Assembly (NCBI GenBank): GCA_026004735.1
Contig: BPJS01000001.1
Location: 2,356,001-2,420,000 of the forward strand
Direction: 5' to 3'
From: Isosphaeraceae bacterium
GTDB lineage: Bacteria; Planctomycetota; Planctomycetia; Isosphaerales; Isosphaeraceae
Length of the DNA stretch: 64,000 bases
Shown piece by piece: positions 1-64,000 of the stretch. Below the pieces are notes generated by a model that saw only the letters and a program-made list of their open reading frames with translations, was not told where the DNA came from and ran no database searches. The translations under genes and the position numbers were made by a program. How positions within the stretch are numbered: the stretch's first letter is position 1; the number at the start of each line of letters is the position of its first letter.

Positions 1-4424
<4,424 letters not shown>

Positions 4425-4631
4425 CAGTCGTCCCCTCGTCTCGCACCGTCTCGGATTGGTTCGTTCTGATCCGCTCGATCCACTCGTTTGCCGTCCGCCG
4501 ACCTTCCTGGAGTCCGATGGCCACCGATCACGACTCGAGAACCCGCCGAGCAGGTCTCACATCTCCCGACCAGCCCCGGTTCTGATCCCGGCCCGCCTGA
4601 GTCAACCGGCTTCTCAAAACCGTCGGTTGGC
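4425..4631. other. lysR-gltB intergenic region with a hairpin
   Basis: A 207-base spacer between two minus-strand genes. Bases 4599-4608 and 4624-4633 form a 10-bp stem with one G-U pair, overlapping the stop codon of the LysR gene. No T-run follows on the minus strand, so it may be a weak terminator or an mRNA-stability element rather than a strong intrinsic terminator. I see no clear sigma-70 promoter for gltB here. Confidence 0.35.
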
Positions 4632-5570
4632 TCAAGACGCTGGCGTTGCCGCCACACGTTCTCCGACGCCGGCGCCCGCGCGGCTTTCCCCGCTGAGCAG
4701 GCGCAAAAACCGGGTCGCCGTCACCGACAATCCACCCGCTCCCCGATGCACAATCGCCAGCGGCCGCTTCAGAACCGCATCGCAAAATGGCAACGCAGCC
4801 AGCAGGCCCGCGCCAATCTCTCGCTCCAGCGTCGGCCGCGGCAAAATGGCCAGCCCCGTCGGCATCTCGATCACCGCACGCTTAATATTCTCGATGTTGT
4901 CAAACGCCAAAACGACCTCGACCTGAACTCCATGCTTCCTCAAGAACCGATCAATCGCCCGGCGAATCGCCAAATCCGGTTCAAAGGTCACCGCCTCCAA
5001 CCCATCCAACTGGCCAACCTCCACCTCGGTCTGCGACGACAACCGATGCCGGGGATTGACCACCACCACCATCTCCTCTTCCTTCCACGGTATGACCGTC
5101 AAATCGGGCCAACGCTTCGGGAAGGAGATCAGCCCCAGATCCGACCGACCCTGCCGGACACTCTCGACCACCGCCGTCGGATGCTGATAATCCAGCTTCA
5201 CCTCAGCTTGGGGATACAACGACCGGAACCGATCCGCATACGCCGTTAAATGCGCCAAGCCCACCGAATAAATCGACGCGACACGCACCGTCCCCATCAC
5301 GCTCGGCTCATCGTCCAGCGACCGCACCCGCGCCTCCAACTCCTCGTACCGCGCCACCAGCTCCCGGCACCCCTCATAAAAAACCCGCCCCTGAGGCGTC
5401 GGCACCAGCGGACGCTTCGACCGATCGATCAGCTTCACCCCGAGCCGCATCTCCAATTGATGAACCGCTTGGCTCGCCGTGGACTGCGAGATTCCGTTCT
5501 GCGCAGCACCCCGCGAAAAACTCGACCAACGCACCACGTCGCAGAAAATCCGCAGCGACTCCAGTTGCAT
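4632..5570 (-). CDS. LysR-family transcriptional regulator
   Basis: A 312-aa one-component regulator. The N-terminal winged helix-turn-helix (about residues 2-60) reads QLESLRIFCDVV, then SQSTASQAVHQLE and GVKLIDRSKRPLVPTPQG, a typical LysR DNA-binding domain. The effector-binding domain (about 90-295) has the usual TVRVASI start and the DLGLISFP segment. The length is normal for the family. It lies 207 bases upstream of gltB on the same strand, so control of glutamate synthase, as by GltC in Bacillus, is a reasonable inference, but the effector cannot be told from sequence. Its long leader holds a TGAAT-N5-ATTCA dyad at 5619-5633, a possible autoregulatory LysR box. The call as LysR is firm; the target is inferred. 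Confidence 0.93.
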   Translation of the reverse strand: MQLESLRIFCDVVRWSSFSRGAAQNGISQSTASQAVHQLEMRLGVKLIDRSKRPLVPTPQGRVFYEGCRELVARYEELEARVRSLDDEPSVMGTVRVASIYSVGLAHLTAYADRFRSLYPQAEVKLDYQHPTAVVESVRQGRSDLGLISFPKRWPDLTVIPWKEEEMVVVVNPRHRLSSQTEVEVGQLDGLEAVTFEPDLAIRRAIDRFLRKHGVQVEVVLAFDNIENIKRAVIEMPTGLAILPRPTLEREIGAGLLAALPFCDAVLKRPLAIVHRGAGGLSVTATRFLRLLSGESRAGAGVGERVAATPAS

Positions 5571-5618
5571 GGCCGCCCCTCTCGTCTCCGCCCAGAAAGC
5601 CCACGCTTAAAGAATCGA

Positions 5619-5633
5619 TGAATCCGATATTCA
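5619..5633. promoter_or_regulatory. Candidate LysR-type operator
   Basis: TGAATCCGATATTCA is a perfect 5-bp inverted repeat with a 5-base spacer, 49 bases upstream of the lysR start codon. LysR proteins bind interrupted dyads of about this size. This one is close to, but not exactly, the T-N11-A consensus. On the minus strand TTGACG (5685-5690) and TAGTAT (5659-5664) lie further upstream with a long 20-base spacer, a weak promoter candidate. Confidence 0.3.
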
Positions 5634-5826
5634 ATCCGAGCCACTATTGAGAAGACAAATACTAGAGTCGGGTCCGCGCCTCGGCGTCAAGTACTTTTTT
5701 CCGCGTGCTGGTCGTTCGAACCAGCCCGGAAGCGATTCGAGCAACCTCGCTCCGAGAAGCAACTCTCGCTCATATCATACCTTGCGACCCTGGCGAGGTC
5801 GTGGCTGCGACGCGACATCGCGACGC

Positions 5827-5901
5827 AAAAAAAACCGGCCGGGATCGAACACCGTGGCGACCACCTCTCCCATAGTCGCCTTGGCAATCGATTCCGGCCG
5901 G
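5827..5901 (-). ncRNA. Candidate structured RNA ending in an intrinsic terminator
   Basis: On the minus strand CCGGCCGGAATCG (5901-5889) pairs with CGATCCCGGCCGG (5847-5835): 13 bp with one G-U pair. It is followed directly by eight T (5834-5827), the shape of an intrinsic terminator. The 41-base loop holds a second 6-bp stem, GGCGAC (5880-5875) with GTCGCC (5861-5856), so the hairpin is larger and more branched than an ordinary terminator. It sits about 255 bases upstream of the lysR ATG. It could end a small RNA, or act as an attenuator or riboswitch expression platform for lysR. GTTCGATCCC looks like a tRNA T-arm, but the T-stem does not pair, so this is not a tRNA. No known RNA class was recognised. 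Confidence 0.4.
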
Positions 5902-5959
5902 CTTAACTCGTCGTAAGGGAACCCTAGACTGGTTTGGCTCCCGGTTCGCAGTGTAAGAA

Positions 5960-6000
5960 GGGGCGAGCGGGGGGGTCGTGCGAGGTTGCCCGCTCGCCCC
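5960..6000. repeat. 12-bp inverted repeat (hairpin)
   Basis: GGGGCGAGCGGG (5960-5971) and CCCGCTCGCCCC (5989-6000) pair perfectly around a 17-base loop. There is no adjacent T-run on either strand. It could be a second stem of the same minus-strand leader or small RNA that ends at 5827, or a protein-binding dyad. Confidence 0.4.
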
Positions 6001-6307
6001 GCGGCGGTCAGCTTTCCCGGTTAACCCGGAATTGCCTTCGCCTGAGGGGTGCTTCGCGGATGATTCAACCAGACCCAGGCGTTGACCCGAATCCAGTCTC
6101 ATCAATCACGGTCTACATCCTTTGCAAGCTGGATGCCATCGGCTCGAAGATTCCGCCAGAAGATCGCGCCCTGGGTTCATCCCCTGGACGTAACCTTTCG
6201 TTTCCATCAAACTTTCGACCCACATCGTTCGTCTTCGCCGGACCCGGGCCGATCCGTCGTTTTCGCTCGGCTCACTCCGGGGCGGCCCTTTCACATGTCG
6301 AGAATTT

Positions 6308-7636
6308 ATGCACCCTCGCCCAGATCCCTTGCAGTCGCCGTCTTCCGCTTTTTGGGTCGGGACTGCTTCACAAGTGGAATCGCCGGTTCTGGACGCGCTG
6401 AGTCATTTGCTTGATTCGGCATCCCCGGGCGAGCTTGAACCAAATCTGGCCTTGTGGGCTGAGCGTTACCTCGATTCCTCGGGGACGATTCCCGGCTTGG
6501 GGCCTGCCGGCTGGCGTGAGGTTCTGTCCCGGTTGGCCGCTCGGCCGAGCCGTCCGGGCTCCTCGCCGACGCGGACGACGCTCGTCGCCCGGCTCCGCCG
6601 CGCCGTCGATGCCTTTCAGCGGCCCGATGGCTCGATGGCATTCGGCCCTCGGGCCGCCAAAACGGCGACGACCCGCCGCACGCCGCGTCCGCCCGCGGCC
6701 TTTGCCTGCCATCCCGGCCCCGTTCGGCTGGCCATCCGCGACCGCCTGGCTGGCGCCGAACTGTTTCTCGCGCTGGATGAATCGCAAGTGGCCGAGGTCG
6801 CTCCCCTGGAGCTTTATGCCCACGGCCGGCTCTGGATCGACCAGATCGGTGGGGGCGTTTGCCCCGTGGACGCCGCGTTGCCGCCGTCCCGGCCGGCTGT
6901 ATGGTCAACCTGGACCGCCACGCCCGAGGCCGTTCTCGCCGAGTACTGCAAACCGCTACGCGACGGGGCCTGGCGTCAGCGAACCGTCGTCTGGCTTCGA
7001 TCGCGGCGCATCTTGATTCTGGCCGAAGAGATGGCCGAGGCGACGGCCGCCATCTCAACCACCGCCGGTTGGATCAGACTCGCCGGCCGGCTGATCGCCC
7101 GGCCTGCCGACGACGGTGTTGGGCTCTGGCTCGACGACCCCGCCGAGACTGTCCCTCGAATTCGCGTGATCGCGCCCTCCGAATCGGGATCGCCGGCTCA
7201 CCCGCTTGCCGATTCCACAACGCTCCGGTTCGGCCCAGACACCGCCCCGGGCTGGCGGCCGCTTCTGTTTATCCTCGACCCACGGCTTGCGGCCCGGCCG
7301 CCGGTCTTACGAACTCTGACGGTGACCCAGCAGCGGGCGATCCTCGGCCCGGAGCTGGCTTCGGCGTACCGGTTGAGCTGGCCGGGCCAGACCACTAGCC
7401 TGGTGGTCTACCGCAGCCGCCGCCCGGGTCCCCAGTGCGCCTTCCTGGGGCACCAGACCGACGCCCGACTGCTGATCGGCTCGTTCAGCCGTTCCGGCGA
7501 ACTGACGCCCTTCATTCAGCAGGGTTGGTCGGCCCCCGACGCCGCGTCGGGAGATTCACGATCCACCACATCGTCAGCCCGATATACACCAGGCAGACCA
7601 CGACCATCAGATGACCCGAATGCTTGTGAGCCTTGA
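6308..7636 (+). CDS. Unrecognised 442-aa protein, weakly like the beta-sandwich part of heparinase-type proteins
   Basis: I do not recognise this protein with confidence. It has no signal peptide or membrane segment. The N-terminal half contains alpha-helical stretches around ALSHLLDSASPGELEPN. The second half, with RTVVWLRSRRILILAEEM at about residues 227-244 and later WRPLLFILDPR, has the alternating hydrophobic pattern of a beta-sandwich like that after the catalytic barrel of heparinase II/III proteins; that link is tentative. No Shine-Dalgarno sequence is obvious before the ATG. The last 40 or so residues are rich in S, T, R and P and lie opposite a better-looking minus-strand gene (7512-7763), so the true protein may end near 7550 with the present tail due to a lost stop. 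Confidence 0.6.
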   Translation: MHPRPDPLQSPSSAFWVGTASQVESPVLDALSHLLDSASPGELEPNLALWAERYLDSSGTIPGLGPAGWREVLSRLAARPSRPGSSPTRTTLVARLRRAVDAFQRPDGSMAFGPRAAKTATTRRTPRPPAAFACHPGPVRLAIRDRLAGAELFLALDESQVAEVAPLELYAHGRLWIDQIGGGVCPVDAALPPSRPAVWSTWTATPEAVLAEYCKPLRDGAWRQRTVVWLRSRRILILAEEMAEATAAISTTAGWIRLAGRLIARPADDGVGLWLDDPAETVPRIRVIAPSESGSPAHPLADSTTLRFGPDTAPGWRPLLFILDPRLAARPPVLRTLTVTQQRAILGPELASAYRLSWPGQTTSLVVYRSRRPGPQCAFLGHQTDARLLIGSFSRSGELTPFIQQGWSAPDAASGDSRSTTSSARYTPGRPRPSDDPNACEP

Positions 7637-7763
7637 GTACGCCCAGGCGCATCTCGCTATCAGCCGATGAGGTCAAAATCTGGCCCATCGCGAACTGAAC
7701 CACGATCAGCACGCTCGAGATCGTCCCCAGCAACAGAGCTAATAACTTCTGATTGCTCGTCAT
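7512..7763 (-). CDS. Small two-helix membrane protein
   Basis: An 83-aa protein with two clear membrane helices: about residues 6-29 (LLALLLGTISSVLIVVQFAM) and 50-70 (HLMVVVCLVYIGLTMWWIV). Between them is KAHKHSGH, a histidine-containing loop that could bind metal or haem but is too short to prove it. The end is positively charged (PTRRRG). Family not recognised. It lies downstream of the diadenylate cyclase gene on the same strand with a 107-base gap. It overlaps the 3' end of the convergent 442-aa gene by 125 bases, and its hydrophobic pattern makes it the more credible of the two in the overlap. Confidence 0.65.
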   Translation of the reverse strand: MTSNQKLLALLLGTISSVLIVVQFAMGQILTSSADSEMRLGVLKAHKHSGHLMVVVCLVYIGLTMWWIVNLPTRRRGPTNPAE

Positions 7764-7870
7764 GACCGGATCTCTGCCTCGGAACGGGTCGGTAGGTCGC
7801 CACGTCTTGGGTCAACTGGCATCGCTTCGGCTCGCCTCGCATCCATTGTAGCCAGCGGCCCCGCCCTCGC

Positions 7871-8770
7871 TCAGAGGCCATCGGCGCTCCGGCTCCTTGG
7901 CTTCGGAATGTCGGTTACTAGCTTACCCGAGCGGAGGATCGAAATCGTTCCCGTCGATTGCGAGATGCAGATGGCGATAGCCCCAGTTGCCGCCGTGATC
8001 CCCGCCGCCGCTTCGTGCCGAGCGCCGAGTCCGCCGGAGAGCCGCTCGATCGGGCGATCCGACGGACTCAGATACCGCGCCGCCGCCAGCAGCACGCCAT
8101 CGCCCCGCACGACAAACGCCCCATCGAGCGAAGAAAACTCCTTGATTGTCTCCTCGAGCGCTGGGTCCAGCACGTTCCGTTCGGCCTCCGGATAGCCGTG
8201 GAACGGATTGATCACCAGTTGGCGGCTTCGGGCCAGCACGGCCTGCTCGTCGCCCAGGACGAACAACGCACCGACCGGGCGTCCCTCACGGCCCTCCAGA
8301 GAAAGCTCCGTCGCCAGCCGTACCAGCCGCTCAAAGACCGGCGCCCGGATGTCGGCCGGCAGCGGCTCGGTCGAGCCGGCCGAAAACAGCTCGAGTTCCT
8401 GCCCCAAATCGAGCACGAGCATCGAGTCCAACGCCGACGAGCCAGGTAACCCCGTCAAACAGACCACCCGATCGCCGGCCCCCACGTGCCCCTCAACGGC
8501 GGCCATCAAAATCGCCAGCTTGACCTGACCGACCCGCGTCAACGCCACATCCGGCACCCGGATCACCGCACATTGCTCGCCCCAACCCTCTGGCACGTGC
8601 AGCGGCTCCCGTCGCGAGACCAGCAGCGTCCGAAATCCCACATCGCCCACCAGATCGGCCAGCGCCTCGTCGGCCTCCATCACATCAGCATATAAGACCA
8701 CGACCCGCGCCCCGCTCTCCCGGGCCACCGCATGCGCATGCCGGACCAGACACCGCGTCAGTGGGTTCAT
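7871..8770 (-). CDS. Diadenylate cyclase, DacZ-like architecture
   Basis: Predicted to make the second messenger c-di-AMP from two ATP. In the 299-aa product the C-terminal DisA_N domain (about residues 163-285) shows VGALFVLGD, the DGA motif at 216-218 (LDGAFVVRGDG) and GARHEAAAGIT at 249-258, where the family normally has an RHR-type motif; here it is RHE. The N-terminal part (1-130), with RVVVLYAD and GDRVVCLTGLPG, resembles a pyruvate-kinase C-terminal-like alpha/beta domain, the layout of archaeal DacZ. No membrane helices are seen, unlike CdaA. The start at 8770 is chosen because its ATG overlaps the stop of the upstream gene (ATGA), indicating translational coupling. A start six codons earlier is possible. 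Function is inferred from the motifs; the altered third motif leaves activity uncertain. Confidence 0.85.
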   Translation of the reverse strand: MNPLTRCLVRHAHAVARESGARVVVLYADVMEADEALADLVGDVGFRTLLVSRREPLHVPEGWGEQCAVIRVPDVALTRVGQVKLAILMAAVEGHVGAGDRVVCLTGLPGSSALDSMLVLDLGQELELFSAGSTEPLPADIRAPVFERLVRLATELSLEGREGRPVGALFVLGDEQAVLARSRQLVINPFHGYPEAERNVLDPALEETIKEFSSLDGAFVVRGDGVLLAAARYLSPSDRPIERLSGGLGARHEAAAGITAATGAIAICISQSTGTISILRSGKLVTDIPKPRSRSADGL

Positions 8771-9798
8771 GGCGCCTCCGCCGGCCACTCGAGAGCCAGG
8801 TTGCGCATCCCAAAATTGTCCCGGCGCGCTGGTTCATCCCTCGTTCCCTGCTGCTCAAGCCGCAGCCGGTTTCCCTCCGTCCGCAACACCCCCTCCGGAA
8901 TCGACAGCCGAATACGCTGCCACTGGTCCCCGCCTCGCTTAAGTGCTGTGTTCAAGTCCGCCAGCCGAACCCCGTTGAGCCAGACCGCCGTCCGAAGCTG
9001 CCCCTGCCGCACCAGCGCCGCCAACGGCATCGGAGCCTCCATCCCGACCAGCTGCACCACATCGGCCGTCAACCACGCCGGTCCCGTGGGCACCGCGTCC
9101 AGCTCAAAACGCCGCTCCAGCCAATCGGACTCGGCAGCCACAGGATCCAGATCGGGCACGTCCCGATCTCCCAGATGGTGCGCGTGAGGATCGACCACCA
9201 GCCGACGCACCGACCCCAGTTCCTCGAGTTGCCGCAGCCGACTGCGTGCCACCGTCAGCCGACCTAGATACGGCACGTCGATCACCACTTCGCCCCGATC
9301 AGCCGCACGCAGCACACCCTCGACCCGATCCGGTCCTCGCCCTGGGATCTCTTCGAACGGCTCAAACTCAGCACGAACCCACCGCCCCTCCACCGCCACC
9401 GCCCTGGCCTCCCCCCGGCGTAACTCCACCCACGCCAGCTCCTCCCAACGCAACTCCAGCGCAGAGCCCCCCTCCCAGGCCATCCGCAACCCGTTGCGAT
9501 CGCCACCGACAATCCGCCCATAAAGCCGATCCCCCGACCGCCGCGCAACGACATCCCGCTGGGTGTCCCCGGGACCGATCACCTCTCGATCCTCCAGGAT
9601 CAATTTCCCCACCACGGCCCGATCCACCCCGATCGATCCGCCTTCCGGCAAACGCACCCAGACGGACGTCTCATCCAACCCCTCGAGCCAGCCCGTCAAC
9701 CGACCGCCCCCGGCCAACTCCATCATGCCAAGAGGCAACCCGACCGCCCCCACCCCGTCACCGCCCCCGATGACCAGACTCAGCAACAATCCGACCAT
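8767..9798 (-). CDS. Exported protein of unknown function, coupled to the diadenylate cyclase gene
   Basis: A 343-aa protein. The chosen start, MVGLLLSLVIGGGDGVGAVG, gives a short hydrophobic export signal; an upstream frame extension of 60 codons is low-complexity (YDGGRYDGGPGG) and unlikely. The body is almost all beta-strand, with three repeats of the type LTGWLEGLDETSVWVRLPEG, DRLYGRIVGGDRNGLRMAWE and RVEGVLRAADRGEVVIDVP, each a small barrel-like unit of about 50 residues. The C-terminal third (VQLVGMEAPMPLAALV, then TAVWLNGVRLADLNTALKRG) looks like a second beta domain such as a carbohydrate-binding or NPCBM fold. No enzyme motif is seen. The stop overlaps the start of the cyclase gene, so the two are co-translated; why an exported protein is tied to c-di-AMP synthesis is not known. 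Confidence 0.75.
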   Translation of the reverse strand: MVGLLLSLVIGGGDGVGAVGLPLGMMELAGGGRLTGWLEGLDETSVWVRLPEGGSIGVDRAVVGKLILEDREVIGPGDTQRDVVARRSGDRLYGRIVGGDRNGLRMAWEGGSALELRWEELAWVELRRGEARAVAVEGRWVRAEFEPFEEIPGRGPDRVEGVLRAADRGEVVIDVPYLGRLTVARSRLRQLEELGSVRRLVVDPHAHHLGDRDVPDLDPVAAESDWLERRFELDAVPTGPAWLTADVVQLVGMEAPMPLAALVRQGQLRTAVWLNGVRLADLNTALKRGGDQWQRIRLSIPEGVLRTEGNRLRLEQQGTRDEPARRDNFGMRNLALEWPAEAP

Positions 9799-10064
9799 CA
9801 CACCACCGCTCGCGCCACCCGGTCCGCCGTCGTACCTCCCACCATCGTAGCGCGTCGCTGCTCGTCCGCAAACGGCCCGCAAGCACTCTCCAATCCGGCT
9901 CTTCCGCAAAACCGATTGAAGGCGTCTTGTCGATCCTGCCGACGATATGCACGCGAGGACTGCCTCTCCCGCAGACACCGTCGCTCACGATCCGTAACCA
10001 AAATCCATTCATATCGAGCTTGCTGGGGCGGAGCCCCATGCAGCCTGCCTGAAGGATGCGACCC

Positions 10065-11624
10065 ATGCCGCGCAGAGGCAATTCGGCACTCCAGCTCGGT
10101 GCATTTATCGTGGGCCTCACGGCCTGGCCGCTGGTCGAACCGGCCAAGGCGCAGGCCCTCAGACCAAATCGCTCGCTCGCCCCCAACCGCACGGTCCCGG
10201 CGGGAACCACGCCAACTCGATCCGCTACAGTCGGCTCGGCGCTTGACCCTCACCTGCAACGCGTCCAGGAAACCACCCCGCCATTGCCGGACGCCTCCGC
10301 GCCGATGACCGCGCCTGTCGACCTCGGCGTCCCCGCCGCGGACCGTCCCCTTGGCGGAGGCGAACCAACCCTCGAAACCGCAACGACCGAGGCCGCTCAA
10401 GCCCCGGACGCCGGGGAGCCCATCTTTCTGTGGGACCGGCTCGGCCTAAGCGAGCTCCCCTTCAAGGTCTACGGATGGAGCCAGAACAGCTACACCCAAA
10501 ACCTCAACGGCTATAGCGACGGCATCAACGCCGGCGTCACCCCCAACTTCAAAGCCAACAACTGGATGGGCAACCAGCTCGCCTACATCATCTTTGAAGA
10601 TCCGCTCGAGCTTGACGATACGATCAATCTCGGCTGGCGCGTCGATAACCTCTTCGGTCAAGACTGGGCCTTCAACTACGAGCAAGGCTTCCTAAACAAC
10701 GCCTTCAACGTCGGCGAGCTCGGCTACGACCTGGCCCAGGTCTACGGTGAAATCCACCTGCCCTGGTTCACCGAGGGCGGCCTGGACATCAAAGGGGGCC
10801 GGTTCTACACCCTCGCCGGCTACGAACAAGTCCCGGCCATCGCCCGGCCACTCCTTTCGGTCCCCTACATGTTCGTCTTCGGTCAGCCGTTTACCCACGT
10901 CGGTGCCCTGACGACGCTGCACCTCACCGACAAAATCAACCTCTACAACGGCGCCATCAACGGCTGGGACCGCTGGTTTAACGAGAACTACAAGTGGGGC
11001 TACATCGGCGGCTTCTCCTGGACCGGCAACGAAGACCGTACGACCTTCGCCTTCACCTGCGTCTGGGGCCCCAACCAGTTCCCGCGCCAGCTCCCGGCCA
11101 ACCAGCAAATCTACCCGACTGGATACATCAACATTCCTCAACTGGCCGGCTTGCCAAACCCCGGCTACGCTGCCAACGACCGCACCCTCTTCACCTCCGT
11201 CCTCACCCACAAGTGGAGTGACAAACTTACCCAGGTCCTCGAAACCGACCAGGGCTGGGAGCGCAACGTCCCTGGGCTGGCCTCCGGCGGACGCAACGGC
11301 GCCGTCAAGAGCCAGCAGTGGTACAGCTTCGGCAACTGGTTCCTTTACCAGATGACCCCCAAGCTGACCGCCGTCTGGCGCTCCGAGATCTTCTGGGATA
11401 TGCAGGGTGGCCGCACCGGCCTCGTCTCTCTGGTGGGAGGACAGCCCAACTTCGTCGGCGACCGGTTCTACGAAATCACCCTCGGCCTGATCTACAAACC
11501 CATCCCCAACCTCTGGATCCGCCCCGAATGCCGCTTCGACTGGACCCAGTTCCACCCCTACTTCGACGGCGGCACCCGCGACAGCCAGACCACCCTGGCC
11601 GTCGACGCGATCCTCCTGTTCTAA
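10065..11624 (+). CDS. Outer-membrane beta-barrel porin, BBP2 (OmpL-like) family
   Basis: A 519-aa precursor with a signal peptide (MPRRGNSALQLGAFIVGLTA, then WPLVEPAKAQA) and a low-complexity P/T-rich linker to about residue 120. The barrel follows: KVYGWSQNSYTQNLNG, FKANNWMGNQLAYIIFEDP, then many alternating aromatic strands ending in TLAVDAILLF with a C-terminal Phe, as is usual for outer-membrane barrels. It matches planctomycete BBP2 proteins that form outer-membrane pores. The start at the second ATG is preferred because GAAGGA lies 8 bases before it; an ATG 9 bases upstream overlaps that sequence. A strong intrinsic terminator follows at 11677-11719, so it is probably transcribed alone. 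Confidence 0.85.
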   Translation: MPRRGNSALQLGAFIVGLTAWPLVEPAKAQALRPNRSLAPNRTVPAGTTPTRSATVGSALDPHLQRVQETTPPLPDASAPMTAPVDLGVPAADRPLGGGEPTLETATTEAAQAPDAGEPIFLWDRLGLSELPFKVYGWSQNSYTQNLNGYSDGINAGVTPNFKANNWMGNQLAYIIFEDPLELDDTINLGWRVDNLFGQDWAFNYEQGFLNNAFNVGELGYDLAQVYGEIHLPWFTEGGLDIKGGRFYTLAGYEQVPAIARPLLSVPYMFVFGQPFTHVGALTTLHLTDKINLYNGAINGWDRWFNENYKWGYIGGFSWTGNEDRTTFAFTCVWGPNQFPRQLPANQQIYPTGYINIPQLAGLPNPGYAANDRTLFTSVLTHKWSDKLTQVLETDQGWERNVPGLASGGRNGAVKSQQWYSFGNWFLYQMTPKLTAVWRSEIFWDMQGGRTGLVSLVGGQPNFVGDRFYEITLGLIYKPIPNLWIRPECRFDWTQFHPYFDGGTRDSQTTLAVDAILLF

Positions 11625-11676
11625 ACCCCACCTGAACCCAGGCTTCGACACTCAAGCCCAGGCCTCCTCAATCCGA

Positions 11677-11719
11677 GAGCCTGGTCTTCCCAATGGAAGA
11701 TCAGGCTCTTATCGTTTTT
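11677..11719 (+). terminator. Intrinsic terminator of the BBP2 porin gene
   Basis: GAGCCTGGTCTTCC (11677-11690) pairs with GGAAGATCAGGCTC (11695-11708), 14 bp with one G-U pair and a CAAT loop, followed by TTATCGTTTTTC. It lies 53 bases after the porin stop codon. Confidence 0.85.
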
Positions 11720-11884
11720 CTCTATGGGTTAGGTCGAGAACTTCATCGCCAGATTGTGCCGAATTTGCCGATTACGGCCTCCTCGGAGAGAGATAATAGA
11801 CAATAGAATCCCGTTGACGCGAGTTGACATCTTTCCCGTGTCCGGGCTCCCTCTCCCTCTCCCTACCAAGAGGAGTCCTTCGCC

Positions 11885-12289
11885 ATGAACATTCGACGAG
11901 GCGTCTCGATTGGGTGTGCCGCCCTGGTGCTGGCCCTCGCCGCCTCCGCCTCGGCGCAGACCCCGGGATGGACGGGTTACGCCCCCTCCTACGCCTGGGG
12001 CACTCCCGCACCCGTCATCACCTACCAGGTACCTGCCGCCACGCCCGCGGCTCCGGGCACCGGCTGGATCGGGTATGCCCCTTACCAGGGGTGGACCGGA
12101 TACAACCCGGGCGTCGCCTGGCGGTATATCGACCCGAACGCCGGTCGGGCCCCGATTCTGGCCACTCCCTCCTACGCCCGACCCAACCGCACCTACGGGT
12201 TCCTGGGCAACACCGCCGGTTCCTACCGCGAGTTCGGAACGGGCCGAAGCGTGCCATTGGCCAAGCCTTGGTTGCCGGGCAGCCCCTGA
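11885..12289 (+). CDS. Small secreted aromatic-repeat protein
   Basis: A 134-aa protein with a classical signal peptide (MNIRRGVSIGCAALVLALAA, cleavage after ASAQ or nearby). The mature part is rich in Gly, Pro, Tyr and Trp and contains three imperfect copies of GWTGYAPSYAW: residues 28-38, 60-70 and 69-79. No enzyme motif, cysteine or membrane helix is seen. AGAGGAG lies 8 bases before the ATG, a strong ribosome site, suggesting high expression. Such Tyr/Trp/Pro repeats suit a cell-surface or matrix protein; that is inference. A stem-loop between this gene and the convergent one at 12404 probably ends both transcripts. Confidence 0.75.
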   Translation: MNIRRGVSIGCAALVLALAASASAQTPGWTGYAPSYAWGTPAPVITYQVPAATPAAPGTGWIGYAPYQGWTGYNPGVAWRYIDPNAGRAPILATPSYARPNRTYGFLGNTAGSYREFGTGRSVPLAKPWLPGSP

Positions 12290-12324
12290 TCAACTGTCGA
12301 TTGCACAAAACATGCATCCAACGC

Positions 12325-12363
12325 CAAATCGCCGGCCGGGCTCTCATCCCGACCGGCGATTTG
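12325..12363. terminator. Probable bidirectional terminator between convergent genes
   Basis: CAAATCGCCGGCCGGG (12325-12340) and CCCGACCGGCGATTTG (12348-12363) form a 16-bp stem with one mismatch and a 7-base loop, lying between the stops of two convergent genes. Flanking T-runs are short, so termination strength is uncertain. Confidence 0.6.
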
Positions 12364-12403
12364 CATTTCAATCAACGCACTTGCCCAACCGCCGCCCACC
12401 CAT

Positions 12404-12964
12404 TCACCGTGGCTCAAAACTTTCCAGCACAGCGCCCGTCGAATCAAACAGCCCGACAGCCGGCGTCCCATCCGGGCGAAATGCAATCGCCCCACGCAGG
12501 CAACCGTTGGGATCGTAAACGTGAATTCCAGCGGTCGAATCCGTTCCTTGATCGATCGACGCTCGAATGACCCCCCGCTCGTCAAAGATCGCAAAGCCGG
12601 AGGTTCCATCCGGACGAACCGCCAGCGCACCGCGCAGATGCCCGCTCGCATCATGAAGGTTCACACCGGGCGCTCCATTATCAGCTAGGTCGAGCGACAA
12701 CCGCAGCCGCCCCTCCTCGTCAAAAAGCCCCAAACCGGGCGTCCCATCCGGCCGCACCGCCAGACACCCTCGGAGCTTGCCCTTCTCGTCCTCCAATCGG
12801 AACTCCCGAGCCACCAAGGACGTCACCGGCTCGGTCGCCCCTCCCACAACAAGTATGCCCAGAAGCCCCCCCAACGCCGCTGCCAACCCCCGCGCGCGCC
12901 GCGCCCGACTCTCCAATCGCTTCAACTCCCCCTCGACCACCGCGAGCCGTTCCTCAAGCGTCAT
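12404..12964 (-). CDS. Membrane-anchored 46-residue-repeat protein
   Basis: A 186-aa protein. The N-terminal 25 residues (TLEERLAVVEGELKRLESRA) predict a coiled coil, followed by one membrane helix (about 26-45, GLAAALGGLLGILVVGG). The rest is 2.6 copies of a 46-residue repeat beginning LRGxLAVRPDGTPGLGLFD at residues 64, 110 and 156; each repeat splits into two halves of about 23 residues. The repeats suggest a small beta-solenoid or beta-roll outside the membrane. Start at 12964 is chosen because GAGAGGGGG lies just upstream; an extension of 14 codons is possible. Similar RPDGTPGxxLxD repeats occur in planctomycete proteins of unknown role. No function is assigned. Confidence 0.75.
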   Translation of the reverse strand: MTLEERLAVVEGELKRLESRARRARGLAAALGGLLGILVVGGATEPVTSLVAREFRLEDEKGKLRGCLAVRPDGTPGLGLFDEEGRLRLSLDLADNGAPGVNLHDASGHLRGALAVRPDGTSGFAIFDERGVIRASIDQGTDSTAGIHVYDPNGCLRGAIAFRPDGTPAVGLFDSTGAVLESFEPR

Positions 12965-13545
12965 GCGACGTAACCCCCTCTCAAGATGCACCCCACAATC
13001 GGTCATTAACGATCACTCATCGAATTCGAGTGACGTTCTTCAAATTGCTCCCAAGGCGAAACCCGCACCAAATCACCTCATGAGAGCGACCTGCGGACCC
13101 CTGCCATCATTCCTAAGACACTACTCTTGTTACGCTTACGTAAACCTACAAGCCGAGCCGGTGAACCCCACGCCGGGGATGGTTCGCACGAGTGAGTGCC
13201 CATGCCTTAGGCACAAGCGCTCCGAAACTCGGCATCGTTCGACGGATCGGGGTGACGTTTTACCTCGCTCATGTCTGCCCGCTCAGCAAGCACCGCTGCT
13301 TACCGAAACGCCAGAACCGGCCTGCCACTGACGGTGCCCGACATCACGGCCAAAACAACCTAACTTGCACGCCGTCTGCATCTTGCAACACAAAGACAAC
13401 TCCCGGCTTGTGGGATGGGCCGGGCTTTGGCGCGGAAGTCGCAGCACTGTTGAAAATCGTGGCTTTCGGGACGGTTTGCCGAGATTCGGCCACCCGACGT
13501 CCATGGGTTGTTCGTCCATCCGCGACGTGATCGGTCCTAGCTCTA
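12965..13545. other. Divergent upstream region of the repeat-protein gene and glnB
   Basis: A 581-base stretch with no convincing gene. Open frames inside it (for example 13192-13530) have random-looking composition. It must contain the promoter of the minus-strand repeat protein and the promoter(s) of glnB-amt. A -24/-12-like site is listed separately. TTACGCTTACGTAA near 13130 is a short dyad of unknown meaning. Confidence 0.5.
13429..13442 (+). promoter_or_regulatory. Possible sigma-54 (-24/-12) promoter for glnB-amt
   Basis: TTTGGCGCGGAAGTCGCAG contains the GG-N10-GC spacing of sigma-54 promoters (GG 13429-13430, GC 13441-13442), about 104 bases before the glnB start. The -24 part, TGGCGC, is near the TGGCAC consensus; the -12 part, TCGCA, differs from TTGCA at one base. 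PII-Amt operons are often sigma-54 controlled, which raises the prior, but one site of this quality can occur by chance in GC-rich DNA. Confidence 0.3.
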
Positions 13546-13893
13546 ATGAAACTGATCCTCGCGGTGATCCAGCCGACGAAGCTTGAGGCTGTCAAGAACG
13601 CCCTGGCTGAAGTTGAGGTTTATCGTCTGACGGCGATCGACGTTCAGGGCTTTGGCCGGCAAAAGGGCTATTCCGAGGTCTATCGTGGCCAGGAATTCTC
13701 GGTCAACTTGCTCCGGAAGATCGAACTCCAGATTGCCGTCAATGAAGACTTCGTCGAGCCGACGGTCAACGCAATTATTGCGGCTGCCCGAACTGGGCCC
13801 GAGGGCCAGATTGGCGACGGCAAGATTTTCATTCTGCCGCTGGAGGACTGCATTCGGATTCGCACCGGAGAGCGCGGTCCCGAGGCCATCTAG
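13546..13893 (+). CDS. glnK: PII nitrogen regulatory protein with Phe at position 51
   Basis: A 115-aa trimeric signal protein that senses 2-oxoglutarate and ATP/ADP and binds targets such as Amt. MKLILAVIQPTKLEAVKNAL, the T-loop GFGRQKGYSEVYRGQEF and the signature TGPEGQIGDGKIFILPLEDC leave no doubt about the family. In the T-loop, Tyr46 is kept but position 51, the Tyr that GlnD uridylylates in proteobacteria, is Phe (codon 13696-13698), and position 49, Ser in cyanobacterial PII, is Gln. Regulation by covalent modification at these sites is therefore unlikely. The amt gene follows after 98 bases, so GlnK is the natural name although glnB cannot be excluded. Control of ammonium uptake is inferred from this linkage. 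Confidence 0.95.
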   Translation: MKLILAVIQPTKLEAVKNALAEVEVYRLTAIDVQGFGRQKGYSEVYRGQEFSVNLLRKIELQIAVNEDFVEPTVNAIIAAARTGPEGQIGDGKIFILPLEDCIRIRTGERGPEAI

Positions 13894-13991
13894 CCGTTCG
13901 CCTCGAAGGCCGGCGTGCGCGAATCGCTGGGTGCCGGCTATGCCAAGAGACGTATTTCGTTTCCCTGTCCCTTGACGAGGATCCTCTCCCG

Positions 13992-15434
13992 ATGAAAAAA
14001 ACGCCGATTCCGTTTCTGCTGCTGGCCGCGTTGGCGCTGGCCGCTTTGTTTTTGAAAGGGTCGTCCGCGGCTCCTGAGGCAAATGGCGAGGTCAACGCGG
14101 GCGACACGGCGTGGATGTTGACCGCCTCGGCGCTGGTGCTTCTGATGACGCCGGGTCTCTCGTTCTTTTACGGGGGCATGGTCCGTTACAAGAATGTCGT
14201 CTCGACGATGCTCCAGAGCGTCATCGCCCTGGGGATCATCAGCCTGCTCTGGGTGGTCGTCGGGTTCAGTCTGGCTTTTGGCGATTCGATCGGTGGGATT
14301 ATCGGCAATCCGCTCACCTTCTTCATGTTCCAGAACGTGGGCGACGCAACGGCAAAACTCGGGTCGACCGGCGGGCTCGCTCTCTCGGTCCCCCTGCTTG
14401 TCTTCGCGATGTTCCAGCTCAAGTTTGCGATCATCACGCCCGCGTTGATCACCGGCTCGTTCGCCGAGCGGGTTCGCTTCTCGGCGTATCTATTGTTCAT
14501 GTGTCTTTTCAGCCTCGTCATTTACTGCCCGTTGGCACATATGACCTGGCACCCGGATGGGTTGTTCTTCCAGTGGGGTGTCAAGGACTTCGCGGGTGGT
14601 ACGGTCGTTCACATGTCGGCTGGACTGGCCGCGCTGGCGGGGGCGATTGTGCTCGGTCAACGCACGAGCCATCGCAAGCAGGAAGCCCATCCCCCGGCCA
14701 ACATTCCGTACGTCCTGCTGGGTACCGGCATGCTCTGGTTTGGCTGGTTTGGCTTCAACGCCGGTAGTGCCGTGGCCGCGAGTGGGCTGGCCGCCTCGGC
14801 CTTTGCCACGACCAACACGGCTTCGGCGGCGGCCATGCTCGGCTGGATCTTTTTTGACTGGATGCGGGGGGTGAAGCCGTCGGCTCTCGGAGCTTGCATC
14901 GGAGCCGTCGTCGGACTGGTTGCGATCACCCCGGCAGCCGGCTTCGTCACCGTGCCGCATAGCATCTTCATCGGTCTGGTTGCCGGTGTGATCTCCAACC
15001 TGGCCGTTCAGCTTCGCACGAAAAGCAAGCTCGACGACACCCTGGACGTCTTCCCCTGCCACGGCGTCGGCGGCATGGTCGGCATGATCATGACCGGTAT
15101 CTTCGCGGTCGAAGGCACCAACGCGGACGGTACTCCGAAGGGCGATGCGGGCTTGTTCTACGGCCAGTTCGCTCAATTCATTGGCCAGTGCAAAGCCTTG
15201 GTGATTGTCGCCGTCTTCTCCTTCGTGGCTTCGCTGATCCTCTACAAGCTGGTCGACCTGATCATCCCGCTTCGGGTCACCGAGGAAGAGGAAGAGCTGG
15301 GTCTGGACCTCACCCAGCACGGCGAGAAGGCCGTCTCGTTGGGCAGCCTGCTTGCCAACGGTAACGGCCACGCCCACGGCAACGGCCAGGCGGCCGCGTC
15401 AGCGGCCGAGCAGCCGGTTCCGGTTAGCCACTGA
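13992..15434 (+). CDS. amt: Ammonium transporter, Amt/MEP/Rh family
   Basis: A 480-aa inner-membrane ammonium channel. An N-terminal signal-like helix is followed by GDTAWMLTASALVLLMTPGL and SFFYGGMVRYKN, the start of the Amt fold with 11 membrane helices. The twin pore histidines are in GGTVVHMSAG (about residue 214) and DVFPCHGVGGMVG (about residue 357). The C-terminal tail (LRVTEEEEELGLDLTQHGEK) is the conserved cytoplasmic segment that contacts PII, followed by a Gly/His/Ala-rich extension (NGNGHAHGNG). GAGGATCC precedes the ATG. It forms an operon with the upstream PII gene, and a hairpin at 15479-15512 follows. Confidence 0.96.
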   Translation: MKKTPIPFLLLAALALAALFLKGSSAAPEANGEVNAGDTAWMLTASALVLLMTPGLSFFYGGMVRYKNVVSTMLQSVIALGIISLLWVVVGFSLAFGDSIGGIIGNPLTFFMFQNVGDATAKLGSTGGLALSVPLLVFAMFQLKFAIITPALITGSFAERVRFSAYLLFMCLFSLVIYCPLAHMTWHPDGLFFQWGVKDFAGGTVVHMSAGLAALAGAIVLGQRTSHRKQEAHPPANIPYVLLGTGMLWFGWFGFNAGSAVAASGLAASAFATTNTASAAAMLGWIFFDWMRGVKPSALGACIGAVVGLVAITPAAGFVTVPHSIFIGLVAGVISNLAVQLRTKSKLDDTLDVFPCHGVGGMVGMIMTGIFAVEGTNADGTPKGDAGLFYGQFAQFIGQCKALVIVAVFSFVASLILYKLVDLIIPLRVTEEEEELGLDLTQHGEKAVSLGSLLANGNGHAHGNGQAAASAAEQPVPVSH

Positions 15435-15478
15435 CCTACGCCGCCCTGGCTCGCAGTACAATCCTGATCCAACTCAAC

Positions 15479-15512
15479 GCGAGGTCTCCGGTCGATCGGC
15501 TGGGGACCTCGC
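15479..15512 (+). terminator. Probable terminator after amt
   Basis: GCGAGGTC (15479-15486) pairs with GACCTCGC (15505-15512), extended inward by about three more pairs, 45 bases after the amt stop. The following CTCGTTTG is only weakly T-rich, so it may be a modest terminator. Confidence 0.45.
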
Positions 15513-15586
15513 CTCGTTTGACCCGGGTCCTTCGCTATCATAAGTCCGGATGGACGATTCGGTCCGGGTTTGAAGAGGCAGGCGAC

Positions 15587-16834
15587 GTGGCTTCGCAACG
15601 ACTCCGCCGCGCCGGGATTCGACTGGCCCGCGGCCTGGGAATGGCTTGGCTCATGCTCGGGGTCGCGCTGGGGCTGCTGCTGTTGCTGGAATGTTTGCTC
15701 CGCGTCGGATTGATGGTTAAGGACGCGCTGGTGGTCTTGCCCGACCCCGATCCGCGGGTCGTCGCTGAGGGATACGACGGCGCCAGTTGGGTTCCCCTGC
15801 TGTTCCGCGAGCAGGCGGCGGTCCAATCGACCTGGCATCCCTACGTCACCCATCGCGCCCGCCCGTTTACCGGGCAGTTGATCCGGGTCGAAGGCGATGG
15901 TCTGCGTCGCACCGTGCCAGCAGCGGGGACTCCCGACGGCGCGCCGGTCGTCTGGCTGGCTGGAGGCTCGGTTGCCTGGGGGATGGGTGCGCGTGACCAG
16001 GCGACGATCGCGTCGCGGATGGCTGCTCGGTTGGCCTCCCGCGGCCGGCCGGCTCGTGTGATCAACCGCGCCCAGATCGGCTATGTCCAAACCCAGGAAC
16101 TGGCCGACATCTTGCTTGCGCTTCGGGCCGGCGAACGACCGGACGCGATCGTTCTACTCGACGGCGTCAACGAGGTTTTGTCCGCGTACCAAAACGGTAC
16201 GGCTGGCTGGCCTCAGAACGAGGCCAATCGGATCGCCGAGTTCAACCTGCGCGACGATCCCGCCCGGCTCGTGCCTGCGCTGCTCCGTGCGGCAGCCCGG
16301 CACTCGGCGCTCGGCCGTCTGGCGCGCTCGCTCCGCCTCCGGCTCGCTGGCGGTTTATCAGTCGGACCAGCTTACTCGGCGCCCTGGAGCCCCGAACGCG
16401 CGGAACAGGTTGCCGCGATCTGCGCGGCCAACCTCCAGATGATGGCCGATCTGGCCGATCGGATCGGCTGCTCCGTGATCGTGGCCTGGCAACCGCTCCT
16501 ATTCTCGAAGCGGACGATGACAGACTACGAACACGCCAAGGCCGTCGAATATGCCTGGCTCCGCGAGCCGCTTGACCAGTCCTACGAACAGCTTCGACGG
16601 CTCAGTTCGCCCTCGCAACGGCTGCGAATTCTCGACCTGTCGCGCCTCCTGGACGATGTTCCGTCGCTGGTTTTCACCGATTTCTGCCACCTGACCGAGC
16701 GGGGCCAGGACCAGATCGCCGCCGCCCTGACCGATGCCCTGGCCGCCCAGTGGCCAGAGATCGAAGACCACTCAGCCCAGGCGTCGGCCCGGCGGCCGAT
16801 TCGCGGCGACCGCAGCCAGCCCGCAGAAGAATGA
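15587..16834 (+). CDS. Membrane-anchored SGNH/GDSL-type hydrolase
   Basis: A 415-aa protein with an N-terminal membrane helix (about residues 17-38, GMAWLMLGVALGLLLLLECL) and an extracytoplasmic SGNH fold. The nucleophile block reads WLAGGSVAWG with Ser at about residue 128, the third block reads LLDGVNE where the family has GxND-like sequences, and the last block DFCHLTERG at about 365-373 supplies the catalytic Asp/His pair. This fits a lipase/esterase or O-acetyl-ester hydrolase acting on envelope polymers; the substrate is unknown. GTG at 15587 is chosen as start because GAAGAGG lies 8 bases upstream; an earlier TTG in frame lacks such a site. It is convergent with glnN, with a hairpin between them. 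Confidence 0.75.
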   Translation: MASQRLRRAGIRLARGLGMAWLMLGVALGLLLLLECLLRVGLMVKDALVVLPDPDPRVVAEGYDGASWVPLLFREQAAVQSTWHPYVTHRARPFTGQLIRVEGDGLRRTVPAAGTPDGAPVVWLAGGSVAWGMGARDQATIASRMAARLASRGRPARVINRAQIGYVQTQELADILLALRAGERPDAIVLLDGVNEVLSAYQNGTAGWPQNEANRIAEFNLRDDPARLVPALLRAAARHSALGRLARSLRLRLAGGLSVGPAYSAPWSPERAEQVAAICAANLQMMADLADRIGCSVIVAWQPLLFSKRTMTDYEHAKAVEYAWLREPLDQSYEQLRRLSSPSQRLRILDLSRLLDDVPSLVFTDFCHLTERGQDQIAAALTDALAAQWPEIEDHSAQASARRPIRGDRSQPAEE

Positions 16835-16842
16835 TCAACGCC

Positions 16843-16881
16843 GCGAGGCTGCGGACCCAGAAGGTGAAACCGCAGCCTCGC
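16843..16881. terminator. Bidirectional hairpin between convergent genes
   Basis: GCGAGGCTGCGG (16843-16854) and CCGCAGCCTCGC (16870-16881) form a perfect 12-bp stem with a 15-base loop, between the SGNH-hydrolase stop and the glnN stop. It lacks a long T-run but is well placed to terminate both. Confidence 0.6.
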
Positions 16882-16943
16882 ACGCGGAGGATCGGGAATC
16901 GATTGGCGTTGGGTCAGCCCGCCGGGGCCGCCCGCGACGCCGC

Positions 16944-19133
16944 TTACTTGATGAACAGCATCTCCTGGTAGGTCGGCAGCGGCCAGAGGTCGTCGGCAAC
17001 CATCCCTTCGAGTTTGTCGGCGTAGCTCCGAACGGCATTCATGGCCGGGATCACCACGTCGCGGGCGTGGCGGGCGTGGGCCAGCGTGTCGGTCCCCGGC
17101 TCGTCGTGAGCGATGGCCTCGTTCAACTTCGCAATCGAAGTTTGCAGATCGTCGATCGTCTTCGACAGATCGTGGAGCAGCTCAAGTTGACGCTTCGGAG
17201 GCGTGACGCCCGCATCCTTGAGCTCGCCGATGCTCTCGGCAACCTCGGCCTGATACCGCAGGGCCGCCGGCAGAATCTGGCGCTGGGCGATCGACGCCGT
17301 CAGATTGCCCTCGATATGGATCGTCTTCTTGTAATTCTCGAGAAGAATCTCATACCGCGAATGCAGTTCCCGCTCGCTGAAGACCCCATATCGGGTGAAC
17401 AGGGCGATCGACTTGGGGCTGATTAGATCGGGCAGACTGTCCACCGTGTTGCGACGGTTGGGCAGCCCCCGCCGCTCCGCCTCCTTGTGCCACTCCTCGC
17501 TGTAGTTGTCACCGTTGAACAGGATGGGCTTGCATTCTTTGACGATCGACTGGAGCAGCTTTTGAATCTCGGGGTTGAGCGCCTCTCCGGTCTTGCCGGT
17601 CTTCTCCAGCTCGGTGGCGATGTAGTCCAGGCTCTCGGCCACGATCGTGTTGAGCACGACATTGGGGCCGGCGATCGACTGGCTTGACCCCACGGCGCGG
17701 AATTCAAACTTGTTGCCCGTGAAGGCAAACGGACTGGTCCGGTTGCGGTCGCCGGCATCCCGCGGCAGCGTCGGCAACACGTCGGCACCAATCTTGAGCG
17801 TACCGCCCGTCTTGGCGCTCTTAGCCCCACCGGCTTCGATCTGTTCGACAATGTCGGTCAGCATGTCGCCCAGAAAGACCGAGATGATCGCCGGCGGCGC
17901 TTCGTTGGCGCCCAGCCGGTGATCGTTGGCGGCCGACGCGATCGACACCCGCAACAGATCCGCATGCCGGTAAACGGCGCGAATCACCGCGCACAGGAAG
18001 ACCAGGAACTGGGCGTTCTCGTGCGGTGTCTCGCCCGGCTTGAGCAGATTGTTCCCCTCGTCGTCCGAGAGCGACCAGTTCAGGTGTTTGCCCGACCCAT
18101 TCACTCCGGCAAACGGCTTTTCGTGCAGCAGGAGCTGCAAACCATACCGCGAAGCCACCCGCTTCAACGTCTCCATGACCAGCATATTGTGGTCGGTGGC
18201 CACGTTGGCATTCTCAAACACCGGCGCGATCTCGTATTGCGATGGCGCCACCTCGTTATGCCGGGTCTTGACCGGTACACCCAGCTTGTAAAGCTCCATC
18301 TCGGTCTCGAGCATGCAGGCCAGCACACGCTCCGGGATCGCCCCGAAGTAGTGATCCTCCATCTCCTGGCCCTTGGGTGGCCGCGCGCCAAACAACGTCC
18401 GACCCGCATTGATCAGATCCGGCCGCGCAAAATAAAAGTGGCGGTCGATCAAAAAGTATTCCTGCTCCGGACCGCAGGTTGCCGTCACCCGGCTTGCCGT
18501 CGAGCCAAACAGCTTGAGCAGCCGGCACGCCTGCTTCGAAACCGCGTCCATCGAGCGGAGTAGGGGAGTCTTCTTATCGAGCGCTTCGCCCGTCCACGAG
18601 CAAAACGCCGTCGGGATGCACAACGTCGTGCCGTTCGGGTTTTCCAGGATGAAGGCCGGGCTCGTCGGGTCCCAGGCCGTGTAGCCACGGGCCTCGAACG
18701 TCGCACGAATCCCGCCCGACGGAAAGCTCGACGCGTCCGGCTCGCCGCGGATCAACTCCTTGCCGCTGAACTCCGCCAGCGCTTTGCCCTCGCCGGTCGG
18801 GGTCAGGAACGAGTCGTGCTTCTCGGCCGTCAGGCCGGTCATCGGCAGAAACCAGTGCGTGTAGTGCGTCGCGCCCTTCTCGATCGCCCAATCTTTCATC
18901 GCCTTGGCGACTTCGTCGGCGACCTCGGGATCGAGCGGCTCGCCCTTGCGGATCGTCGCCCGCAACGCCCGGTAGACTTTGTCCGAAAGTCGCTCCCGCA
19001 TCACCTCATCGGAAAAGACATTTGCCCCGTAAAGCTCGCCGACCGGCGTGTCGCGATAATTGACCCGTGGACCAACCGGTTGCCAGGCATGGACCGCGGC
19101 AATCGCAGCCTGTCGCGCACTCACACTCGACAT
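16944..19133 (-). CDS. glnN: Glutamine synthetase, type III
   Basis: Joins ammonium to glutamate using ATP. At 729 aa it has the length of the large GSIII class (GlnN) rather than the 450-470 aa of GSI. Family landmarks are [12 protein letters not shown] and EKHDSF near the N-terminus, [10 protein letters not shown] (metal-binding Glu), [28 protein letters not shown] (ammonium/glutamate site) and [18 protein letters not shown] (ATP and glutamate contacts). The C-terminal helical region ends in [16 protein letters not shown]. The start [10 protein letters not shown] is chosen over an upstream extension because GGAG precedes it and GSIII proteins begin similarly. With Amt, PII and glutamate synthase nearby it completes an ammonium-assimilation set. 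Confidence 0.95.
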
Positions 19134-19435
19134 CGCAGTTCGGGCTCCAGGTAATCGGCCAGTGGTAGGTAAGAAACGGTCGCGTCCTGCCCCGGCACCA
19201 TCCATCGCGCCGAGTAACCCCGACCCGATCGCTCCAACCCAGTCACGCTAGTCCACAGCCGAATCAAATCACCCAGCGTGACCGGATCGCGTACCAGCCT
19301 GCTTCGAAGCGAAGGCCAGCCTCGCGACGGATCGGTAACGGACGCCCAGCCGAGTAGGGGGGAGAGGAACCCTGACGGCAGCGGACCACACCCGTCGGTC
19401 TGCCCTCGTGCGTCGCTCAACACAACGCACACCAC
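19121..19435 (-). CDS. Possible small protein encoded in the glnN leader
   Basis: A 104-codon frame, [15 protein letters not shown] to EYLEPEL-type ending ([12 protein letters not shown]), whose stop lies 13 bases inside glnN. Amino-acid composition ([31 protein letters not shown]) is protein-like, but its third-codon GC is lower than in neighbouring genes and no Shine-Dalgarno sequence precedes the ATG. On the minus strand TATACT near 19475 could be the -10 of a promoter serving both. It may be a real coupled gene, a regulatory upstream frame or chance. Confidence 0.3.
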
Positions 19436-20055
19436 ATCGGTTTTTGTCAGGGTGGACCGAAAGGTAATTGAGTATAGCCAACAGGTTACCGCCTCACTAG
19501 ACCCTTCCCGGACCAGTTCCAGCCGGCCTCCTCCCCTGAAGCGCCGTTGCGTTCACATCCCGAGTCGATGCGTCCAAAACGGCCCCCCTGGAAGGGAGAT
19601 CGCGCTTCTCCGAAAAGAGAGAGTGCCTCCTCAGGCGTCTACATCCCCGACCCCGCCTGCCGGAACGGCTGCCGCAGCCGCGTCGGCTGCCGGGGGAATG
19701 GGAGCGGTCTCAACCATTCGAGGCGCAGCCTGACCGGATTGGACACGGATCCATTTCGACCCCCGCCGAGCCGTACCCAGCCCTAGGCAGGCCCAGTTCT
19801 CGTCTGGTCCAGCCATGCCTGCCTAGGCTCATCATCCAGATGAGAATCGGGGTGGGGTGAGCAACGGTGGGGACTACAGCTTGAACCGCCGACCGACTTC
19901 TTCCGAACGGCTCCGCTGCCTGCCCTGGATTTTGCCTGGCAATGCAGCCGCCATCCCGAGCGCGAACGGCCGACCGACCGCCGACATCCTGGCGGGCGAT
20001 CCCTTTCGCGTGGACGTCGGCGCCGGCCAGCCTGCTTTCGGGTTCGGTCAAGCCG
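19436..20055. other. Gene-poor stretch upstream of glnN
   Basis: About 620 bases with no credible gene on either strand. It contains the probable minus-strand promoter of glnN (TATACT around 19475) and an inverted repeat at 19779-19829. The remaining frames are Arg/Pro/Ser-rich and not protein-like. Confidence 0.5.
19779..19829. repeat. Inverted repeat with inner hairpin
   Basis: AGCCCTAGGCAGGC (19779-19792) pairs with GCCTGCCTAGGCT (19817-19829) with one bulged base. The enclosed bases include CCAG and CTGG, which can form a second short stem. There is no adjacent T-run. It lies in the gene-less region about 230 bases downstream of the lipoprotein gene, so it may be that gene's terminator. 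Confidence 0.4.
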
Positions 20056-20562
20056 CTACTTCTTGCGCTTGGCCAAGGCCGCCTCGGGATCCTTCTCAAA
20101 GTCCGCCTTGCAGCCCGCGCAGCAGAGGAACCCTACCTCGCCGTTATGCTCGACTCGTACGGGCACACCCATCGAGCCCAGCGGCTCTCCCGAAATCAGG
20201 CAAACCCGCTGGGCCTTAGCCAGTTCCTGATCCTCGGGCGGCAACTTCGCGATGTTTTCCAGCTCTTCGGCGCTGAAGGCCGACTCGGTCCCAGCCGGTT
20301 CGGATGCCTCGGCGGTATCGCTGGCCTTTTCGTCGGCCGGTTTGGGGGCTTCGGCTGATCCGGGCGGGGTTGCGCCTTTGGGCATCGGGTAACTGCCCGA
20401 CTTACGCGCCATCTCGGACGTCCCCCCGCCGCCCGTCGACTGAGCCCCTGGCTTCGGCGGCTCCCCCGTCTTAACGCTGTTATTGATGTCCGCGGGATCG
20501 CCCTCGCATCCCACCAGACTCAAGGCCGACACCAGAGCCACCGCGATCATGTGCTGCCGCAT
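20056..20562 (-). CDS. Lipoprotein with a YHS-like metal-binding domain
   Basis: A 168-aa exported lipoprotein: MRQHMIAVALVSALSLVGC gives a signal peptide with lipobox LVGC (lipidated Cys19). A disordered Pro/Gly/Ala/Glu-rich linker runs to about residue 90. The C-terminal domain reads CLISGEPLGSMGVPVRVEHNG then FLCCAGCKADFEKDPEAALA, the layout of YHS/TRASH-like domains that bind metal through Cys: an initial CxxxG and a CCxGC pair followed by Fxx(D)PExxL. A periplasmic role in metal binding or sensing is inferred. The protein at 34266 has the same domain. Confidence 0.75.
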   Translation of the reverse strand: MRQHMIAVALVSALSLVGCEGDPADINNSVKTGEPPKPGAQSTGGGGTSEMARKSGSYPMPKGATPPGSAEAPKPADEKASDTAEASEPAGTESAFSAEELENIAKLPPEDQELAKAQRVCLISGEPLGSMGVPVRVEHNGEVGFLCCAGCKADFEKDPEAALAKRKK

Positions 20563-20906
20563 TGTAGTTCACTCCTCAGACCTGGGAAGCCGACGGATCG
20601 GACCCGCCGTAGAAACCGATCAGCCCGAATGATAACGCCGGTTATCCACGTCGACGAGCATCGACACCCTCGGCCTGGAACCGCCGCGTGTCCCGGTACT
20701 GCCACACTTCGGTCGCATCCGCGCCAGGTGTGATCTACGGTTCCAGTGTCCACCCCGCGTGGAGCGGTCGCGGCAAGGCGTCCGGTCTGGTTCCGGAAGT
20801 CGGTCCGCGATCGGCGAAATCGACCCCACGCTTGGCTCAAGGCTATCGGGTCGATTTCTTCAGGACCCAGGGCGGCTGGCTCGCCGCGAATAGGAGTGGT
20901 TACCCC
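20563..20906. other. Divergent promoter region of the lipoprotein and Tad cluster
   Basis: 344 bases between the lipoprotein start (minus) and the Flp pilin start (plus). Overlapping open frames here do not look like proteins. No consensus promoter stood out, but transcription of the tad cluster must begin here or just inside. Confidence 0.4.
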
Positions 20907-21071
20907 ATGCTTCGATACATCCGGAACTTCCTGAAGAGTGAGGATGGCCCCACGGCCGTCGAATACGCCGTCATGCTCGCCCTGATCATCGTGGCCTGTC
21001 TGACGGTCATCGGTCAGCTCGGCTCGGCGGTCAGCGGCAACTTCAGCAGCGTCTCCAGTGCGCTCCAGTAA
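20907..21071 (+). CDS. flp: Flp-type IVb pilin
   Basis: A 54-aa prepilin, MLRYIRNFLKSEDG followed by PTAVEYAVMLALIIVACLTV. Cleavage is expected after Gly14, and Glu at position +5 of the mature pilin together with the following Tyr is the Flp hallmark. The hydrophobic helix forms the fibre core. TAGGAG lies about 12 bases before the ATG. It is the first gene of the Tad cluster and is cut by the prepilin peptidase encoded next. The major subunit of the adhesive pilus is inferred. Confidence 0.92.
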   Translation: MLRYIRNFLKSEDGPTAVEYAVMLALIIVACLTVIGQLGSAVSGNFSSVSSALQ

Positions 21072-21174
21072 CCTCGCGGGCCGGCCGGAGCACACCGCTG
21101 GGAGCTGGCCTCGCGGCGGTGTTGCTCCACCCCCGCTCCATCCCTCCCCAGCCTTCTGATCGAGTCCGAATCCC

Positions 21175-21717
21175 ATGCACAACGTCTCGCAACATGCCGT
21201 TTATTGGTTCGTCTCGGCCGTGCTGATCGTCGCAGCGATCATTGATGGCCGCCAACTTCGTGTTCCCAACTGGCTGACGTACCCGTTCGCCCTGAGCGGT
21301 TTGGTGGCGTCGCTCTTCCCGGGCGGTCTCGGCATTTGGTCGTCGCTGGGCGGCCTGGCCCTGGGGCTTGCCTTACTCCTGCCCCTTTACGCCGTGGGAG
21401 GGATGGGTGCCGGCGACGTCAAGCTACTCGCGGGCGTGGGCGCTTGGATTGGTTCGACGCTCGTCGGCTACGCCTTCATCGCAACGGCCCTTGTCGGAGC
21501 GATTATGGCGATCGAGCGCATGATCACTTCGGGAAGGTTGGCGCTTCACCTTCAGCGGATGGGCCAGATCACTCGGGAGTGGATTACGATTCGCAACCCC
21601 TCAACCCTGGCGGCCCTCGCCGCGGAACGCAAGCCCTCCATGACTCTCTTGCCGTATGCCATCCCGATGGCGATCGGCACCATCGGTTTCTTTGCGTCGT
21701 TCGGCCTTCTCTTTTGA
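21175..21717 (+). CDS. tadV: Prepilin peptidase, TadV/CpaA type
   Basis: A 180-aa polytopic inner-membrane aspartic protease that trims Flp prepilin. Both catalytic aspartates are visible: Asp24 in AAIIDGRQLRVPN and Asp81 in GGMGAGDVKLLAG (the GxGD motif). It is the short TadV form without the N-terminal methylase domain of PilD. Several membrane helices surround these loops. It sits between the pilin and cpaB genes in the same direction. Confidence 0.93.
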   Translation: MHNVSQHAVYWFVSAVLIVAAIIDGRQLRVPNWLTYPFALSGLVASLFPGGLGIWSSLGGLALGLALLLPLYAVGGMGAGDVKLLAGVGAWIGSTLVGYAFIATALVGAIMAIERMITSGRLALHLQRMGQITREWITIRNPSTLAALAAERKPSMTLLPYAIPMAIGTIGFFASFGLLF

Positions 21718-21747
21718 ATTTTACCCACCCAGTGGAGGATCCCCACC

Positions 21748-22737
21748 ATGGGCGGAAGGTCGATCACGATCCTGGGGCTGTCGGTTGTGTGCGGACTGGT
21801 CGCCATGTATGGCGCCAGCCAACTGGTCGGCAGCAAGGATCAACCGGTCGCAATGGGCAAAGTTCTGGTCGCGACCCGCGACCTGCGCACCGACGAAATG
21901 CTCAAACCCGAACTCATTAAGGTTGTCGAAATGCCCGTCGACAAGATCGCTCCGGGCGCCCTGACCGATCCCAAATCCATCGAAGGCCGTTGGGTTGAGA
22001 TCCCCATGTTGGCCGGTGAGACCATCGTCGAAGGCAAACTCGCCCCTAAGGACTCGGTTCCGGGCCTGCCCGGACGGATTCCGCCCGGCATGCGTGCCTT
22101 CTCGATCGAAGTCACCGAGGAATCCGGCGTCGCCGGCTTTGTCCTACCCGGCTACCACGTCGACATCATTCAGCAGATCCGCGACAACCCCAACCCCCGG
22201 CGTCAGCCGCCCGCGCGGATCGTGCTCCAGGATGTCCTGGTCCTAGCCGCCGGCCAGGTTGTCACCCGCGGCGAAGACAAGTCGATCAACGTTCGCACCG
22301 TCACGCTGGCTGTCACTCCCGAGCAGGCCGAGACCCTGGTCGCCGCCCGAACCCGCGGCCCGATCTCGCTGGCTCTCCGCGGTCTCGACGACCATGAAAT
22401 CCTGACGCGGCCGGACGAACCCGATCAAGACCAACCCGATGAGCCGCTCCTAGCGCAGCTCCCACCGCTCGTTGCGCCCCTGCCCGATCCGGCGCCGGCT
22501 ACACCGGCGGCGCCGCCGCCTCCTCCGCCGTCGCCCGATCCTCCCGCGGCACCCCGTCCCGAGCCGCCTACTCGCCGCACCTTGATCATTCATGGGCTTC
22601 AACGCCCGGCCATCATCCATCACCGGTCCGTCACCTCACGGCCCGCAACGCCCGTCCAGGGAGCGGCCGTCGCCTCGACCCGTTCGGCCACAAGCCCAGT
22701 GGCGGGGTCGTCGTCGGACCCGGTGGCGACTCCCTGA
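21748..22737 (+). CDS. cpaB: Tad pilus assembly protein CpaB/RcpC
   Basis: A 329-aa protein with an N-terminal membrane anchor (ITILGLSVVCGLVAMYGASQ), then a SAF-type domain (about 35-105, VLVATRDLRTDEMLKPEL, VEIPMLAGETIVEGKL) and the RcpC domain with PPGMRAFSIEVTEESGVAGF and LPGYHVDIIQQ. The last 100 residues are Pro-rich and of low complexity (PPPPPPSPDPPAAPRPEPP), presumably disordered. CpaB normally works with the outer-membrane secretin, yet no secretin gene follows here. GTGGAGGATC precedes the ATG. Confidence 0.9.
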   Translation: MGGRSITILGLSVVCGLVAMYGASQLVGSKDQPVAMGKVLVATRDLRTDEMLKPELIKVVEMPVDKIAPGALTDPKSIEGRWVEIPMLAGETIVEGKLAPKDSVPGLPGRIPPGMRAFSIEVTEESGVAGFVLPGYHVDIIQQIRDNPNPRRQPPARIVLQDVLVLAAGQVVTRGEDKSINVRTVTLAVTPEQAETLVAARTRGPISLALRGLDDHEILTRPDEPDQDQPDEPLLAQLPPLVAPLPDPAPATPAAPPPPPPSPDPPAAPRPEPPTRRTLIIHGLQRPAIIHHRSVTSRPATPVQGAAVASTRSATSPVAGSSSDPVATP

Positions 22738-22791
22738 CGGGCGCCGACCGCCCGTCCCGTTCCGCTGTTCACTCTGTCGGGGGATGCGACA

Positions 22792-23973
22792 ATGGACGCT
22801 CTGCGCGTGGTTTTGATCGATCCGGAGACCCTCAGCCGCGAGGCCCTGCAGCACCTGCTCCAGGGCCTCGACACGATTTGGCTGACCGAGGTCTGCCCCT
22901 CCTACTCGGCGGCTCCCAAGGCCGTCGCCGACCAGCAGCCTCATCTGGTCGTCCTCACTCTGGATCACGACCCCGACCACGCCTTAGCCCTGCTGGCCGA
23001 ACTGAGCCGTGCCCATCCCGCCACCGCAATCCTGCCCGCCAGCTCCAGACCCGATAGCGAGCTGATCCTCCGCTCGATCCGCGCCGGCGCCCGCGAATTC
23101 CTCACCTTGCCGCCCGACCCCGAGGAACTGATCGCCGCGATCGGCCGCCTGGTTGCTTCCGGACTGGGCGGCAGCTCTCGCCTCGGCGGGCGGATCGTCA
23201 CTGTCGCCGGCGCTGCCGGCGGCATCGGCTGCACGACCCTCGCCGTCAATCTGGCCGCCATTGCCGCCCGCGACAATGCGCGCACCGTCGCTTTGGCCGA
23301 CTTCGACCTCCTGCTCGGGACCACCGACGCCTGCCTCGACATCGTCACCGACTACACCCTCACCGAAGTCGCCCAGAACGCCGACCGCCTCGACCTGAGC
23401 CTCTTGAAACGCTCGATGGCGCGCCACGCCTCGGGTGTTCACCTTCTGCCCCGGCCTGCATCGATGGACGATCTGGCCCGACTCGAGCCTGAGACCTTCC
23501 GCCGCGTCATCGCCCTGTTGCGCGCGGCGTTCGGATTCGTCGTGATCGACACCAGCAAGGCGCTCCACGCCTCCGACGTCATCGCCTGGGAAATGGCCGA
23601 CCTGGTCCTGTTGGTTATCCAGCTCGAATTGACCTGTCTGCGCAACACCGCGCGGCTGCTCCAGTCGGTCCGTCAGGTTGACGGCCTGATCGAAAAAATC
23701 CGCGTCGTTGTCAATCGCCACGACTTTCGCGACTGCCAGATCGCGCCCCGCAAGGCCGAGGAGGCCCTCAACCTGCCCGTCGCTTGGTCGCTGCCCGACG
23801 CCCATCACGAAGTCGCGCTCTCCCGCGCCCGCGGAGTCCCCATCGGCACGGCCTTTCCCCGATCCAAAATCCAGAAGGCGCTCGAGGGCCTCGCTCACGG
23901 CGTCCTGTCGGCCACCGGTCTGGTCGAGTCCTCGGCCAAACCGCAACGGCGCCGGCTGGCGGCCATGTTTTGA
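22792..23973 (+). CDS. tadZ: Tad pilus localisation ATPase-like protein TadZ/CpaE with a degenerate P-loop
   Basis: A 393-aa protein with an N-terminal receiver-like domain (about 1-120, LRVVLIDPETLSREALQHLL, ARAGAREFLTLPPDPEELI) and a C-terminal MinD/ParA-like domain. The deviant Walker A region reads VAGAAGGIGCTTLAVNLA at about 138-155: both signature lysines of KGGxGKT are missing, Cys occupying the second. The rest, ALADFDLLLGTTDACLDI and FVVIDTSKALHASD, is well conserved. TadZ proteins act as polar hubs for Tad assembly and often have atypical P-loops, so loss of ATP hydrolysis is plausible. It is followed by tadA. Confidence 0.9.
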   Translation: MDALRVVLIDPETLSREALQHLLQGLDTIWLTEVCPSYSAAPKAVADQQPHLVVLTLDHDPDHALALLAELSRAHPATAILPASSRPDSELILRSIRAGAREFLTLPPDPEELIAAIGRLVASGLGGSSRLGGRIVTVAGAAGGIGCTTLAVNLAAIAARDNARTVALADFDLLLGTTDACLDIVTDYTLTEVAQNADRLDLSLLKRSMARHASGVHLLPRPASMDDLARLEPETFRRVIALLRAAFGFVVIDTSKALHASDVIAWEMADLVLLVIQLELTCLRNTARLLQSVRQVDGLIEKIRVVVNRHDFRDCQIAPRKAEEALNLPVAWSLPDAHHEVALSRARGVPIGTAFPRSKIQKALEGLAHGVLSATGLVESSAKPQRRRLAAMF

Positions 23974-24016
23974 GTCTATCCGGACATCGTTCCGACTCCC
24001 CAGGGTCTGACCCGCT

Positions 24017-25447
24017 ATGTTCCGCACGCTGTCACGCAACGGTCTGACCGCTCGGACCCCGAGCCTTCCCACGGCCGAACGCCCCGACGAGCCTCCCGCC
24101 GCACCCGCACCCCCGACCGAGCCACCCCCGGCCCGACCCCGGGATGCAGGCCGCGAACCTGACCCCGCCGCCGCCAAGTTCGAAACCCTCAAGCGCCGGA
24201 TTCACAGCCAGCTCGTCGATCGGCTCGACCTGAATCGCGTCAACGAGATGGATCCGGCCACCCTCCGGACCGAGATCCGCGGTGTCGTCGAACACCTCTG
24301 CGAGGCCGAGGATCCGCTGCTGCCGCGCGCTGACCGCCTCCGGCTCATTGAGGAAATCCTCGACGAGACGTTCGGCCTCGGTCCGCTCGAATTGCTGCTC
24401 AAGGACGACAAAATCGGCGACATCATGATCAATGGACCCCACAACGTCTTCATCGAGAAAAACGGCCGCATTCAACGCGCCGACGTCTCCTTTCGCGACA
24501 ACGAACACCTGCTCCAGATCATCGACCGGATCGTTTCACGCGTCGGCCGCCGCGTCGACGAGACCAGCCCAATGGTCGACGCCCGGCTGCCTAACGGCTC
24601 GCGGGTCAACGCCATCATCCCGCCCATCGCCCTCGACGGCGCCGTCCTGACCATCCGGATGTTCGGCTCCAAGCCTCTGAACAAGGACGACCTGCTCCGC
24701 TTCAAGGCCTTCACGCCCGAAATGCTGTTGCTCCTCGAAGCCGCCATGAAGGCCCGCCTCAACATCATCATCTCCGGCGGCACTGGGTCCGGCAAAACGA
24801 CGCTGCTCAACACCCTCTCCAGCTTTATCCAAAACGACCACCGCATCATCACCATCGAAGACGCCGCCGAGCTTCAGCTTCAACAGGAGCACGTCGTCCG
24901 CCTCGAAACCCGTCCACCCAACATCGAGGGCCGCGGCGCGATCACTGCCACCGACCTGGTCAAGAACGCCCTTCGCATGCGCCCGGACCGGATCATCATC
25001 GGCGAGTGCCGCGGCGCCGAAACCCTGGACATGATCCAGGCCATGAACACCGGTCATGAAGGCTCGATGACCACCGTCCACGCCAACACTCCCCGCGATG
25101 CGCTCTCCCGGCTCGAGACCATGATCAGCATGGCCGGACTCGAGCTGCCAATCCGTGCGCTCCGCAACCAGTTTGCCTCGGCCGTCGACCTGATCATCCA
25201 GGCGAGTCGCCTCCAGGGCGGACCGCGCAAAGTCACCAGCATCACCGAGGTCGTCGGCATGGAAGGCGACACGATCATCATGCAGGAGATCTTTGCCTAC
25301 CGCCAACTCGGCGTCGATGCCAACGGCCGCGCCTTCGGCGAGTTTATCGCCACCGGCATCCGACCAACCTTCATGGACCGCCTCGAATACGCCGGTTGCA
25401 GCCTGCCGGCCGACCTGTTCCGACAACGGGTCCTGCTCAAGGACTGA
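24017..25447 (+). CDS. tadA: Tad pilus secretion ATPase TadA/CpaF
   Basis: A 476-aa hexameric ATPase that powers assembly of the Flp pilus. The N-terminal 60 residues are Pro-rich. The middle domain has [18 protein letters not shown] and [18 protein letters not shown]. Walker A is [12 protein letters not shown] at about 253-264, the Asp box contains [12 protein letters not shown], Walker [13 protein letters not shown] is at about 321-332, and the His box reads [18 protein letters not shown]. All key residues are intact. It lies between tadZ and tadB with short gaps, in one operon. Confidence 0.96.
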
Positions 25448-25485
25448 CCGGCTGACCGGACTCGCCCCTTCGGAGCCTCCCCGTC

Positions 25486-26460
25486 ATGAGCACCAGCCTC
25501 CTGCCCATCCTCATCGGCGTCGGGGCTCTGTTGCTAATTGCCGTGCTCGGCCTGGTCCTGGCCGGCTCCCCCGGTACCGACGCCGAACGCCGCCTCGAGC
25601 AACTCGAAGGCCGCAGTCCTCGCTCCGACCGCAACCGCCCGTCGAGCGCCACCGACCTGCTCAAAGCACCGGCCATCGACCTCGGGCGCTCCGGCCCCTG
25701 GCCGCTCCGCTTCCTGAGCTCTGAAGGGCTGAACCGCCTCTATGAACAAGCCGACGTCGGCATCGCCTTCCCAGCCTTCCTCGGCATCGCCATGGGGCTG
25801 GCCGCCGCCGGTGGACTGATCGCTTTCCTGCTCCAGGTTCCCCCTCTGTCGATCCCTCTGGCGGCCCTCCTGCTCGGTTCCCTGCCGTTCTTGTGGCTCG
25901 TCAACCGGCGTCGCAACCGGATCAAACGGTTCATGATCCAGATGCCCGACGCCATGGACCTGGTCGGCCGCGCCCTCCGCGCCGGCCATGGACTGGCCTC
26001 CGGCCTGAACGTCGTCGCCGAGGAGATGCCTCCCCCCATCGCCCACGAGTTCGGCCGGGTCTTCGAGGAACAGAATCTCGGCATCCCCATCGAGGATGCC
26101 CTCCGCGGCCTCTCGGAACGAATCCCCACCATGGACGTCCGGTTCTTTGTCACCGCCGTCATCATCCAACGGTCGACCGGCGGCGACCTCGCCGAGGTCC
26201 TCGACAAAATCGCCCGCCTGATCCGCGAACGCTTCCAAATCCTCGGTCAGGTCAAGGCCCTCACCGGCGAAGGCCGCATCTCCGGCGCGATCCTCCTGGC
26301 TATGCCTCCGTTGCTGATGGCCTTCGTCTATACAACTAACCCCGACTACATCAGCCTTTTGTTCACCACCGACATCGGCAAGAAAATGCTCGCCGTCACC
26401 GCCTTCCTCCAACTCATCGGCGCCATCGCCATCAAGAAAATCGTGACCATCAAGGTCTGA
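25486..26460 (+). CDS. tadB: Tad pilus inner-membrane platform protein TadB
   Basis: A 324-aa protein with a type II secretion F domain. Membrane helices lie at the N-terminus (LLPILIGVGALLLIAVLGLV), around residues 90-130 (AMGLAAAGGLIAFLLQV, ALLLGSLPFLWLV) and at the C-terminus. The cytoplasmic F-domain contains FMIQMPDAMDLVGRALRAGH and STGGDLAEVLDKIARLIRER, typical for TadB. It pairs with TadC to form the base on which TadA acts. The next gene starts 12 bases after its stop. Confidence 0.93.
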   Translation: MSTSLLPILIGVGALLLIAVLGLVLAGSPGTDAERRLEQLEGRSPRSDRNRPSSATDLLKAPAIDLGRSGPWPLRFLSSEGLNRLYEQADVGIAFPAFLGIAMGLAAAGGLIAFLLQVPPLSIPLAALLLGSLPFLWLVNRRRNRIKRFMIQMPDAMDLVGRALRAGHGLASGLNVVAEEMPPPIAHEFGRVFEEQNLGIPIEDALRGLSERIPTMDVRFFVTAVIIQRSTGGDLAEVLDKIARLIRERFQILGQVKALTGEGRISGAILLAMPPLLMAFVYTTNPDYISLLFTTDIGKKMLAVTAFLQLIGAIAIKKIVTIKV

Positions 26461-26472
26461 GAGGGTCTGTCG

Positions 26473-27414
26473 ATGAGCGCCGGCTCACTCGTTCCCATCG
26501 CCGTCTTCTTCACCATGGCCCTGGGCGTCTGGGGCGGTCTTTCCTTGGTCGCCGAACGCCGTGCCCGCGCGGCCGACCGGCTCGTCCGACTGCTCAAGTC
26601 GTCCGCCTCACGACCTCGATCCGATGCGCTGCTCCGCCGCCAGGATCGGATCCAGTCGCTGGTGACCCGGGTCGCGCCGGCCCTTTCCAAACCGCTCAAA
26701 CCTCGTGACGAGGCCGAGCTTGGCAAACTCCGCCTCGCTCTGCTCAACGCCGGCTTTCGCCAGGAAAACGCCGTCCAGATCTTCCTCGGCATCAAGTTTC
26801 TCTGCCTCGTCTCGGCGCTGGGCATCTCGATACCCCTGGTCGCGCTCAAACGCGGCCTGGACTCGACCGGCATTCAGATCATTTTCGTCAGCTCCGCCGT
26901 GGCCTTCTATCTGCCCGGCATCGTGCTCTCACAGATTCGCAAGAAACGCCAGGAGGCGATCTTCCTCGGCTTGCCCGATGCGCTTGACCTCATGGTCGTC
27001 TGCGTCGAAGCCGGCCTTGGACTTGATGCCGCCATGCGTCGCGTCGCCTCCGAAATGATCGACGCCTGCCCTGTTCTCTGCGAAGAGCTGGCCATCGCCA
27101 ACTTCCAGGTCCAGATGGGCCGGCCCCGCAAGGAGGTCCTCCACGACCTCGGTCAGCGCACCGGCGTCGACGACGTCCGCGCCTTGGCCGCCGTGCTCAT
27201 CCAAGCCGAACGCTTCGGAGCCTCGATCGCCCAGGCCCTACGTGTCCAGTCCGACTCGATGCGCGTCCGCCGCCGCCAGCTCGCCGAGGAACGCGCCGCC
27301 AAGACCGCCGTCCTGCTCCTTCTGCCTCTGGTCTTGTTCATCTTTCCCGGGATCTTTGTCGTGCTCGTCGGACCGGCCGGCATCAAGATCGCCACCACCC
27401 TCATGGCCAAGTAG
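26473..27414 (+). CDS. tadC: Tad pilus inner-membrane platform protein TadC
   Basis: A 313-aa paralogue of TadB with a type II secretion F domain. GLPDALDLMVVCVEAGLG and ERFGASIAQALRVQSDSMRV are the TadC motifs, with membrane helices near residues 5-25, 110-150 and at the C-terminal end (LLLPLVLFIFPGIFVVLVG). It lies immediately downstream of tadB. Minor pilin genes (tadE/F/G), a TPR pilotin (tadD) and the secretin (rcpA/cpaC) are not found in the window. Confidence 0.93.
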   Translation: MSAGSLVPIAVFFTMALGVWGGLSLVAERRARAADRLVRLLKSSASRPRSDALLRRQDRIQSLVTRVAPALSKPLKPRDEAELGKLRLALLNAGFRQENAVQIFLGIKFLCLVSALGISIPLVALKRGLDSTGIQIIFVSSAVAFYLPGIVLSQIRKKRQEAIFLGLPDALDLMVVCVEAGLGLDAAMRRVASEMIDACPVLCEELAIANFQVQMGRPRKEVLHDLGQRTGVDDVRALAAVLIQAERFGASIAQALRVQSDSMRVRRRQLAEERAAKTAVLLLLPLVLFIFPGIFVVLVGPAGIKIATTLMAK

Positions 27415-27433
27415 AACCCTGAGCGTCCCACCG

Positions 27434-27784
27434 ATGCGTCACGCCAGGCCCTCCCCCACCACTCCCGACGACCCGCTGGTCCGGCCCCGACGCCGACCCT
27501 GGCTCGTCCTGCTTCTGATTCTGGCCGTCGCTCCCTTTTCGATCGACCTGTTCAACCTCCTTCGGGTCAATTGGGATCTCTACCGCGGCGTCCAGTACCC
27601 CCACGCGGCCACCCCGGCCCTCGACTGGCTCGGAGTGGCCATGTCCGAGCTCCGCCATCTGGCCTGGAGCCTCGTTGGTCGCCGGCTCCACGACGAACCG
27701 TGGAGGCCTTTGCCCACCATCGTCTTCGCGATCGGATGGGCCTTTGCCGCCGGACTACTCCTCCGCGGAAGCATCCGCCGCTAA
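27434..27784 (+). CDS. Small membrane protein downstream of tadC
   Basis: A 116-aa protein with a basic Pro-rich N-terminus, a first membrane helix (PWLVLLLILAVAPFSIDLF) and a second near the C-terminus (IVFAIGWAFAAGLLLRG). The intervening region has aromatic residues (VNWDLYRGVQYPHA, LAWSLVGRR). Family not recognised. It begins 19 bases after tadC and is probably co-transcribed, which would make it a Tad accessory protein, but there is no motif to confirm that. An in-frame extension upstream into tadC is Ser/Pro-rich and not coding. Confidence 0.65.
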   Translation: MRHARPSPTTPDDPLVRPRRRPWLVLLLILAVAPFSIDLFNLLRVNWDLYRGVQYPHAATPALDWLGVAMSELRHLAWSLVGRRLHDEPWRPLPTIVFAIGWAFAAGLLLRGSIRR

Positions 27785-27915
27785 GCCCACTCTCTCGCTG
27801 CGCCGGCTGTTGCCGCGCATGGCAGACTCCCGTATCGTGAAGCGGGTCGCTCGCCGGATCCGCCGGCTTTGTCCCCGAGCGGCCAGATCGGTCGGCTCCC
27901 CGGTATCCCAGCTCC

Positions 27916-29268
27916 ATGCCGTCTGACTCGCCGCCCCTCCCGTCCCCGGACCGGGTCAGTTCCCTAAGCCGGGGCGGCTCCCTGCTTGGCCCTCAGCATA
28001 GCCCTTGGCAGCAACGGCTCGCCGAGGTCGTCGCGATGATGCGCGAAATGAGCCGGCAAACCGACCCTCAGGCCATGGTCCAGGCCTACATCAATCGGAT
28101 CCGCAGCCTGCTACCCACCGAACGATCCCTCTCGGTCAGCCGCCGCGACCTCACCCACCCTCAATTCCGGATCACCCGCTTCTCCGGCTGGGCCGACCCG
28201 ATCAACCCGTGGACCGAAAAGGATCGCCTCCCGCTGCTCTCCGGCGGCCTGCTCGCCGAACTGCTCTACGGCGACGAGCCGGTTGTCATTGACGACATCG
28301 AACCTCGGCTCGCCCCTGACGACCCGGCCCGCCCCTACCTCGAGGGCATGCGCTCGCTGATGGCCTTGCCCAACTACGACCAGGGCGAGGCTCTCAACAT
28401 GTCCTTTCTGCTCCGCTCGCTCCCCGCGGCCTTCGACCGGGAGGACCTGCCCGAACGCGTCTGGATGAGCAACCTCTTTGGCCGCGCCACCCACAACCTG
28501 GTTCTCTCCGAGGAAGTCCGCCGCGCTTACGCCCTGGTCGAACGCGAACTCCAGGTCGTCGCCGACATTCAGCGCGCGCTGCTGCCGGAGGCCTTGCCCG
28601 CGATCCCCAAGCTCGACCTGGCCGTCTTCTACCGCGCCTCCCGGTGGGCTGGCGGCGATTACTACGATCTATTCGCCCTCCCCGACGGCCGCTGGGGACT
28701 GCTCATCGCCGACGTCAGCGGTCACGGCACCCCCGCCGCTGTCCTCATGGCTATCACCCAAACCATCGCCCGTAGCTCCAGCTCCGCCCAGCTCGTCCCC
28801 AACCGCTTCCTCGGCCACCTCAATCACCGCCTCGCCCGTGGTTACACCGACCGATCCGGCCACTTTGTCACCGCGTTCTACGCTGTCTTCGACCCCCGCT
28901 CCCGCAAGCTCGAGTACGCTTCGGCCGGGCACAACCCGCCTCGCATCAAACGCTGCGTCGACGGCCGCGTGATCAGCCTCGACGCCGTCAACGGCCTGCC
29001 CCTGGGCCTGTTCGACGACCACGACTATCAGTTGACCAGCCTCTACCTCAGCCCGGGCGATCAACTGGTCCTCTATACGGACGGTATCACCGAGGCCGCC
29101 AACCCCGCCGGCCAGCTCTTCGGCACCGACCGGCTCGACGCCTCGATCAGCCGCTGTGGCCAGTCCGCCGTGAGCCTGATCCATTCGATCCGCGACGCCC
29201 TCGACGCTTTCACCGATCAACGACCGCCGAGCGACGATCAAACGCTCCTGGTCGGTCGCGTCGCCTGA
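27916..29268 (+). CDS. GAF-SpoIIE serine phosphatase, RsbU-like
   Basis: A 450-aa PP2C-type phosphatase. The N-terminal part (about 30-200) reads as a sensory GAF-like domain. A helix with ERELQVVADIQRALLPEALP links to the SpoIIE domain (about 215-450), which has the metal-binding acidic motifs WAGGDYYDLF, LLIADVSGHGTPAAVLM and YTDGITEAANPAG plus YASAGHNPP. Such enzymes dephosphorylate anti-anti-sigma factors in partner-switching systems. No anti-sigma kinase or STAS protein is adjacent, so the target is unknown. It ends 29 bases before the convergent holB stop. Confidence 0.9.
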   Translation: MPSDSPPLPSPDRVSSLSRGGSLLGPQHSPWQQRLAEVVAMMREMSRQTDPQAMVQAYINRIRSLLPTERSLSVSRRDLTHPQFRITRFSGWADPINPWTEKDRLPLLSGGLLAELLYGDEPVVIDDIEPRLAPDDPARPYLEGMRSLMALPNYDQGEALNMSFLLRSLPAAFDREDLPERVWMSNLFGRATHNLVLSEEVRRAYALVERELQVVADIQRALLPEALPAIPKLDLAVFYRASRWAGGDYYDLFALPDGRWGLLIADVSGHGTPAAVLMAITQTIARSSSSAQLVPNRFLGHLNHRLARGYTDRSGHFVTAFYAVFDPRSRKLEYASAGHNPPRIKRCVDGRVISLDAVNGLPLGLFDDHDYQLTSLYLSPGDQLVLYTDGITEAANPAGQLFGTDRLDASISRCGQSAVSLIHSIRDALDAFTDQRPPSDDQTLLVGRVA

Positions 29269-29297
29269 GTCGCGTTCCCTCCATGGGAGCGTCCGGC

Positions 29298-30341
29298 TTA
29301 CGTCGATCCACTCCCCAACCGTGCCAGATCCGCCATCCAGGCTTCGATCACCAATCCCAAGTTGGCCCGCCGCACCACGTGGTAGTCGGCCTCGAGGCAA
29401 CGCTCGGCCAGCTCCACGACGCGGTCCGTCTCCAACCGCGCTGCCAATCGTTTTGCCGCTTCACGATCCGACGGATCGGGGCAGGGGGGCTCCAACCCCG
29501 CCGACTGCCAGAGAACTCCCCGGTAAAATCGCGCCAGTTCCCCGGCCAGCAGCCGCACCCGATCCCGCTGCGCCGCACTCTCTTTGCCAGCCTCACGCGC
29601 AAACGTTTCAACCTCCTGGGCCATCTTACCGGCATCAAACCCACCCTCCGACGCCAATCGTTCCACCATCGTCCGCCGAAACCGATCCAACGCCGGGTCG
29701 GCCAGCCCCAAGGCCCGCGTGACGCTCCCCTCACCCCGCCTCGCCCACTGAACGGCCTGCTCCAAATCCTCGGCCACACCCAGGTCCAGCAAGATCGCCG
29801 CCAGCTCCTCGTCAGCCAGTGGCTCAAACCGCACCACCCGGCAGCGCGAGACCACCGTCTCCAGCAACTGCTCGGCCGTCACCCCGATCAGGATCACAAC
29901 CGACCCAGCCGGCGGCTCCTCCAGGGTCTTCAAAAACGCGTTGGCCGCCTCCTCGCTCAGGCTCTCCGCATCCTCGACGATCGCAACCCGCCACCCCCCT
30001 CGCATCGGCTTGAGCGTCAGCTCGTGGCATACATCCCGGATCGCCTGGATCGGCAGTTCATGCTGACTTGCCCCGCGCGCCACCCGCAGCAGATCCGGAT
30101 GGACCCCCGCTTCCACCTGACGGCAGTCGTCACACGCCCCGCACGACTCCAGCCGCGCCAGTGAGGAACGCCCACACAACAGCGCCTGCGCCAACGCCTG
30201 CGCAAACCGCCGTTTGCCGACCCCCTCCGGCCCCACAAACAGCATCGCATGGGGCAGCCGCCCCCCGGCGACCACCCGCCTGAGCTCGGCCACCACCCGA
30301 TCATGTCCCCGCACGCCGCTCCAGGGCACGTCGCACCTCAT
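29298..30341 (-). CDS. holB: DNA polymerase III subunit delta'
   Basis: A 347-aa clamp-loader subunit. VRGHDRVVAELRRVVAGGRL and PHAMLFVGPEGVGKRRFAQA show the AAA+ fold with a P-loop; SCGACDDCRQVEAGVHPD is the zinc module; NAFLKTLEEPPAGSVVILIG and SRCRVVRFEPL carry the sensor and SRC motifs. The P-loop reads GPEGVGKR, so nucleotide binding may be kept. The start MRCDVPWSGVRGHD overlaps the end of tmk by 41 bases, as often found for tmk-holB pairs; a start 15 codons earlier is possible. Confidence 0.92.
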   Translation of the reverse strand: MRCDVPWSGVRGHDRVVAELRRVVAGGRLPHAMLFVGPEGVGKRRFAQALAQALLCGRSSLARLESCGACDDCRQVEAGVHPDLLRVARGASQHELPIQAIRDVCHELTLKPMRGGWRVAIVEDAESLSEEAANAFLKTLEEPPAGSVVILIGVTAEQLLETVVSRCRVVRFEPLADEELAAILLDLGVAEDLEQAVQWARRGEGSVTRALGLADPALDRFRRTMVERLASEGGFDAGKMAQEVETFAREAGKESAAQRDRVRLLAGELARFYRGVLWQSAGLEPPCPDPSDREAAKRLAARLETDRVVELAERCLEADYHVVRRANLGLVIEAWMADLARLGSGST

Positions 30342-30975
30342 CCAAAATCCGGGCTGCCACCGTCTCCTCGTCGGCCGCCGCGTCAATCCGCACTGCCGCT
30401 ACCCGCCGCGACTCCAGTTCCCGCAAATACCCCGCCCGCACGGCGCGATGATAGGCCTCGGTCCGCGCCTCCATCCGATCCCGCGCTGGGCCGCGCCGCG
30501 CCGCCGCCACCTCGGGCGGTACATCCAACACAAGCGTCAGATCCGGCAACACCCCCCCCGTCGCGATCTGCCCCACCGCCCAGACCTCGCCGGGATCCAA
30601 CCCTCCGGCATGGGCCTGGTACACCACATTGGCCATCAGAAAACGATCGCAGACCACCAGCCTCCCCTCGGCCAACGCCGGCCCAATCAGCTCCTCAACC
30701 AATTGCGCCCGACTGGCCATGTACAACAACATCTCGGCCCGGAGACCAATCCGCAGCCCATCCTTGTCGTGGTCTAACAAGAGCGATCGCAACCGCTCGC
30801 CCAACTGCGTGCCTCCCGGATCTCGGCACAGCACTACGTCGTAGCCCCATGCCCGCAGAGCTGCGCTCAGACGCGCCGCCTGCGTCGATTTGCCCCCTCC
30901 ATCCGGTCCATCCAGACTGACAAAAAACCCGCGAGGCGACGACCGCGAGTCCGCCCCTGGTGCGTCGCCGCCCAT
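30301..30975 (-). CDS. tmk: Thymidylate kinase
   Basis: A 224-aa enzyme that phosphorylates dTMP to dTDP. The P-loop is SLDGPDGGGKSTQAARL, the substrate motif is CRDPGGTQLGERLR (family DR/EPGGT), and VVCDRFLMANVVYQ is the DRY-type motif with DRF. LVLDVPPEVAAARRGPARDR contains the lid. GAGGG lies 8 bases before this ATG; an alternative GTG start is six codons upstream. It precedes holB on the same strand with overlap, an arrangement seen in many bacteria. Confidence 0.94.
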   Translation of the reverse strand: MGGDAPGADSRSSPRGFFVSLDGPDGGGKSTQAARLSAALRAWGYDVVLCRDPGGTQLGERLRSLLLDHDKDGLRIGLRAEMLLYMASRAQLVEELIGPALAEGRLVVCDRFLMANVVYQAHAGGLDPGEVWAVGQIATGGVLPDLTLVLDVPPEVAAARRGPARDRMEARTEAYHRAVRAGYLRELESRRVAAVRIDAAADEETVAARILDEVRRALERRAGT

Positions 30976-31028
30976 CGTCCCGCCCTCGACCACGTGACCT
31001 GCGGACCGCCGGCCCTCCCTCGGCGGCC

Positions 31029-31568
31029 TCAGGACGCCACGTCCGGTTTCGGCGGCATCATGCCCACCCCTTCGTCCGCCGTGCCGGTCACCGGCCCCAG
31101 CGTCTGCGTTTCACCCCGTAGCCACGCATCCGCCTCCGCGAAGAGCTGACGGATTTTGAGATGATAAAGCAGGTTTGTTATTTCTTCGAACGATCCCCAG
31201 CGGTACCAGTGACCATGCGGATCTTCGGCATGTTCGCTCGAGCGGGCCAGCCCCGCGCAGTCGTAGACTTCAACCACGAAGTAGGCGACCGTCTTGAACA
31301 CCTTGCGCCCGCGCCGCAAGTAGGTGTAACTGAGGCTTCGCTCGAACCCCTCGCGAAACGCCCACTCGGTCAGGCTTGTCTCTTCCTGAAACTCGCGCGC
31401 GGCCGTCTGCCGCGGAGTTTCCCCGGGCTCCATGCCGCCCTTGGGGAACTCCCAGCGGGCTCGCGGGTTGCGCACCGTCGCCGAATGCAGCACCAGATAA
31501 GAAAGCGAGCCGTCCGCCTCGATCCGAAACGGAATCACTCCGGCCGAGTTTTCATACAACGGCGTCAT
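31029..31568 (-). CDS. Nudix hydrolase
   Basis: A 179-aa protein whose Nudix box GGMEPGETPRQTAAREF continuing QEETSL keeps all catalytic Glu and Arg residues. The N-terminus (YENSAGVIPFRIEADG) and the following segment KGGMEPGE resemble bis(5'-nucleosyl)-tetraphosphatases and similar house-cleaning enzymes. The last 25 residues are an unstructured extension. Its ATG overlaps the stop of the lipoyl-like gene (ATGA), so the two are translationally coupled. Substrate not known. Confidence 0.9.
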   Translation of the reverse strand: MTPLYENSAGVIPFRIEADGSLSYLVLHSATVRNPRARWEFPKGGMEPGETPRQTAAREFQEETSLTEWAFREGFERSLSYTYLRRGRKVFKTVAYFVVEVYDCAGLARSSEHAEDPHGHWYRWGSFEEITNLLYHLKIRQLFAEADAWLRGETQTLGPVTGTADEGVGMMPPKPDVAS

Positions 31569-31846
31569 GGAGGCTCGCTACTTCCAGCCAGATCGCCCTC
31601 GCCGTCGACGGCCAGGTGCGCCAGAATCTGGCCCGGCCGGACTCGCTCATCCTCCTGGACACGAATCCGCGCCAGTCGGCCGTTCGCCGGCGACGGCACA
31701 TCGAAGGTCGCCGCGCCGACAACCACTTCGACCAGCCGGTCCCCCTCCCAAACCTCGTCCCCCTTCCGAGCATACCAGTGGCTGATCAGGATCGGCTCTT
31801 CGGGAGCGATGCCTAGCTCGGGAAGGGTCACGAATCGCAGGCGCAT
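31565..31846 (-). CDS. Lipoyl/biotinyl-type domain protein lacking the attachment lysine
   Basis: A 93-aa stand-alone domain with the fold of E2 lipoyl domains: LRFVTLPELGIAPEEPILIS, HWYARKGDEVWEGDRLVEV, VVGAATFDVPSPANGRLARI and EDERVRPGQILAHLAVDG. In lipoyl domains the hairpin reads ETDKAT with the modified lysine; here it reads VVGAAT, so neither lipoate nor biotin can be attached at that site. The stop overlaps the Nudix start. A degenerate scaffold or ligand-binding role is possible. The upstream ORF extension is Arg-rich and not likely to be translated. Confidence 0.7.
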   Translation of the reverse strand: MRLRFVTLPELGIAPEEPILISHWYARKGDEVWEGDRLVEVVVGAATFDVPSPANGRLARIRVQEDERVRPGQILAHLAVDGEGDLAGSSEPP

Positions 31847-32069
31847 GGCGAGACCGACCAGCGAGGCCGCTGTCGCACGCGGACGACCGCCTGTTCTTTG
31901 CAGGCGGCGACCCAATCAACTGCATTTTACTTGCGCCTGCCGGCTGACGCCAGTATGACCCGGATCCTCATGTCTCGTTTTCGCCCAGAGGGCTTGCCGC
32001 GGAAACTTTGGCCCAGGGTCTTAGGTAATTTGTGCGTATCGGTGTTCCCGAGTCCAATCGGAGTCCGTT

Positions 32070-33905
32070 ATGTCGGCCTGCCTCGCCCTGATCCTCCTGC
32101 TGGCAGCCCCAGAGGATCCCCCTGCGCTGGATCGCCTGGTCGGTTCGGCCGTTCCCGACTTCACCCTGACTAACACCCTCGACGGAAAACCGATCGGCCT
32201 CCGCGATCAGGCAGGCCACGCCGCCACCGTCCTCGTTTTTACGGGCGTCGAATGCCCGATCGGTGACTTGTATCTTCCTCGCCTGATCGAACTCCACCAG
32301 ACGTATGCACCACGCGGGGTTGCCTTCCTGGCCCTCAATAGCAACGCCGGCGACGATGAACCGACCGTCGCCCACCACGCCCGCCAGTTCGGCCTGACCT
32401 TTCCCGTCCTGAAGGATCACGATGGCGCGATCGCCAGCCGCCTCCAGGTCGAGCGGACCTGCGAGGTGATCCTCCTGGACGCCCAAAACCGGATCCGCTA
32501 CCGCGGCGCCATCGACGACCAGTATGGCTATGGCACCCGGCGTCGCAATCCCGTCCATCACTACCTCCGCGACGCCCTCGACGCGGTGCTCGATGGCCGC
32601 GAGCCAGACACGACCGCAAGTTCCGTCGCCGGCTGTCCGATCGACCGATCCGCAACAAATCCAGCCCGCCCCGCCCCCCGGATCCGGCCCGCCGCCGACT
32701 CCATCGTCGAAGCCCTCCGTCAGATCGAACCGGACATCGACCCCGACTCCCTCGGCTCAGTCACCTATGCCGACCACGTGGCCCCCATCCTCCGCCAGCA
32801 TTGCCAGTCTTGCCACCGTCCCGGTCAGGTCGGTCCCTTCCCCCTGCTCACCTACGACGACGCCCGCCGCCACGCCGACGGCATCCACGAAGTCGTCGAG
32901 TCCCGCCGGATGCCTCCCTGGCACGCCGACCCCCGCTACGGCCAGTTCGCCAACGACCGCCGGCTCTCGGCCCATCAACGCGCCACGCTCCTGGCCTGGG
33001 TCGAACAGGGAGCCCCACGCGGCGATGCCCGCCGTGAACCTCCGCCCGCTGACTGGCCCGAAGGCTGGACCATCGGCACCCCGGACCTCGTTTTCGAAAT
33101 CCCGGAACCGTTTATCGTCCCCGCCGACGGCGTCGTCCCCTACCAACACTTCGAGGTCCCGACCGGCTTCACCGAAGACCGCTGGATTCAGGCCCTCGAA
33201 CCACAGCCTGGCGACCGTTCCGTCGTCCACCACATCATCGTCTATCTCAAACCCCCGGGCACACGTCTGCGCGAGATCGACGCCCTCGAGCATCTGGCTG
33301 GCTACGCCCCCGGCGACATGCCCACGGCCCTGCCGGACGGCATCGCCAAGCGCATCCCGGCCGGCTCCTCGCTCGTCTTCCAGCTCCATTACACTCCGAC
33401 GGGTAAGGTCCGGCGTGATCAAAGCCGCGTCGGCATCTGGTTCGCCAGGTCCGAACCCAAATACCGGGCCAGAACGGTCCCCGTCCTCAACTCGAAGTTC
33501 ACCATTCCGGCCGGCGACCCCAATCATGAGGTTCGCGCCACCAGCCGCCCCGTTCCACGCGACACCCCGCTGCTCGGCTTCTTCCCCCACATGCACCTTC
33601 GCGGCAAGGATTTCACCTACACCGCCGTTTATCCTGACGGCTCCCGCGAGATCCTGCTGTCGGTCCCACGCTACGACTTCGCCTGGCAGAGCTACTACTG
33701 GCTCAAAGAGCCCAAGATCCTCCCCAAAGGCACCCGCCTCGACTGCGTGGCCCACTTTGACAATTCGACGGCCAATCCGGCCCTCACCGAACAAGACGCC
33801 TCCAAACCCGTCCGCTGGGGCGATCAGACCTGGGAGGAAATGATGATCGGCTACGTCGACCTGCTCGAGCCGATCGAACCTCCGGCCGATCCCGCCGGCG
33901 AGTGA
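32070..33905 (+). CDS. Redoxin - cytochrome c - copper monooxygenase-like fusion protein
   Basis: A 611-aa exported protein. MSACLALILLLAAPEDPP is a short signal. Residues about 25-180 are an AhpC/TSA-type thioredoxin fold with a single peroxidatic-like Cys (FTGVECPIGDLYLPRL). Residues about 225-310 hold a haem c site, HCQSCHRPGQVGPF, followed by SRRMPPWHAD, where Met could be the axial ligand. Residues about 330-600 resemble the copper type II ascorbate-dependent monooxygenases: SVVHHIIVYLKPPG (CuA-like His pair) and GFFPHMHLRGKDF (CuB-like HxH). Planctomycete genomes carry this fusion in several copies. An extracytoplasmic redox function is inferred; the substrate is not known. It stands alone between opposite-strand genes upstream and a plus-strand gene 360 bases downstream. 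Confidence 0.85.
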   Translation: MSACLALILLLAAPEDPPALDRLVGSAVPDFTLTNTLDGKPIGLRDQAGHAATVLVFTGVECPIGDLYLPRLIELHQTYAPRGVAFLALNSNAGDDEPTVAHHARQFGLTFPVLKDHDGAIASRLQVERTCEVILLDAQNRIRYRGAIDDQYGYGTRRRNPVHHYLRDALDAVLDGREPDTTASSVAGCPIDRSATNPARPAPRIRPAADSIVEALRQIEPDIDPDSLGSVTYADHVAPILRQHCQSCHRPGQVGPFPLLTYDDARRHADGIHEVVESRRMPPWHADPRYGQFANDRRLSAHQRATLLAWVEQGAPRGDARREPPPADWPEGWTIGTPDLVFEIPEPFIVPADGVVPYQHFEVPTGFTEDRWIQALEPQPGDRSVVHHIIVYLKPPGTRLREIDALEHLAGYAPGDMPTALPDGIAKRIPAGSSLVFQLHYTPTGKVRRDQSRVGIWFARSEPKYRARTVPVLNSKFTIPAGDPNHEVRATSRPVPRDTPLLGFFPHMHLRGKDFTYTAVYPDGSREILLSVPRYDFAWQSYYWLKEPKILPKGTRLDCVAHFDNSTANPALTEQDASKPVRWGDQTWEEMMIGYVDLLEPIEPPADPAGE

Positions 33906-34265
33906 GCCAACCTCCATCCGCGTACCTCTGTACCGCCCCTACGCCGCTCCAGAGAGGCTTGCCGGGAATCGGGCGGAGGCATGGCTCGGGGGATGGCTGC
34001 AATCCACACTGCCTCCACACGCCCAGCGACCGCCCCCCGGCCCCTCCAAGCCTCTCGTCCACCCACCACCGGGGCCGGTCGCAACCGGTTCCGGTCGGCA
34101 ACCGTCGACCCGCTCTGGCGTTGCGAATCCGACCCGGCCGACCCGATCGGAGCGATGCCGCCTGCCATTCCCGCCGAACCCCCATCGCCACGTGGTTCTT
34201 CCGCGTTACAATTAAGATGTTGTATCGCGCTTTTTCGCAGGCCATCCCCGGTGGAGCCTTTCCCG
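33906..34265. other. Intergenic region with a possible promoter
   Basis: 360 bases between two plus-strand genes. The open frames crossing it are Pro/Arg/Ser-rich and not protein-like. TACAAT at 34207-34212 is a fair -10 element about 54 bases before the next ATG, without a good -35. Nothing else is recognised. Confidence 0.35.
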
Positions 34266-35270
34266 ATGCCTCGGGTGGTTCGCTGCATGTTCCTTGCTGG
34301 GATCGCGCTCACGGCGGCGGTCTGCCCCACCGCCGGTCAGGTCGCTCCGTCCGCCTCGCCCGACAATCCTATTCCTGAAGCCTTGGCTCCCTTTGAGCAC
34401 CTGATCGGCGCCTGGAAAGGGCAGGGGATCCCCACTGCCAACAAATTGCGTGGCTGGCCCGAACGCCACCTCTGGGCCTGGGCGTTCGCCGACGGCCAGC
34501 CCGTGGCCCTGACCATTGAGTTCGAGGGCAGCAAGCTGCTCAAGCAGGCTCGACTCTCCTACCAAGACAACGCCTACCGTCTTGAAGGACTCGATGCCCA
34601 GGGCCAACCCGTCGCCTTCTCCGGTTCGCTCGACTCCCAGCGCCAAAATCTGACCCTGGAGCGCGACGCCCCCCATCCCGACGGCACCATCGCGCGCCTC
34701 ATCCTTCGGCTCAACAGCAACCAGATACGCTACGTCCTCTGGGACGAACGCCGTCCCAAGGGCGCCGTCCGATTCGCCCGCGCCACCGAGATCCTCATGG
34801 GGAAGGAAGGCGAGTCGTTCGCCGCCGGTTCGGCTGCCGCCAACCTCCCCAAGTGCATCATCACTGGCGGGGCTGCCACACTCTCGGTCTCCCACCAGGG
34901 TCGGTCGTACCCTGTCTGCTGCACAGGCTGCCGCGACGAATTCCTGGCCGACCCCGAGCGCTGGCTGAAAAAGCTCGCTGATCGCAACGCAGCCGCGCGC
35001 CGCCCACCGGCCGACGACCCGCCTCCCAACCCCCAGCCGCCGCCCTCCCAGCCCTGCGGCGAGACCCCAGCCCCCGACTCCCGAACCTCCTGCGCCTTGG
35101 ACTCTTCCCATCGGGCCGATCAGCGGCCGCACCGCGGATTCAACTCCGAATTCGCCAGCGAACCTCCGGCCTCCATCACCCGCAACCCGATCGTGTTCCT
35201 GGACGAGACCATCACGCCCTCGACACCTCGGGCCGCTGCTCGCTTCGAAGCCTTCAGCGGCAATCGCTGA
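34266..35270 (+). CDS. Secreted protein with a YHS-like CCxGC domain
   Basis: A 334-aa protein with signal peptide MPRVVRCMFLAGIALTAAVC. Residues about 30-185 are a beta-rich domain (LIGAWKGQGIPTANK, LWAWAFADGQPVALTIEF) that looks lipocalin-like. A YHS-like domain follows, CIITGGAATLSVSHQGRSYP then VCCTGCRDEFLADPERWL, matching the Cys pattern of the lipoprotein at 20056. The tail of about 90 residues is Pro-rich and disordered. GGAG lies 9 bases before this ATG; the longer upstream frame is not coding. A role in periplasmic metal handling is inferred only from the Cys motif. Confidence 0.75.
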   Translation: MPRVVRCMFLAGIALTAAVCPTAGQVAPSASPDNPIPEALAPFEHLIGAWKGQGIPTANKLRGWPERHLWAWAFADGQPVALTIEFEGSKLLKQARLSYQDNAYRLEGLDAQGQPVAFSGSLDSQRQNLTLERDAPHPDGTIARLILRLNSNQIRYVLWDERRPKGAVRFARATEILMGKEGESFAAGSAAANLPKCIITGGAATLSVSHQGRSYPVCCTGCRDEFLADPERWLKKLADRNAAARRPPADDPPPNPQPPPSQPCGETPAPDSRTSCALDSSHRADQRPHRGFNSEFASEPPASITRNPIVFLDETITPSTPRAAARFEAFSGNR

Positions 35271-35336
35271 CCTTTCCCCAATCGGCGCTGTCCGTGCGCG
35301 CGATCAACCGGTCCCCTTTGCGGAGGCGACGCCCCA

Positions 35337-36143
35337 ATGGACGGCTTCCCGCTCTGCCTCAACACCAGCACCATTCAGCCCACGCCCCTCCTGGAAAAGA
35401 TCCATATCGCGGGTCGCCTCGGCTACGACGCCATCGAGCCCTGGATCGGCGAAATCGATGCCTTCGCCGAACGCGGCTCGCTCGGCGAATTGCGGCGCAT
35501 CATTACCGACGCCGGACTGCATGTGGCCAGCGTCATCGCGGTCGAGGGCTGGCTCGATTCGGACCCCAGCCGCCGCACAGCCGCCCTCGATGAGTGCCGT
35601 CGCCGCATGGATTCAGCCGCCGCGCTCGGCTGCCCATTCCTGGTGGCCACCCCACCAGACCAGCCCGTCGAAACTGACCGGGCCGTCGACGCCTACGCCC
35701 GGCTGCTCGACCTTGGCCGCCACCACTCCATCCGCCCCGCCCTCGAATTCCTCGGCTTTGCCCCCAGCATCAAAACCCTCGACTCCGCCCTAGCCATCGC
35801 CCGAGCCACCGGCAACCCCGACGCCTGCGTCGTCGCCGACGTTTTCCACCTCCTCCGCGGCGGCGGCTCGCTCGACGACCTGCTCCAGCTCAAACCGGGC
35901 GAACTGGCCATCTTTCACATCAACGATCTCCCAGCCTCTCCTCCGTTCCTCGACCAGTCCGACTCCGATCGCGTCCTTCCCGGCGACGGCGTCGTCGACC
36001 TGCCCCGCGTGATCTCCCACCTCCGCACCGTTGGTTACAACGGTCCGCTTTCGCTCGAACTGTTCAACAAAGAGCTTTGGAAGCAACCACCCGAGGACGT
36101 CGCCCGCCGCGGCCTCGAGCGCCTCCAGAAGCTCCTCGACTGA
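35337..36143 (+). CDS. Sugar phosphate isomerase/epimerase family protein
   Basis: A 268-aa TIM-barrel of the xylose-isomerase-like (AP endonuclease 2) superfamily. LCLNTSTIQPTPLLEKI begins strand 1; YDAIEPWIGEID, ALEFLGF (metal-ligand Glu), CVVADVFHLLRGG (Asp/His), ELAIFHINDLPA and GYNGPLSLELFNKELW (final Glu) supply the usual divalent-metal site. Family members epimerise or isomerise sugars, inosose or hydroxypyruvate. The exact substrate cannot be read from sequence. It runs toward the aldolase gene, which is convergent with it. Confidence 0.88.
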   Translation: MDGFPLCLNTSTIQPTPLLEKIHIAGRLGYDAIEPWIGEIDAFAERGSLGELRRIITDAGLHVASVIAVEGWLDSDPSRRTAALDECRRRMDSAAALGCPFLVATPPDQPVETDRAVDAYARLLDLGRHHSIRPALEFLGFAPSIKTLDSALAIARATGNPDACVVADVFHLLRGGGSLDDLLQLKPGELAIFHINDLPASPPFLDQSDSDRVLPGDGVVDLPRVISHLRTVGYNGPLSLELFNKELWKQPPEDVARRGLERLQKLLD

Positions 36144-36214
36144 CCACTGGCGCAACCCTAAAGCACCATCCCCAGGGATCGGACCGACGCCTCCCCCGCG
36201 AGCGCGGCCCCCGT

Positions 36215-37012
36215 TCAATACCGCGCCACCTCAGCTCCCGCGGCCTGGGGATCGATCGCCCGCGCGACATGTGCCAGACCGTCGAGCATAAATTTGAGCT
36301 CGCTGGCAACCGCCACGAACCGCCATCCTTCCTCGATCCGCAACCGGGCGTCCTCCACCGTCGAGACATGCAAGCCCGCCGCCACCCCATGCCGATCGCA
36401 GGCCTGGCGAATCCGCGCCAAAGTCGCCTCAAACCGCTCGCGACTCGGTGGGCTTCCGTCCGACCCCCGCATCGACGCCGCCAGGTCATTCGGCCCCACA
36501 AACACCGCGTCGATGCCCGGCACCGCGTAGATCGCGTCGGCTCGTTCGACCGCCTCGATGTGCTCGGCCTGAATCACGACGAGGATTTCGTCGTCGGCCC
36601 GCGCGTAATACGTCGCGGCGTCTGTCCCGAAGTTGAGCGCATGCAGGCTCCCGCCCACCGAACGGTTTCCCCGCGGCGGGTACTTCGTTGCTGCCACGAT
36701 CGCCCGCGCCTCCTCGGCCGTCATGACCATCGGCGCGACGATCCCCATGGCTCCGGCGTCGAGGACTTGCTTGATCAGGTCGTGACGGCCCGTCGGAACC
36801 CGCGCCAGGGCTACGCAGCCGGAGTCGGCAATCGCCCCAAACATCAAAGACGCCGTGTTCAGATCAACCGGCGAGTGCTCCATATCGACCGTGAGCCACG
36901 GCAGCCCCAGCCGCGCTGCGAACCGCGCCGCATGGGGACTCCCCAACGACAACCACGTTCCAACCTGCGGCTGGCCTGCGCGCAACGCACGCTTGACGGC
37001 ATTGACCTTCAT
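36215..37012 (-). CDS. HpcH/HpaI class II aldolase
   Basis: A 265-aa metal-dependent pyruvate aldolase of the phosphoenolpyruvate/pyruvate superfamily. [54 protein letters not shown] (Arg in the substrate site), [32 protein letters not shown] (metal Glu) and [15 protein letters not shown] (metal Asp) follow the family order. The start is supported by GGGAGG 10 bases upstream of the ATG; a longer frame is Gly/Ser-rich and unlikely. The substrate is probably a 4-hydroxy-2-oxoacid or a keto-deoxy sugar acid, which cannot be distinguished here. Confidence 0.92.
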
Positions 37013-37089
37013 GGCGGCCGAACCTCCCGGGGCCGAGTCTGAACCATCCCCGCTTTCTCGGCAAGTCCCCGTCGGGCCGCTGTCATCCC

Positions 37090-37614
37090 TCAGACCGTCG
37101 CTCCCACCTCGGCCAGATCCTCGGACCGCGGTTGCCCCAGCACCGCCCGGCCGACCGCTATGGGCCGGATTCCCCACTCGATCTCACGTAAATACGGCGC
37201 GATGTATCTCCCATAAGCCGCTCGGCGATCCGCCGGCAGCCCCCGGAAGCCCACGATCCGCCCCCGGCAGCTCGGTCGCCCGCAGCGACACGCGCCGGCC
37301 TGATACTCAATCTCCCATTCGAATGTGGCGTAATCCACAGTCAGTTCTTCCCCGGCCGCCAACGCCCGCAAGGAATGAATCTCCAAGATCCGGGCCTCGC
37401 GCCGAATCAGTACCCCGCAATTCGGTTCGCACGAATGACGGATTCGTGCCGCCGCACCTCCAAGCTCCAGATGCCGATCGTGGTCCACTTGATACGACCA
37501 GCGCGTCCGCCGCCCAAGCTCCTCACCCCAACCGCGCCAGACGATACTGCCAGCCGGAATCCCACACCGCGTCACCACCCGATCTCCATCCTGGCCCTCG
37601 CGCAACTCAAGCAT
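37090..37614 (-). CDS. SET-domain protein, possible protein lysine methyltransferase
   Basis: A 174-aa protein consisting of a SET domain. [13 protein letters not shown] is the NHSCxPN-type cofactor motif, [14 protein letters not shown] carries the ELTxDY catalytic motif, and [10 protein letters not shown] is a post-SET zinc cluster. [21 protein letters not shown] starts the SET fold. Such domains transfer a methyl group from S-adenosylmethionine to lysine; in bacteria targets are mostly unknown. The upstream extension (28 codons, Arg-rich) is less likely. It follows the aldolase gene's start by 77 bases on the same strand and could share its transcript. Confidence 0.85.
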
Positions 37615-38091
37615 GGCTGTCTTCCGGGAGAGGTATTCGAGACGAGCCGGCCCCCGCCGACCCGACAAGCGCGGCGCCGGGTCACGATCCAACCGCACGC
37701 ACGCCCGAACACCTCACACCGCAAGGTTCATGCCATCGGCGCGATCCTTCCGCTCAACTAGCCCTCATCATCCAACCTAAGCCTCCCGATTCGCCAGATT
37801 TCTGGCGTCGGGCCGGGCTTATCACCCGCGGATCAGTCTCAACCCCTCCTCCGCCCCGGTTAACCTTCCTCCAACCGCGAACCCACACGCCCTCCACGAC
37901 TCGGAGAGACTCTCTGGGACAAACGCCGACCCGGGCTGATTCCACCCGATGCGGTGCTCGTCCCATGGTTGCCGCCCCCGCGGGTCCGACTCATAATGCA
38001 GAAGCGATCGACTTGGGTGATACCCTGCCCCCGGCGACTCCATGCGTTCGGTCCGGTCGCCGTCTTCCCACCTCCGTGAGGGCATGACCGC
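37615..38091. other. Upstream region of the DUF1501 gene
   Basis: 477 bases between the SET gene start (minus) and the DUF1501 gene (plus). No convincing gene. A short hairpin CGCCAGA (37792-37798) / TCTGGCG (37801-37807) and a promoter candidate (listed separately) are the only structures seen. Confidence 0.5.
37969..37997 (+). promoter_or_regulatory. Candidate sigma-70 promoter of the DUF1501 gene
   Basis: TTGCCG (37969-37974), 17 bases, then CATAAT (37992-37997): four of six and five of six matches to consensus with ideal spacing, about 95 bases before the ATG at 38092. Chance occurrence is possible. Confidence 0.4.
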
Positions 38092-39435
38092 ATGTTCACC
38101 CTCCTCGGCCCCACCCACCCGGCCCATTGCGACGGCGTATCCCGCCGCGATTTTCTAAGGGTCGGCAGCCTGACGATGGGCGGGCTCTGCCTGCCCCAGC
38201 TACTGGCCTGCGAAGCGGCCGCTGCTCCAGCCGCCCGCAAGCCCCACAAGTCGGTCATCATGATCTTTCTGGCTGGTGGACCGCCTCACCAGGATATGGT
38301 CGACCTCAAACCAGACGCCCCGCGCGAAATCCGCGGCGAGTTCGAACCGATCGAGACGGTTGTTCCCGGACTGCTCCTCTGCGAGCACATGCCCCAACTC
38401 GCTCAGCGAGCCGACAAACTGGCCATCATCCGCTCAATTGTCGGCTGCCGCGACGAACACACCGCCTACCAAATGCTCACCGGCTACACCGAGACGCCTT
38501 TCAAACGTCAAGGGCGCCCAGCACTTGGTTCCATCGTCTCCTACCTTCAAGGTCCGGTCGATCCGGCGATCCCTCCCTTCGTCGGCCTTTCGCCCAAAAC
38601 GCGCGAACCCCGCTGGGGCGACCCCGGCTTCCCCGGTTACCTCGGCCTGGCCCATGCCCCCTTCACCCCCAACCGCGGCGAGACCGTCGACCCGGCGCGA
38701 ACCGGAATTCCCGTTCCGCGCTACCTGGCACGCAAGTCGCTGCTCCAGCAGATGGACCAACTCCGCCGCCGGCTTGACGATGATTCCAATCTGGTCGGCA
38801 TGGACGCCTTCAACCGCGCCGCCTTCGAAATCCTGACCTCCCCTAAACTCATCGACGCCCTAGACGTCTCCCGCGAAGATCCCCGAATTCGGGCCCGCTA
38901 CGGCATCGGCAACATGAAACCGGAGGCCGACGGCCCCCCCTGTTGCATGGATCATTTCCTGATCGCACGCCGCCTCGTCGAAGCCGGCGCCCGCTGCGTC
39001 ACCATCTCGTTCGGCCGCTGGGACACCCACGGCAACAATTTCAAGGAAAACGCTCGCCGCATCCCCAAGCTCGACATGGCCCTGTCGGCCCTCCTCGACG
39101 ACCTCGAGGCCCGCGGACTCTCGGACGATGTGGCCATCGTCGTCTGGGGCGAGTTCGGCCGCACTCCCAAGGTCAACAAACAGGCCGGCCGGGACCATTG
39201 GCCCCGGGTCAGCATGGCAATCCTGGCCGGCGGCGGCTTCCGCACCGGCCAGGTCATTGGCGCCACCGACAAAGACGCCGCCTACGCCAAGGACCGCCCG
39301 GTCCACGTCCAGGAAGTCTTCGCCACCCTTTACCATCACCTCGGCATTGGGCCGGACGCCCACGTGCCCGATCAGACCGGTCGACCCATGTATCTGCTCG
39401 ACCGCTTCGAGCCAATCCGCGAGCTGATCGGCTAG
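38092..39435 (+). CDS. DUF1501 protein, Tat-exported (first copy)
   Basis: A 447-aa protein of the alkaline-phosphatase-like superfamily branch DUF1501, abundant in planctomycetes. The N-terminus has a twin-arginine signal, SRRDFLRVGSLTMGGL. Conserved segments are VIMIFLAGGPPHQDMVDLKP, CEHMPQLAQRADKLAIIRS, CCMDHFLIARRLVEAGARC, FGRWDTHGNNF, VWGEFGRTPKVN and GRDHWPRVSMAILAGGG, with the Asp/His residues expected for a metal site. Proteins of this family usually pair with a DUF1549/DUF1553 partner; none is adjacent here. Extracytoplasmic hydrolase activity, perhaps on sulfate or phosphate esters, is inferred. A paralogue lies at 52039. Confidence 0.92.
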   Translation: MFTLLGPTHPAHCDGVSRRDFLRVGSLTMGGLCLPQLLACEAAAAPAARKPHKSVIMIFLAGGPPHQDMVDLKPDAPREIRGEFEPIETVVPGLLLCEHMPQLAQRADKLAIIRSIVGCRDEHTAYQMLTGYTETPFKRQGRPALGSIVSYLQGPVDPAIPPFVGLSPKTREPRWGDPGFPGYLGLAHAPFTPNRGETVDPARTGIPVPRYLARKSLLQQMDQLRRRLDDDSNLVGMDAFNRAAFEILTSPKLIDALDVSREDPRIRARYGIGNMKPEADGPPCCMDHFLIARRLVEAGARCVTISFGRWDTHGNNFKENARRIPKLDMALSALLDDLEARGLSDDVAIVVWGEFGRTPKVNKQAGRDHWPRVSMAILAGGGFRTGQVIGATDKDAAYAKDRPVHVQEVFATLYHHLGIGPDAHVPDQTGRPMYLLDRFEPIRELIG

Positions 39436-39527
39436 CCACGCCGTCCGCTCCGCCCGCTCACGCTGACTCTTTCTAACACCCGCCCCCTGATTTCTTCCGA
39501 CTTCCATCACCCCTAGGACTACTCACG

Positions 39528-40043
39528 ATGAAACGCGCCCAGACGGCATCCTCCGCCGTGTCTCCCACCCGCAATAGCCTTCCCGAGGCCACGCGGCACT
39601 CCGTGACCGAGCGACTCAATGGCTACCTCGCCACCCTGACCGACCTCTACTCCCAGGCCAAACACGCCCACTGGAACGTCCGAGGCTCCGAGTTCTACCA
39701 GCTTCATTTGCTTTTTGATCGCGTCGCGGAAATGGTCGAATCCCATATCGACCCGCTGGCCGAGCGGATCACGGCTCTAGGCGGCATTGCCCTGGGAACC
39801 ATCCGGATGGCGGCCGCGGCCTCACCGCTTGACGAGTTCCCCACCGAGCCCTCCGACGGCCTGGCCTACGTCCACGCCCTGGCCGACCGCTTCGCTCGCG
39901 CTGCGAACGACCTGCGCGTGGGAATCGACGAAACCGACGAGGCCGACGACCTGGTCAGCTCCGACCTCTTGACTGGAATCGTTGCCGACCTCGACAAAGC
40001 CCTCTACCTGCTCGAGGCCCACTCCCCTCGCGGCGAATCCTAA
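39528..40043 (+). CDS. dps: Dps-family ferritin-like protein
   Basis: A 171-aa protein that stores iron as ferric mineral and protects DNA from peroxide. The inter-subunit ferroxidase site is clear: AKHAHWNVRGSEFYQLHLLF and DRVAEMVESHIDPLAERI give His, Asp and Glu ligands. The first 20 residues (MKRAQTASSAVSPTRNSL) form a basic Ser/Thr-rich tail that could bind DNA. The length fits Dps dodecamers. No OxyR site is visible. The next gene downstream is the LRAT-domain membrane protein. Confidence 0.93.
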   Translation: MKRAQTASSAVSPTRNSLPEATRHSVTERLNGYLATLTDLYSQAKHAHWNVRGSEFYQLHLLFDRVAEMVESHIDPLAERITALGGIALGTIRMAAAASPLDEFPTEPSDGLAYVHALADRFARAANDLRVGIDETDEADDLVSSDLLTGIVADLDKALYLLEAHSPRGES

Positions 40044-40222
40044 GAGAGAGCGGCCGGACGCGGTTCGGCCATCCCGCGTTACGCGCTCCAGCCCGGGCCG
40101 AAGCGTGTCTGCTGTCGGTTGCGCCAACCCAGTTCCGGAGGAGTGAGGCGTCTTGACCGCCACTCCGCGACCCGAGTCCTTTTCAGTCTCGCTTCCTCGA
40201 CTCGGTTGGCCTATCCCGCGGT

Positions 40223-41275
40223 TTGCTCCTGGCCGTTGGGTCTGGTTTGCTGGTTCTCGGACTGGTCGCCGCGTTTCTCCCCAGTCGTTTCTTCGGGTCG
40301 GTGATCCGGTTTTTGGGGGTATTGCTACTTGGCTCGGCGGGCCTCAAGGCCGCTCAATTGGTCGTTCGGCGCCTCCAATCCCGCCCGGCTCGCCGCAGCG
40401 TCACGCTGATCGTCGCCCAGGTCGCGCTGGACGCCGCGTTGGGTGTGCTCCTGCTCGCTCATCGGGAAATCTCGATCCAAATTCTGGCTCTGCTCTTTGG
40501 ACTACTCGTCCTCGGAGAGGGCCTGATCATCGGCTGGATGGCGCTGCGAGCGCCCGCGGCTCGCAGCCGCACGATCCTGGTTCTGTCGGCGCTGGCGATT
40601 TCCGGTCTGGGCCTGGCGGTGCTCGTGGGTTGGATCGACCCGATCCGTTGGGCCGGCCTGCTTGTCGGGCTGAAGCTGATCCTTTTTGGCCTGACGCTCC
40701 TGATCATCGCCGCCTGGTCGCCGGCGCGCACCGCTCCTCTAATCTACGAGGCGATTCTGAACCCCGAAGTCGGCGAGCTTTACAGCGTCTACTTCGGCGC
40801 CGCGTTCCATCTCGGCCTCTATATCGGTAACAACGAACTCGTTCACTTCCTCGACGACCACTTGGTCCACCGCGTCACCTGGGAGCAGTTTCTCGAGGGT
40901 CGTTCACCTCACCACCAGCTCTACCCGGACCTTCCGCCGGTCCCCGCCGAGCGAATCGTTGCCGTCGCCCTCGGCGAGTTCGGCAAAACGTACCCCTACA
41001 GCCTTCTCAAGTTCAACTGCGAGCATTTTGCGATCTACTGCAAGTCGGGCGGCACGACCTACTACTCTCGCTACGCCCAGGTCCCGATCAGTCTGAAAAA
41101 TGTCGCCATCAACCCGCTGATCGGCATGGTCGCCGAGCTAAACACCCGAATCATCGAATATCTCGCGTTCCACATGGGCGGACCGTCCGGGCGCGCTGTT
41201 TCGCTCCAGATCCGCCGCCTCGGTTCGGCCGTCACAGCCTGGCTCCTGACTCGCTCGGTTCGCTCGCAGACTTGA
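40223..41275 (+). CDS. DUF308-like membrane domain fused to an LRAT-like domain
   Basis: A 350-aa protein. The N-terminal half has six membrane helices in pairs (LLAVGSGLLVLGLVAAFLPS, FLGVLLLGSAGLKAAQLVV, ILALLFGLLVLGEGLIIGW, LALAISGLGLAVLVGW and others) as in HdeD/DUF308 proteins. The C-terminal half (about 165-290) is an LRAT-like NlpC/P60 domain: FHLGLYIGNNELVHFLDD holds the catalytic His and FNCEHFAIYCKS the NCEHF nucleophile Cys. LRAT enzymes are thiol acyltransferases or lipases acting on phospholipids. The start shown is a TTG with no ribosome site. GGAGGAG at 40137-40143 precedes a TTG at 40153 in another frame, so a one-base frameshift or sequence error near 40205 may have split the true N-terminus. 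Confidence 0.75.
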   Translation: MLLAVGSGLLVLGLVAAFLPSRFFGSVIRFLGVLLLGSAGLKAAQLVVRRLQSRPARRSVTLIVAQVALDAALGVLLLAHREISIQILALLFGLLVLGEGLIIGWMALRAPAARSRTILVLSALAISGLGLAVLVGWIDPIRWAGLLVGLKLILFGLTLLIIAAWSPARTAPLIYEAILNPEVGELYSVYFGAAFHLGLYIGNNELVHFLDDHLVHRVTWEQFLEGRSPHHQLYPDLPPVPAERIVAVALGEFGKTYPYSLLKFNCEHFAIYCKSGGTTYYSRYAQVPISLKNVAINPLIGMVAELNTRIIEYLAFHMGGPSGRAVSLQIRRLGSAVTAWLLTRSVRSQT

Positions 41276-41499
41276 ATCCTCCGGAAGCGTGCCTCAGGCC
41301 GCCAACTGCATGGCCAACGTTGCGCTGGCTCAGTCGTTGGTGCTGGCTTGCGGGCGTTGATTGGGCCACACGCCGCCCGGTTGTCGCTAGAAGAGGATAA
41401 CCGCTCGCGCCTGGGCCTTGACCGCATGGTCTCCGCGACCTTGCGCTTGGGGGTTCTACGCGCCGGGGCCTCCGCTCTTCGTTTTCTCCAGGGGTCCCG

Positions 41500-42765
41500 A
41501 TGCGTCGCCTTGCCCTCCTGGCCGTCCTGGCATTGTCGGTCGCCCTGCTTGCGCGTCAATCCGGTTGGACGTTGCCGGTTCTCGCCGAGTCCGACCCACC
41601 ACCGCCGCTTACGGTCGCCCAGCGTGTCTACGCAATCTTTTCGGCCTCCACGAGTGCCGAGGCTCAGGCGCTCGAAGCCCTGCGGCGAGCCTCGGATGAC
41701 CGTGCACGGCGCGACGCCTTGATCTTGCGCCGCGACGCCTTGCGCCGCGACGCCCCTGAGTTGCTGGCCCTGGCCGAGTCGCACCCCGACGACCCTGCCG
41801 CCCTCGATGCCCTGGTCTGGCTCGTGCACCGGGTTTCTGACGCCTCGGAAGGCCGTCGGGCGGCCGACCTAATCCTCGAACGCTACCGTCGCAATCCCCG
41901 CCTGGCCGGAGTCGCCGATCGCCTGGCCGAGTCCGGGTCCGAGCCCGCCGAACGTGTCCTCCGCGGCCTCCACCACGATCACCCCGTGGCGACGGTTCGC
42001 GCCGAGGCCGGCTATGGCTTGGCTCGTTTGCTTAAGGCCAGGGCCGAACGCATCGCCTGGCGCCAGCCTGATGCCGCCCGGACGCTCACTGGCCAGGCCC
42101 GCCAGGTCCTCGCCGACGCTCTGGCTCTCTGCGATGACACGCCCGCTGATCCCCATGCCCTCTCGACCCGCATCCGCGCCGAGCAGGCGGAGCTTCAAAC
42201 GCTCGGCATCGGCCAGCCGGCTCCCGAAATCCACGGAACCGACATCGACGGCCGGCCGCTCCGCCTCAGTGACTATCGCGGCAAGGTGGTCGCGCTCAGC
42301 TTCTGGGGCGATTGGTGCAGCCTCTGCTGGCAGTTTTTCCCTCACCAGCGCCAACTGGTCGAGCAGATGCGCGGCCGACCCTTCATCATGCTCGGCGTCA
42401 GCACCGACTCGGTGGACGAGGCGCGCCAGGCCGTCCGTCACGGGCGTGTCACCTGGCCTTCGTGGGTCGATGGCGGTCAGACTCGCGGCGGCCCGATCTC
42501 TCAGGCCTGGAACGTCACCGCCCTACCCGTAACCTTTCTCATCGACGACCGGGGCATCATCCGATACAAGGTCGCCGCTCAGACCGACGATCACGACACC
42601 GCCTACCTGCTCGATTCCAACGGCAGGCTTCGCCAGCGCTGGCAGGCCCGAGCCGACGAGCTGACCGAGGTCGTCACCGCCCTCGTCCGCGAGGCTGAGG
42701 CCCACTCCACCCAAACCGTTACCGAAAACCGCGAGCCGGCCATGGCGCCGGCCGACGCTCAGTAA
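41500..42765 (+). CDS. Exported TlpA/ResA-like thioredoxin-fold protein
   Basis: A 421-aa protein with signal peptide MRRLALLAVLALSVALLARQ. The region up to about residue 235 is helical, Ala/Arg/Asp-rich (YAIFSASTSAEAQALEALRR). The C-terminal thioredoxin fold begins GIGQPAPEIHGTDIDGRP, has the active-site pair SFWGDWCSLCWQFFPHQR (CxxC) and cis-Pro TALPVTFLIDDRG. It resembles extracytoplasmic thiol reductases used in cytochrome maturation or periplasmic disulfide reduction, a common domain in planctomycetes. The last 15 residues are a low-complexity tail. Partner proteins are unknown. Confidence 0.85.
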   Translation: MRRLALLAVLALSVALLARQSGWTLPVLAESDPPPPLTVAQRVYAIFSASTSAEAQALEALRRASDDRARRDALILRRDALRRDAPELLALAESHPDDPAALDALVWLVHRVSDASEGRRAADLILERYRRNPRLAGVADRLAESGSEPAERVLRGLHHDHPVATVRAEAGYGLARLLKARAERIAWRQPDAARTLTGQARQVLADALALCDDTPADPHALSTRIRAEQAELQTLGIGQPAPEIHGTDIDGRPLRLSDYRGKVVALSFWGDWCSLCWQFFPHQRQLVEQMRGRPFIMLGVSTDSVDEARQAVRHGRVTWPSWVDGGQTRGGPISQAWNVTALPVTFLIDDRGIIRYKVAAQTDDHDTAYLLDSNGRLRQRWQARADELTEVVTALVREAEAHSTQTVTENREPAMAPADAQ

Positions 42766-42939
42766 CGTCGCGCTCGATCCGTAAGCCCTCAGCCAATCCG
42801 ATCGTCACTCGTCCAGCCGTCCATCAGGCCAATACGACCGATCCGTCTGTAAGTTTTGCTCGCCGCACTCCCCCCGCGCGGACTTCGATCGGCAACGCGT
42901 GAGCGGTCCGCCGACTCTCACCTGCGATCGGCCGGGGCG

Positions 42940-43092
42940 TCAGCTTGTCGCCTTCCGGCCACCCGCCGTCCGCTTGGCTTTGAACGGGTTCCGAATCCCG
43001 CCCAACTTGGGCCGACGGCCCTTCGCCACGGGCGACGAGTCGGCCTTCTTGCGCCACTTGTAACTCTTGCGATGCCGGGTTTTGGTCTTCAT
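42940..43092 (-). CDS. Small very basic protein
   Basis: A 50-aa protein beginning MKTKTRHRKSYKWRKKADSS, with a high share of Lys and Arg throughout. Its size and composition suit a ribosome- or RNA-binding protein or a small DNA-binding protein; I recognise no family. The frame is open further upstream but this ATG gives the compact basic product. The 3' end of the quinone-oxidoreductase gene lies 122 bases upstream with a hairpin between, so it is probably its own transcript. Confidence 0.55.
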   Translation of the reverse strand: MKTKTRHRKSYKWRKKADSSPVAKGRRPKLGGIRNPFKAKRTAGGRKATS

Positions 43093-43133
43093 TGAACAGG
43101 CTCGTCTAGGGCGGTCCCATAATGACGCACAAC

Positions 43134-43162
43134 GGCCCGGGGCCCCGCTTAGACCCCGGGCC
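43134..43162 (-). terminator. Hairpin after the quinone-oxidoreductase gene
   Basis: GGCCCGGGG (43134-43142) and CCCCGGGCC (43154-43162) form a perfect 9-bp stem with an 11-base loop in the gap between the oxidoreductase stop and the small basic gene. There is no T-run on the minus strand, so termination is uncertain. Confidence 0.4.
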
Positions 43163-43214
43163 GAATCAAGAATTCTTATTATGAGTTCCCAGCCCACGCC
43201 ACGCAACGCCAGTC

Positions 43215-44231
43215 CTATCCGCCCGACACACGCACCACCACCTTGCCGAAATGCTGGCCGGACGCCAGGTGGGCATACGCCGCCGGAGCCTCGTCGAAGG
43301 GGAACACCCGATCGACGACCGGGCGCAGCCCGTGCGCTTCGATCGCCCGGTTCATCCGCTCAAACATCGCCCGCGACCCGACGAAAATGCCCCGCAGCCG
43401 AACGCTCCGCATCAGAATCGGGATCGGATTGACCTCGCCAGCTCCGCTCAGCACGCCAATGACGTGAACCTGCCCGCCCATCCGCGTCGCCCGGATCGAC
43501 CGCGCCAGCGTCCCGGCACCGCCGAGTTCGACCAGATGATCCACACCCGCGCCGCCCGACAGCGCCCGCGCCCGCTGATCCCACTCCGGCTCCTGAACGT
43601 AGTTGATGCCCTGCGCCGCGCCCAACCGCTGCGCTCGCTCCAGCTTGTCGTCCCGACTCGAAGTCACGATCACCCGAGCTCCGGCCATCACCCCCATCTG
43701 AACCGCAAACAGCGACACCCCGCCCGTCCCCTGCGTCAGCACTACCTCGCCTGGACGAACTGGGGCGCTCCCTTCGAACAGCGCATTCCAAGCCGTCAGC
43801 CCGGCACAGGGTAGGGTTGCCGCTTCCTCGTCGCTCAGATGTCCAGGCGTCGCCACCAAGCCCCCTTCGTCAAAAACCACCCGCTCGGCCAGCACTCCAT
43901 CCACCTCCCCGCCCAGAGCACGGGCCACCCGCGGTTCGCTCACCGGCCCGTCGTCCCAGCCCTGAAAAAACGTCCCGATCACCCGGTCCCCTACCTTCCA
44001 CCGCGCCACCCCGGGTCCTACCGCCGCGACCCGCCCCGCCGCATCCGAACACGCAATCCGCGGCACCGCCAACCTCGGGTTATAGGCCCCACGGACCATC
44101 ATCAGGTCGCGATAGTTCAGCGACACCGCCGCCACCTCGACCAACACCTGACCCGGCCCCACCACCGGATCGGGCCGCTCAACCAACTCCGGCGCCAGCT
44201 CGCCCAAGCGCCGAATCTCATACGCCCGCAT
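43215..44231 (-). CDS. Zinc-free alcohol dehydrogenase / quinone oxidoreductase family protein
   Basis: A 338-aa medium-chain dehydrogenase/reductase. [20 protein letters not shown] and [21 protein letters not shown] form the GroES-like half; [29 protein letters not shown] is the NAD(P)-binding Rossmann motif. The Cys cluster of the structural zinc is absent, as in zeta-crystallin-type quinone oxidoreductases. [12 protein letters not shown] and [16 protein letters not shown] are conserved family segments. The start follows the stop of the propeller gene by one base, a tight operon. The electron acceptor is not known. Confidence 0.92.
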
Positions 44232-44232
44232 G

Positions 44233-46263
44233 TCAGCGACCCTCCCCATCGACCGTGAACACCAAGTCGGCCGATCCGACATTGCCCGCCGCGTCCGTCG
44301 CCCGCACCATGAGTACATGCGGGCCCGGCCCCAGTTTCCTTAGGCTTAGCCCCAGCTCCTCACGGGTCGAGTCAAACAACCCATCGAGCGCGAACAACGG
44401 CCGCCATTCGCCCCCGTCCACGCTCCACTCGGCGGCCGTCAATCGCGTCAGTTGATCCTCGAGCACCACTCGGACCCGTTCGCCGTCTCGTTCGATCACC
44501 ACCCTCGGCGCTTCATGATCGATCACAAACGGCTCGGTCTCACGCCGACCTTCGAGCGCTTCCGCCTCCGGGTTACCTCGCTCGTCGCTGGCCGTGACTC
44601 GCAGCCGATACCGCCCGGGCGGGACCGTCGTCGCATCCCAGCTCAAAGACTTCTCCGTCAGCGGACCCGGCGTCGGAATCGCCACCCAGTCCGGCCAGTC
44701 CTCTTTGCGGATCTCCAGGCGGTAAATCATCGGGTCGCCGTTCGGGTCGCTCGCTTCCCATTTCAGTTCAAGTTTGGTTTTCCGCGTTGCTCCATCCCCG
44801 GCCGTAAGATCGGGCACCGTGATGGTCCCGACTTCAGGCGCCAGGTTGAGAGTCCGATAGGCCAGCAAGACGCCCGTCACCTCAGGAGTGCGTTTCGGAT
44901 TGTCGGTTTTGAGCGTCAGCCGATATTGCGCGAACCGGCCGTTCGGTACGTCCGACCCGGCCGCCTTCCAGCCGCTCCAGGTCGCATCCGGCTCACCCGA
45001 CTGCCCGGTCCGTAGCTCCAGACCGACGTCGGTTCCCTCCGGAGCCTCGCCCCGCCAGCTCAAAAGACCGAACCGCGCAGGCAAGCCGGCATCCAGCACC
45101 TCCGACGTCAACGTCCCCTCGGACCGATACCCTGATTCCAACCGATAGACCCCCCCCGGATCCCCCACGCCGACGTAGACCTCGCCTCCTCGTAAACCGG
45201 GAGCCAAAGTGAGCACCTGCCCATGGTCCAGCCGCGCCAGCAACGCCGGGTCGCGGCCGTCCGGCTCCATCTCGAAGAGCCTCCCCTCCGGGCCTGCCCC
45301 CACGAGAATGCGCCCCCCTCGCTCGGCCAACGCCAGCGCCATCCCCTTGAAGCGAAACAATTCCCGGGCCGGTCCACCTGGCTCGATCCGATAGACCACG
45401 TTTTCGCCGGTCGAACCTGCCTTGAGCCGCGTTGTCCCTTGAAGCGCCGTCCGAATCACGCGCCCGCCGACCATCTCGCGGCTTCGGGTCGTCCGCGGCG
45501 CCGAGCCTCCCGGAGGCTCCGAAGCCGTCCCGGCCAGCAAGCTGCCGTCCTGCCCCTTCCTGAGCGTCCGAATTTCCTCCTGCGGTGCATCGAGCACAAC
45601 CGATGCGTCCCCCGCCGGCGTGATTCGGTAGATCAAGGCGCCCGCGTCGGTGCCGACATACGCGACGCCTTGCTCGTCTACCGCAATCGACAGCAGGTGC
45701 GGTTGCCGGGCATCAAAGAGCAACGCCCACGGCCCTCCGCCCGCCGGCCTGCGCCAGAGCTGCCCCTGCGGACCGGTCGCCGCCAGCAACGAGCCATCGC
45801 CCGCGTAGGCCAGCCCCCAGACGTAGGCCACCTCCGGACCCAGTTGCTCCGACCCAACCACCTGGCCGGCCTGGTCCAGCTCGATCACACGCCCTCCCGG
45901 ACCAGTCCCTGCCGCGACCCTCCCTCCCGGCCCTGCCGCCAGCGAGAGCACTTGACCGCTCTCCGCATCGTGGACCAGCTCCCAATTCCCCTCCGCTCGC
46001 CGGTAGATCCGCCCTTGATCGCCGGTCGCGGCCCAGAGTGTGCCGCCGTCCGCCATCACCAGCGCCCAGACTCGCGCCGCTTCCAAACCTTCGACCCGGC
46101 TCAGGCGAGGTCCGAGCCAAACCCGCCCCGACTCCGCGACCACGACGCCCGCGCGTGTTCCGGCATTCAACGCCGCGAACGACTCGTGCCGCCAGATCTC
46201 CTCCTTGGCCGATGCCCCCGTCCAGCCCATCCCGAGCATCAGCAGGGCGCAACAGACTCGCAT
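44233..46263 (-). CDS. Secreted beta-propeller and Ig/fibronectin-type protein
   Basis: A 676-aa exported protein with signal peptide [19 protein letters not shown]. The first 400 residues contain repeated blades, for example [59 protein letters not shown] and [20 protein letters not shown], the pattern of a WD40/NHL-like propeller. Residues about 465-600 hold an Ig/FN3-like domain ([19 protein letters not shown]), followed by a bacterial Ig-like C-terminal domain ending [17 protein letters not shown]. No catalytic motif is seen; a cell-surface or substrate-binding role is inferred. Confidence 0.85.
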
Positions 46264-46367
46264 GACGGGGCCTCACCCGATCCCGGTTTGCATCGTTTCC
46301 CGACCTGCACACTCTAACACAACCAGGCCAGGCCGGCGGACGGTCCCCACTCCCCAAGGGGCCAACC

Positions 46368-46892
46368 TCACAGACCGTGCACCGCGCTCCAATTCCGAGC
46401 GATCGCCAGATGGCTGATCGCCACCGCGCACGCATCCGCCACGTCGTGCGGCTCGGGCGGCCGGTCCAGTCCCAGCTCCCGCTGCACCGCGCGCTGCACT
46501 TGGTCCTTGCCAGCACGACCGCTGCCGGTCAGCGTCTTCTTGATCCGCGCCGCCGCATACCCATGCACCGCCACCCCGCGCTGCTGCGCCGCCAGCACGA
46601 TCACGCCCCGCGCGTGCGCCATCAGCACCGCCGTCCGTGGCCGTTTCAATTGCGCGTGCACCTGCTCCAACGCCAGCGCCGCCGGTTTGAACTCGTCGAG
46701 GATTTCCAGAAGACCCCGGTGCAACGTCTCCAGACGCTCAGCAAGCCCTTGCCGCCCCCTTTGCGTCCGGATCACCCCCGCCTCAATCACCCGCACGGTC
46801 CGCCCGTCCGGCTCGACGACCGCATACCCGGTCAGATTCAGCCCCGGATCAATCCCGAGCACCCGCGCCTGTTCCCCACGCCCGCACTCCAT
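46368..46892 (-). CDS. ruvC: Holliday junction endonuclease RuvC
   Basis: A 174-aa resolvase that cuts four-way junctions in recombination. VLGIDPGLNLTGYAVV holds the first catalytic Asp, PAALALEQVHAQLKRP the Glu, and EPHDVADACAVAISH the final acidic pair of the RNase H-like fold. GGGGGAG lies 8 bases before this ATG. A start 14 codons earlier would begin one base after the cysS stop. The usual ruvA and ruvB neighbours are not in view; it lies between cysS and the propeller gene. Confidence 0.94.
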   Translation of the reverse strand: MECGRGEQARVLGIDPGLNLTGYAVVEPDGRTVRVIEAGVIRTQRGRQGLAERLETLHRGLLEILDEFKPAALALEQVHAQLKRPRTAVLMAHARGVIVLAAQQRGVAVHGYAAARIKKTLTGSGRAGKDQVQRAVQRELGLDRPPEPHDVADACAVAISHLAIARNWSAVHGL

Positions 46893-46934
46893 CGGTTCGG
46901 CTCCCCCGTCCCTGGACGCCGCCACCTGTTCCAC

Positions 46935-48434
46935 CTAGCCGTCGGTCGTCTTCCAGCGAGTCCCCTGCGGACCATCCTCGAGCACCACCCCCAGCTCCGC
47001 CAGCCGCGCTCGAATCCGATCGGCCAACTCAAACTGCTTCTGCTTCCGCAGCTCGGCCCGCAAACCCACGAGCAGATCGAGCAGCGGTCCCGTCAATCGG
47101 TCGGCACCACCGGCCGTTCGCGCCCGCCGACGACGAAACAAGCCCAAGACCCCCGTCAGCTCCCGCAGGACCACCATCGCGCCCACCAGCGGTGCCAGCC
47201 GTGCGGCCTCTGCCTGGCGAGCCTCAAGCTGGTTCTGGTCAATGTAGCGGTTAACGGCACGCACCAACTCGTAGAGCGTCCCCAACGCTCCGCCGGTGTT
47301 GAAGTCGTCGTCCATCGCCTCCAGAAACTGTGACCGCAGGGCCGCCACTTCCTCGGGCACCGGATGACCCGGCGGCTCGTCCCGCCGCCGCGGCGCTTCG
47401 AGCGCGTAAAAGTCGCGCCCTGTCAGCCGCTCGAACCGCTCGATCAGATTCCAGAATCCCTCCAACCCCCGCGCAACCTCCGCCAGCCGCTCGTTCGAAT
47501 AGTCGATCGGCCGGCGGTAATGACTCGAAAGGAGCAACGCCCGGATTGTGTCCGGCTCATGCCGCGCTAGCAGATCGCGCATCTCGACCACAGTCTCCGG
47601 GTCGGACTTGCTGATCTTGCGGCCCCCCCGCGTCAGCAACCCCGTGTGCATCCAGTACCGGGCCAGCGGCGCTCCGCTGTAGCTCTCGCTTTGAGCAACC
47701 TCGTTCTCATGATGCGGAAAGACCAGGTCAAGCCCGCCGCCGTGGATGTCAAAGTGTGGCCCCAACAGCTTCATGCTCATCGCCGAGCACTCGATGTGCC
47801 AGCCCGGCCGCCCCGGCCCCCACGGACTCGGCCACGCTGGCTCGCCCGGCTTGGACCCTTTCCACAACGCAAAATCCCCCGGGTGCCGCTTCTTCTCGCT
47901 CGGCTCGATCCGCGCTCCGGCTTCCAACTGCGCCGGGTCGCGATGACTTAGTTTGCCGTAATCCGGGTCGGTCGTTACGTCGAAGTAGACATCGCCGTCC
48001 GAGGCGTAGGCGTGGCCCTTCTCGATCAGCGCCGAGGTGATCCGAACAATCTCCTCGATGTGCTCGGTCGCACGCGGCATGTGGTCGATCCCGTCGACTC
48101 CTAGCGCCTCCAGGCAGGCCCGATAGTCGGCCGTCACCTCCTCGGCTAGTTGCTTGACGCGCGCGGCCATGTCCGCCGGCGTCGCCCCTTGCTCCTGCAC
48201 TCGCTGAATCAGCTTGTCGTCTACATCCGTGATATTGACGACCCAGGTCACCCGATAGCCCGAATGCTCCAGGTGTCGTTTGACGGTGTCGAAAATGACC
48301 GGCCCAACCATGTGACCGATGTGGCTATACGAATAGACCGTCGGCCCGCAGACATACATGCCGACCTGCCCCGGCCGGATCGTCTCAAATAGCTCCTTGG
48401 TCTGTGTCAGCGTGTTGTAAATGCGGATCGGCAT
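46935..48434 (-). CDS. cysS: Cysteinyl-tRNA synthetase
   Basis: A 499-aa class I synthetase that charges tRNA-Cys. MPIRIYNTLTQTKELFETI opens the protein. MYVCGPTVYSYSHIGHMVGP carries the HIGH motif (SHIGH) and the first zinc Cys; WHIECSAMSMKLLG supplies another; DIHGGGLDLVFPHHENEVAQ is the zinc/substrate region; GRKISKSDPETVVEM is the KMSKS motif. All key residues are intact. The start is the internal ATG that matches the family N-terminus. It sits in a minus-strand run after ispF. Confidence 0.97.
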   Translation of the reverse strand: MPIRIYNTLTQTKELFETIRPGQVGMYVCGPTVYSYSHIGHMVGPVIFDTVKRHLEHSGYRVTWVVNITDVDDKLIQRVQEQGATPADMAARVKQLAEEVTADYRACLEALGVDGIDHMPRATEHIEEIVRITSALIEKGHAYASDGDVYFDVTTDPDYGKLSHRDPAQLEAGARIEPSEKKRHPGDFALWKGSKPGEPAWPSPWGPGRPGWHIECSAMSMKLLGPHFDIHGGGLDLVFPHHENEVAQSESYSGAPLARYWMHTGLLTRGGRKISKSDPETVVEMRDLLARHEPDTIRALLLSSHYRRPIDYSNERLAEVARGLEGFWNLIERFERLTGRDFYALEAPRRRDEPPGHPVPEEVAALRSQFLEAMDDDFNTGGALGTLYELVRAVNRYIDQNQLEARQAEAARLAPLVGAMVVLRELTGVLGLFRRRRARTAGGADRLTGPLLDLLVGLRAELRKQKQFELADRIRARLAELGVVLEDGPQGTRWKTTDG

Positions 48435-48462
48435 GGACGCTCGGGGGCTTGGACTCCAACAG

Positions 48463-48681
48463 TCAACCGGACGCTCGTTCTCGCATATCCGGATCCATTC
48501 GGGAAGACCACGCAAACCAGCCTACCATCGCCATCGGGCCCCACGCGGCCAGAACCTGATCGAGCCAGGCCGCCTCGCAGCCCCGAAGGTGCATCACCCA
48601 CCAGCCCCGCACAATCCCGGCCGCCAACGCCGCTCCGGCCACCCCGCGGAGCATCGCCCCCAGCGTCCAGCTCCCGCTCAT
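48463..48681 (-). CDS. Small membrane protein between ispF and cysS
   Basis: A 72-aa protein with two probable membrane helices (TLGAMLRGVAGAALAAGIVR and DQVLAAWGPMAMVGWFAWSS). GAGAGAGG lies 8 bases before the chosen ATG, and the gene begins 14 bases after the ispF stop, so co-transcription is very likely. Family not recognised. Confidence 0.6.
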   Translation of the reverse strand: MSGSWTLGAMLRGVAGAALAAGIVRGWWVMHLRGCEAAWLDQVLAAWGPMAMVGWFAWSSRMDPDMRERASG

Positions 48682-48695
48682 CGTCGCCGCCTCTC

Positions 48696-49175
48696 TCAAG
48701 CCCGCGCCGGTTGGAGCAAAACCACCGCATCGACTGCGATCGCCTCGCCCCGACCAATCGGACCGACTCGCTCGCCGGTCTTCGCCTTCACATTGACCGC
48801 TCCCTGCTCCAGCCCCAACCGCCGGGCCAGGTTGCTGCGAATCTCGGCCTTATACGGACCCAACTTGGGGGCCTCAGCGTGAATTGTCACATCCAGATTG
48901 ACCGGCGACCACCGCGCCGCGGCCACCATCGCCAACACTTCGTCCAGCAGCCGGCCGCTGTCGGCATCCTTCCACTTCGGGTCGGTATCCGGGAAATGTT
49001 CCCCGATATCCCCCAGTGCCGCCGCTCCCAAAAGCGCGTCAGCCACCGCGTGCAGGACCACATCCGCGTCCGAGTGTCCTTCTAGACCTTTTTCGTACGC
49101 AATCCGCACACCCCCGAGCACCAACGGCCGCCCGGCCACCAGACGATGTGTATCCTGCCCCAGTCCGACCCGCAT
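48696..49175 (-). CDS. ispF: 2-C-methyl-D-erythritol 2,4-cyclodiphosphate synthase
   Basis: A 159-aa enzyme of the MEP isoprenoid pathway. MRVGLGQDTHRLVAGRPLVL holds the DxH zinc ligands; GHSDADVVLHAVADALLGA gives the third His; GDIGEHFPDTDPKWKDADS is the substrate loop; AEAPKLGPYKAEIRSNLARR and VNVKAKTGERVGPIGRGE are family segments. The length is normal. The start is the internal ATG matching the family N-terminus. It heads the run ispF, small membrane protein, cysS, ruvC. ispD is not adjacent. Confidence 0.96.
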   Translation of the reverse strand: MRVGLGQDTHRLVAGRPLVLGGVRIAYEKGLEGHSDADVVLHAVADALLGAAALGDIGEHFPDTDPKWKDADSGRLLDEVLAMVAAARWSPVNLDVTIHAEAPKLGPYKAEIRSNLARRLGLEQGAVNVKAKTGERVGPIGRGEAIAVDAVVLLQPARA

Positions 49176-49565
49176 CCTAACCGTCCCTCGATGACGACGC
49201 GTTCGCACTCCCTGACGATACGACCGCACTATCCAAATCCGCTCGGCGGCCGCATCCTACCCGTTCCTCCGTGCGCCCGCCACCTTCCTCCCTCTCGCTC
49301 AGCACCGCGCCAATTCCCGGCCAATCCGTAGTCAGGGACCACCGCCGCGGACTCATTCCGGATCTTCCCGCCGTGAAGGAGAGTCCTCAGGGATCCGACC
49401 AATCCCCCGTCGCGGCTCGACCGGTCCACCCTCCGCCGCGCCTGGGCAGCCGCTTGTAATCCGAATCACCTATTTCTTTGGTACGACGGTTGCAACCTGT
49501 TTCCCCTCGCGATCGCAGTGGTGCTGGATTGAAGATCTGAACGATCCTGGTCGAGGGAGGTCACC
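49176..49565. other. Divergent upstream region of ispF and csrA
   Basis: 390 bases without a convincing gene. It holds the promoter of the minus-strand ispF run and of csrA. GGTTGCAACC at 49488-49497 is a perfect 10-bp palindrome about 70 bases before the csrA start. No clear -35/-10 pair was found. Confidence 0.45.
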
Positions 49566-49775
49566 ATGCTCGTCCTGAGTCGAAAACTCAACCAAAAACT
49601 GGTTATCGGCGGCAATATCGAAATCACCGTCGTCCGCATCGACGGCCAGAGCGTTCGTCTGGGCGTGCAGGCACCGCCAGATGTCCAAATCTTACGCGAG
49701 GAAATCCTACAAAAGTCGCCCAATGCCGACATGACTCCGCTGGCGATGGCCGCCTCCGCCGTGGTCGTTCCCTAG
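49566..49775 (+). CDS. csrA: Carbon storage regulator CsrA
   Basis: A 69-aa RNA-binding dimer. MLVLSRKLNQKLVIGGNIEI is the canonical start; TVVRIDGQSVRLGVQAPPDV and ILREEILQ complete the core with conserved RxG and VxIxR-type residues. A C-terminal extension of about 14 residues (DMTPLAMAASAVVVP) follows the usual end. CsrA binds GGA in mRNA leaders to control translation; its own ribosome site is GAGGGAGG, which contains such GGA triplets, so autoregulation is possible. No flagellar gene, a frequent neighbour, is nearby. Confidence 0.95.
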   Translation: MLVLSRKLNQKLVIGGNIEITVVRIDGQSVRLGVQAPPDVQILREEILQKSPNADMTPLAMAASAVVVP

Positions 49776-49922
49776 AGGAAGCCGCGTTCCATGACACCGA
49801 GAGGCGTCGCGCCGCTCGACACCAATTGACGGCTCGCTTAACCTGTCCAGATCAGCGATTTCTGGATGCCGTGTCCAAGGCAGTTGCCGTCAGGCAATCC
49901 CCCGAACTCGAGGGTGCGGATC

Positions 49923-51170
49923 ATGAGCCATCGACCGACCCATCCCATGGCCAGCGACCTCGAAACTTCGCGCCGCGGCTTCCTGGGAACCGCGGCCGCC
50001 AGCCTGACCGTCGCCGGCGGAGCTCAGCCTGCCCGATCGCAGGCTCCTGCCTCCCCTCGCATCCTCCCCACCCGCAAGCTGGGCAAGACGGGTGTCGAGG
50101 TCACGATCCTCAATCTGGGCACCTGGCGCAACCCGGGGCTCGATCGCCTGCTCCGGCTGGCCTACGCCCAGGGCATCCGGATGTACGACACGGCCAAGTC
50201 CTACGGCTCCGAACCGGCCATCCGTGGCTGGCTCCAGGAGCGCACTGAGGTCCGCTCCTCGATTTTCCTGGTCACCAAGGACAGCCCCCGCCAACCCGCT
50301 GACTTGGCCCCAATGGTCGACCAGCGACTCAAAAGCCTCGGCGTCGACCAGCTCGACTTGTTCTTCATCCACGCTCTGGGCGACCACAACGAGCGCGACG
50401 GCCTCTCTTGGCCGCGCAGCGCCGAGTGGGGCCGCGCGGCCGACAAGCTCAAATCCGCTGGCAAGATCCGATTCTTCGGCTTCTCCACCCACCACCGCCG
50501 TCGCGCCGAATATCTTCAGGCCGCGGCCCAGGGCGGCTTCGTCGACGTCATCATGCTCCAGTACTCCCCTTGGCTCGAGACCGACGCCCCGCTCAATCGT
50601 GCGCTCGACGCCTGCCACGCCAAGGGCATCGGCCTGATCTCGATGAAACAGGTCGCCGGCCAGTTCAACCCCAACGGGCCGCTGCCTGACGTCCTCCGCG
50701 AGGTCGAACGCCGCGTCCCCGTCCTCCAGGAACGCAATCTGACCGTCTTCGGCGGCCTGCTCCACGCCATTTGGACCGACCCGCGGATCAGCGCCGCCTG
50801 CGTCTCGATGCGCAATACCGATCAAATTCGCGAGAATGCCGACGCCGCCCGACGCTTCGAACCCCTCAAACTGTCGCAAATCCACTCGCTCCGCGACGCC
50901 AGCCTCGCCCACGGTCGGACCCTCTGCGCGGACTGCGACGGCCGCTGTATGGCCGCGGCGGGCACCTCCGCCCGCCTCGACGATTTGACCCGGTACCTGA
51001 CTTACTACGAACACCACGGCCTGCGATCCGAGGCGCGGCGGCTCTACGCCGAACTGTCCGACGTCGAACGCGACCACCGCGGCGCCGACCTCGACGCCGC
51101 CCGCCAGGCCTGCCCAGGCCGGCTCAATTTCGCCCAACTCCTCCGCCGCGTCGATCAGCACCTGGCCTGA
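49923..51170 (+). CDS. Tat-exported aldo/keto reductase
   Basis: A 415-aa protein with a twin-arginine signal (TSRRGFLGTAAASLTVAGGA) and an aldo/keto reductase barrel: LGKTGVEVTILNLGTW, then GIRMYDTAKSYGSEPAIRG (catalytic Asp and Tyr), IFLVTKDSPRQP (Lys) and LDLFFIHALGD (His), a complete tetrad. VDVIMLQYSPWLETDAPLNR and GIGLISMKQVAGQF follow. The C-terminal CADCDGRCMAA is a Cys cluster like those in ferredoxin-type aldo/keto reductases, though only three Cys are seen. An extracytoplasmic oxidoreductase with a folded cofactor, exported by Tat, is inferred. Confidence 0.9.
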   Translation: MSHRPTHPMASDLETSRRGFLGTAAASLTVAGGAQPARSQAPASPRILPTRKLGKTGVEVTILNLGTWRNPGLDRLLRLAYAQGIRMYDTAKSYGSEPAIRGWLQERTEVRSSIFLVTKDSPRQPADLAPMVDQRLKSLGVDQLDLFFIHALGDHNERDGLSWPRSAEWGRAADKLKSAGKIRFFGFSTHHRRRAEYLQAAAQGGFVDVIMLQYSPWLETDAPLNRALDACHAKGIGLISMKQVAGQFNPNGPLPDVLREVERRVPVLQERNLTVFGGLLHAIWTDPRISAACVSMRNTDQIRENADAARRFEPLKLSQIHSLRDASLAHGRTLCADCDGRCMAAAGTSARLDDLTRYLTYYEHHGLRSEARRLYAELSDVERDHRGADLDAARQACPGRLNFAQLLRRVDQHLA

Positions 51171-51228
51171 TCCGGCCTCCCAACCCCGTTCCCCCCCTGT
51201 ACCGGCCGGGGCAGATAGAGCGCCCCGT

Positions 51229-52005
51229 TCAGCCGTGCGGCGGGTCTGACCATCCTCCCAGATTCCCCGCCACGTCCCAATTCGCAGGCCCGAGTTGGCG
51301 TACCAGAAGCGGCTCCGCGAGCCGACCCTCAACCGCCACAGCCAGCCGGACCCCGCCCAGCAGCGCCGTCGCGAACGTCCACCCCTCGGCCTGCTCCGAG
51401 TCCAGCCCCGTCGCAACTAACCTCCAAGGCCGGCCCGCCCTCACATCAAACGCAAACCGCCGAGGCGACAGAGCCATCCCTAGCCCCACACCTTTCATAA
51501 ACGCTTCCTTGAGCGTCCAGACCTCAAGCGCAATCTGCGATGCCTCCGCCGCCGGGTATCCCTCCAGCTCCGCGACCTCCGACGCCGCAAAAAAACGCCG
51601 TGCCAGGGCCAGCATCGTCTCTGGCGCCTTGCCCGCTTCCACGTCTACGCCTAGCCGCCGCCACCGCGTCACGCCAACCGCCGCCAGCCCATTGGTGTGC
51701 GACAGGTTGAAGCGAACCGCAAATCCTCCGGGGCCGACCACCTCGGGCTTGCCCCCCGGAGCGACCGCAAATTGCCACTCCGACGGCTCGATCGAATCGC
51801 CATACAACGACAACACCCGCCGCACCAGCGCATGGGCGATCAAATACAAATGCTTCCGCGCCGGCGGACGGTATCGCTCCCAGGTTGCCCGTTCCCGCTC
51901 GTCGAGCCAGCCCCAAAACCGTCGCCGCGACTCCTCCGGCTCCCACGGCTCGACCCGCGTGTACCACAGGTCAACCCGATCCGCCGGTAGCTCCAGAGCC
52001 GCCAC
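51229..52005 (-). CDS. 4'-phosphopantetheinyl transferase, Sfp type
   Basis: A 258-aa enzyme that loads phosphopantetheine from CoA onto carrier proteins. RFNLSHTNGLAAVGV, LGVDVEAGKAPETM (Mg-binding Asp/Glu), FAASEVAELEG and WTLKEAFMKGVGLGM (the WxxKEA motif) are all present. The length is that of Sfp rather than the shorter AcpS. No polyketide or peptide synthase lies in this window, so the carrier protein must be elsewhere. It is followed on the same strand by nothing close; upstream is DUF1501. Confidence 0.9.
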   Translation of the reverse strand: MAALELPADRVDLWYTRVEPWEPEESRRRFWGWLDERERATWERYRPPARKHLYLIAHALVRRVLSLYGDSIEPSEWQFAVAPGGKPEVVGPGGFAVRFNLSHTNGLAAVGVTRWRRLGVDVEAGKAPETMLALARRFFAASEVAELEGYPAAEASQIALEVWTLKEAFMKGVGLGMALSPRRFAFDVRAGRPWRLVATGLDSEQAEGWTFATALLGGVRLAVAVEGRLAEPLLVRQLGPANWDVAGNLGGWSDPPHG

Positions 52006-52038
52006 GATCCGCGGTCTCCCAGGACGCTCGTCGTGCGC

Positions 52039-53382
52039 TCAGACCAGCTCCCGGATCGGCTCCAGCGTATCCAGGATCCGGACGGGCCGGCCCCCGCGGT
52101 CGGGAACCGTCCCGCCCGGGTCGATCCCCAAGGCATGATACAACGTGGCGTGAACCTCCTGGAACGTGACCGGCCGATCCTTCGGGTAACCGGCATCCCG
52201 CGTCGTCTGGCCGATCACCTGACCAGTCCGCAGCCCGCCCCCGGCCAGGATCGCACAATTGGTCTGTGGCCAGTGGTCGCGGCCTCCATCCCGGTTGATC
52301 GTCGGCGTACGGCCAAACTCGCCCCAGGCGATCACCGTCACGTCGTCCAGCATCCCCCGACTGTCCAGATCCTCGATCAGCGTGGCCAACCCCATGTCGA
52401 GCTTGGGCAAGCGCTCGCGGCACTGCCCAAAGTTGTTCCCGTGATAATCCCACCGCCCAAACCCGATCGTCACACACCGAACCCCCGCTTCGACCAGCCG
52501 CCGGGCCATCAGAAAATGATCCATGCAACACGGCCCGCCATCATCGACATTCTTCATGTCGCCGATCCCATACCGCTCCCGAAGCCGGGGATCTTCGCGG
52601 GTCACATCCAGCGCCTCGGCCAACTTGCTCGACCCCATGATCTCAAACGCCTGCCGCGTGAACGCGTCCAGACCATCGAGCGAACCGCTGCGGTCGATCT
52701 CAGCCCGCAACCCATCCAACTGCTGACGCAGCGTCTGACGGGTTCGCAACCGATCCCGCGTCAGACCTTCCGGCCGGAGCGAACTATCCCCACCCTTAAA
52801 CGGCGTAAACGGCGCATGGGCCAATCCCAAGTAACCCGGCTCTCCCGGATCAGCCCAGGGCCGATGACCCATCTGCGGCGACAACCCCACGAACGGCGGA
52901 ACCGCCGGGTCCACCGGACCCTTCAGGTAGGACAAAATCGCCCCGATTGACGGCCGCCCACCCTGAGCCTCTGAAACAAGCTGCGGATACCCCGTGAAAC
53001 ACTGCACGGCCGCATGCTCGCCCCGCGCCCCCACCACCGTCCTCAGAATCGCCAGCTTGTCGGCCAGCCGCGCCAACCGGGGCAGATGCTCGCAAATCTC
53101 GATCCCCGGAACCTTCGTCGCAATCGGCCGGAACTCCCCGCGAATCTCCGGCGGCGCCTCGGGCTTCAAATCCACCATGTCCTGATGGGGCGGCCCTCCG
53201 GCCAGAAACACCATGATCACCGCCTTGTGCGACGACCCCGGCCGAATCCCCGCCCGCGCCTCCAGCGCCATCACCTGCGGCAACGTCAACCCACCCAGCG
53301 CCAGCCCGCCAATCCGCAGAAAATCCCGCCGGCTGACCCCATCACAGGTCCGGCCTTGCCAAGGCCCCCAGATCGTCAGCAT
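52039..53382 (-). CDS. DUF1501 protein, Tat-exported (second copy)
   Basis: A 447-aa paralogue of the protein at 38092, the same length and with the same motifs: SRRDFLRIGGLALGGLTLPQ (Tat signal), VIMVFLAGGPPHQDMVDLKP, CCMDHFLMARRLVEAGVRC, GFGRWDYHGNNFG, AWGEFGRTPTINRDG and GRDHWPQTNCAILAGGG. Metal-site Asp/His residues are conserved. The function, probably an extracytoplasmic hydrolase, is inferred. A promoter candidate lies upstream at 53427-53455. The phosphopantetheinyl transferase follows 33 bases after its stop, so the two may be co-transcribed. Confidence 0.92.
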   Translation of the reverse strand: MLTIWGPWQGRTCDGVSRRDFLRIGGLALGGLTLPQVMALEARAGIRPGSSHKAVIMVFLAGGPPHQDMVDLKPEAPPEIRGEFRPIATKVPGIEICEHLPRLARLADKLAILRTVVGARGEHAAVQCFTGYPQLVSEAQGGRPSIGAILSYLKGPVDPAVPPFVGLSPQMGHRPWADPGEPGYLGLAHAPFTPFKGGDSSLRPEGLTRDRLRTRQTLRQQLDGLRAEIDRSGSLDGLDAFTRQAFEIMGSSKLAEALDVTREDPRLRERYGIGDMKNVDDGGPCCMDHFLMARRLVEAGVRCVTIGFGRWDYHGNNFGQCRERLPKLDMGLATLIEDLDSRGMLDDVTVIAWGEFGRTPTINRDGGRDHWPQTNCAILAGGGLRTGQVIGQTTRDAGYPKDRPVTFQEVHATLYHALGIDPGGTVPDRGGRPVRILDTLEPIRELV

Positions 53383-53426
53383 CGCCGCGTCCCTCGTCGG
53401 GAATCCTTGTTCACCACTTATTTAAC

Positions 53427-53455
53427 ATTTTGCTCCGTGGGTCGGGTTCCTGCAA
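53427..53455 (-). promoter_or_regulatory. Candidate promoter of the second DUF1501 gene
   Basis: On the minus strand TTGCAG (53455-53450), 17 bases, then CAAAAT (53432-53427): four of six matches each with ideal spacing, about 44 bases before the ATG. Weak but well placed in an AT-rich patch. Confidence 0.3.
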
Positions 53456-53515
53456 GTCCGGTTTCGGGATCACGGCGGGGCAGGGGGGTGGGGTCGGGTG
53501 CCGCAGGTGCAGCGT

Positions 53516-54463
53516 TCAACCCTCCACGAATCGTTGGTGCATGCCCACAAACAGCACCGTGGCCAGGACAGCGCTTGCGGCCAGGACCCAGAGGCCCGAC
53601 CAACGCAGGTTTTTCATTTGCCACCACATCAACAGCCCGGTCATCCCCCAGCCGACCATCGAGATAAACATGGCGTCCACGGCCACGGCCCAGAACCAGG
53701 CGACGTTCAGTTGCCCAGGGTAAGATGCCGTCCTGTGGAGGCGGACCAGAAAGTCGCGTGGGCTGAGCGACCGGCCGGAGCCGGCTTCCGCCGGCTCGGA
53801 GCGGAGCTGGCCGGTTACCGGCTCGTAGTGGATCCGCCACCGCCGATCGCCCTGCATGGCCTCAAACACGACCTCCGGGCCTCGTCGGATTCGGGCCGTT
53901 TGGGTTACGATGCCAGCCCCTTTCAAGAGTTCCCAAGCGCCTCGTTCAAGCCGCTCGCGATTCAGGCTTTCGACCTTCAGGCTCCCCGGCCCAGCCGCCG
54001 GACCGCCCGCGGCTGGTGGCGCCCCCTGGCGGGCCGCAATCACTCCCTGGCGGCTTTCCAGATCCCAGCGCAGATCCACTCGCCCTGGCCCTCGGCTGGC
54101 TTCGGCGAACAACGCGCCCCGGTAGGCCGCCGCAGCGCCCGGATCGAGCCGCAGCGGATTCTCCGGATCACGGCGATTGAACTCCGCCACCACCTCGGCC
54201 GCCACCGCCTCAGCAGGCGGCAGCTCCTCGAGCGCTGTTCCGCGAAGCTGCTCCAGACCCACCCACCGCAGCTCCCGGGTGGCCAGCACTTCCGGGTGAT
54301 TGAAGAGCAGGGCCGTCACGCCGTAGAGAAAGACCCACGGCGTCATAAACAGACCAGCATACATGTGCGCCCGCCGGATCAGCCGCATCAGCGCGTTGAA
54401 TTGGCGCCGGACCGACCGACTCACGGGACGTACCCCGACCGTCGTAGTGGCTTCAACCTTCAC
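53516..54463 (-). CDS. PepSY-associated membrane protein
   Basis: A 315-aa protein with a PepSY-type layout: RRAHMYAGLFMTPWVFLYGV begins the first membrane helix after a short basic start, a periplasmic beta-rich region spans about 80-230, and AVAVDAMFISMVGWGMTGLL and VLAASAVLATVLFVGM are later helices. RRWRIHYEPVTGQL is the PepSY strand motif. Members are common in siderophore or ferric-reductase systems, which fits the Fur-like palindrome upstream. The GTG start at 54463 is chosen because AAGGGG lies 9 bases before it; an ATG 15 codons upstream is possible. It follows the TPR gene with a short gap. Confidence 0.75.
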   Translation of the reverse strand: MKVEATTTVGVRPVSRSVRRQFNALMRLIRRAHMYAGLFMTPWVFLYGVTALLFNHPEVLATRELRWVGLEQLRGTALEELPPAEAVAAEVVAEFNRRDPENPLRLDPGAAAAYRGALFAEASRGPGRVDLRWDLESRQGVIAARQGAPPAAGGPAAGPGSLKVESLNRERLERGAWELLKGAGIVTQTARIRRGPEVVFEAMQGDRRWRIHYEPVTGQLRSEPAEAGSGRSLSPRDFLVRLHRTASYPGQLNVAWFWAVAVDAMFISMVGWGMTGLLMWWQMKNLRWSGLWVLAASAVLATVLFVGMHQRFVEG

Positions 54464-54522
54464 CGCAAAACCCCTTTTCCAGGAATCCCCAGGAATCAGA
54501 TCTCCCATCCCAAGCCGCCCAC

Positions 54523-55203
54523 TCAGGCCGGTCCGTTCCCCGGAGGCGTCTCCGCCGCCGGTCGGTCGGGAGTCAAGGCACGCTGCAGAATCGTCGCCAT
54601 CCGCCGCAAGCAACAACGGCATTGAACGGCATCCATGGGAACCTCGCGGAGCAACTCCCTCGCTTCCTCCTGCTCGCCACATGCATCAAGCAGGCAGGCC
54701 AACGTGATCCGATACAGAGGCACCTCCGGGGCAAGCTCGAACGCCTGACGGACGTGAGGCAAAACCGCCTCGGCCGATCGCCCCAGCCTCCGGCCATAAA
54801 AGGCGATAGCGAAGTGCGCCTCGTGGTGCCCGGGGTCCCGGCTGACCTGCGCCTGGCACGCCTGGACGGCATCGGCCGCCGCACCCAGCCGGCCCAGACG
54901 CTCGACGGCTGCGGCCAGTACCCGCCACGGGCACTCCGCATCAAAGGCAACATTCCGATACAGATCGTAAGCCAGCGCCACGCGTCCTTCGGCAGCATGG
55001 CAGTCGGCCAACAGCAGCCGAGCCGCCGGCTGCAACGGCACCAGCACGAGCGCTTCCTCGAGCAGCTCGCGGGCTGCCTTCATCTCTCCAGCAAGCCCCA
55101 ACTCCAGTGCTTGCCGTTCCAAAGCCCGGCCGTCGGCCGCTCCCACCCCCTGACTCGACGATCCGGCCCCCGACCGACCCTCACGCCGCCGCTTGCCCTT
55201 CAT
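54523..55203 (-). CDS. TPR-repeat protein
   Basis: A 226-aa soluble protein with helical repeats: ALELGLAGEMKAARELLEEA, YDLYRNVAFDAECPWRVLAA, DAVQACQAQVSRDPGHHEA and CLLDACGEQEEARELLREVP. This is the tetratricopeptide pattern of paired helices with small and aromatic residues at set positions. The last 40 residues carry a CRCCLRRM cluster that may bind metal. It is upstream of the PepSY gene, with a Fur-like site 94 bases before its start. Function is not known; a scaffold role is likely. Confidence 0.75.
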   Translation of the reverse strand: MKGKRRREGRSGAGSSSQGVGAADGRALERQALELGLAGEMKAARELLEEALVLVPLQPAARLLLADCHAAEGRVALAYDLYRNVAFDAECPWRVLAAAVERLGRLGAAADAVQACQAQVSRDPGHHEAHFAIAFYGRRLGRSAEAVLPHVRQAFELAPEVPLYRITLACLLDACGEQEEARELLREVPMDAVQCRCCLRRMATILQRALTPDRPAAETPPGNGPA

Positions 55204-55296
55204 CCGCCGGCTCCCCGAACGCGGCTCGCCCCTTCAGGACCGACAGCCGCTGGCCCGGGCCGGATCGAAGGACCCATCCGATCGGCCGATTCAACT

Positions 55297-55315
55297 GAGA
55301 CTGAGATTCAGTCTC
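55297..55315. promoter_or_regulatory. Fur-like palindromic operator
   Basis: GAGACTGAGATTCAGTCTC is a perfect 8-bp inverted repeat around GAT, 94 bases upstream of the TPR-PepSY pair. It resembles the TGAGAATNATTCTCA-type boxes bound by Fur family regulators. The adjacent PepSY protein is of a kind often controlled by iron. Binding is not shown. Confidence 0.45.
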
Positions 55316-55393
55316 GCAATAGTCAACCCTCTCGCGTGCTTCCTGTCAAGCCTTGAGCCGATGGCCGTTGATCGCTGAGCGGAGCGAACTCGG

Positions 55394-56725
55394 CTAGCGG
55401 GCCACGATCCACCGTGCCAGCTCGAAGAAGCCTGGCGCTTTGCCTTGCATCAGAATTCCGGTCCGGAAAATCTTGCCGGCCGCCCAGACGCACGCCAAGG
55501 CGGTCAAGGTTGTCAGCGCGACGCTCAACGCGACCTGCCAGACCGGCGGTGCCGGCGTCAGCGCCATCCGCATGAGCATCAGGAACGGCGTCGCGGGCGG
55601 AAACAAGGACGCGGCCACCGAGACCGGGCTGTCCGGGCCTTGCAACACGACCGACCAGAAAAACGCCGGCAGCATGGCCAGGATCAGCACCGGCAGCATC
55701 AACGACTGGGCGTCCTTCAGGTCGCTGCAGGCAGAGCCGACCGCCATGAACAGCGAGCCGAAGAGCGTGACGCCTAACACGATGAACAAGACGACCGCCA
55801 GCATGAGCCCCGGCTGTGCCAGGTCGCCGTAACCGTATCGGACCGAGACAGCGTAGGCCGTTCCTAGATACAGCCCGGCCAGCACCAGCGCAACCCCGAC
55901 GTTGCCCAGCAGCTTGCCGAGCATCAGCTCGAACGGCGTGACAGAACCGAGCAAGACCTCGGTGATCTTGCTCATCTTTTCCTCAAGGACCGTCTGCATC
56001 AACTGGGGCGTGGTGGACGTGATCGTGACGAACATCACGAAGACCAACGCGATCGGCAGAGCCACGGTGCGGATGGGGTCGATCTTACGGGCCGAGCTTG
56101 GCGCCGCTGCGGTTCCGGCCGCCGGCGAGGGTGCCGGACGCTCGACCAGGCCCAACGTGTCGGTCAGAACGGGGGCCATCGCTGCCGTAACCTTGACCGG
56201 GTCGAGGCCGGCACGTTCGAGCCGGATCCGGTGGACTGAGGTGTTGACCACGCCCTCGAGCCAGCGCGGCAGGTCCAGATCGGTGGGCGTATTGGTGTGA
56301 TAACGGAGCCGGGACGACCCGCCCGACCCCGGCTCCAACACGTCGGCCGGAATCTCGACGAAGGCGAACAGTTCGCCGGACCGGACCCGATCCGACAGAC
56401 GCACCAGTACGTCGGGACCGGACGCCGCCTCGGCGGGGATCGGCTCCGGCTCGAAGCGGGGCCGGACTTGCTTGCCGTGCTCGTCCCGCACGTCCTCGTC
56501 GTTGTGCGCCTTGGCGGCCTCCAGAATCGCCGGGGCCAGGACGGTCGTGCGGTCGATCAAAGCGAAGGTTCGGGTCCGGGTGTCGGCCCGACTGGCAAAG
56601 AGCTGGATCAGAATCGCCGCTCCGTAAATCAACGGCAGCATCAAGACACTGGCCACGAACGCCTTCGTCCGGACCGCACTGGTGAATTCGGCCGTTGCGA
56701 CGACCGTTACTTTAGGCCAACGCAT
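55394..56725 (-). CDS. ABC-2 type permease, NatB-like
   Basis: A 443-aa membrane protein. One helix near the N-terminus (AFVASVLMLPLIYGAAILIQ) precedes a large extracytoplasmic domain (about 45-230), then five or six helices from VALPIALVFVMFVTITSTTP onward, with EEKMSKITEVLLGSVTPFEL, a signature of NatB/ABC-2 permeases. It overlaps the ATPase gene by 14 bases. With it, it forms an exporter, possibly of sodium or small molecules, by analogy; the substrate is not known. Confidence 0.88.
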   Translation of the reverse strand: MRWPKVTVVATAEFTSAVRTKAFVASVLMLPLIYGAAILIQLFASRADTRTRTFALIDRTTVLAPAILEAAKAHNDEDVRDEHGKQVRPRFEPEPIPAEAASGPDVLVRLSDRVRSGELFAFVEIPADVLEPGSGGSSRLRYHTNTPTDLDLPRWLEGVVNTSVHRIRLERAGLDPVKVTAAMAPVLTDTLGLVERPAPSPAAGTAAAPSSARKIDPIRTVALPIALVFVMFVTITSTTPQLMQTVLEEKMSKITEVLLGSVTPFELMLGKLLGNVGVALVLAGLYLGTAYAVSVRYGYGDLAQPGLMLAVVLFIVLGVTLFGSLFMAVGSACSDLKDAQSLMLPVLILAMLPAFFWSVVLQGPDSPVSVAASLFPPATPFLMLMRMALTPAPPVWQVALSVALTTLTALACVWAAGKIFRTGILMQGKAPGFFELARWIVAR

Positions 56726-57638
56726 GAATGCTCACCTCCCGCTCCGGCGCCGCGATCCGGACGAAGATGTCGTGCAGGCTGGGATGGGTCACCTCAAAAT
56801 GCTCGACTCGGGTTCGCTCGACCAGGGCGTGAAGAATTGCTTGAGGGTCGCCGCGGAACCGGACCTCCTGGCGGTTTCCGTCGTCGCGGACTTCAACGAC
56901 GCCCGGCAACCCGTCCAATGCGGCTGCGCCGTCGGCCGTTCGAATCCGCAGCGTATCCCCCCCATAGCGGCTCTGGATTTCGGCAAGGGTGCCGTCGAGC
57001 ACCTTGCGGCCCCGGTAGATCATGAAGATCCGGTCGCAGAGCCGCTCCGCAACGCCCATGTCGTGGGTCGAAAAGACGATCGTCGTTCCCTTGCGCCGAA
57101 GGTCGAGAATGGCGTCCTTGAGCACCTCGGCGTTCACGGGGTCAAGGCCCGAGAATGGTTCGTCGAGGATGAGCAATTCCGGCTCGGCGACGACCGCCCC
57201 CATAAACTGAACCTTTTGGGCCATCCCCTTCGAGAGGGTTTCGATCTTCTTGTCGGCCCAATCGGCCAAACCCATCCGTTCCAGCCAGTCGGGGATCCGA
57301 CGCGCCAGATCGGCCGGCGTTGCCCCTTTGAGCTGGCCGTAGTAGCGCAGCAGCCGCCGGACGGTCATCTTCTTGTACAGCCCCCGCTCCTCGGGCAGGT
57401 AGCCGACCCGATCCTGGGCGGCGCGGGTGTCCTCCTGCCCGAGGACGGCGATCCGGCCTGCGTCGGGCAGCAGGATGTGCATGATCATCCGCAGGGTCGT
57501 CGTCTTGCCGGAACCGTTTGGCCCGATAAAGCCGTAGAGCGTCCCCCGCGGGACGCGCAGCGACAGATCCTCAACGGCGACGTGCTGACCGAATTGTTTG
57601 GTGACCTGGTCGATGACGATGGCGTCGTGCTGATTCAC
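56712..57638 (-). CDS. ABC transporter ATP-binding protein, NatA-like
   Basis: A 308-aa ATPase: GFIGPNGSGKTTTLRMIMHI (Walker A), ETLSKGMAQKVQFMGAVV (signature, LSKGM in place of LSGGQ), LLILDEPFSGLDP (Walker B) and VFSTHDMGVAERLCDRIF (H-loop). The C-terminal 80 residues form the domain typical of the ABC-2 exporters. GTG at 57638 is chosen because GGAGGG lies just before it; the open frame extends far upstream but is not coding there. It is the partner of the permease at 55394. Confidence 0.92.
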   Translation of the reverse strand: MNQHDAIVIDQVTKQFGQHVAVEDLSLRVPRGTLYGFIGPNGSGKTTTLRMIMHILLPDAGRIAVLGQEDTRAAQDRVGYLPEERGLYKKMTVRRLLRYYGQLKGATPADLARRIPDWLERMGLADWADKKIETLSKGMAQKVQFMGAVVAEPELLILDEPFSGLDPVNAEVLKDAILDLRRKGTTIVFSTHDMGVAERLCDRIFMIYRGRKVLDGTLAEIQSRYGGDTLRIRTADGAAALDGLPGVVEVRDDGNRQEVRFRGDPQAILHALVERTRVEHFEVTHPSLHDIFVRIAAPEREVSIHALA

Positions 57639-57878
57639 GGGAACCCTCCGGGAGACCGGAGCGTCGACTCGGCCGCGGCGGCCAGACGTCGCGATGGAAC
57701 TCGGATGCGTCAGTCGATTCGTCAGTGGCCGTTCGAGGTTAACCCCGCCGAGTTTTTTTTTGGACAGGAGGGCCGTCCGAAGCGGTGAAACGCTCCAGCG
57801 GCGGACTCCCGGGGGTCGATCTAACTCGGAGGATGCGGCAGAGCGTTTGTCCGCAAGACCCATTGGGGATTGCCCGGG

Positions 57879-59459
57879 ATGGGCCGTGACCCCCGCGCCG
57901 GCTGGCTCCCAACGCTGGTGTTGGCCGCAACCCTGCCAGCCCAAGGTCAGGATCCGCCCCCCGCCGCACCGCCCGACTGGGAGGCTCGGCTCCGCGCGGT
58001 CGAGGAGCGCCATCAGGCCTTGACCGAACACTACGAGGCGCTGCTCCGCCGAGAGGCTGAGGCTCGGGCCGAGGCCGAGGCCCGCTATCGCGACCTGGAA
58101 CAGCGGTTTGAGGAGTTGCGGCTCCGCCTCGAGCAGCCCTCCGGATCGCCCCCTCTGCCTCTGCCCCCCGCCGATCCGCCCCCGGTCGAGCCGCTGTTCG
58201 AGCCCGATTGCGACCGGTCCTCGACACCGCGCTTGGAGGGGCGGTTCCTCGACGGTTTCCTCCTGGAAACCGAGGATCAGGAACTTCAGCTCCGGTTCCA
58301 CGTGCTCGACCAGACCGACTTCAAGGTCTACGCCCCCAACAACCTCAGCCCAACCCGCAGCGGCCTCTACATCCCGCGCGTCCGGTTTTACTTCGAAGGA
58401 CGACTGACCCGCGGCTTCGAATACGAAGTCTCGCTCCAACGCAGCGTCGAAGGCGTCTGGGACCTGCTCGACGGCAATCTCAACTTACGCCCGACCGAAC
58501 AGGTGCAGCTCATGTTCGGGCGGATGCTCGTCCCCTACAGCTACGACTGGTACGACCACCTGGAGCAATTCTTCATCACTCCCGAACGAGGTCTGTTCCC
58601 GCTCAATTTCGGGATTTCTCGGTCGGCGGGCCTGAAGCTGCACGGCTTGCTGTTCGATCAGCGTCTTCAGTACGCCTTCGGCGGCTACGACGGCCGGCTG
58701 GAGGGCGTCGCCGACAACAACACAACCCGCGACGCCGTCGGCTACCTGAACTGGCGGCCCTGGCTCCGCCCGAACGCTCCCGATCCGCTCCGCTTCCTCA
58801 ATCTGGGCGTTTCGGGCTTTCTCGGCCAGCAGATTAGCCCCCGCGCGGCGCTGCCGCTGCGAACCTCGCTCCAGTCGTCGGAAAACGACGAGGCAGCCCA
58901 GGCCGCCACCCTAAGCTTCCTCCGGTTCGCCGAAAACTCCTTCGCCCTTGGACCCCGGTCAGCCGGAGCCGTCCATTTGGCTTGGTATCATCGCGGAACC
59001 AGCCTGGAGACCGAATTCCAGGCCGGATCGTTCGGATTCGTTCGGGCCGCGCAAGCCCGGTCACAGCGAACCCTCGTCCCCGTCATGGGCTACCACATCA
59101 CCCTCGGCCAGTTCCTCACCGGCGAGGTCATCCAGGATCGGTCGGTTGTGGAGCCACTCCGGCCCTTCGCCCCCTGGAACGGCGGGTACGGCCCCGGCGC
59201 GATCGAACTCTTCGCACGCTATAGCTACCTGCAACTCGGCCCCCAAGTCTTCACCGCCGAACTGGCCAACCCGGCCGACTGGACCAACCAGGCCGCTATC
59301 ACCGACATCGGCTTCAACTGGTACCCCAACCGATTCGTCAAACTCTACTTCGACTGGCAACGCGCCTATTTCGGCAACCCCGTCTTGCTCAACCCCCAGT
59401 CGGGCCTCCGTGGACGATCCAACGACCTGTTCTGGCTCCGTTGCCAGATCTGGTTCTAG
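57879..59459 (+). CDS. Outer-membrane porin, OprP/OprO-like
   Basis: A 526-aa precursor. MGRDPRAGWLPTLVLAATLP is a signal peptide; residues about 25-105 form a coiled coil (LRAVEERHQALTEHYEALLR, RYRDLEQRFEELRLRLEQ) as in planctomycete porins; the rest is a 16-strand-like barrel with YIPRVRFYFEGRLTRGFEYE, QVQLMFGRMLVPYSYDWYD and FSLRSAGLKLHGLL-type strands and a C-terminal Phe (LRCQIWF). It matches phosphate-selective porins. Start at the second possible codon (ATG), with GGGGA upstream; a TTG nine bases earlier is less likely. A hairpin follows at 59534-59550. Confidence 0.88.
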   Translation: MGRDPRAGWLPTLVLAATLPAQGQDPPPAAPPDWEARLRAVEERHQALTEHYEALLRREAEARAEAEARYRDLEQRFEELRLRLEQPSGSPPLPLPPADPPPVEPLFEPDCDRSSTPRLEGRFLDGFLLETEDQELQLRFHVLDQTDFKVYAPNNLSPTRSGLYIPRVRFYFEGRLTRGFEYEVSLQRSVEGVWDLLDGNLNLRPTEQVQLMFGRMLVPYSYDWYDHLEQFFITPERGLFPLNFGISRSAGLKLHGLLFDQRLQYAFGGYDGRLEGVADNNTTRDAVGYLNWRPWLRPNAPDPLRFLNLGVSGFLGQQISPRAALPLRTSLQSSENDEAAQAATLSFLRFAENSFALGPRSAGAVHLAWYHRGTSLETEFQAGSFGFVRAAQARSQRTLVPVMGYHITLGQFLTGEVIQDRSVVEPLRPFAPWNGGYGPGAIELFARYSYLQLGPQVFTAELANPADWTNQAAITDIGFNWYPNRFVKLYFDWQRAYFGNPVLLNPQSGLRGRSNDLFWLRCQIWF

Positions 59460-59533
59460 CACACACCGGCCTCGACCCCTAAGCACGAATCCTCAGGCCA
59501 ATTCCACTTTGTTCCCAATCTTTCGAGCTGACA

Positions 59534-59559
59534 GAGACTTAAGAAGTCTCCCGATTTTT
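59534..59559 (+). terminator. Possible terminator after the porin gene
   Basis: GAGACTT (59534-59540) and AAGTCTC (59544-59550) form a 7-bp stem with an AAG loop, followed by CCGATTTTT, 75 bases after the porin stop. The stem is short, so strength is uncertain. It could alternatively be an operator near the suf promoter. Confidence 0.45.
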
Positions 59560-59581
59560 CGCAAAATTGTCAGCGAAAAAT
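59554..59581. promoter_or_regulatory. Dyad upstream of the suf operon
   Basis: ATTTTTCGC (59554-59562) and GCGAAAAAT (59573-59581) form a perfect 9-bp dyad with a 10-base loop, 53 bases before the sufR start. The loop end TTGTCA could serve as a -35 element. An operator for SufR or a promoter-associated site is plausible. Confidence 0.35.
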
Positions 59582-59633
59582 GTGGAAAATAGAGCCTGAG
59601 GTGTTTAGACTTTAGGGAGCCGTTCGGAGCCTG

Positions 59634-60320
59634 ATGATGTCCATCCCGCGATCGACCCCAGCGGAGGCCGTTGATCAGCCCCTCTTGGATCTGCTCCGGC
59701 GGCAGGGGCCGATGACGGTCGCGGAGCTGGCCGCGGCGTTCCAGGTGACGCCGACGGCGATTCGCAACCGGCTGACGCGGTTGATGGGGTCCGGGCTGGT
59801 CGAGCGGAAGTCCGAACCAGCGGGACGGGGCCGGCCGCACCATACCTATCAGCTCAGCGCTCTTGCCCACAAGCGGTTAGGTCAAAATTATACCGATCTG
59901 GCACTGGCTTTGTGGGAGGAGATGATGCGGTCGGTGGAGGATCCGCGGCTGCGGCGGCGGGTCTTTCAGCGGGTGACGGATCGGCTGGCCGAGTTGTACC
60001 GGGCTCAATTGACTGGCGATGGCTGGGAAGGCCGGCTGATGCAGTTGGGCCGCTTGCTGCATGGCCGTGGCATCGAGGCCGAGGTGGTTGTTCCCGAGGG
60101 AACGTCGGCGCCGGTGCTCCGGCAGTATTCGTGTCCCTATCTGGAACTTGCGGAGGCCGACGCGACCGTCTGTGCCCTGGAACGCAAGATGTTTGAGAAG
60201 GTGGTAGGCCGGGCCTTGCGGCTGTCGAGCTGCCGGCTCGACGGCGACCGGGCCTGTCAGTTCGAGGGGAAGCCCTTGCCTGCTGCCGCGTACCCTGAAA
60301 CTGAGCGAGACATCGCATGA
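59634..60320 (+). CDS. sufR: SufR-like iron-sulfur-dependent transcriptional regulator
   Basis: A 228-aa DeoR/ArsR-like winged-helix repressor. The HTH is at about 20-75 ([40 protein letters not shown]). The C-terminal region has Cys residues in [19 protein letters not shown] and [15 protein letters not shown], the pattern that binds a 4Fe-4S cluster in cyanobacterial SufR. It heads the suf operon and its stop overlaps the start of sufC (ATGA), so it probably represses its own operon when clusters are plentiful. Confidence 0.9.
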
Positions 60321-61153
60321 ATCCCCAGGTGTTGACGATCGAAGGCTTGCGGGTCGGCATCGAGGGCAAGGAGATCCTCAAGGGCGTCGATCTGACGCTG
60401 CGTCGCGGCGAGGTTCACGCCCTGATGGGTCCGAACGGCTCGGGCAAGAGCACGCTCAGCTACGCCCTGATGGGCCACCCGGCCTATGAGGTGCTGGGCG
60501 GCTCGGTCAAGCTCGACGGCGAGGAACTCCTGGAGCTTGAGGCCAACGAGCGGGCCAAGCGGGGCCTGTTCCTGGCATTTCAGTATCCGACGGCGATTCC
60601 GGGCGTGACCCTAGCCAATTTCCTCCGCCACGCCGTGACCAACATCCGCAACCCGGACCGCCTCGAAGGATCCGACCTGATCCCGATGCGCGAGTTCCGC
60701 AAGGAGCTGAAAGCGGCGATGGACGAACTGGGCATGGAAGCCGACTTCGCCCGCCGCTACCTCAACGAAGGGTTTTCCGGCGGCGAGAAAAAGCGGGCCG
60801 AAGTGCTGCAAATGAGCCTGATTAAGCCAGCCTTCGCCATCCTGGATGAGACTGACAGCGGGCTGGATATCGACGCTGTGCGGACCGTCTCTGAGGGAGT
60901 CAACCGGGTGGTCGAACGGGAGCGGACCGGCGTGCTGGTGATCACCCACTATCAGCGGATCCTCAATTACATTCGGCCCCAGTTTGTGCACATTCTCTTC
61001 GGTGGCCGGATCGTCGAGAGCGGTGGCCCGGAACTGGTCGAGCGGCTCGAGCAGGAAGGCTACGACTGGGTTCGGGCCAAATACCCGGTCGAGGCGGCGA
61101 TCGAGGATGAGCTGGAGGCGCATGCGTCCAGCGCGTCGGCGCCGGCCGTTTAG
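60317..61153 (+). CDS. sufC: Fe-S cluster assembly ATPase SufC
   Basis: A 278-aa soluble ABC ATPase. [20 protein letters not shown] is Walker [19 protein letters not shown] the signature, [18 protein letters not shown] Walker B and [15 protein letters not shown] the H-loop; [20 protein letters not shown] is the SufC Q-loop. It drives the SufBCD scaffold. It overlaps sufR and lies 92 bases before sufB. Confidence 0.97.
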
Positions 61154-61245
61154 GCGGCTTGGATCAAACACAAGGGGAATCAGAACCGCCGCGGTGGGCC
61201 GGGCCCATCGCCTTCGCCCCGGACCCTCAAACGAGACCCACGATC

Positions 61246-62664
61246 ATGTCCATCGACCTAACGGCTCAAGTGCGGGGAATCAAGGACGACTACAAGTATG
61301 GTTTCCGCGAGTCGGACGCGCACTACACGTTCAAGGCCCGCAAAGGGCTGGATCGCGAGGTCGTCTCCCAGATCTCGGAGATGAAGAACGAGCCGGCGTG
61401 GATGCGTCAGTTCCGCCTCAAGGCGCTCGAGGTCTTTTGGCAAAAGCCGACGCCGACCTGGGGCGGCGATCTGAGCGAGATCCACTACGACCAGATTCAC
61501 TACTTCATGCGGGCCGCCGACCGCCAGGGCCAGTCCTGGGACGACATCCCCGCCGAGATCAAACGCACCTACGATCGACTCGGGATTCCCGAGGCCGAGC
61601 GCAAGGGTCTGATCGCCGGCGTCGGCGCACAGTATGAGAGCGAAGTCGTCTACCATTCGCTCCGCGAGGATCTGCAAAACAAGGGCGTCATCTTCGTCGA
61701 CACCGACACGGCTGTCCGCGAGTATCCGGACCTGGTCCGCGAGTATTTCGGAACGGTTATCCCGATCGAGGACAACAAGTTTGCCGCCCTCAATTCGGCG
61801 GTCTGGTCCGGCGGGTCGTTTGTCTACATCCCCGCCGGGGTCAAAGTCGACATCCCGCTCCAGGCCTACTTCCGCATCAACGCCGAAAACATGGGGCAAT
61901 TTGAGCGGACGCTGATCATTGTCGAAGAGGGCGCCCAGGTCCACTACGTCGAGGGCTGCACCGCTCCGATCTACACGAGCGAGAGCCTGCATTCGGCCGT
62001 CGTCGAGATCATCGTCAAGAAGGGCGGCCGCTGCCGATACACAACGATCCAGAACTGGGCCAACAACATCTACAACCTGGTGACCAAGCGCGCCGTCGCC
62101 TACGAGGACGCCCTGATGGAGTGGGTCGATGGCAACCTCGGCTCGAAGTTGACGATGAAATACCCGGCCGTGCACATGCGGGGCAAGGGCGCGCGAGGTG
62201 AGATTCTCTCGATCGCCTTCGCCGGCAAAGGCCAGCATCAGGACGCCGGCGGCAAGGTCATCCACGAAGCGCCCTACACCTCGAGCCGGATCATCTCCAA
62301 GTCGATCTCCAAGAACGGTGGCCGGTCCAGCTACCGCGGCCTGTTGAAGGTCGTCGACGGAGCCAAGGGCTGCAAGTCGAACGTCGTCTGCGATGCTCTG
62401 ATTCTCGATCCCGAGAGCCGCTCCGACACCTATCCCTACATCGAGATCGAAGAGGCTGACGTCAAGATCGGCCACGAGGCCTCGGTCTCGAAGATCGGCG
62501 AGGAGCAGCTCTTCTACCTCATGAGCCGCGGCCTCTCGGAGGCGGAGGCCAGCACGTTGATCGTCTCGGGCTTCATCGAGCCGCTGGTCAAGGAACTGCC
62601 GATGGAGTACGCCGTCGAGATGAACAAGCTCATCCAACTCCAGATGGAAGGATCGGTCGGCTGA
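61246..62664 (+). CDS. sufB: Fe-S cluster assembly scaffold SufB
   Basis: A 472-aa protein with the SufBD beta-helix core. [39 protein letters not shown]-type segments, [20 protein letters not shown] and [20 protein letters not shown] lead to the conserved [20 protein letters not shown] (C-terminal Cys) and [20 protein letters not shown]. The start [11 protein letters not shown] is chosen over a longer frame because it fits the family. It is followed by a thioredoxin-like gene and then sufD. Confidence 0.97.
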
Positions 62665-62771
62665 CGACCGGCGGCCGAGTGCGGCTCTCGGCAGACCGCC
62701 ACGGGGCCGAGGGGCGATTTCGGCCTCATTCGAGCCGAGGGCGCTCTCGGCCCGGTGGAGGTAGAACTCTG

Positions 62772-63311
62772 ATGATCTCAATCCCTCTGACACTGATTCT
62801 CACAACGGTGGCGGTCTGGCAGGGTGAGCGACCCTCCGGTCCCGAGCCGGGGGCCGCCATCCCCGCGCTCAGGGTTCAGGTCGCTGCTGGTCCGGGGGAA
62901 GGCCAGAGGCTCGACGTGGCATCCGATCGTGAGGGTCGGCCCACGATTTACGCCTTTGTTCAGGCCGCTCAACTCGACCGGCCCATGGCCCGGCTGCTCC
63001 GGACGATCGACGAGGCGCTGGCCGCGCGCGACCCCTCCGGCGAACTCCGCCTAGCCGCGGTCTGGCTCACCGACCAGCCCGAGAACGCGCTCGAATTCCT
63101 ACCCCGTGCGCAGCAGTCGTTGCGACTGACGCGAACAACCTGGACGGTCTACGAGGGCCAGCGTCAAGGGCCGGACGGCTGGTCGATCAACGACGCCGTG
63201 GGCATCACTTTCGTCGTGGCCCGGGATCGCAAAGTGGTCCGCAGCTTCGGCCTCGACTCTTGGAGCGACGCCGACGCACGGCGGGTGCTGTCGGCGCTCG
63301 ACACGCCCTGA
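62772..63311 (+). CDS. Exported thioredoxin-fold-like protein within the suf operon
   Basis: A 179-aa protein with a short N-terminal signal (MISIPLTLILTTVAVW). The body (PTIYAFVQAAQLDRPMARLL, AVWLTDQPENALEFLPRAQQ, VGITFVVARDRKVVRSFGLD) has a thioredoxin-like alternation of strands and helices but no CxxC. GTGGAGG lies 13 bases before the ATG. It sits between sufB and sufD in the same direction, so co-transcription is likely; why an exported protein would be there is not known. The family is not recognised with confidence. Confidence 0.7.
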   Translation: MISIPLTLILTTVAVWQGERPSGPEPGAAIPALRVQVAAGPGEGQRLDVASDREGRPTIYAFVQAAQLDRPMARLLRTIDEALAARDPSGELRLAAVWLTDQPENALEFLPRAQQSLRLTRTTWTVYEGQRQGPDGWSINDAVGITFVVARDRKVVRSFGLDSWSDADARRVLSALDTP

Positions 63312-63378
63312 AGCGACCAGGTCCACGCGTTTGTATCACTCGATTCGAGGCTTCCCTGCACCGGAATCAACCAGGACG

Positions 63379-64000
63379 ATGAGCACAGCAACCCCGGCGT
63401 CTCGATCTGCCCCGCATCATGTGAACGCCTTCGATGAGTCGGCCCTCAATGCCCTGCTGGCCCGGCGCGATGAGCCAGCTTGGCTGAGCGAGCGCCGCCG
63501 GGCCGCCTTCGAGGCGTTCCGCTCGGCCGCTTGGCCGAGCCTTCGCGACGAGGAGTGGCGGCGGACCGACATCCGCGCTTTGAAGCTGGCCGATTTCTCA
63601 ACGCCTGCGGGATCTGAGCCGTCGGCCACGGCGGCGGCGAGCCTGAATCCGGCCTGGGACCTGCTCGCCAGCCATTACGCGGCCGGCCTGATGCAGGTCG
63701 ACGGAGCGGCGGCCCGGCGGTCTCCGACCGAGCGGTTACCCGACGGCGTGATCTTCACCGACCTGGCCACGGCCGCTCGCGAGCACCCCGAACTGCTCCG
63801 ACGCCACCTGTTGACAACCGCCGTCGATCCCCACACCGACCTGTTCACGGCGCTCCACGCCGCGTTCTGGACCTCCGGAGCCTTGCTTTATGTTCCCAAG
63901 GGCGTTCAGCTCGACGCCCCGCTCTTTCACTTAATCGGCCTAGCGTCGACAGGCTCGGTCGATTTTTCGCATACGCTCGTGATTCTGGAAGAGGGGGCAT
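63379..64000 (+). CDS. sufD: Fe-S cluster assembly protein SufD, 3' end cut off by the window edge
   Basis: The first 207 codons of SufD, which pairs with SufB and SufC. MSTATPASRSAPHHVNAFDE begins a helical N-terminal region (ARRDEPAWLSERRRAAFEAF, DEEWRRTDIRALKLADF). The SufBD core starts with TSGALLYVPKGVQLDAPLFH and FSHTLVILEEGA at the edge. AGGA precedes the ATG. The gene continues beyond 64000. Confidence 0.93.
   Translation, partial: MSTATPASRSAPHHVNAFDESALNALLARRDEPAWLSERRRAAFEAFRSAAWPSLRDEEWRRTDIRALKLADFSTPAGSEPSATAAASLNPAWDLLASHYAAGLMQVDGAAARRSPTERLPDGVIFTDLATAAREHPELLRRHLLTTAVDPHTDLFTALHAAFWTSGALLYVPKGVQLDAPLFHLIGLASTGSVDFSHTLVILEEGA

Follow-up and report, generated by a model that had tools for sequence, protein, structure and literature searches.

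How might a c-di-AMP synthase be connected to the cell envelope of a planctomycete? The nucleotide has been described chiefly in Gram-positive bacteria and for its part in osmotic signalling. The question is raised by a stretch of 64,000 nucleotides of an Isosphaeraceae bacterium (contig BPJS01000001.1, positions 2,356,001 to 2,420,000; hereafter the window), in which a gene for a putative diadenylate cyclase directly follows one for an exported protein. An earlier note, made from the letters of the window, had suggested that the two genes form an osmotic or envelope-stress system.

Organisation of the gene pair

The pair and its junction comprise the following features:

7871..8770, minus strand: DacZ-type diadenylate cyclase of 299 aa (start ATG at 8770, stop at 7871-7873)
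8767..9798, minus strand: exported beta-rich protein of 343 aa, recognised by matches to relatives and by a family profile
8767..8770, minus strand: ATGA in the sequence, a 4-nt overlap between the end of the exported gene (stop TGA, 8767-8769) and the start of the cyclase
8775..8779, minus strand: GGAGG, a ribosome-binding-like sequence 4 nt 5' of the cyclase ATG

The overlap of the two genes, already pointed out in the earlier note, could be confirmed, and from this organisation we infer that they are co-transcribed. Elsewhere in the window, positions 13546-15434 hold a gene for a P-II regulator followed by one for an ammonium transporter, an ordinary pair.

The cyclase and its third motif

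Within the cyclase, two domains and two motifs were located:

8387..8749, minus strand: DacZ_P, N-terminal probable sensor domain (residues 8-128; Pfam PF21755)
7922..8302, minus strand: DAC catalytic domain (residues 157-283; Pfam PF02457)
8117..8125, minus strand: DGA motif (residues 216-218), with D216 and G217 invariant in alignments
8012..8020, minus strand: RHE in place of RHR (residues 251-253), with R251 and H252 invariant and E253 invariant only within the subfamily

The proposed assignment to DacZ is supported by both domains and by the predicted fold. PF02457 matched with 76.4 bits against a cut-off of 27 (E 1.7e-21), and PF21755 with 66.3 bits against a cut-off of 27.4 (E 2.6e-18). 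In the AlphaFold model (pLDDT 84.7), the DAC half matches CdaA, CdaM and DisA; the best 50 fold matches were all DAC domains, with no PK_C structure among them, and in a sequence alignment to the PDB the enzyme pairs with CdaA-type cyclases. With NCBIfam NF041371, the equivalog model of haloarchaeal DacZ, the cyclase reaches 120.7 bits of the required 430, and its scores with the remaining NCBIfam models are below their cut-offs as well. The protein has neither an export segment nor a membrane segment. Archaeal DacZ or CdaZ (DacY), for instance of Haloferax volcanii, is alike in joining a DacZ_P or PK_C-like N-terminus to DAC and in having no membrane segment, but the reported neighbour of H. 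volcanii dacZ is mscS, and that of the window cyclase is the exported beta protein (PMC6741144). DacZ relatives in Planctomycetales were noted in 2019, when proteins from planctomycetes, one of them from Isosphaera pallida, were already placed near DacZ (PMC6741144). CdaA, CdaS, CdaM and DisA have the DAC fold and the motif positions in common with the window cyclase but differ from it in their N-terminal domains. A survey of DAC architectures was reportedly made by Galperin in 2023.

The third residue of the motif is E253, versus R in the full RHR motif of CdaA and DisA. This could mean that the enzyme lacks activity, or that its product is another one, and that it regulates the other DacZ of the genome. 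Replacement of the whole RHR by AAA abolishes the activity of DisA-type cyclases and of CdaS, the third residue alone not having been probed (PMC3328451, PMC4568413), and the genome does contain a second, ordinary DacZ. However, D216, G217, R251 and H252 are invariant in alignments across distant phyla, and it is only the third position that varies. RHE is found in all 28 aligned orthologs from Isosphaeraceae and from family f4, while DacZ at large keeps R and H and has E, I, M, R, H, Q, A, N, V, W, K, L or Y after them; these residues were surveyed in 80 loci of a genome collection and in another 40 from planctomycetes, and, as RHE was one of the two patterns used to scan the collection, the frequency of E is biased and the variety of the other residues is not. 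Haloarchaeal DacZ takes part in this freedom, with RHH in two annotated dacZ genes on Haladaptatus plasmids (L233 2809-3615 and L234 1306-2112). Since the third residue varies freely across DacZ, RHE is not a sign of inactivity; judging by the alignments, it is a signature of the lineage and not the loss of an active site. The motif singled out in the earlier note is real, without being special, and a lack of activity or a regulatory function of this enzyme seems improbable to us.

Phylogeny and other DAC proteins of the genome

In a maximum-likelihood tree, rooted for drawing only, the window enzyme falls together with those of other Isosphaeraceae (support 100/99), and the next group (100/97) consists of f4 and of sequences labelled Phycisphaerales, Planctomycetota SZAS-5 and Myxococcales. 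The wide clade that encloses them contains Nitrospinota, Thermodesulfobacteriota, Verrucomicrobiota and Phycisphaerae. SQST is present in the window enzyme and in nearly all of its close kin, and SEST in most of the wide clade. An archaeal origin of the cyclase found no support, its nearest relatives being bacterial. RHE also occurs in verrucomicrobial DacZ proteins with a separate place in the tree (L141, L148, L149, L152, L157 and L167), mostly with an M24 peptidase gene 3' of the cyclase gene (Pfam-checked in L148).

Three proteins of the genome match DAC. Far from the RHE enzyme, which is the second DacZ of the genome, lies an RHW DacZ (G000:C1:522274) that shares its domain order and keeps DGA and RH. 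The two differ in sequence (about 40% identity over the best-matching part), in neighbourhood and by a deep split in the tree, where a long branch carries the RHW copies as a set of their own; the third residue is W in 20 of 20 such copies read, versus E in the window enzyme. The third protein, of 488 aa (C1:581180; L003 490-1956), keeps DGA, has no recognisable RHR, remains just under the Pfam cut-off for DAC when scanned alone, and is possibly a degenerate or divergent cyclase. A c-di-AMP phosphodiesterase could be among the three DHH-family proteins of the genome.

Conservation of the pair in Isosphaeraceae

When gene neighbours were compared, the tie between cyclase and exported protein that had been drawn from this single locus held throughout the family. 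The RHE cyclase was found in 32 of 45 family genomes and the exported protein, by its family profile, in 43; the two genomes without the latter are incomplete assemblies, one of them with a mere piece of the cyclase at a contig end. In each of the 30 family genomes whose contigs permit a reading, the exported gene lies directly upstream of the cyclase and on its strand; in one further genome (G013), the two genes are at the ends of different contigs. The pair is also adjacent and co-oriented in an f4 genome (G039), and two f4 genomes have no exported gene upstream of the cyclase. Intergenic gaps range from -4 to 159 nt, with the 4-nt overlap in 8 of 24 relatives and 20 nt or less in 17 of 24.

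The flanks of the pair differ, with at least four contexts. Many genomes have on the left what we read from the sequence as a PIG-L-like deacetylase gene and on the right a convergent gene of about 546 aa; the left-hand neighbour in the window and in G011 is a porin gene, and their right-hand gene is a different one; in G039 the pair is flanked by a PAS-GAF-receiver-like protein to the left and by ruvB to the right. Since the pair stays intact while both flanks change, it moves or stays as a unit. Twelve family genomes contain the exported gene but no RHE cyclase; the gene is then often found between the same outer neighbours, so that the cyclase has been lost or inserted precisely there.

These data also bear on a simpler explanation, in which the cyclase is an active c-di-AMP synthase that borrows a constitutive promoter through shared transcription without being functionally linked to the envelope. 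The existence of the exported gene on its own, both in those 12 genomes and in other families, would fit such an arrangement, as would the variable gaps and the situation in f4, where ruvB comes after the cyclase and two genomes have no exported gene upstream. A neutral pairing should, however, sometimes break, and among the 30 readable genomes it did so in none, even with both flanks changing. We consider shared transcription alone a serious but unlikely explanation.

Two observations concern the surroundings of the pair. Downstream of the RHE cyclase, ruvB lies on the same strand in the f4 loci L087, L088 and L090. Four planctomycete families (L088, L090, L087, L099, L226, L227 and several Isosphaeraceae) have a PAS-GAF-receiver-like protein of 570-600 aa whose gene is divergent from that of the exported protein or of the cyclase, or lies close by.

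The exported partner

Two parts of the exported protein could be delimited:

9739..9798, minus strand: hydrophobic, signal-peptide-like N-terminal segment, weak in the sequence of the window copy, with clear signal peptides in orthologs
8776..9567, minus strand: conserved part (residues 78-341), small beta barrels and a C-terminal beta sandwich according to the matches of relatives and an ortholog model

That the partner is an exported beta protein, as the earlier note had it, is borne out by its orthologs, which are about 600 aa long, carry clear signal peptides and, in the model of one of them (pLDDT 89.7), are nearly all beta; the signal peptide of the window copy is weak, with a start at 9798 and no positive n-region. 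Together with the repeats in the sequence, this model suggests to us that the ortholog combines small beta barrels with two sandwiches, one concanavalin-like and one at the C-terminus. Of these, the window copy retains the first barrel and the C-terminal region, whereas about 250 middle residues, including the concanavalin-like domain present in orthologs, are gone. Compared with the orthologs, the gene at 8767-9798 thus shows a domain-sized deletion.

The 343-aa protein gave no significant match in Pfam or NCBIfam; as a name for the family, Pfam offered only weak Laminin_G_3, CBM-like and PH matches, none of them clear. A Foldseek search of the PDB with the ortholog model returned local concanavalin- or galectin-like matches (TM about 0.55 by target), without a whole-chain fold match or an enzyme assignment. 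The exported partner, a beta protein of several domains, evolves fast, and members of its family occur in other planctomycete families with no adjoining DacZ. Decay of the orthologs, as flagged in-frame stops might have indicated, was discarded, the stop in the one checked (G014) being the gene's own end.

Neighbours of related cyclases in other phyla

What is new in this analysis is that relatives of the cyclase in other phyla adjoin genes of protein quality control, namely HtrA, or ClpB with RpoH:

L161, L163-L165, L169-L171, L173, L180: Nitrospinota-type loci, HtrA upstream
L143, L144, L146, L151, L154, L174, L176, L177, L179: Thermodesulfobacteriota-type loci, HtrA downstream
L137, L140, L145, L150, L155, L158, L160, L162, L178: RpoH/DacZ/clpB loci (the contig of L160 ends before clpB)

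HtrA, with a trypsin and two PDZ domains, is encoded directly upstream of DacZ, mostly at about 32 nt, in the nine loci of the first group, and lies downstream, in first or second position, in the nine of the second. In Syntrophales and related loci, ClpB is encoded directly 3' of DacZ in eight cases, usually at 8-24 nt, a gene for an RpoH-type sigma factor is divergent from DacZ, and in several cases an M48 (HtpX-type) peptidase gene is near. In Thermosulfurimonas dismutans and one Nitrospinaceae genome, the neighbouring HtrA is the only strong trypsin-type match. The members of each group are related, so that these are about three lineages and not 26 or 27 independent cases. Their cyclases are about 40-45% identical to the window enzyme, which, unlike them, does not itself adjoin an HtrA/DegP protease or an RpoH/ClpB locus, and these links do not prove the same role in the window. 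An HtrA link across Planctomycetota was not retained: HtrA is seen only in L166, and the neighbourhoods of most other planctomycete members of the wide clade are varied. No report of a DacZ-HtrA or DacZ-ClpB link was found in searches of a collection of open-access papers.

The same neighbours are relevant to the possibility that the cyclase serves DNA damage or general cytoplasmic stress, following a logic like that of DisA, with an incidental exported partner. The ClpB and RpoH genes seen in Syntrophales and others belong to the cytoplasmic heat-shock response, and ruvB lies directly downstream in three f4 genomes; yet HtrA, the HtpX-type peptidases and the exported partner belong to the envelope, and in the family from which the window comes no DNA-repair gene was noticed beside the pair. 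We regard this explanation as quite unlikely.

Proposed role

Taken as a whole, the genomic data lead us to favour, tentatively and at a little under even chances, an active c-di-AMP synthase that would be co-expressed with an envelope component and serve adaptation to envelope or protein stress. The domains, the invariant D, G, R and H, the DAC fold, the 30 of 30 pairing, the HtrA, ClpB and RpoH neighbours and the placement in the tree speak for it. Against it stand the 12 family genomes that retain the exported gene but not the cyclase, the occurrence of that gene without a cyclase in other families, and the varied neighbours of most other planctomycete DacZ in the wide clade. It also counts against this reading that no c-di-AMP riboswitch was found in the whole genome or in the region, which leaves this kind of element out as a target of the cyclase.

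In the reading that we favour, the cyclase would be a catalytically competent second DacZ converting ATP to c-di-AMP, probably translated from one mRNA with the exported envelope beta protein. The operon might thereby raise a local or stress-specific pool of c-di-AMP when the envelope component is made, with the DacZ_P domain as the likely input, and c-di-AMP would act on cytoplasmic targets of turgor or stress, apart from the other DacZ. Contact between the two proteins would not be required, the cyclase having neither an export nor a membrane segment. The osmotic or envelope-stress system proposed in the earlier note is plausible as an interpretation, and the envelope-stress idea is better supported than before, since related cyclases elsewhere adjoin HtrA and ClpB/RpoH.

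If this is true, a conserved second synthase with an exported partner, and with relatives linked to HtrA and ClpB/RpoH, would suggest a branch of c-di-AMP signalling for protein quality or envelope stress in Gram-negative-type cells, of which no report was found among the open-access papers searched. It is conceivable, albeit doubtful, that a clade of bacterial DacZ cyclases is such an undescribed branch of envelope and protein quality control, with operons containing HtrA, ClpB/RpoH/HtpX or, in Isosphaeraceae, a dedicated exported beta protein. In one planctomycete locus (L168), an exported PDZ protein is encoded directly upstream of DacZ, and its beta repeats resemble those of the partner in the window.
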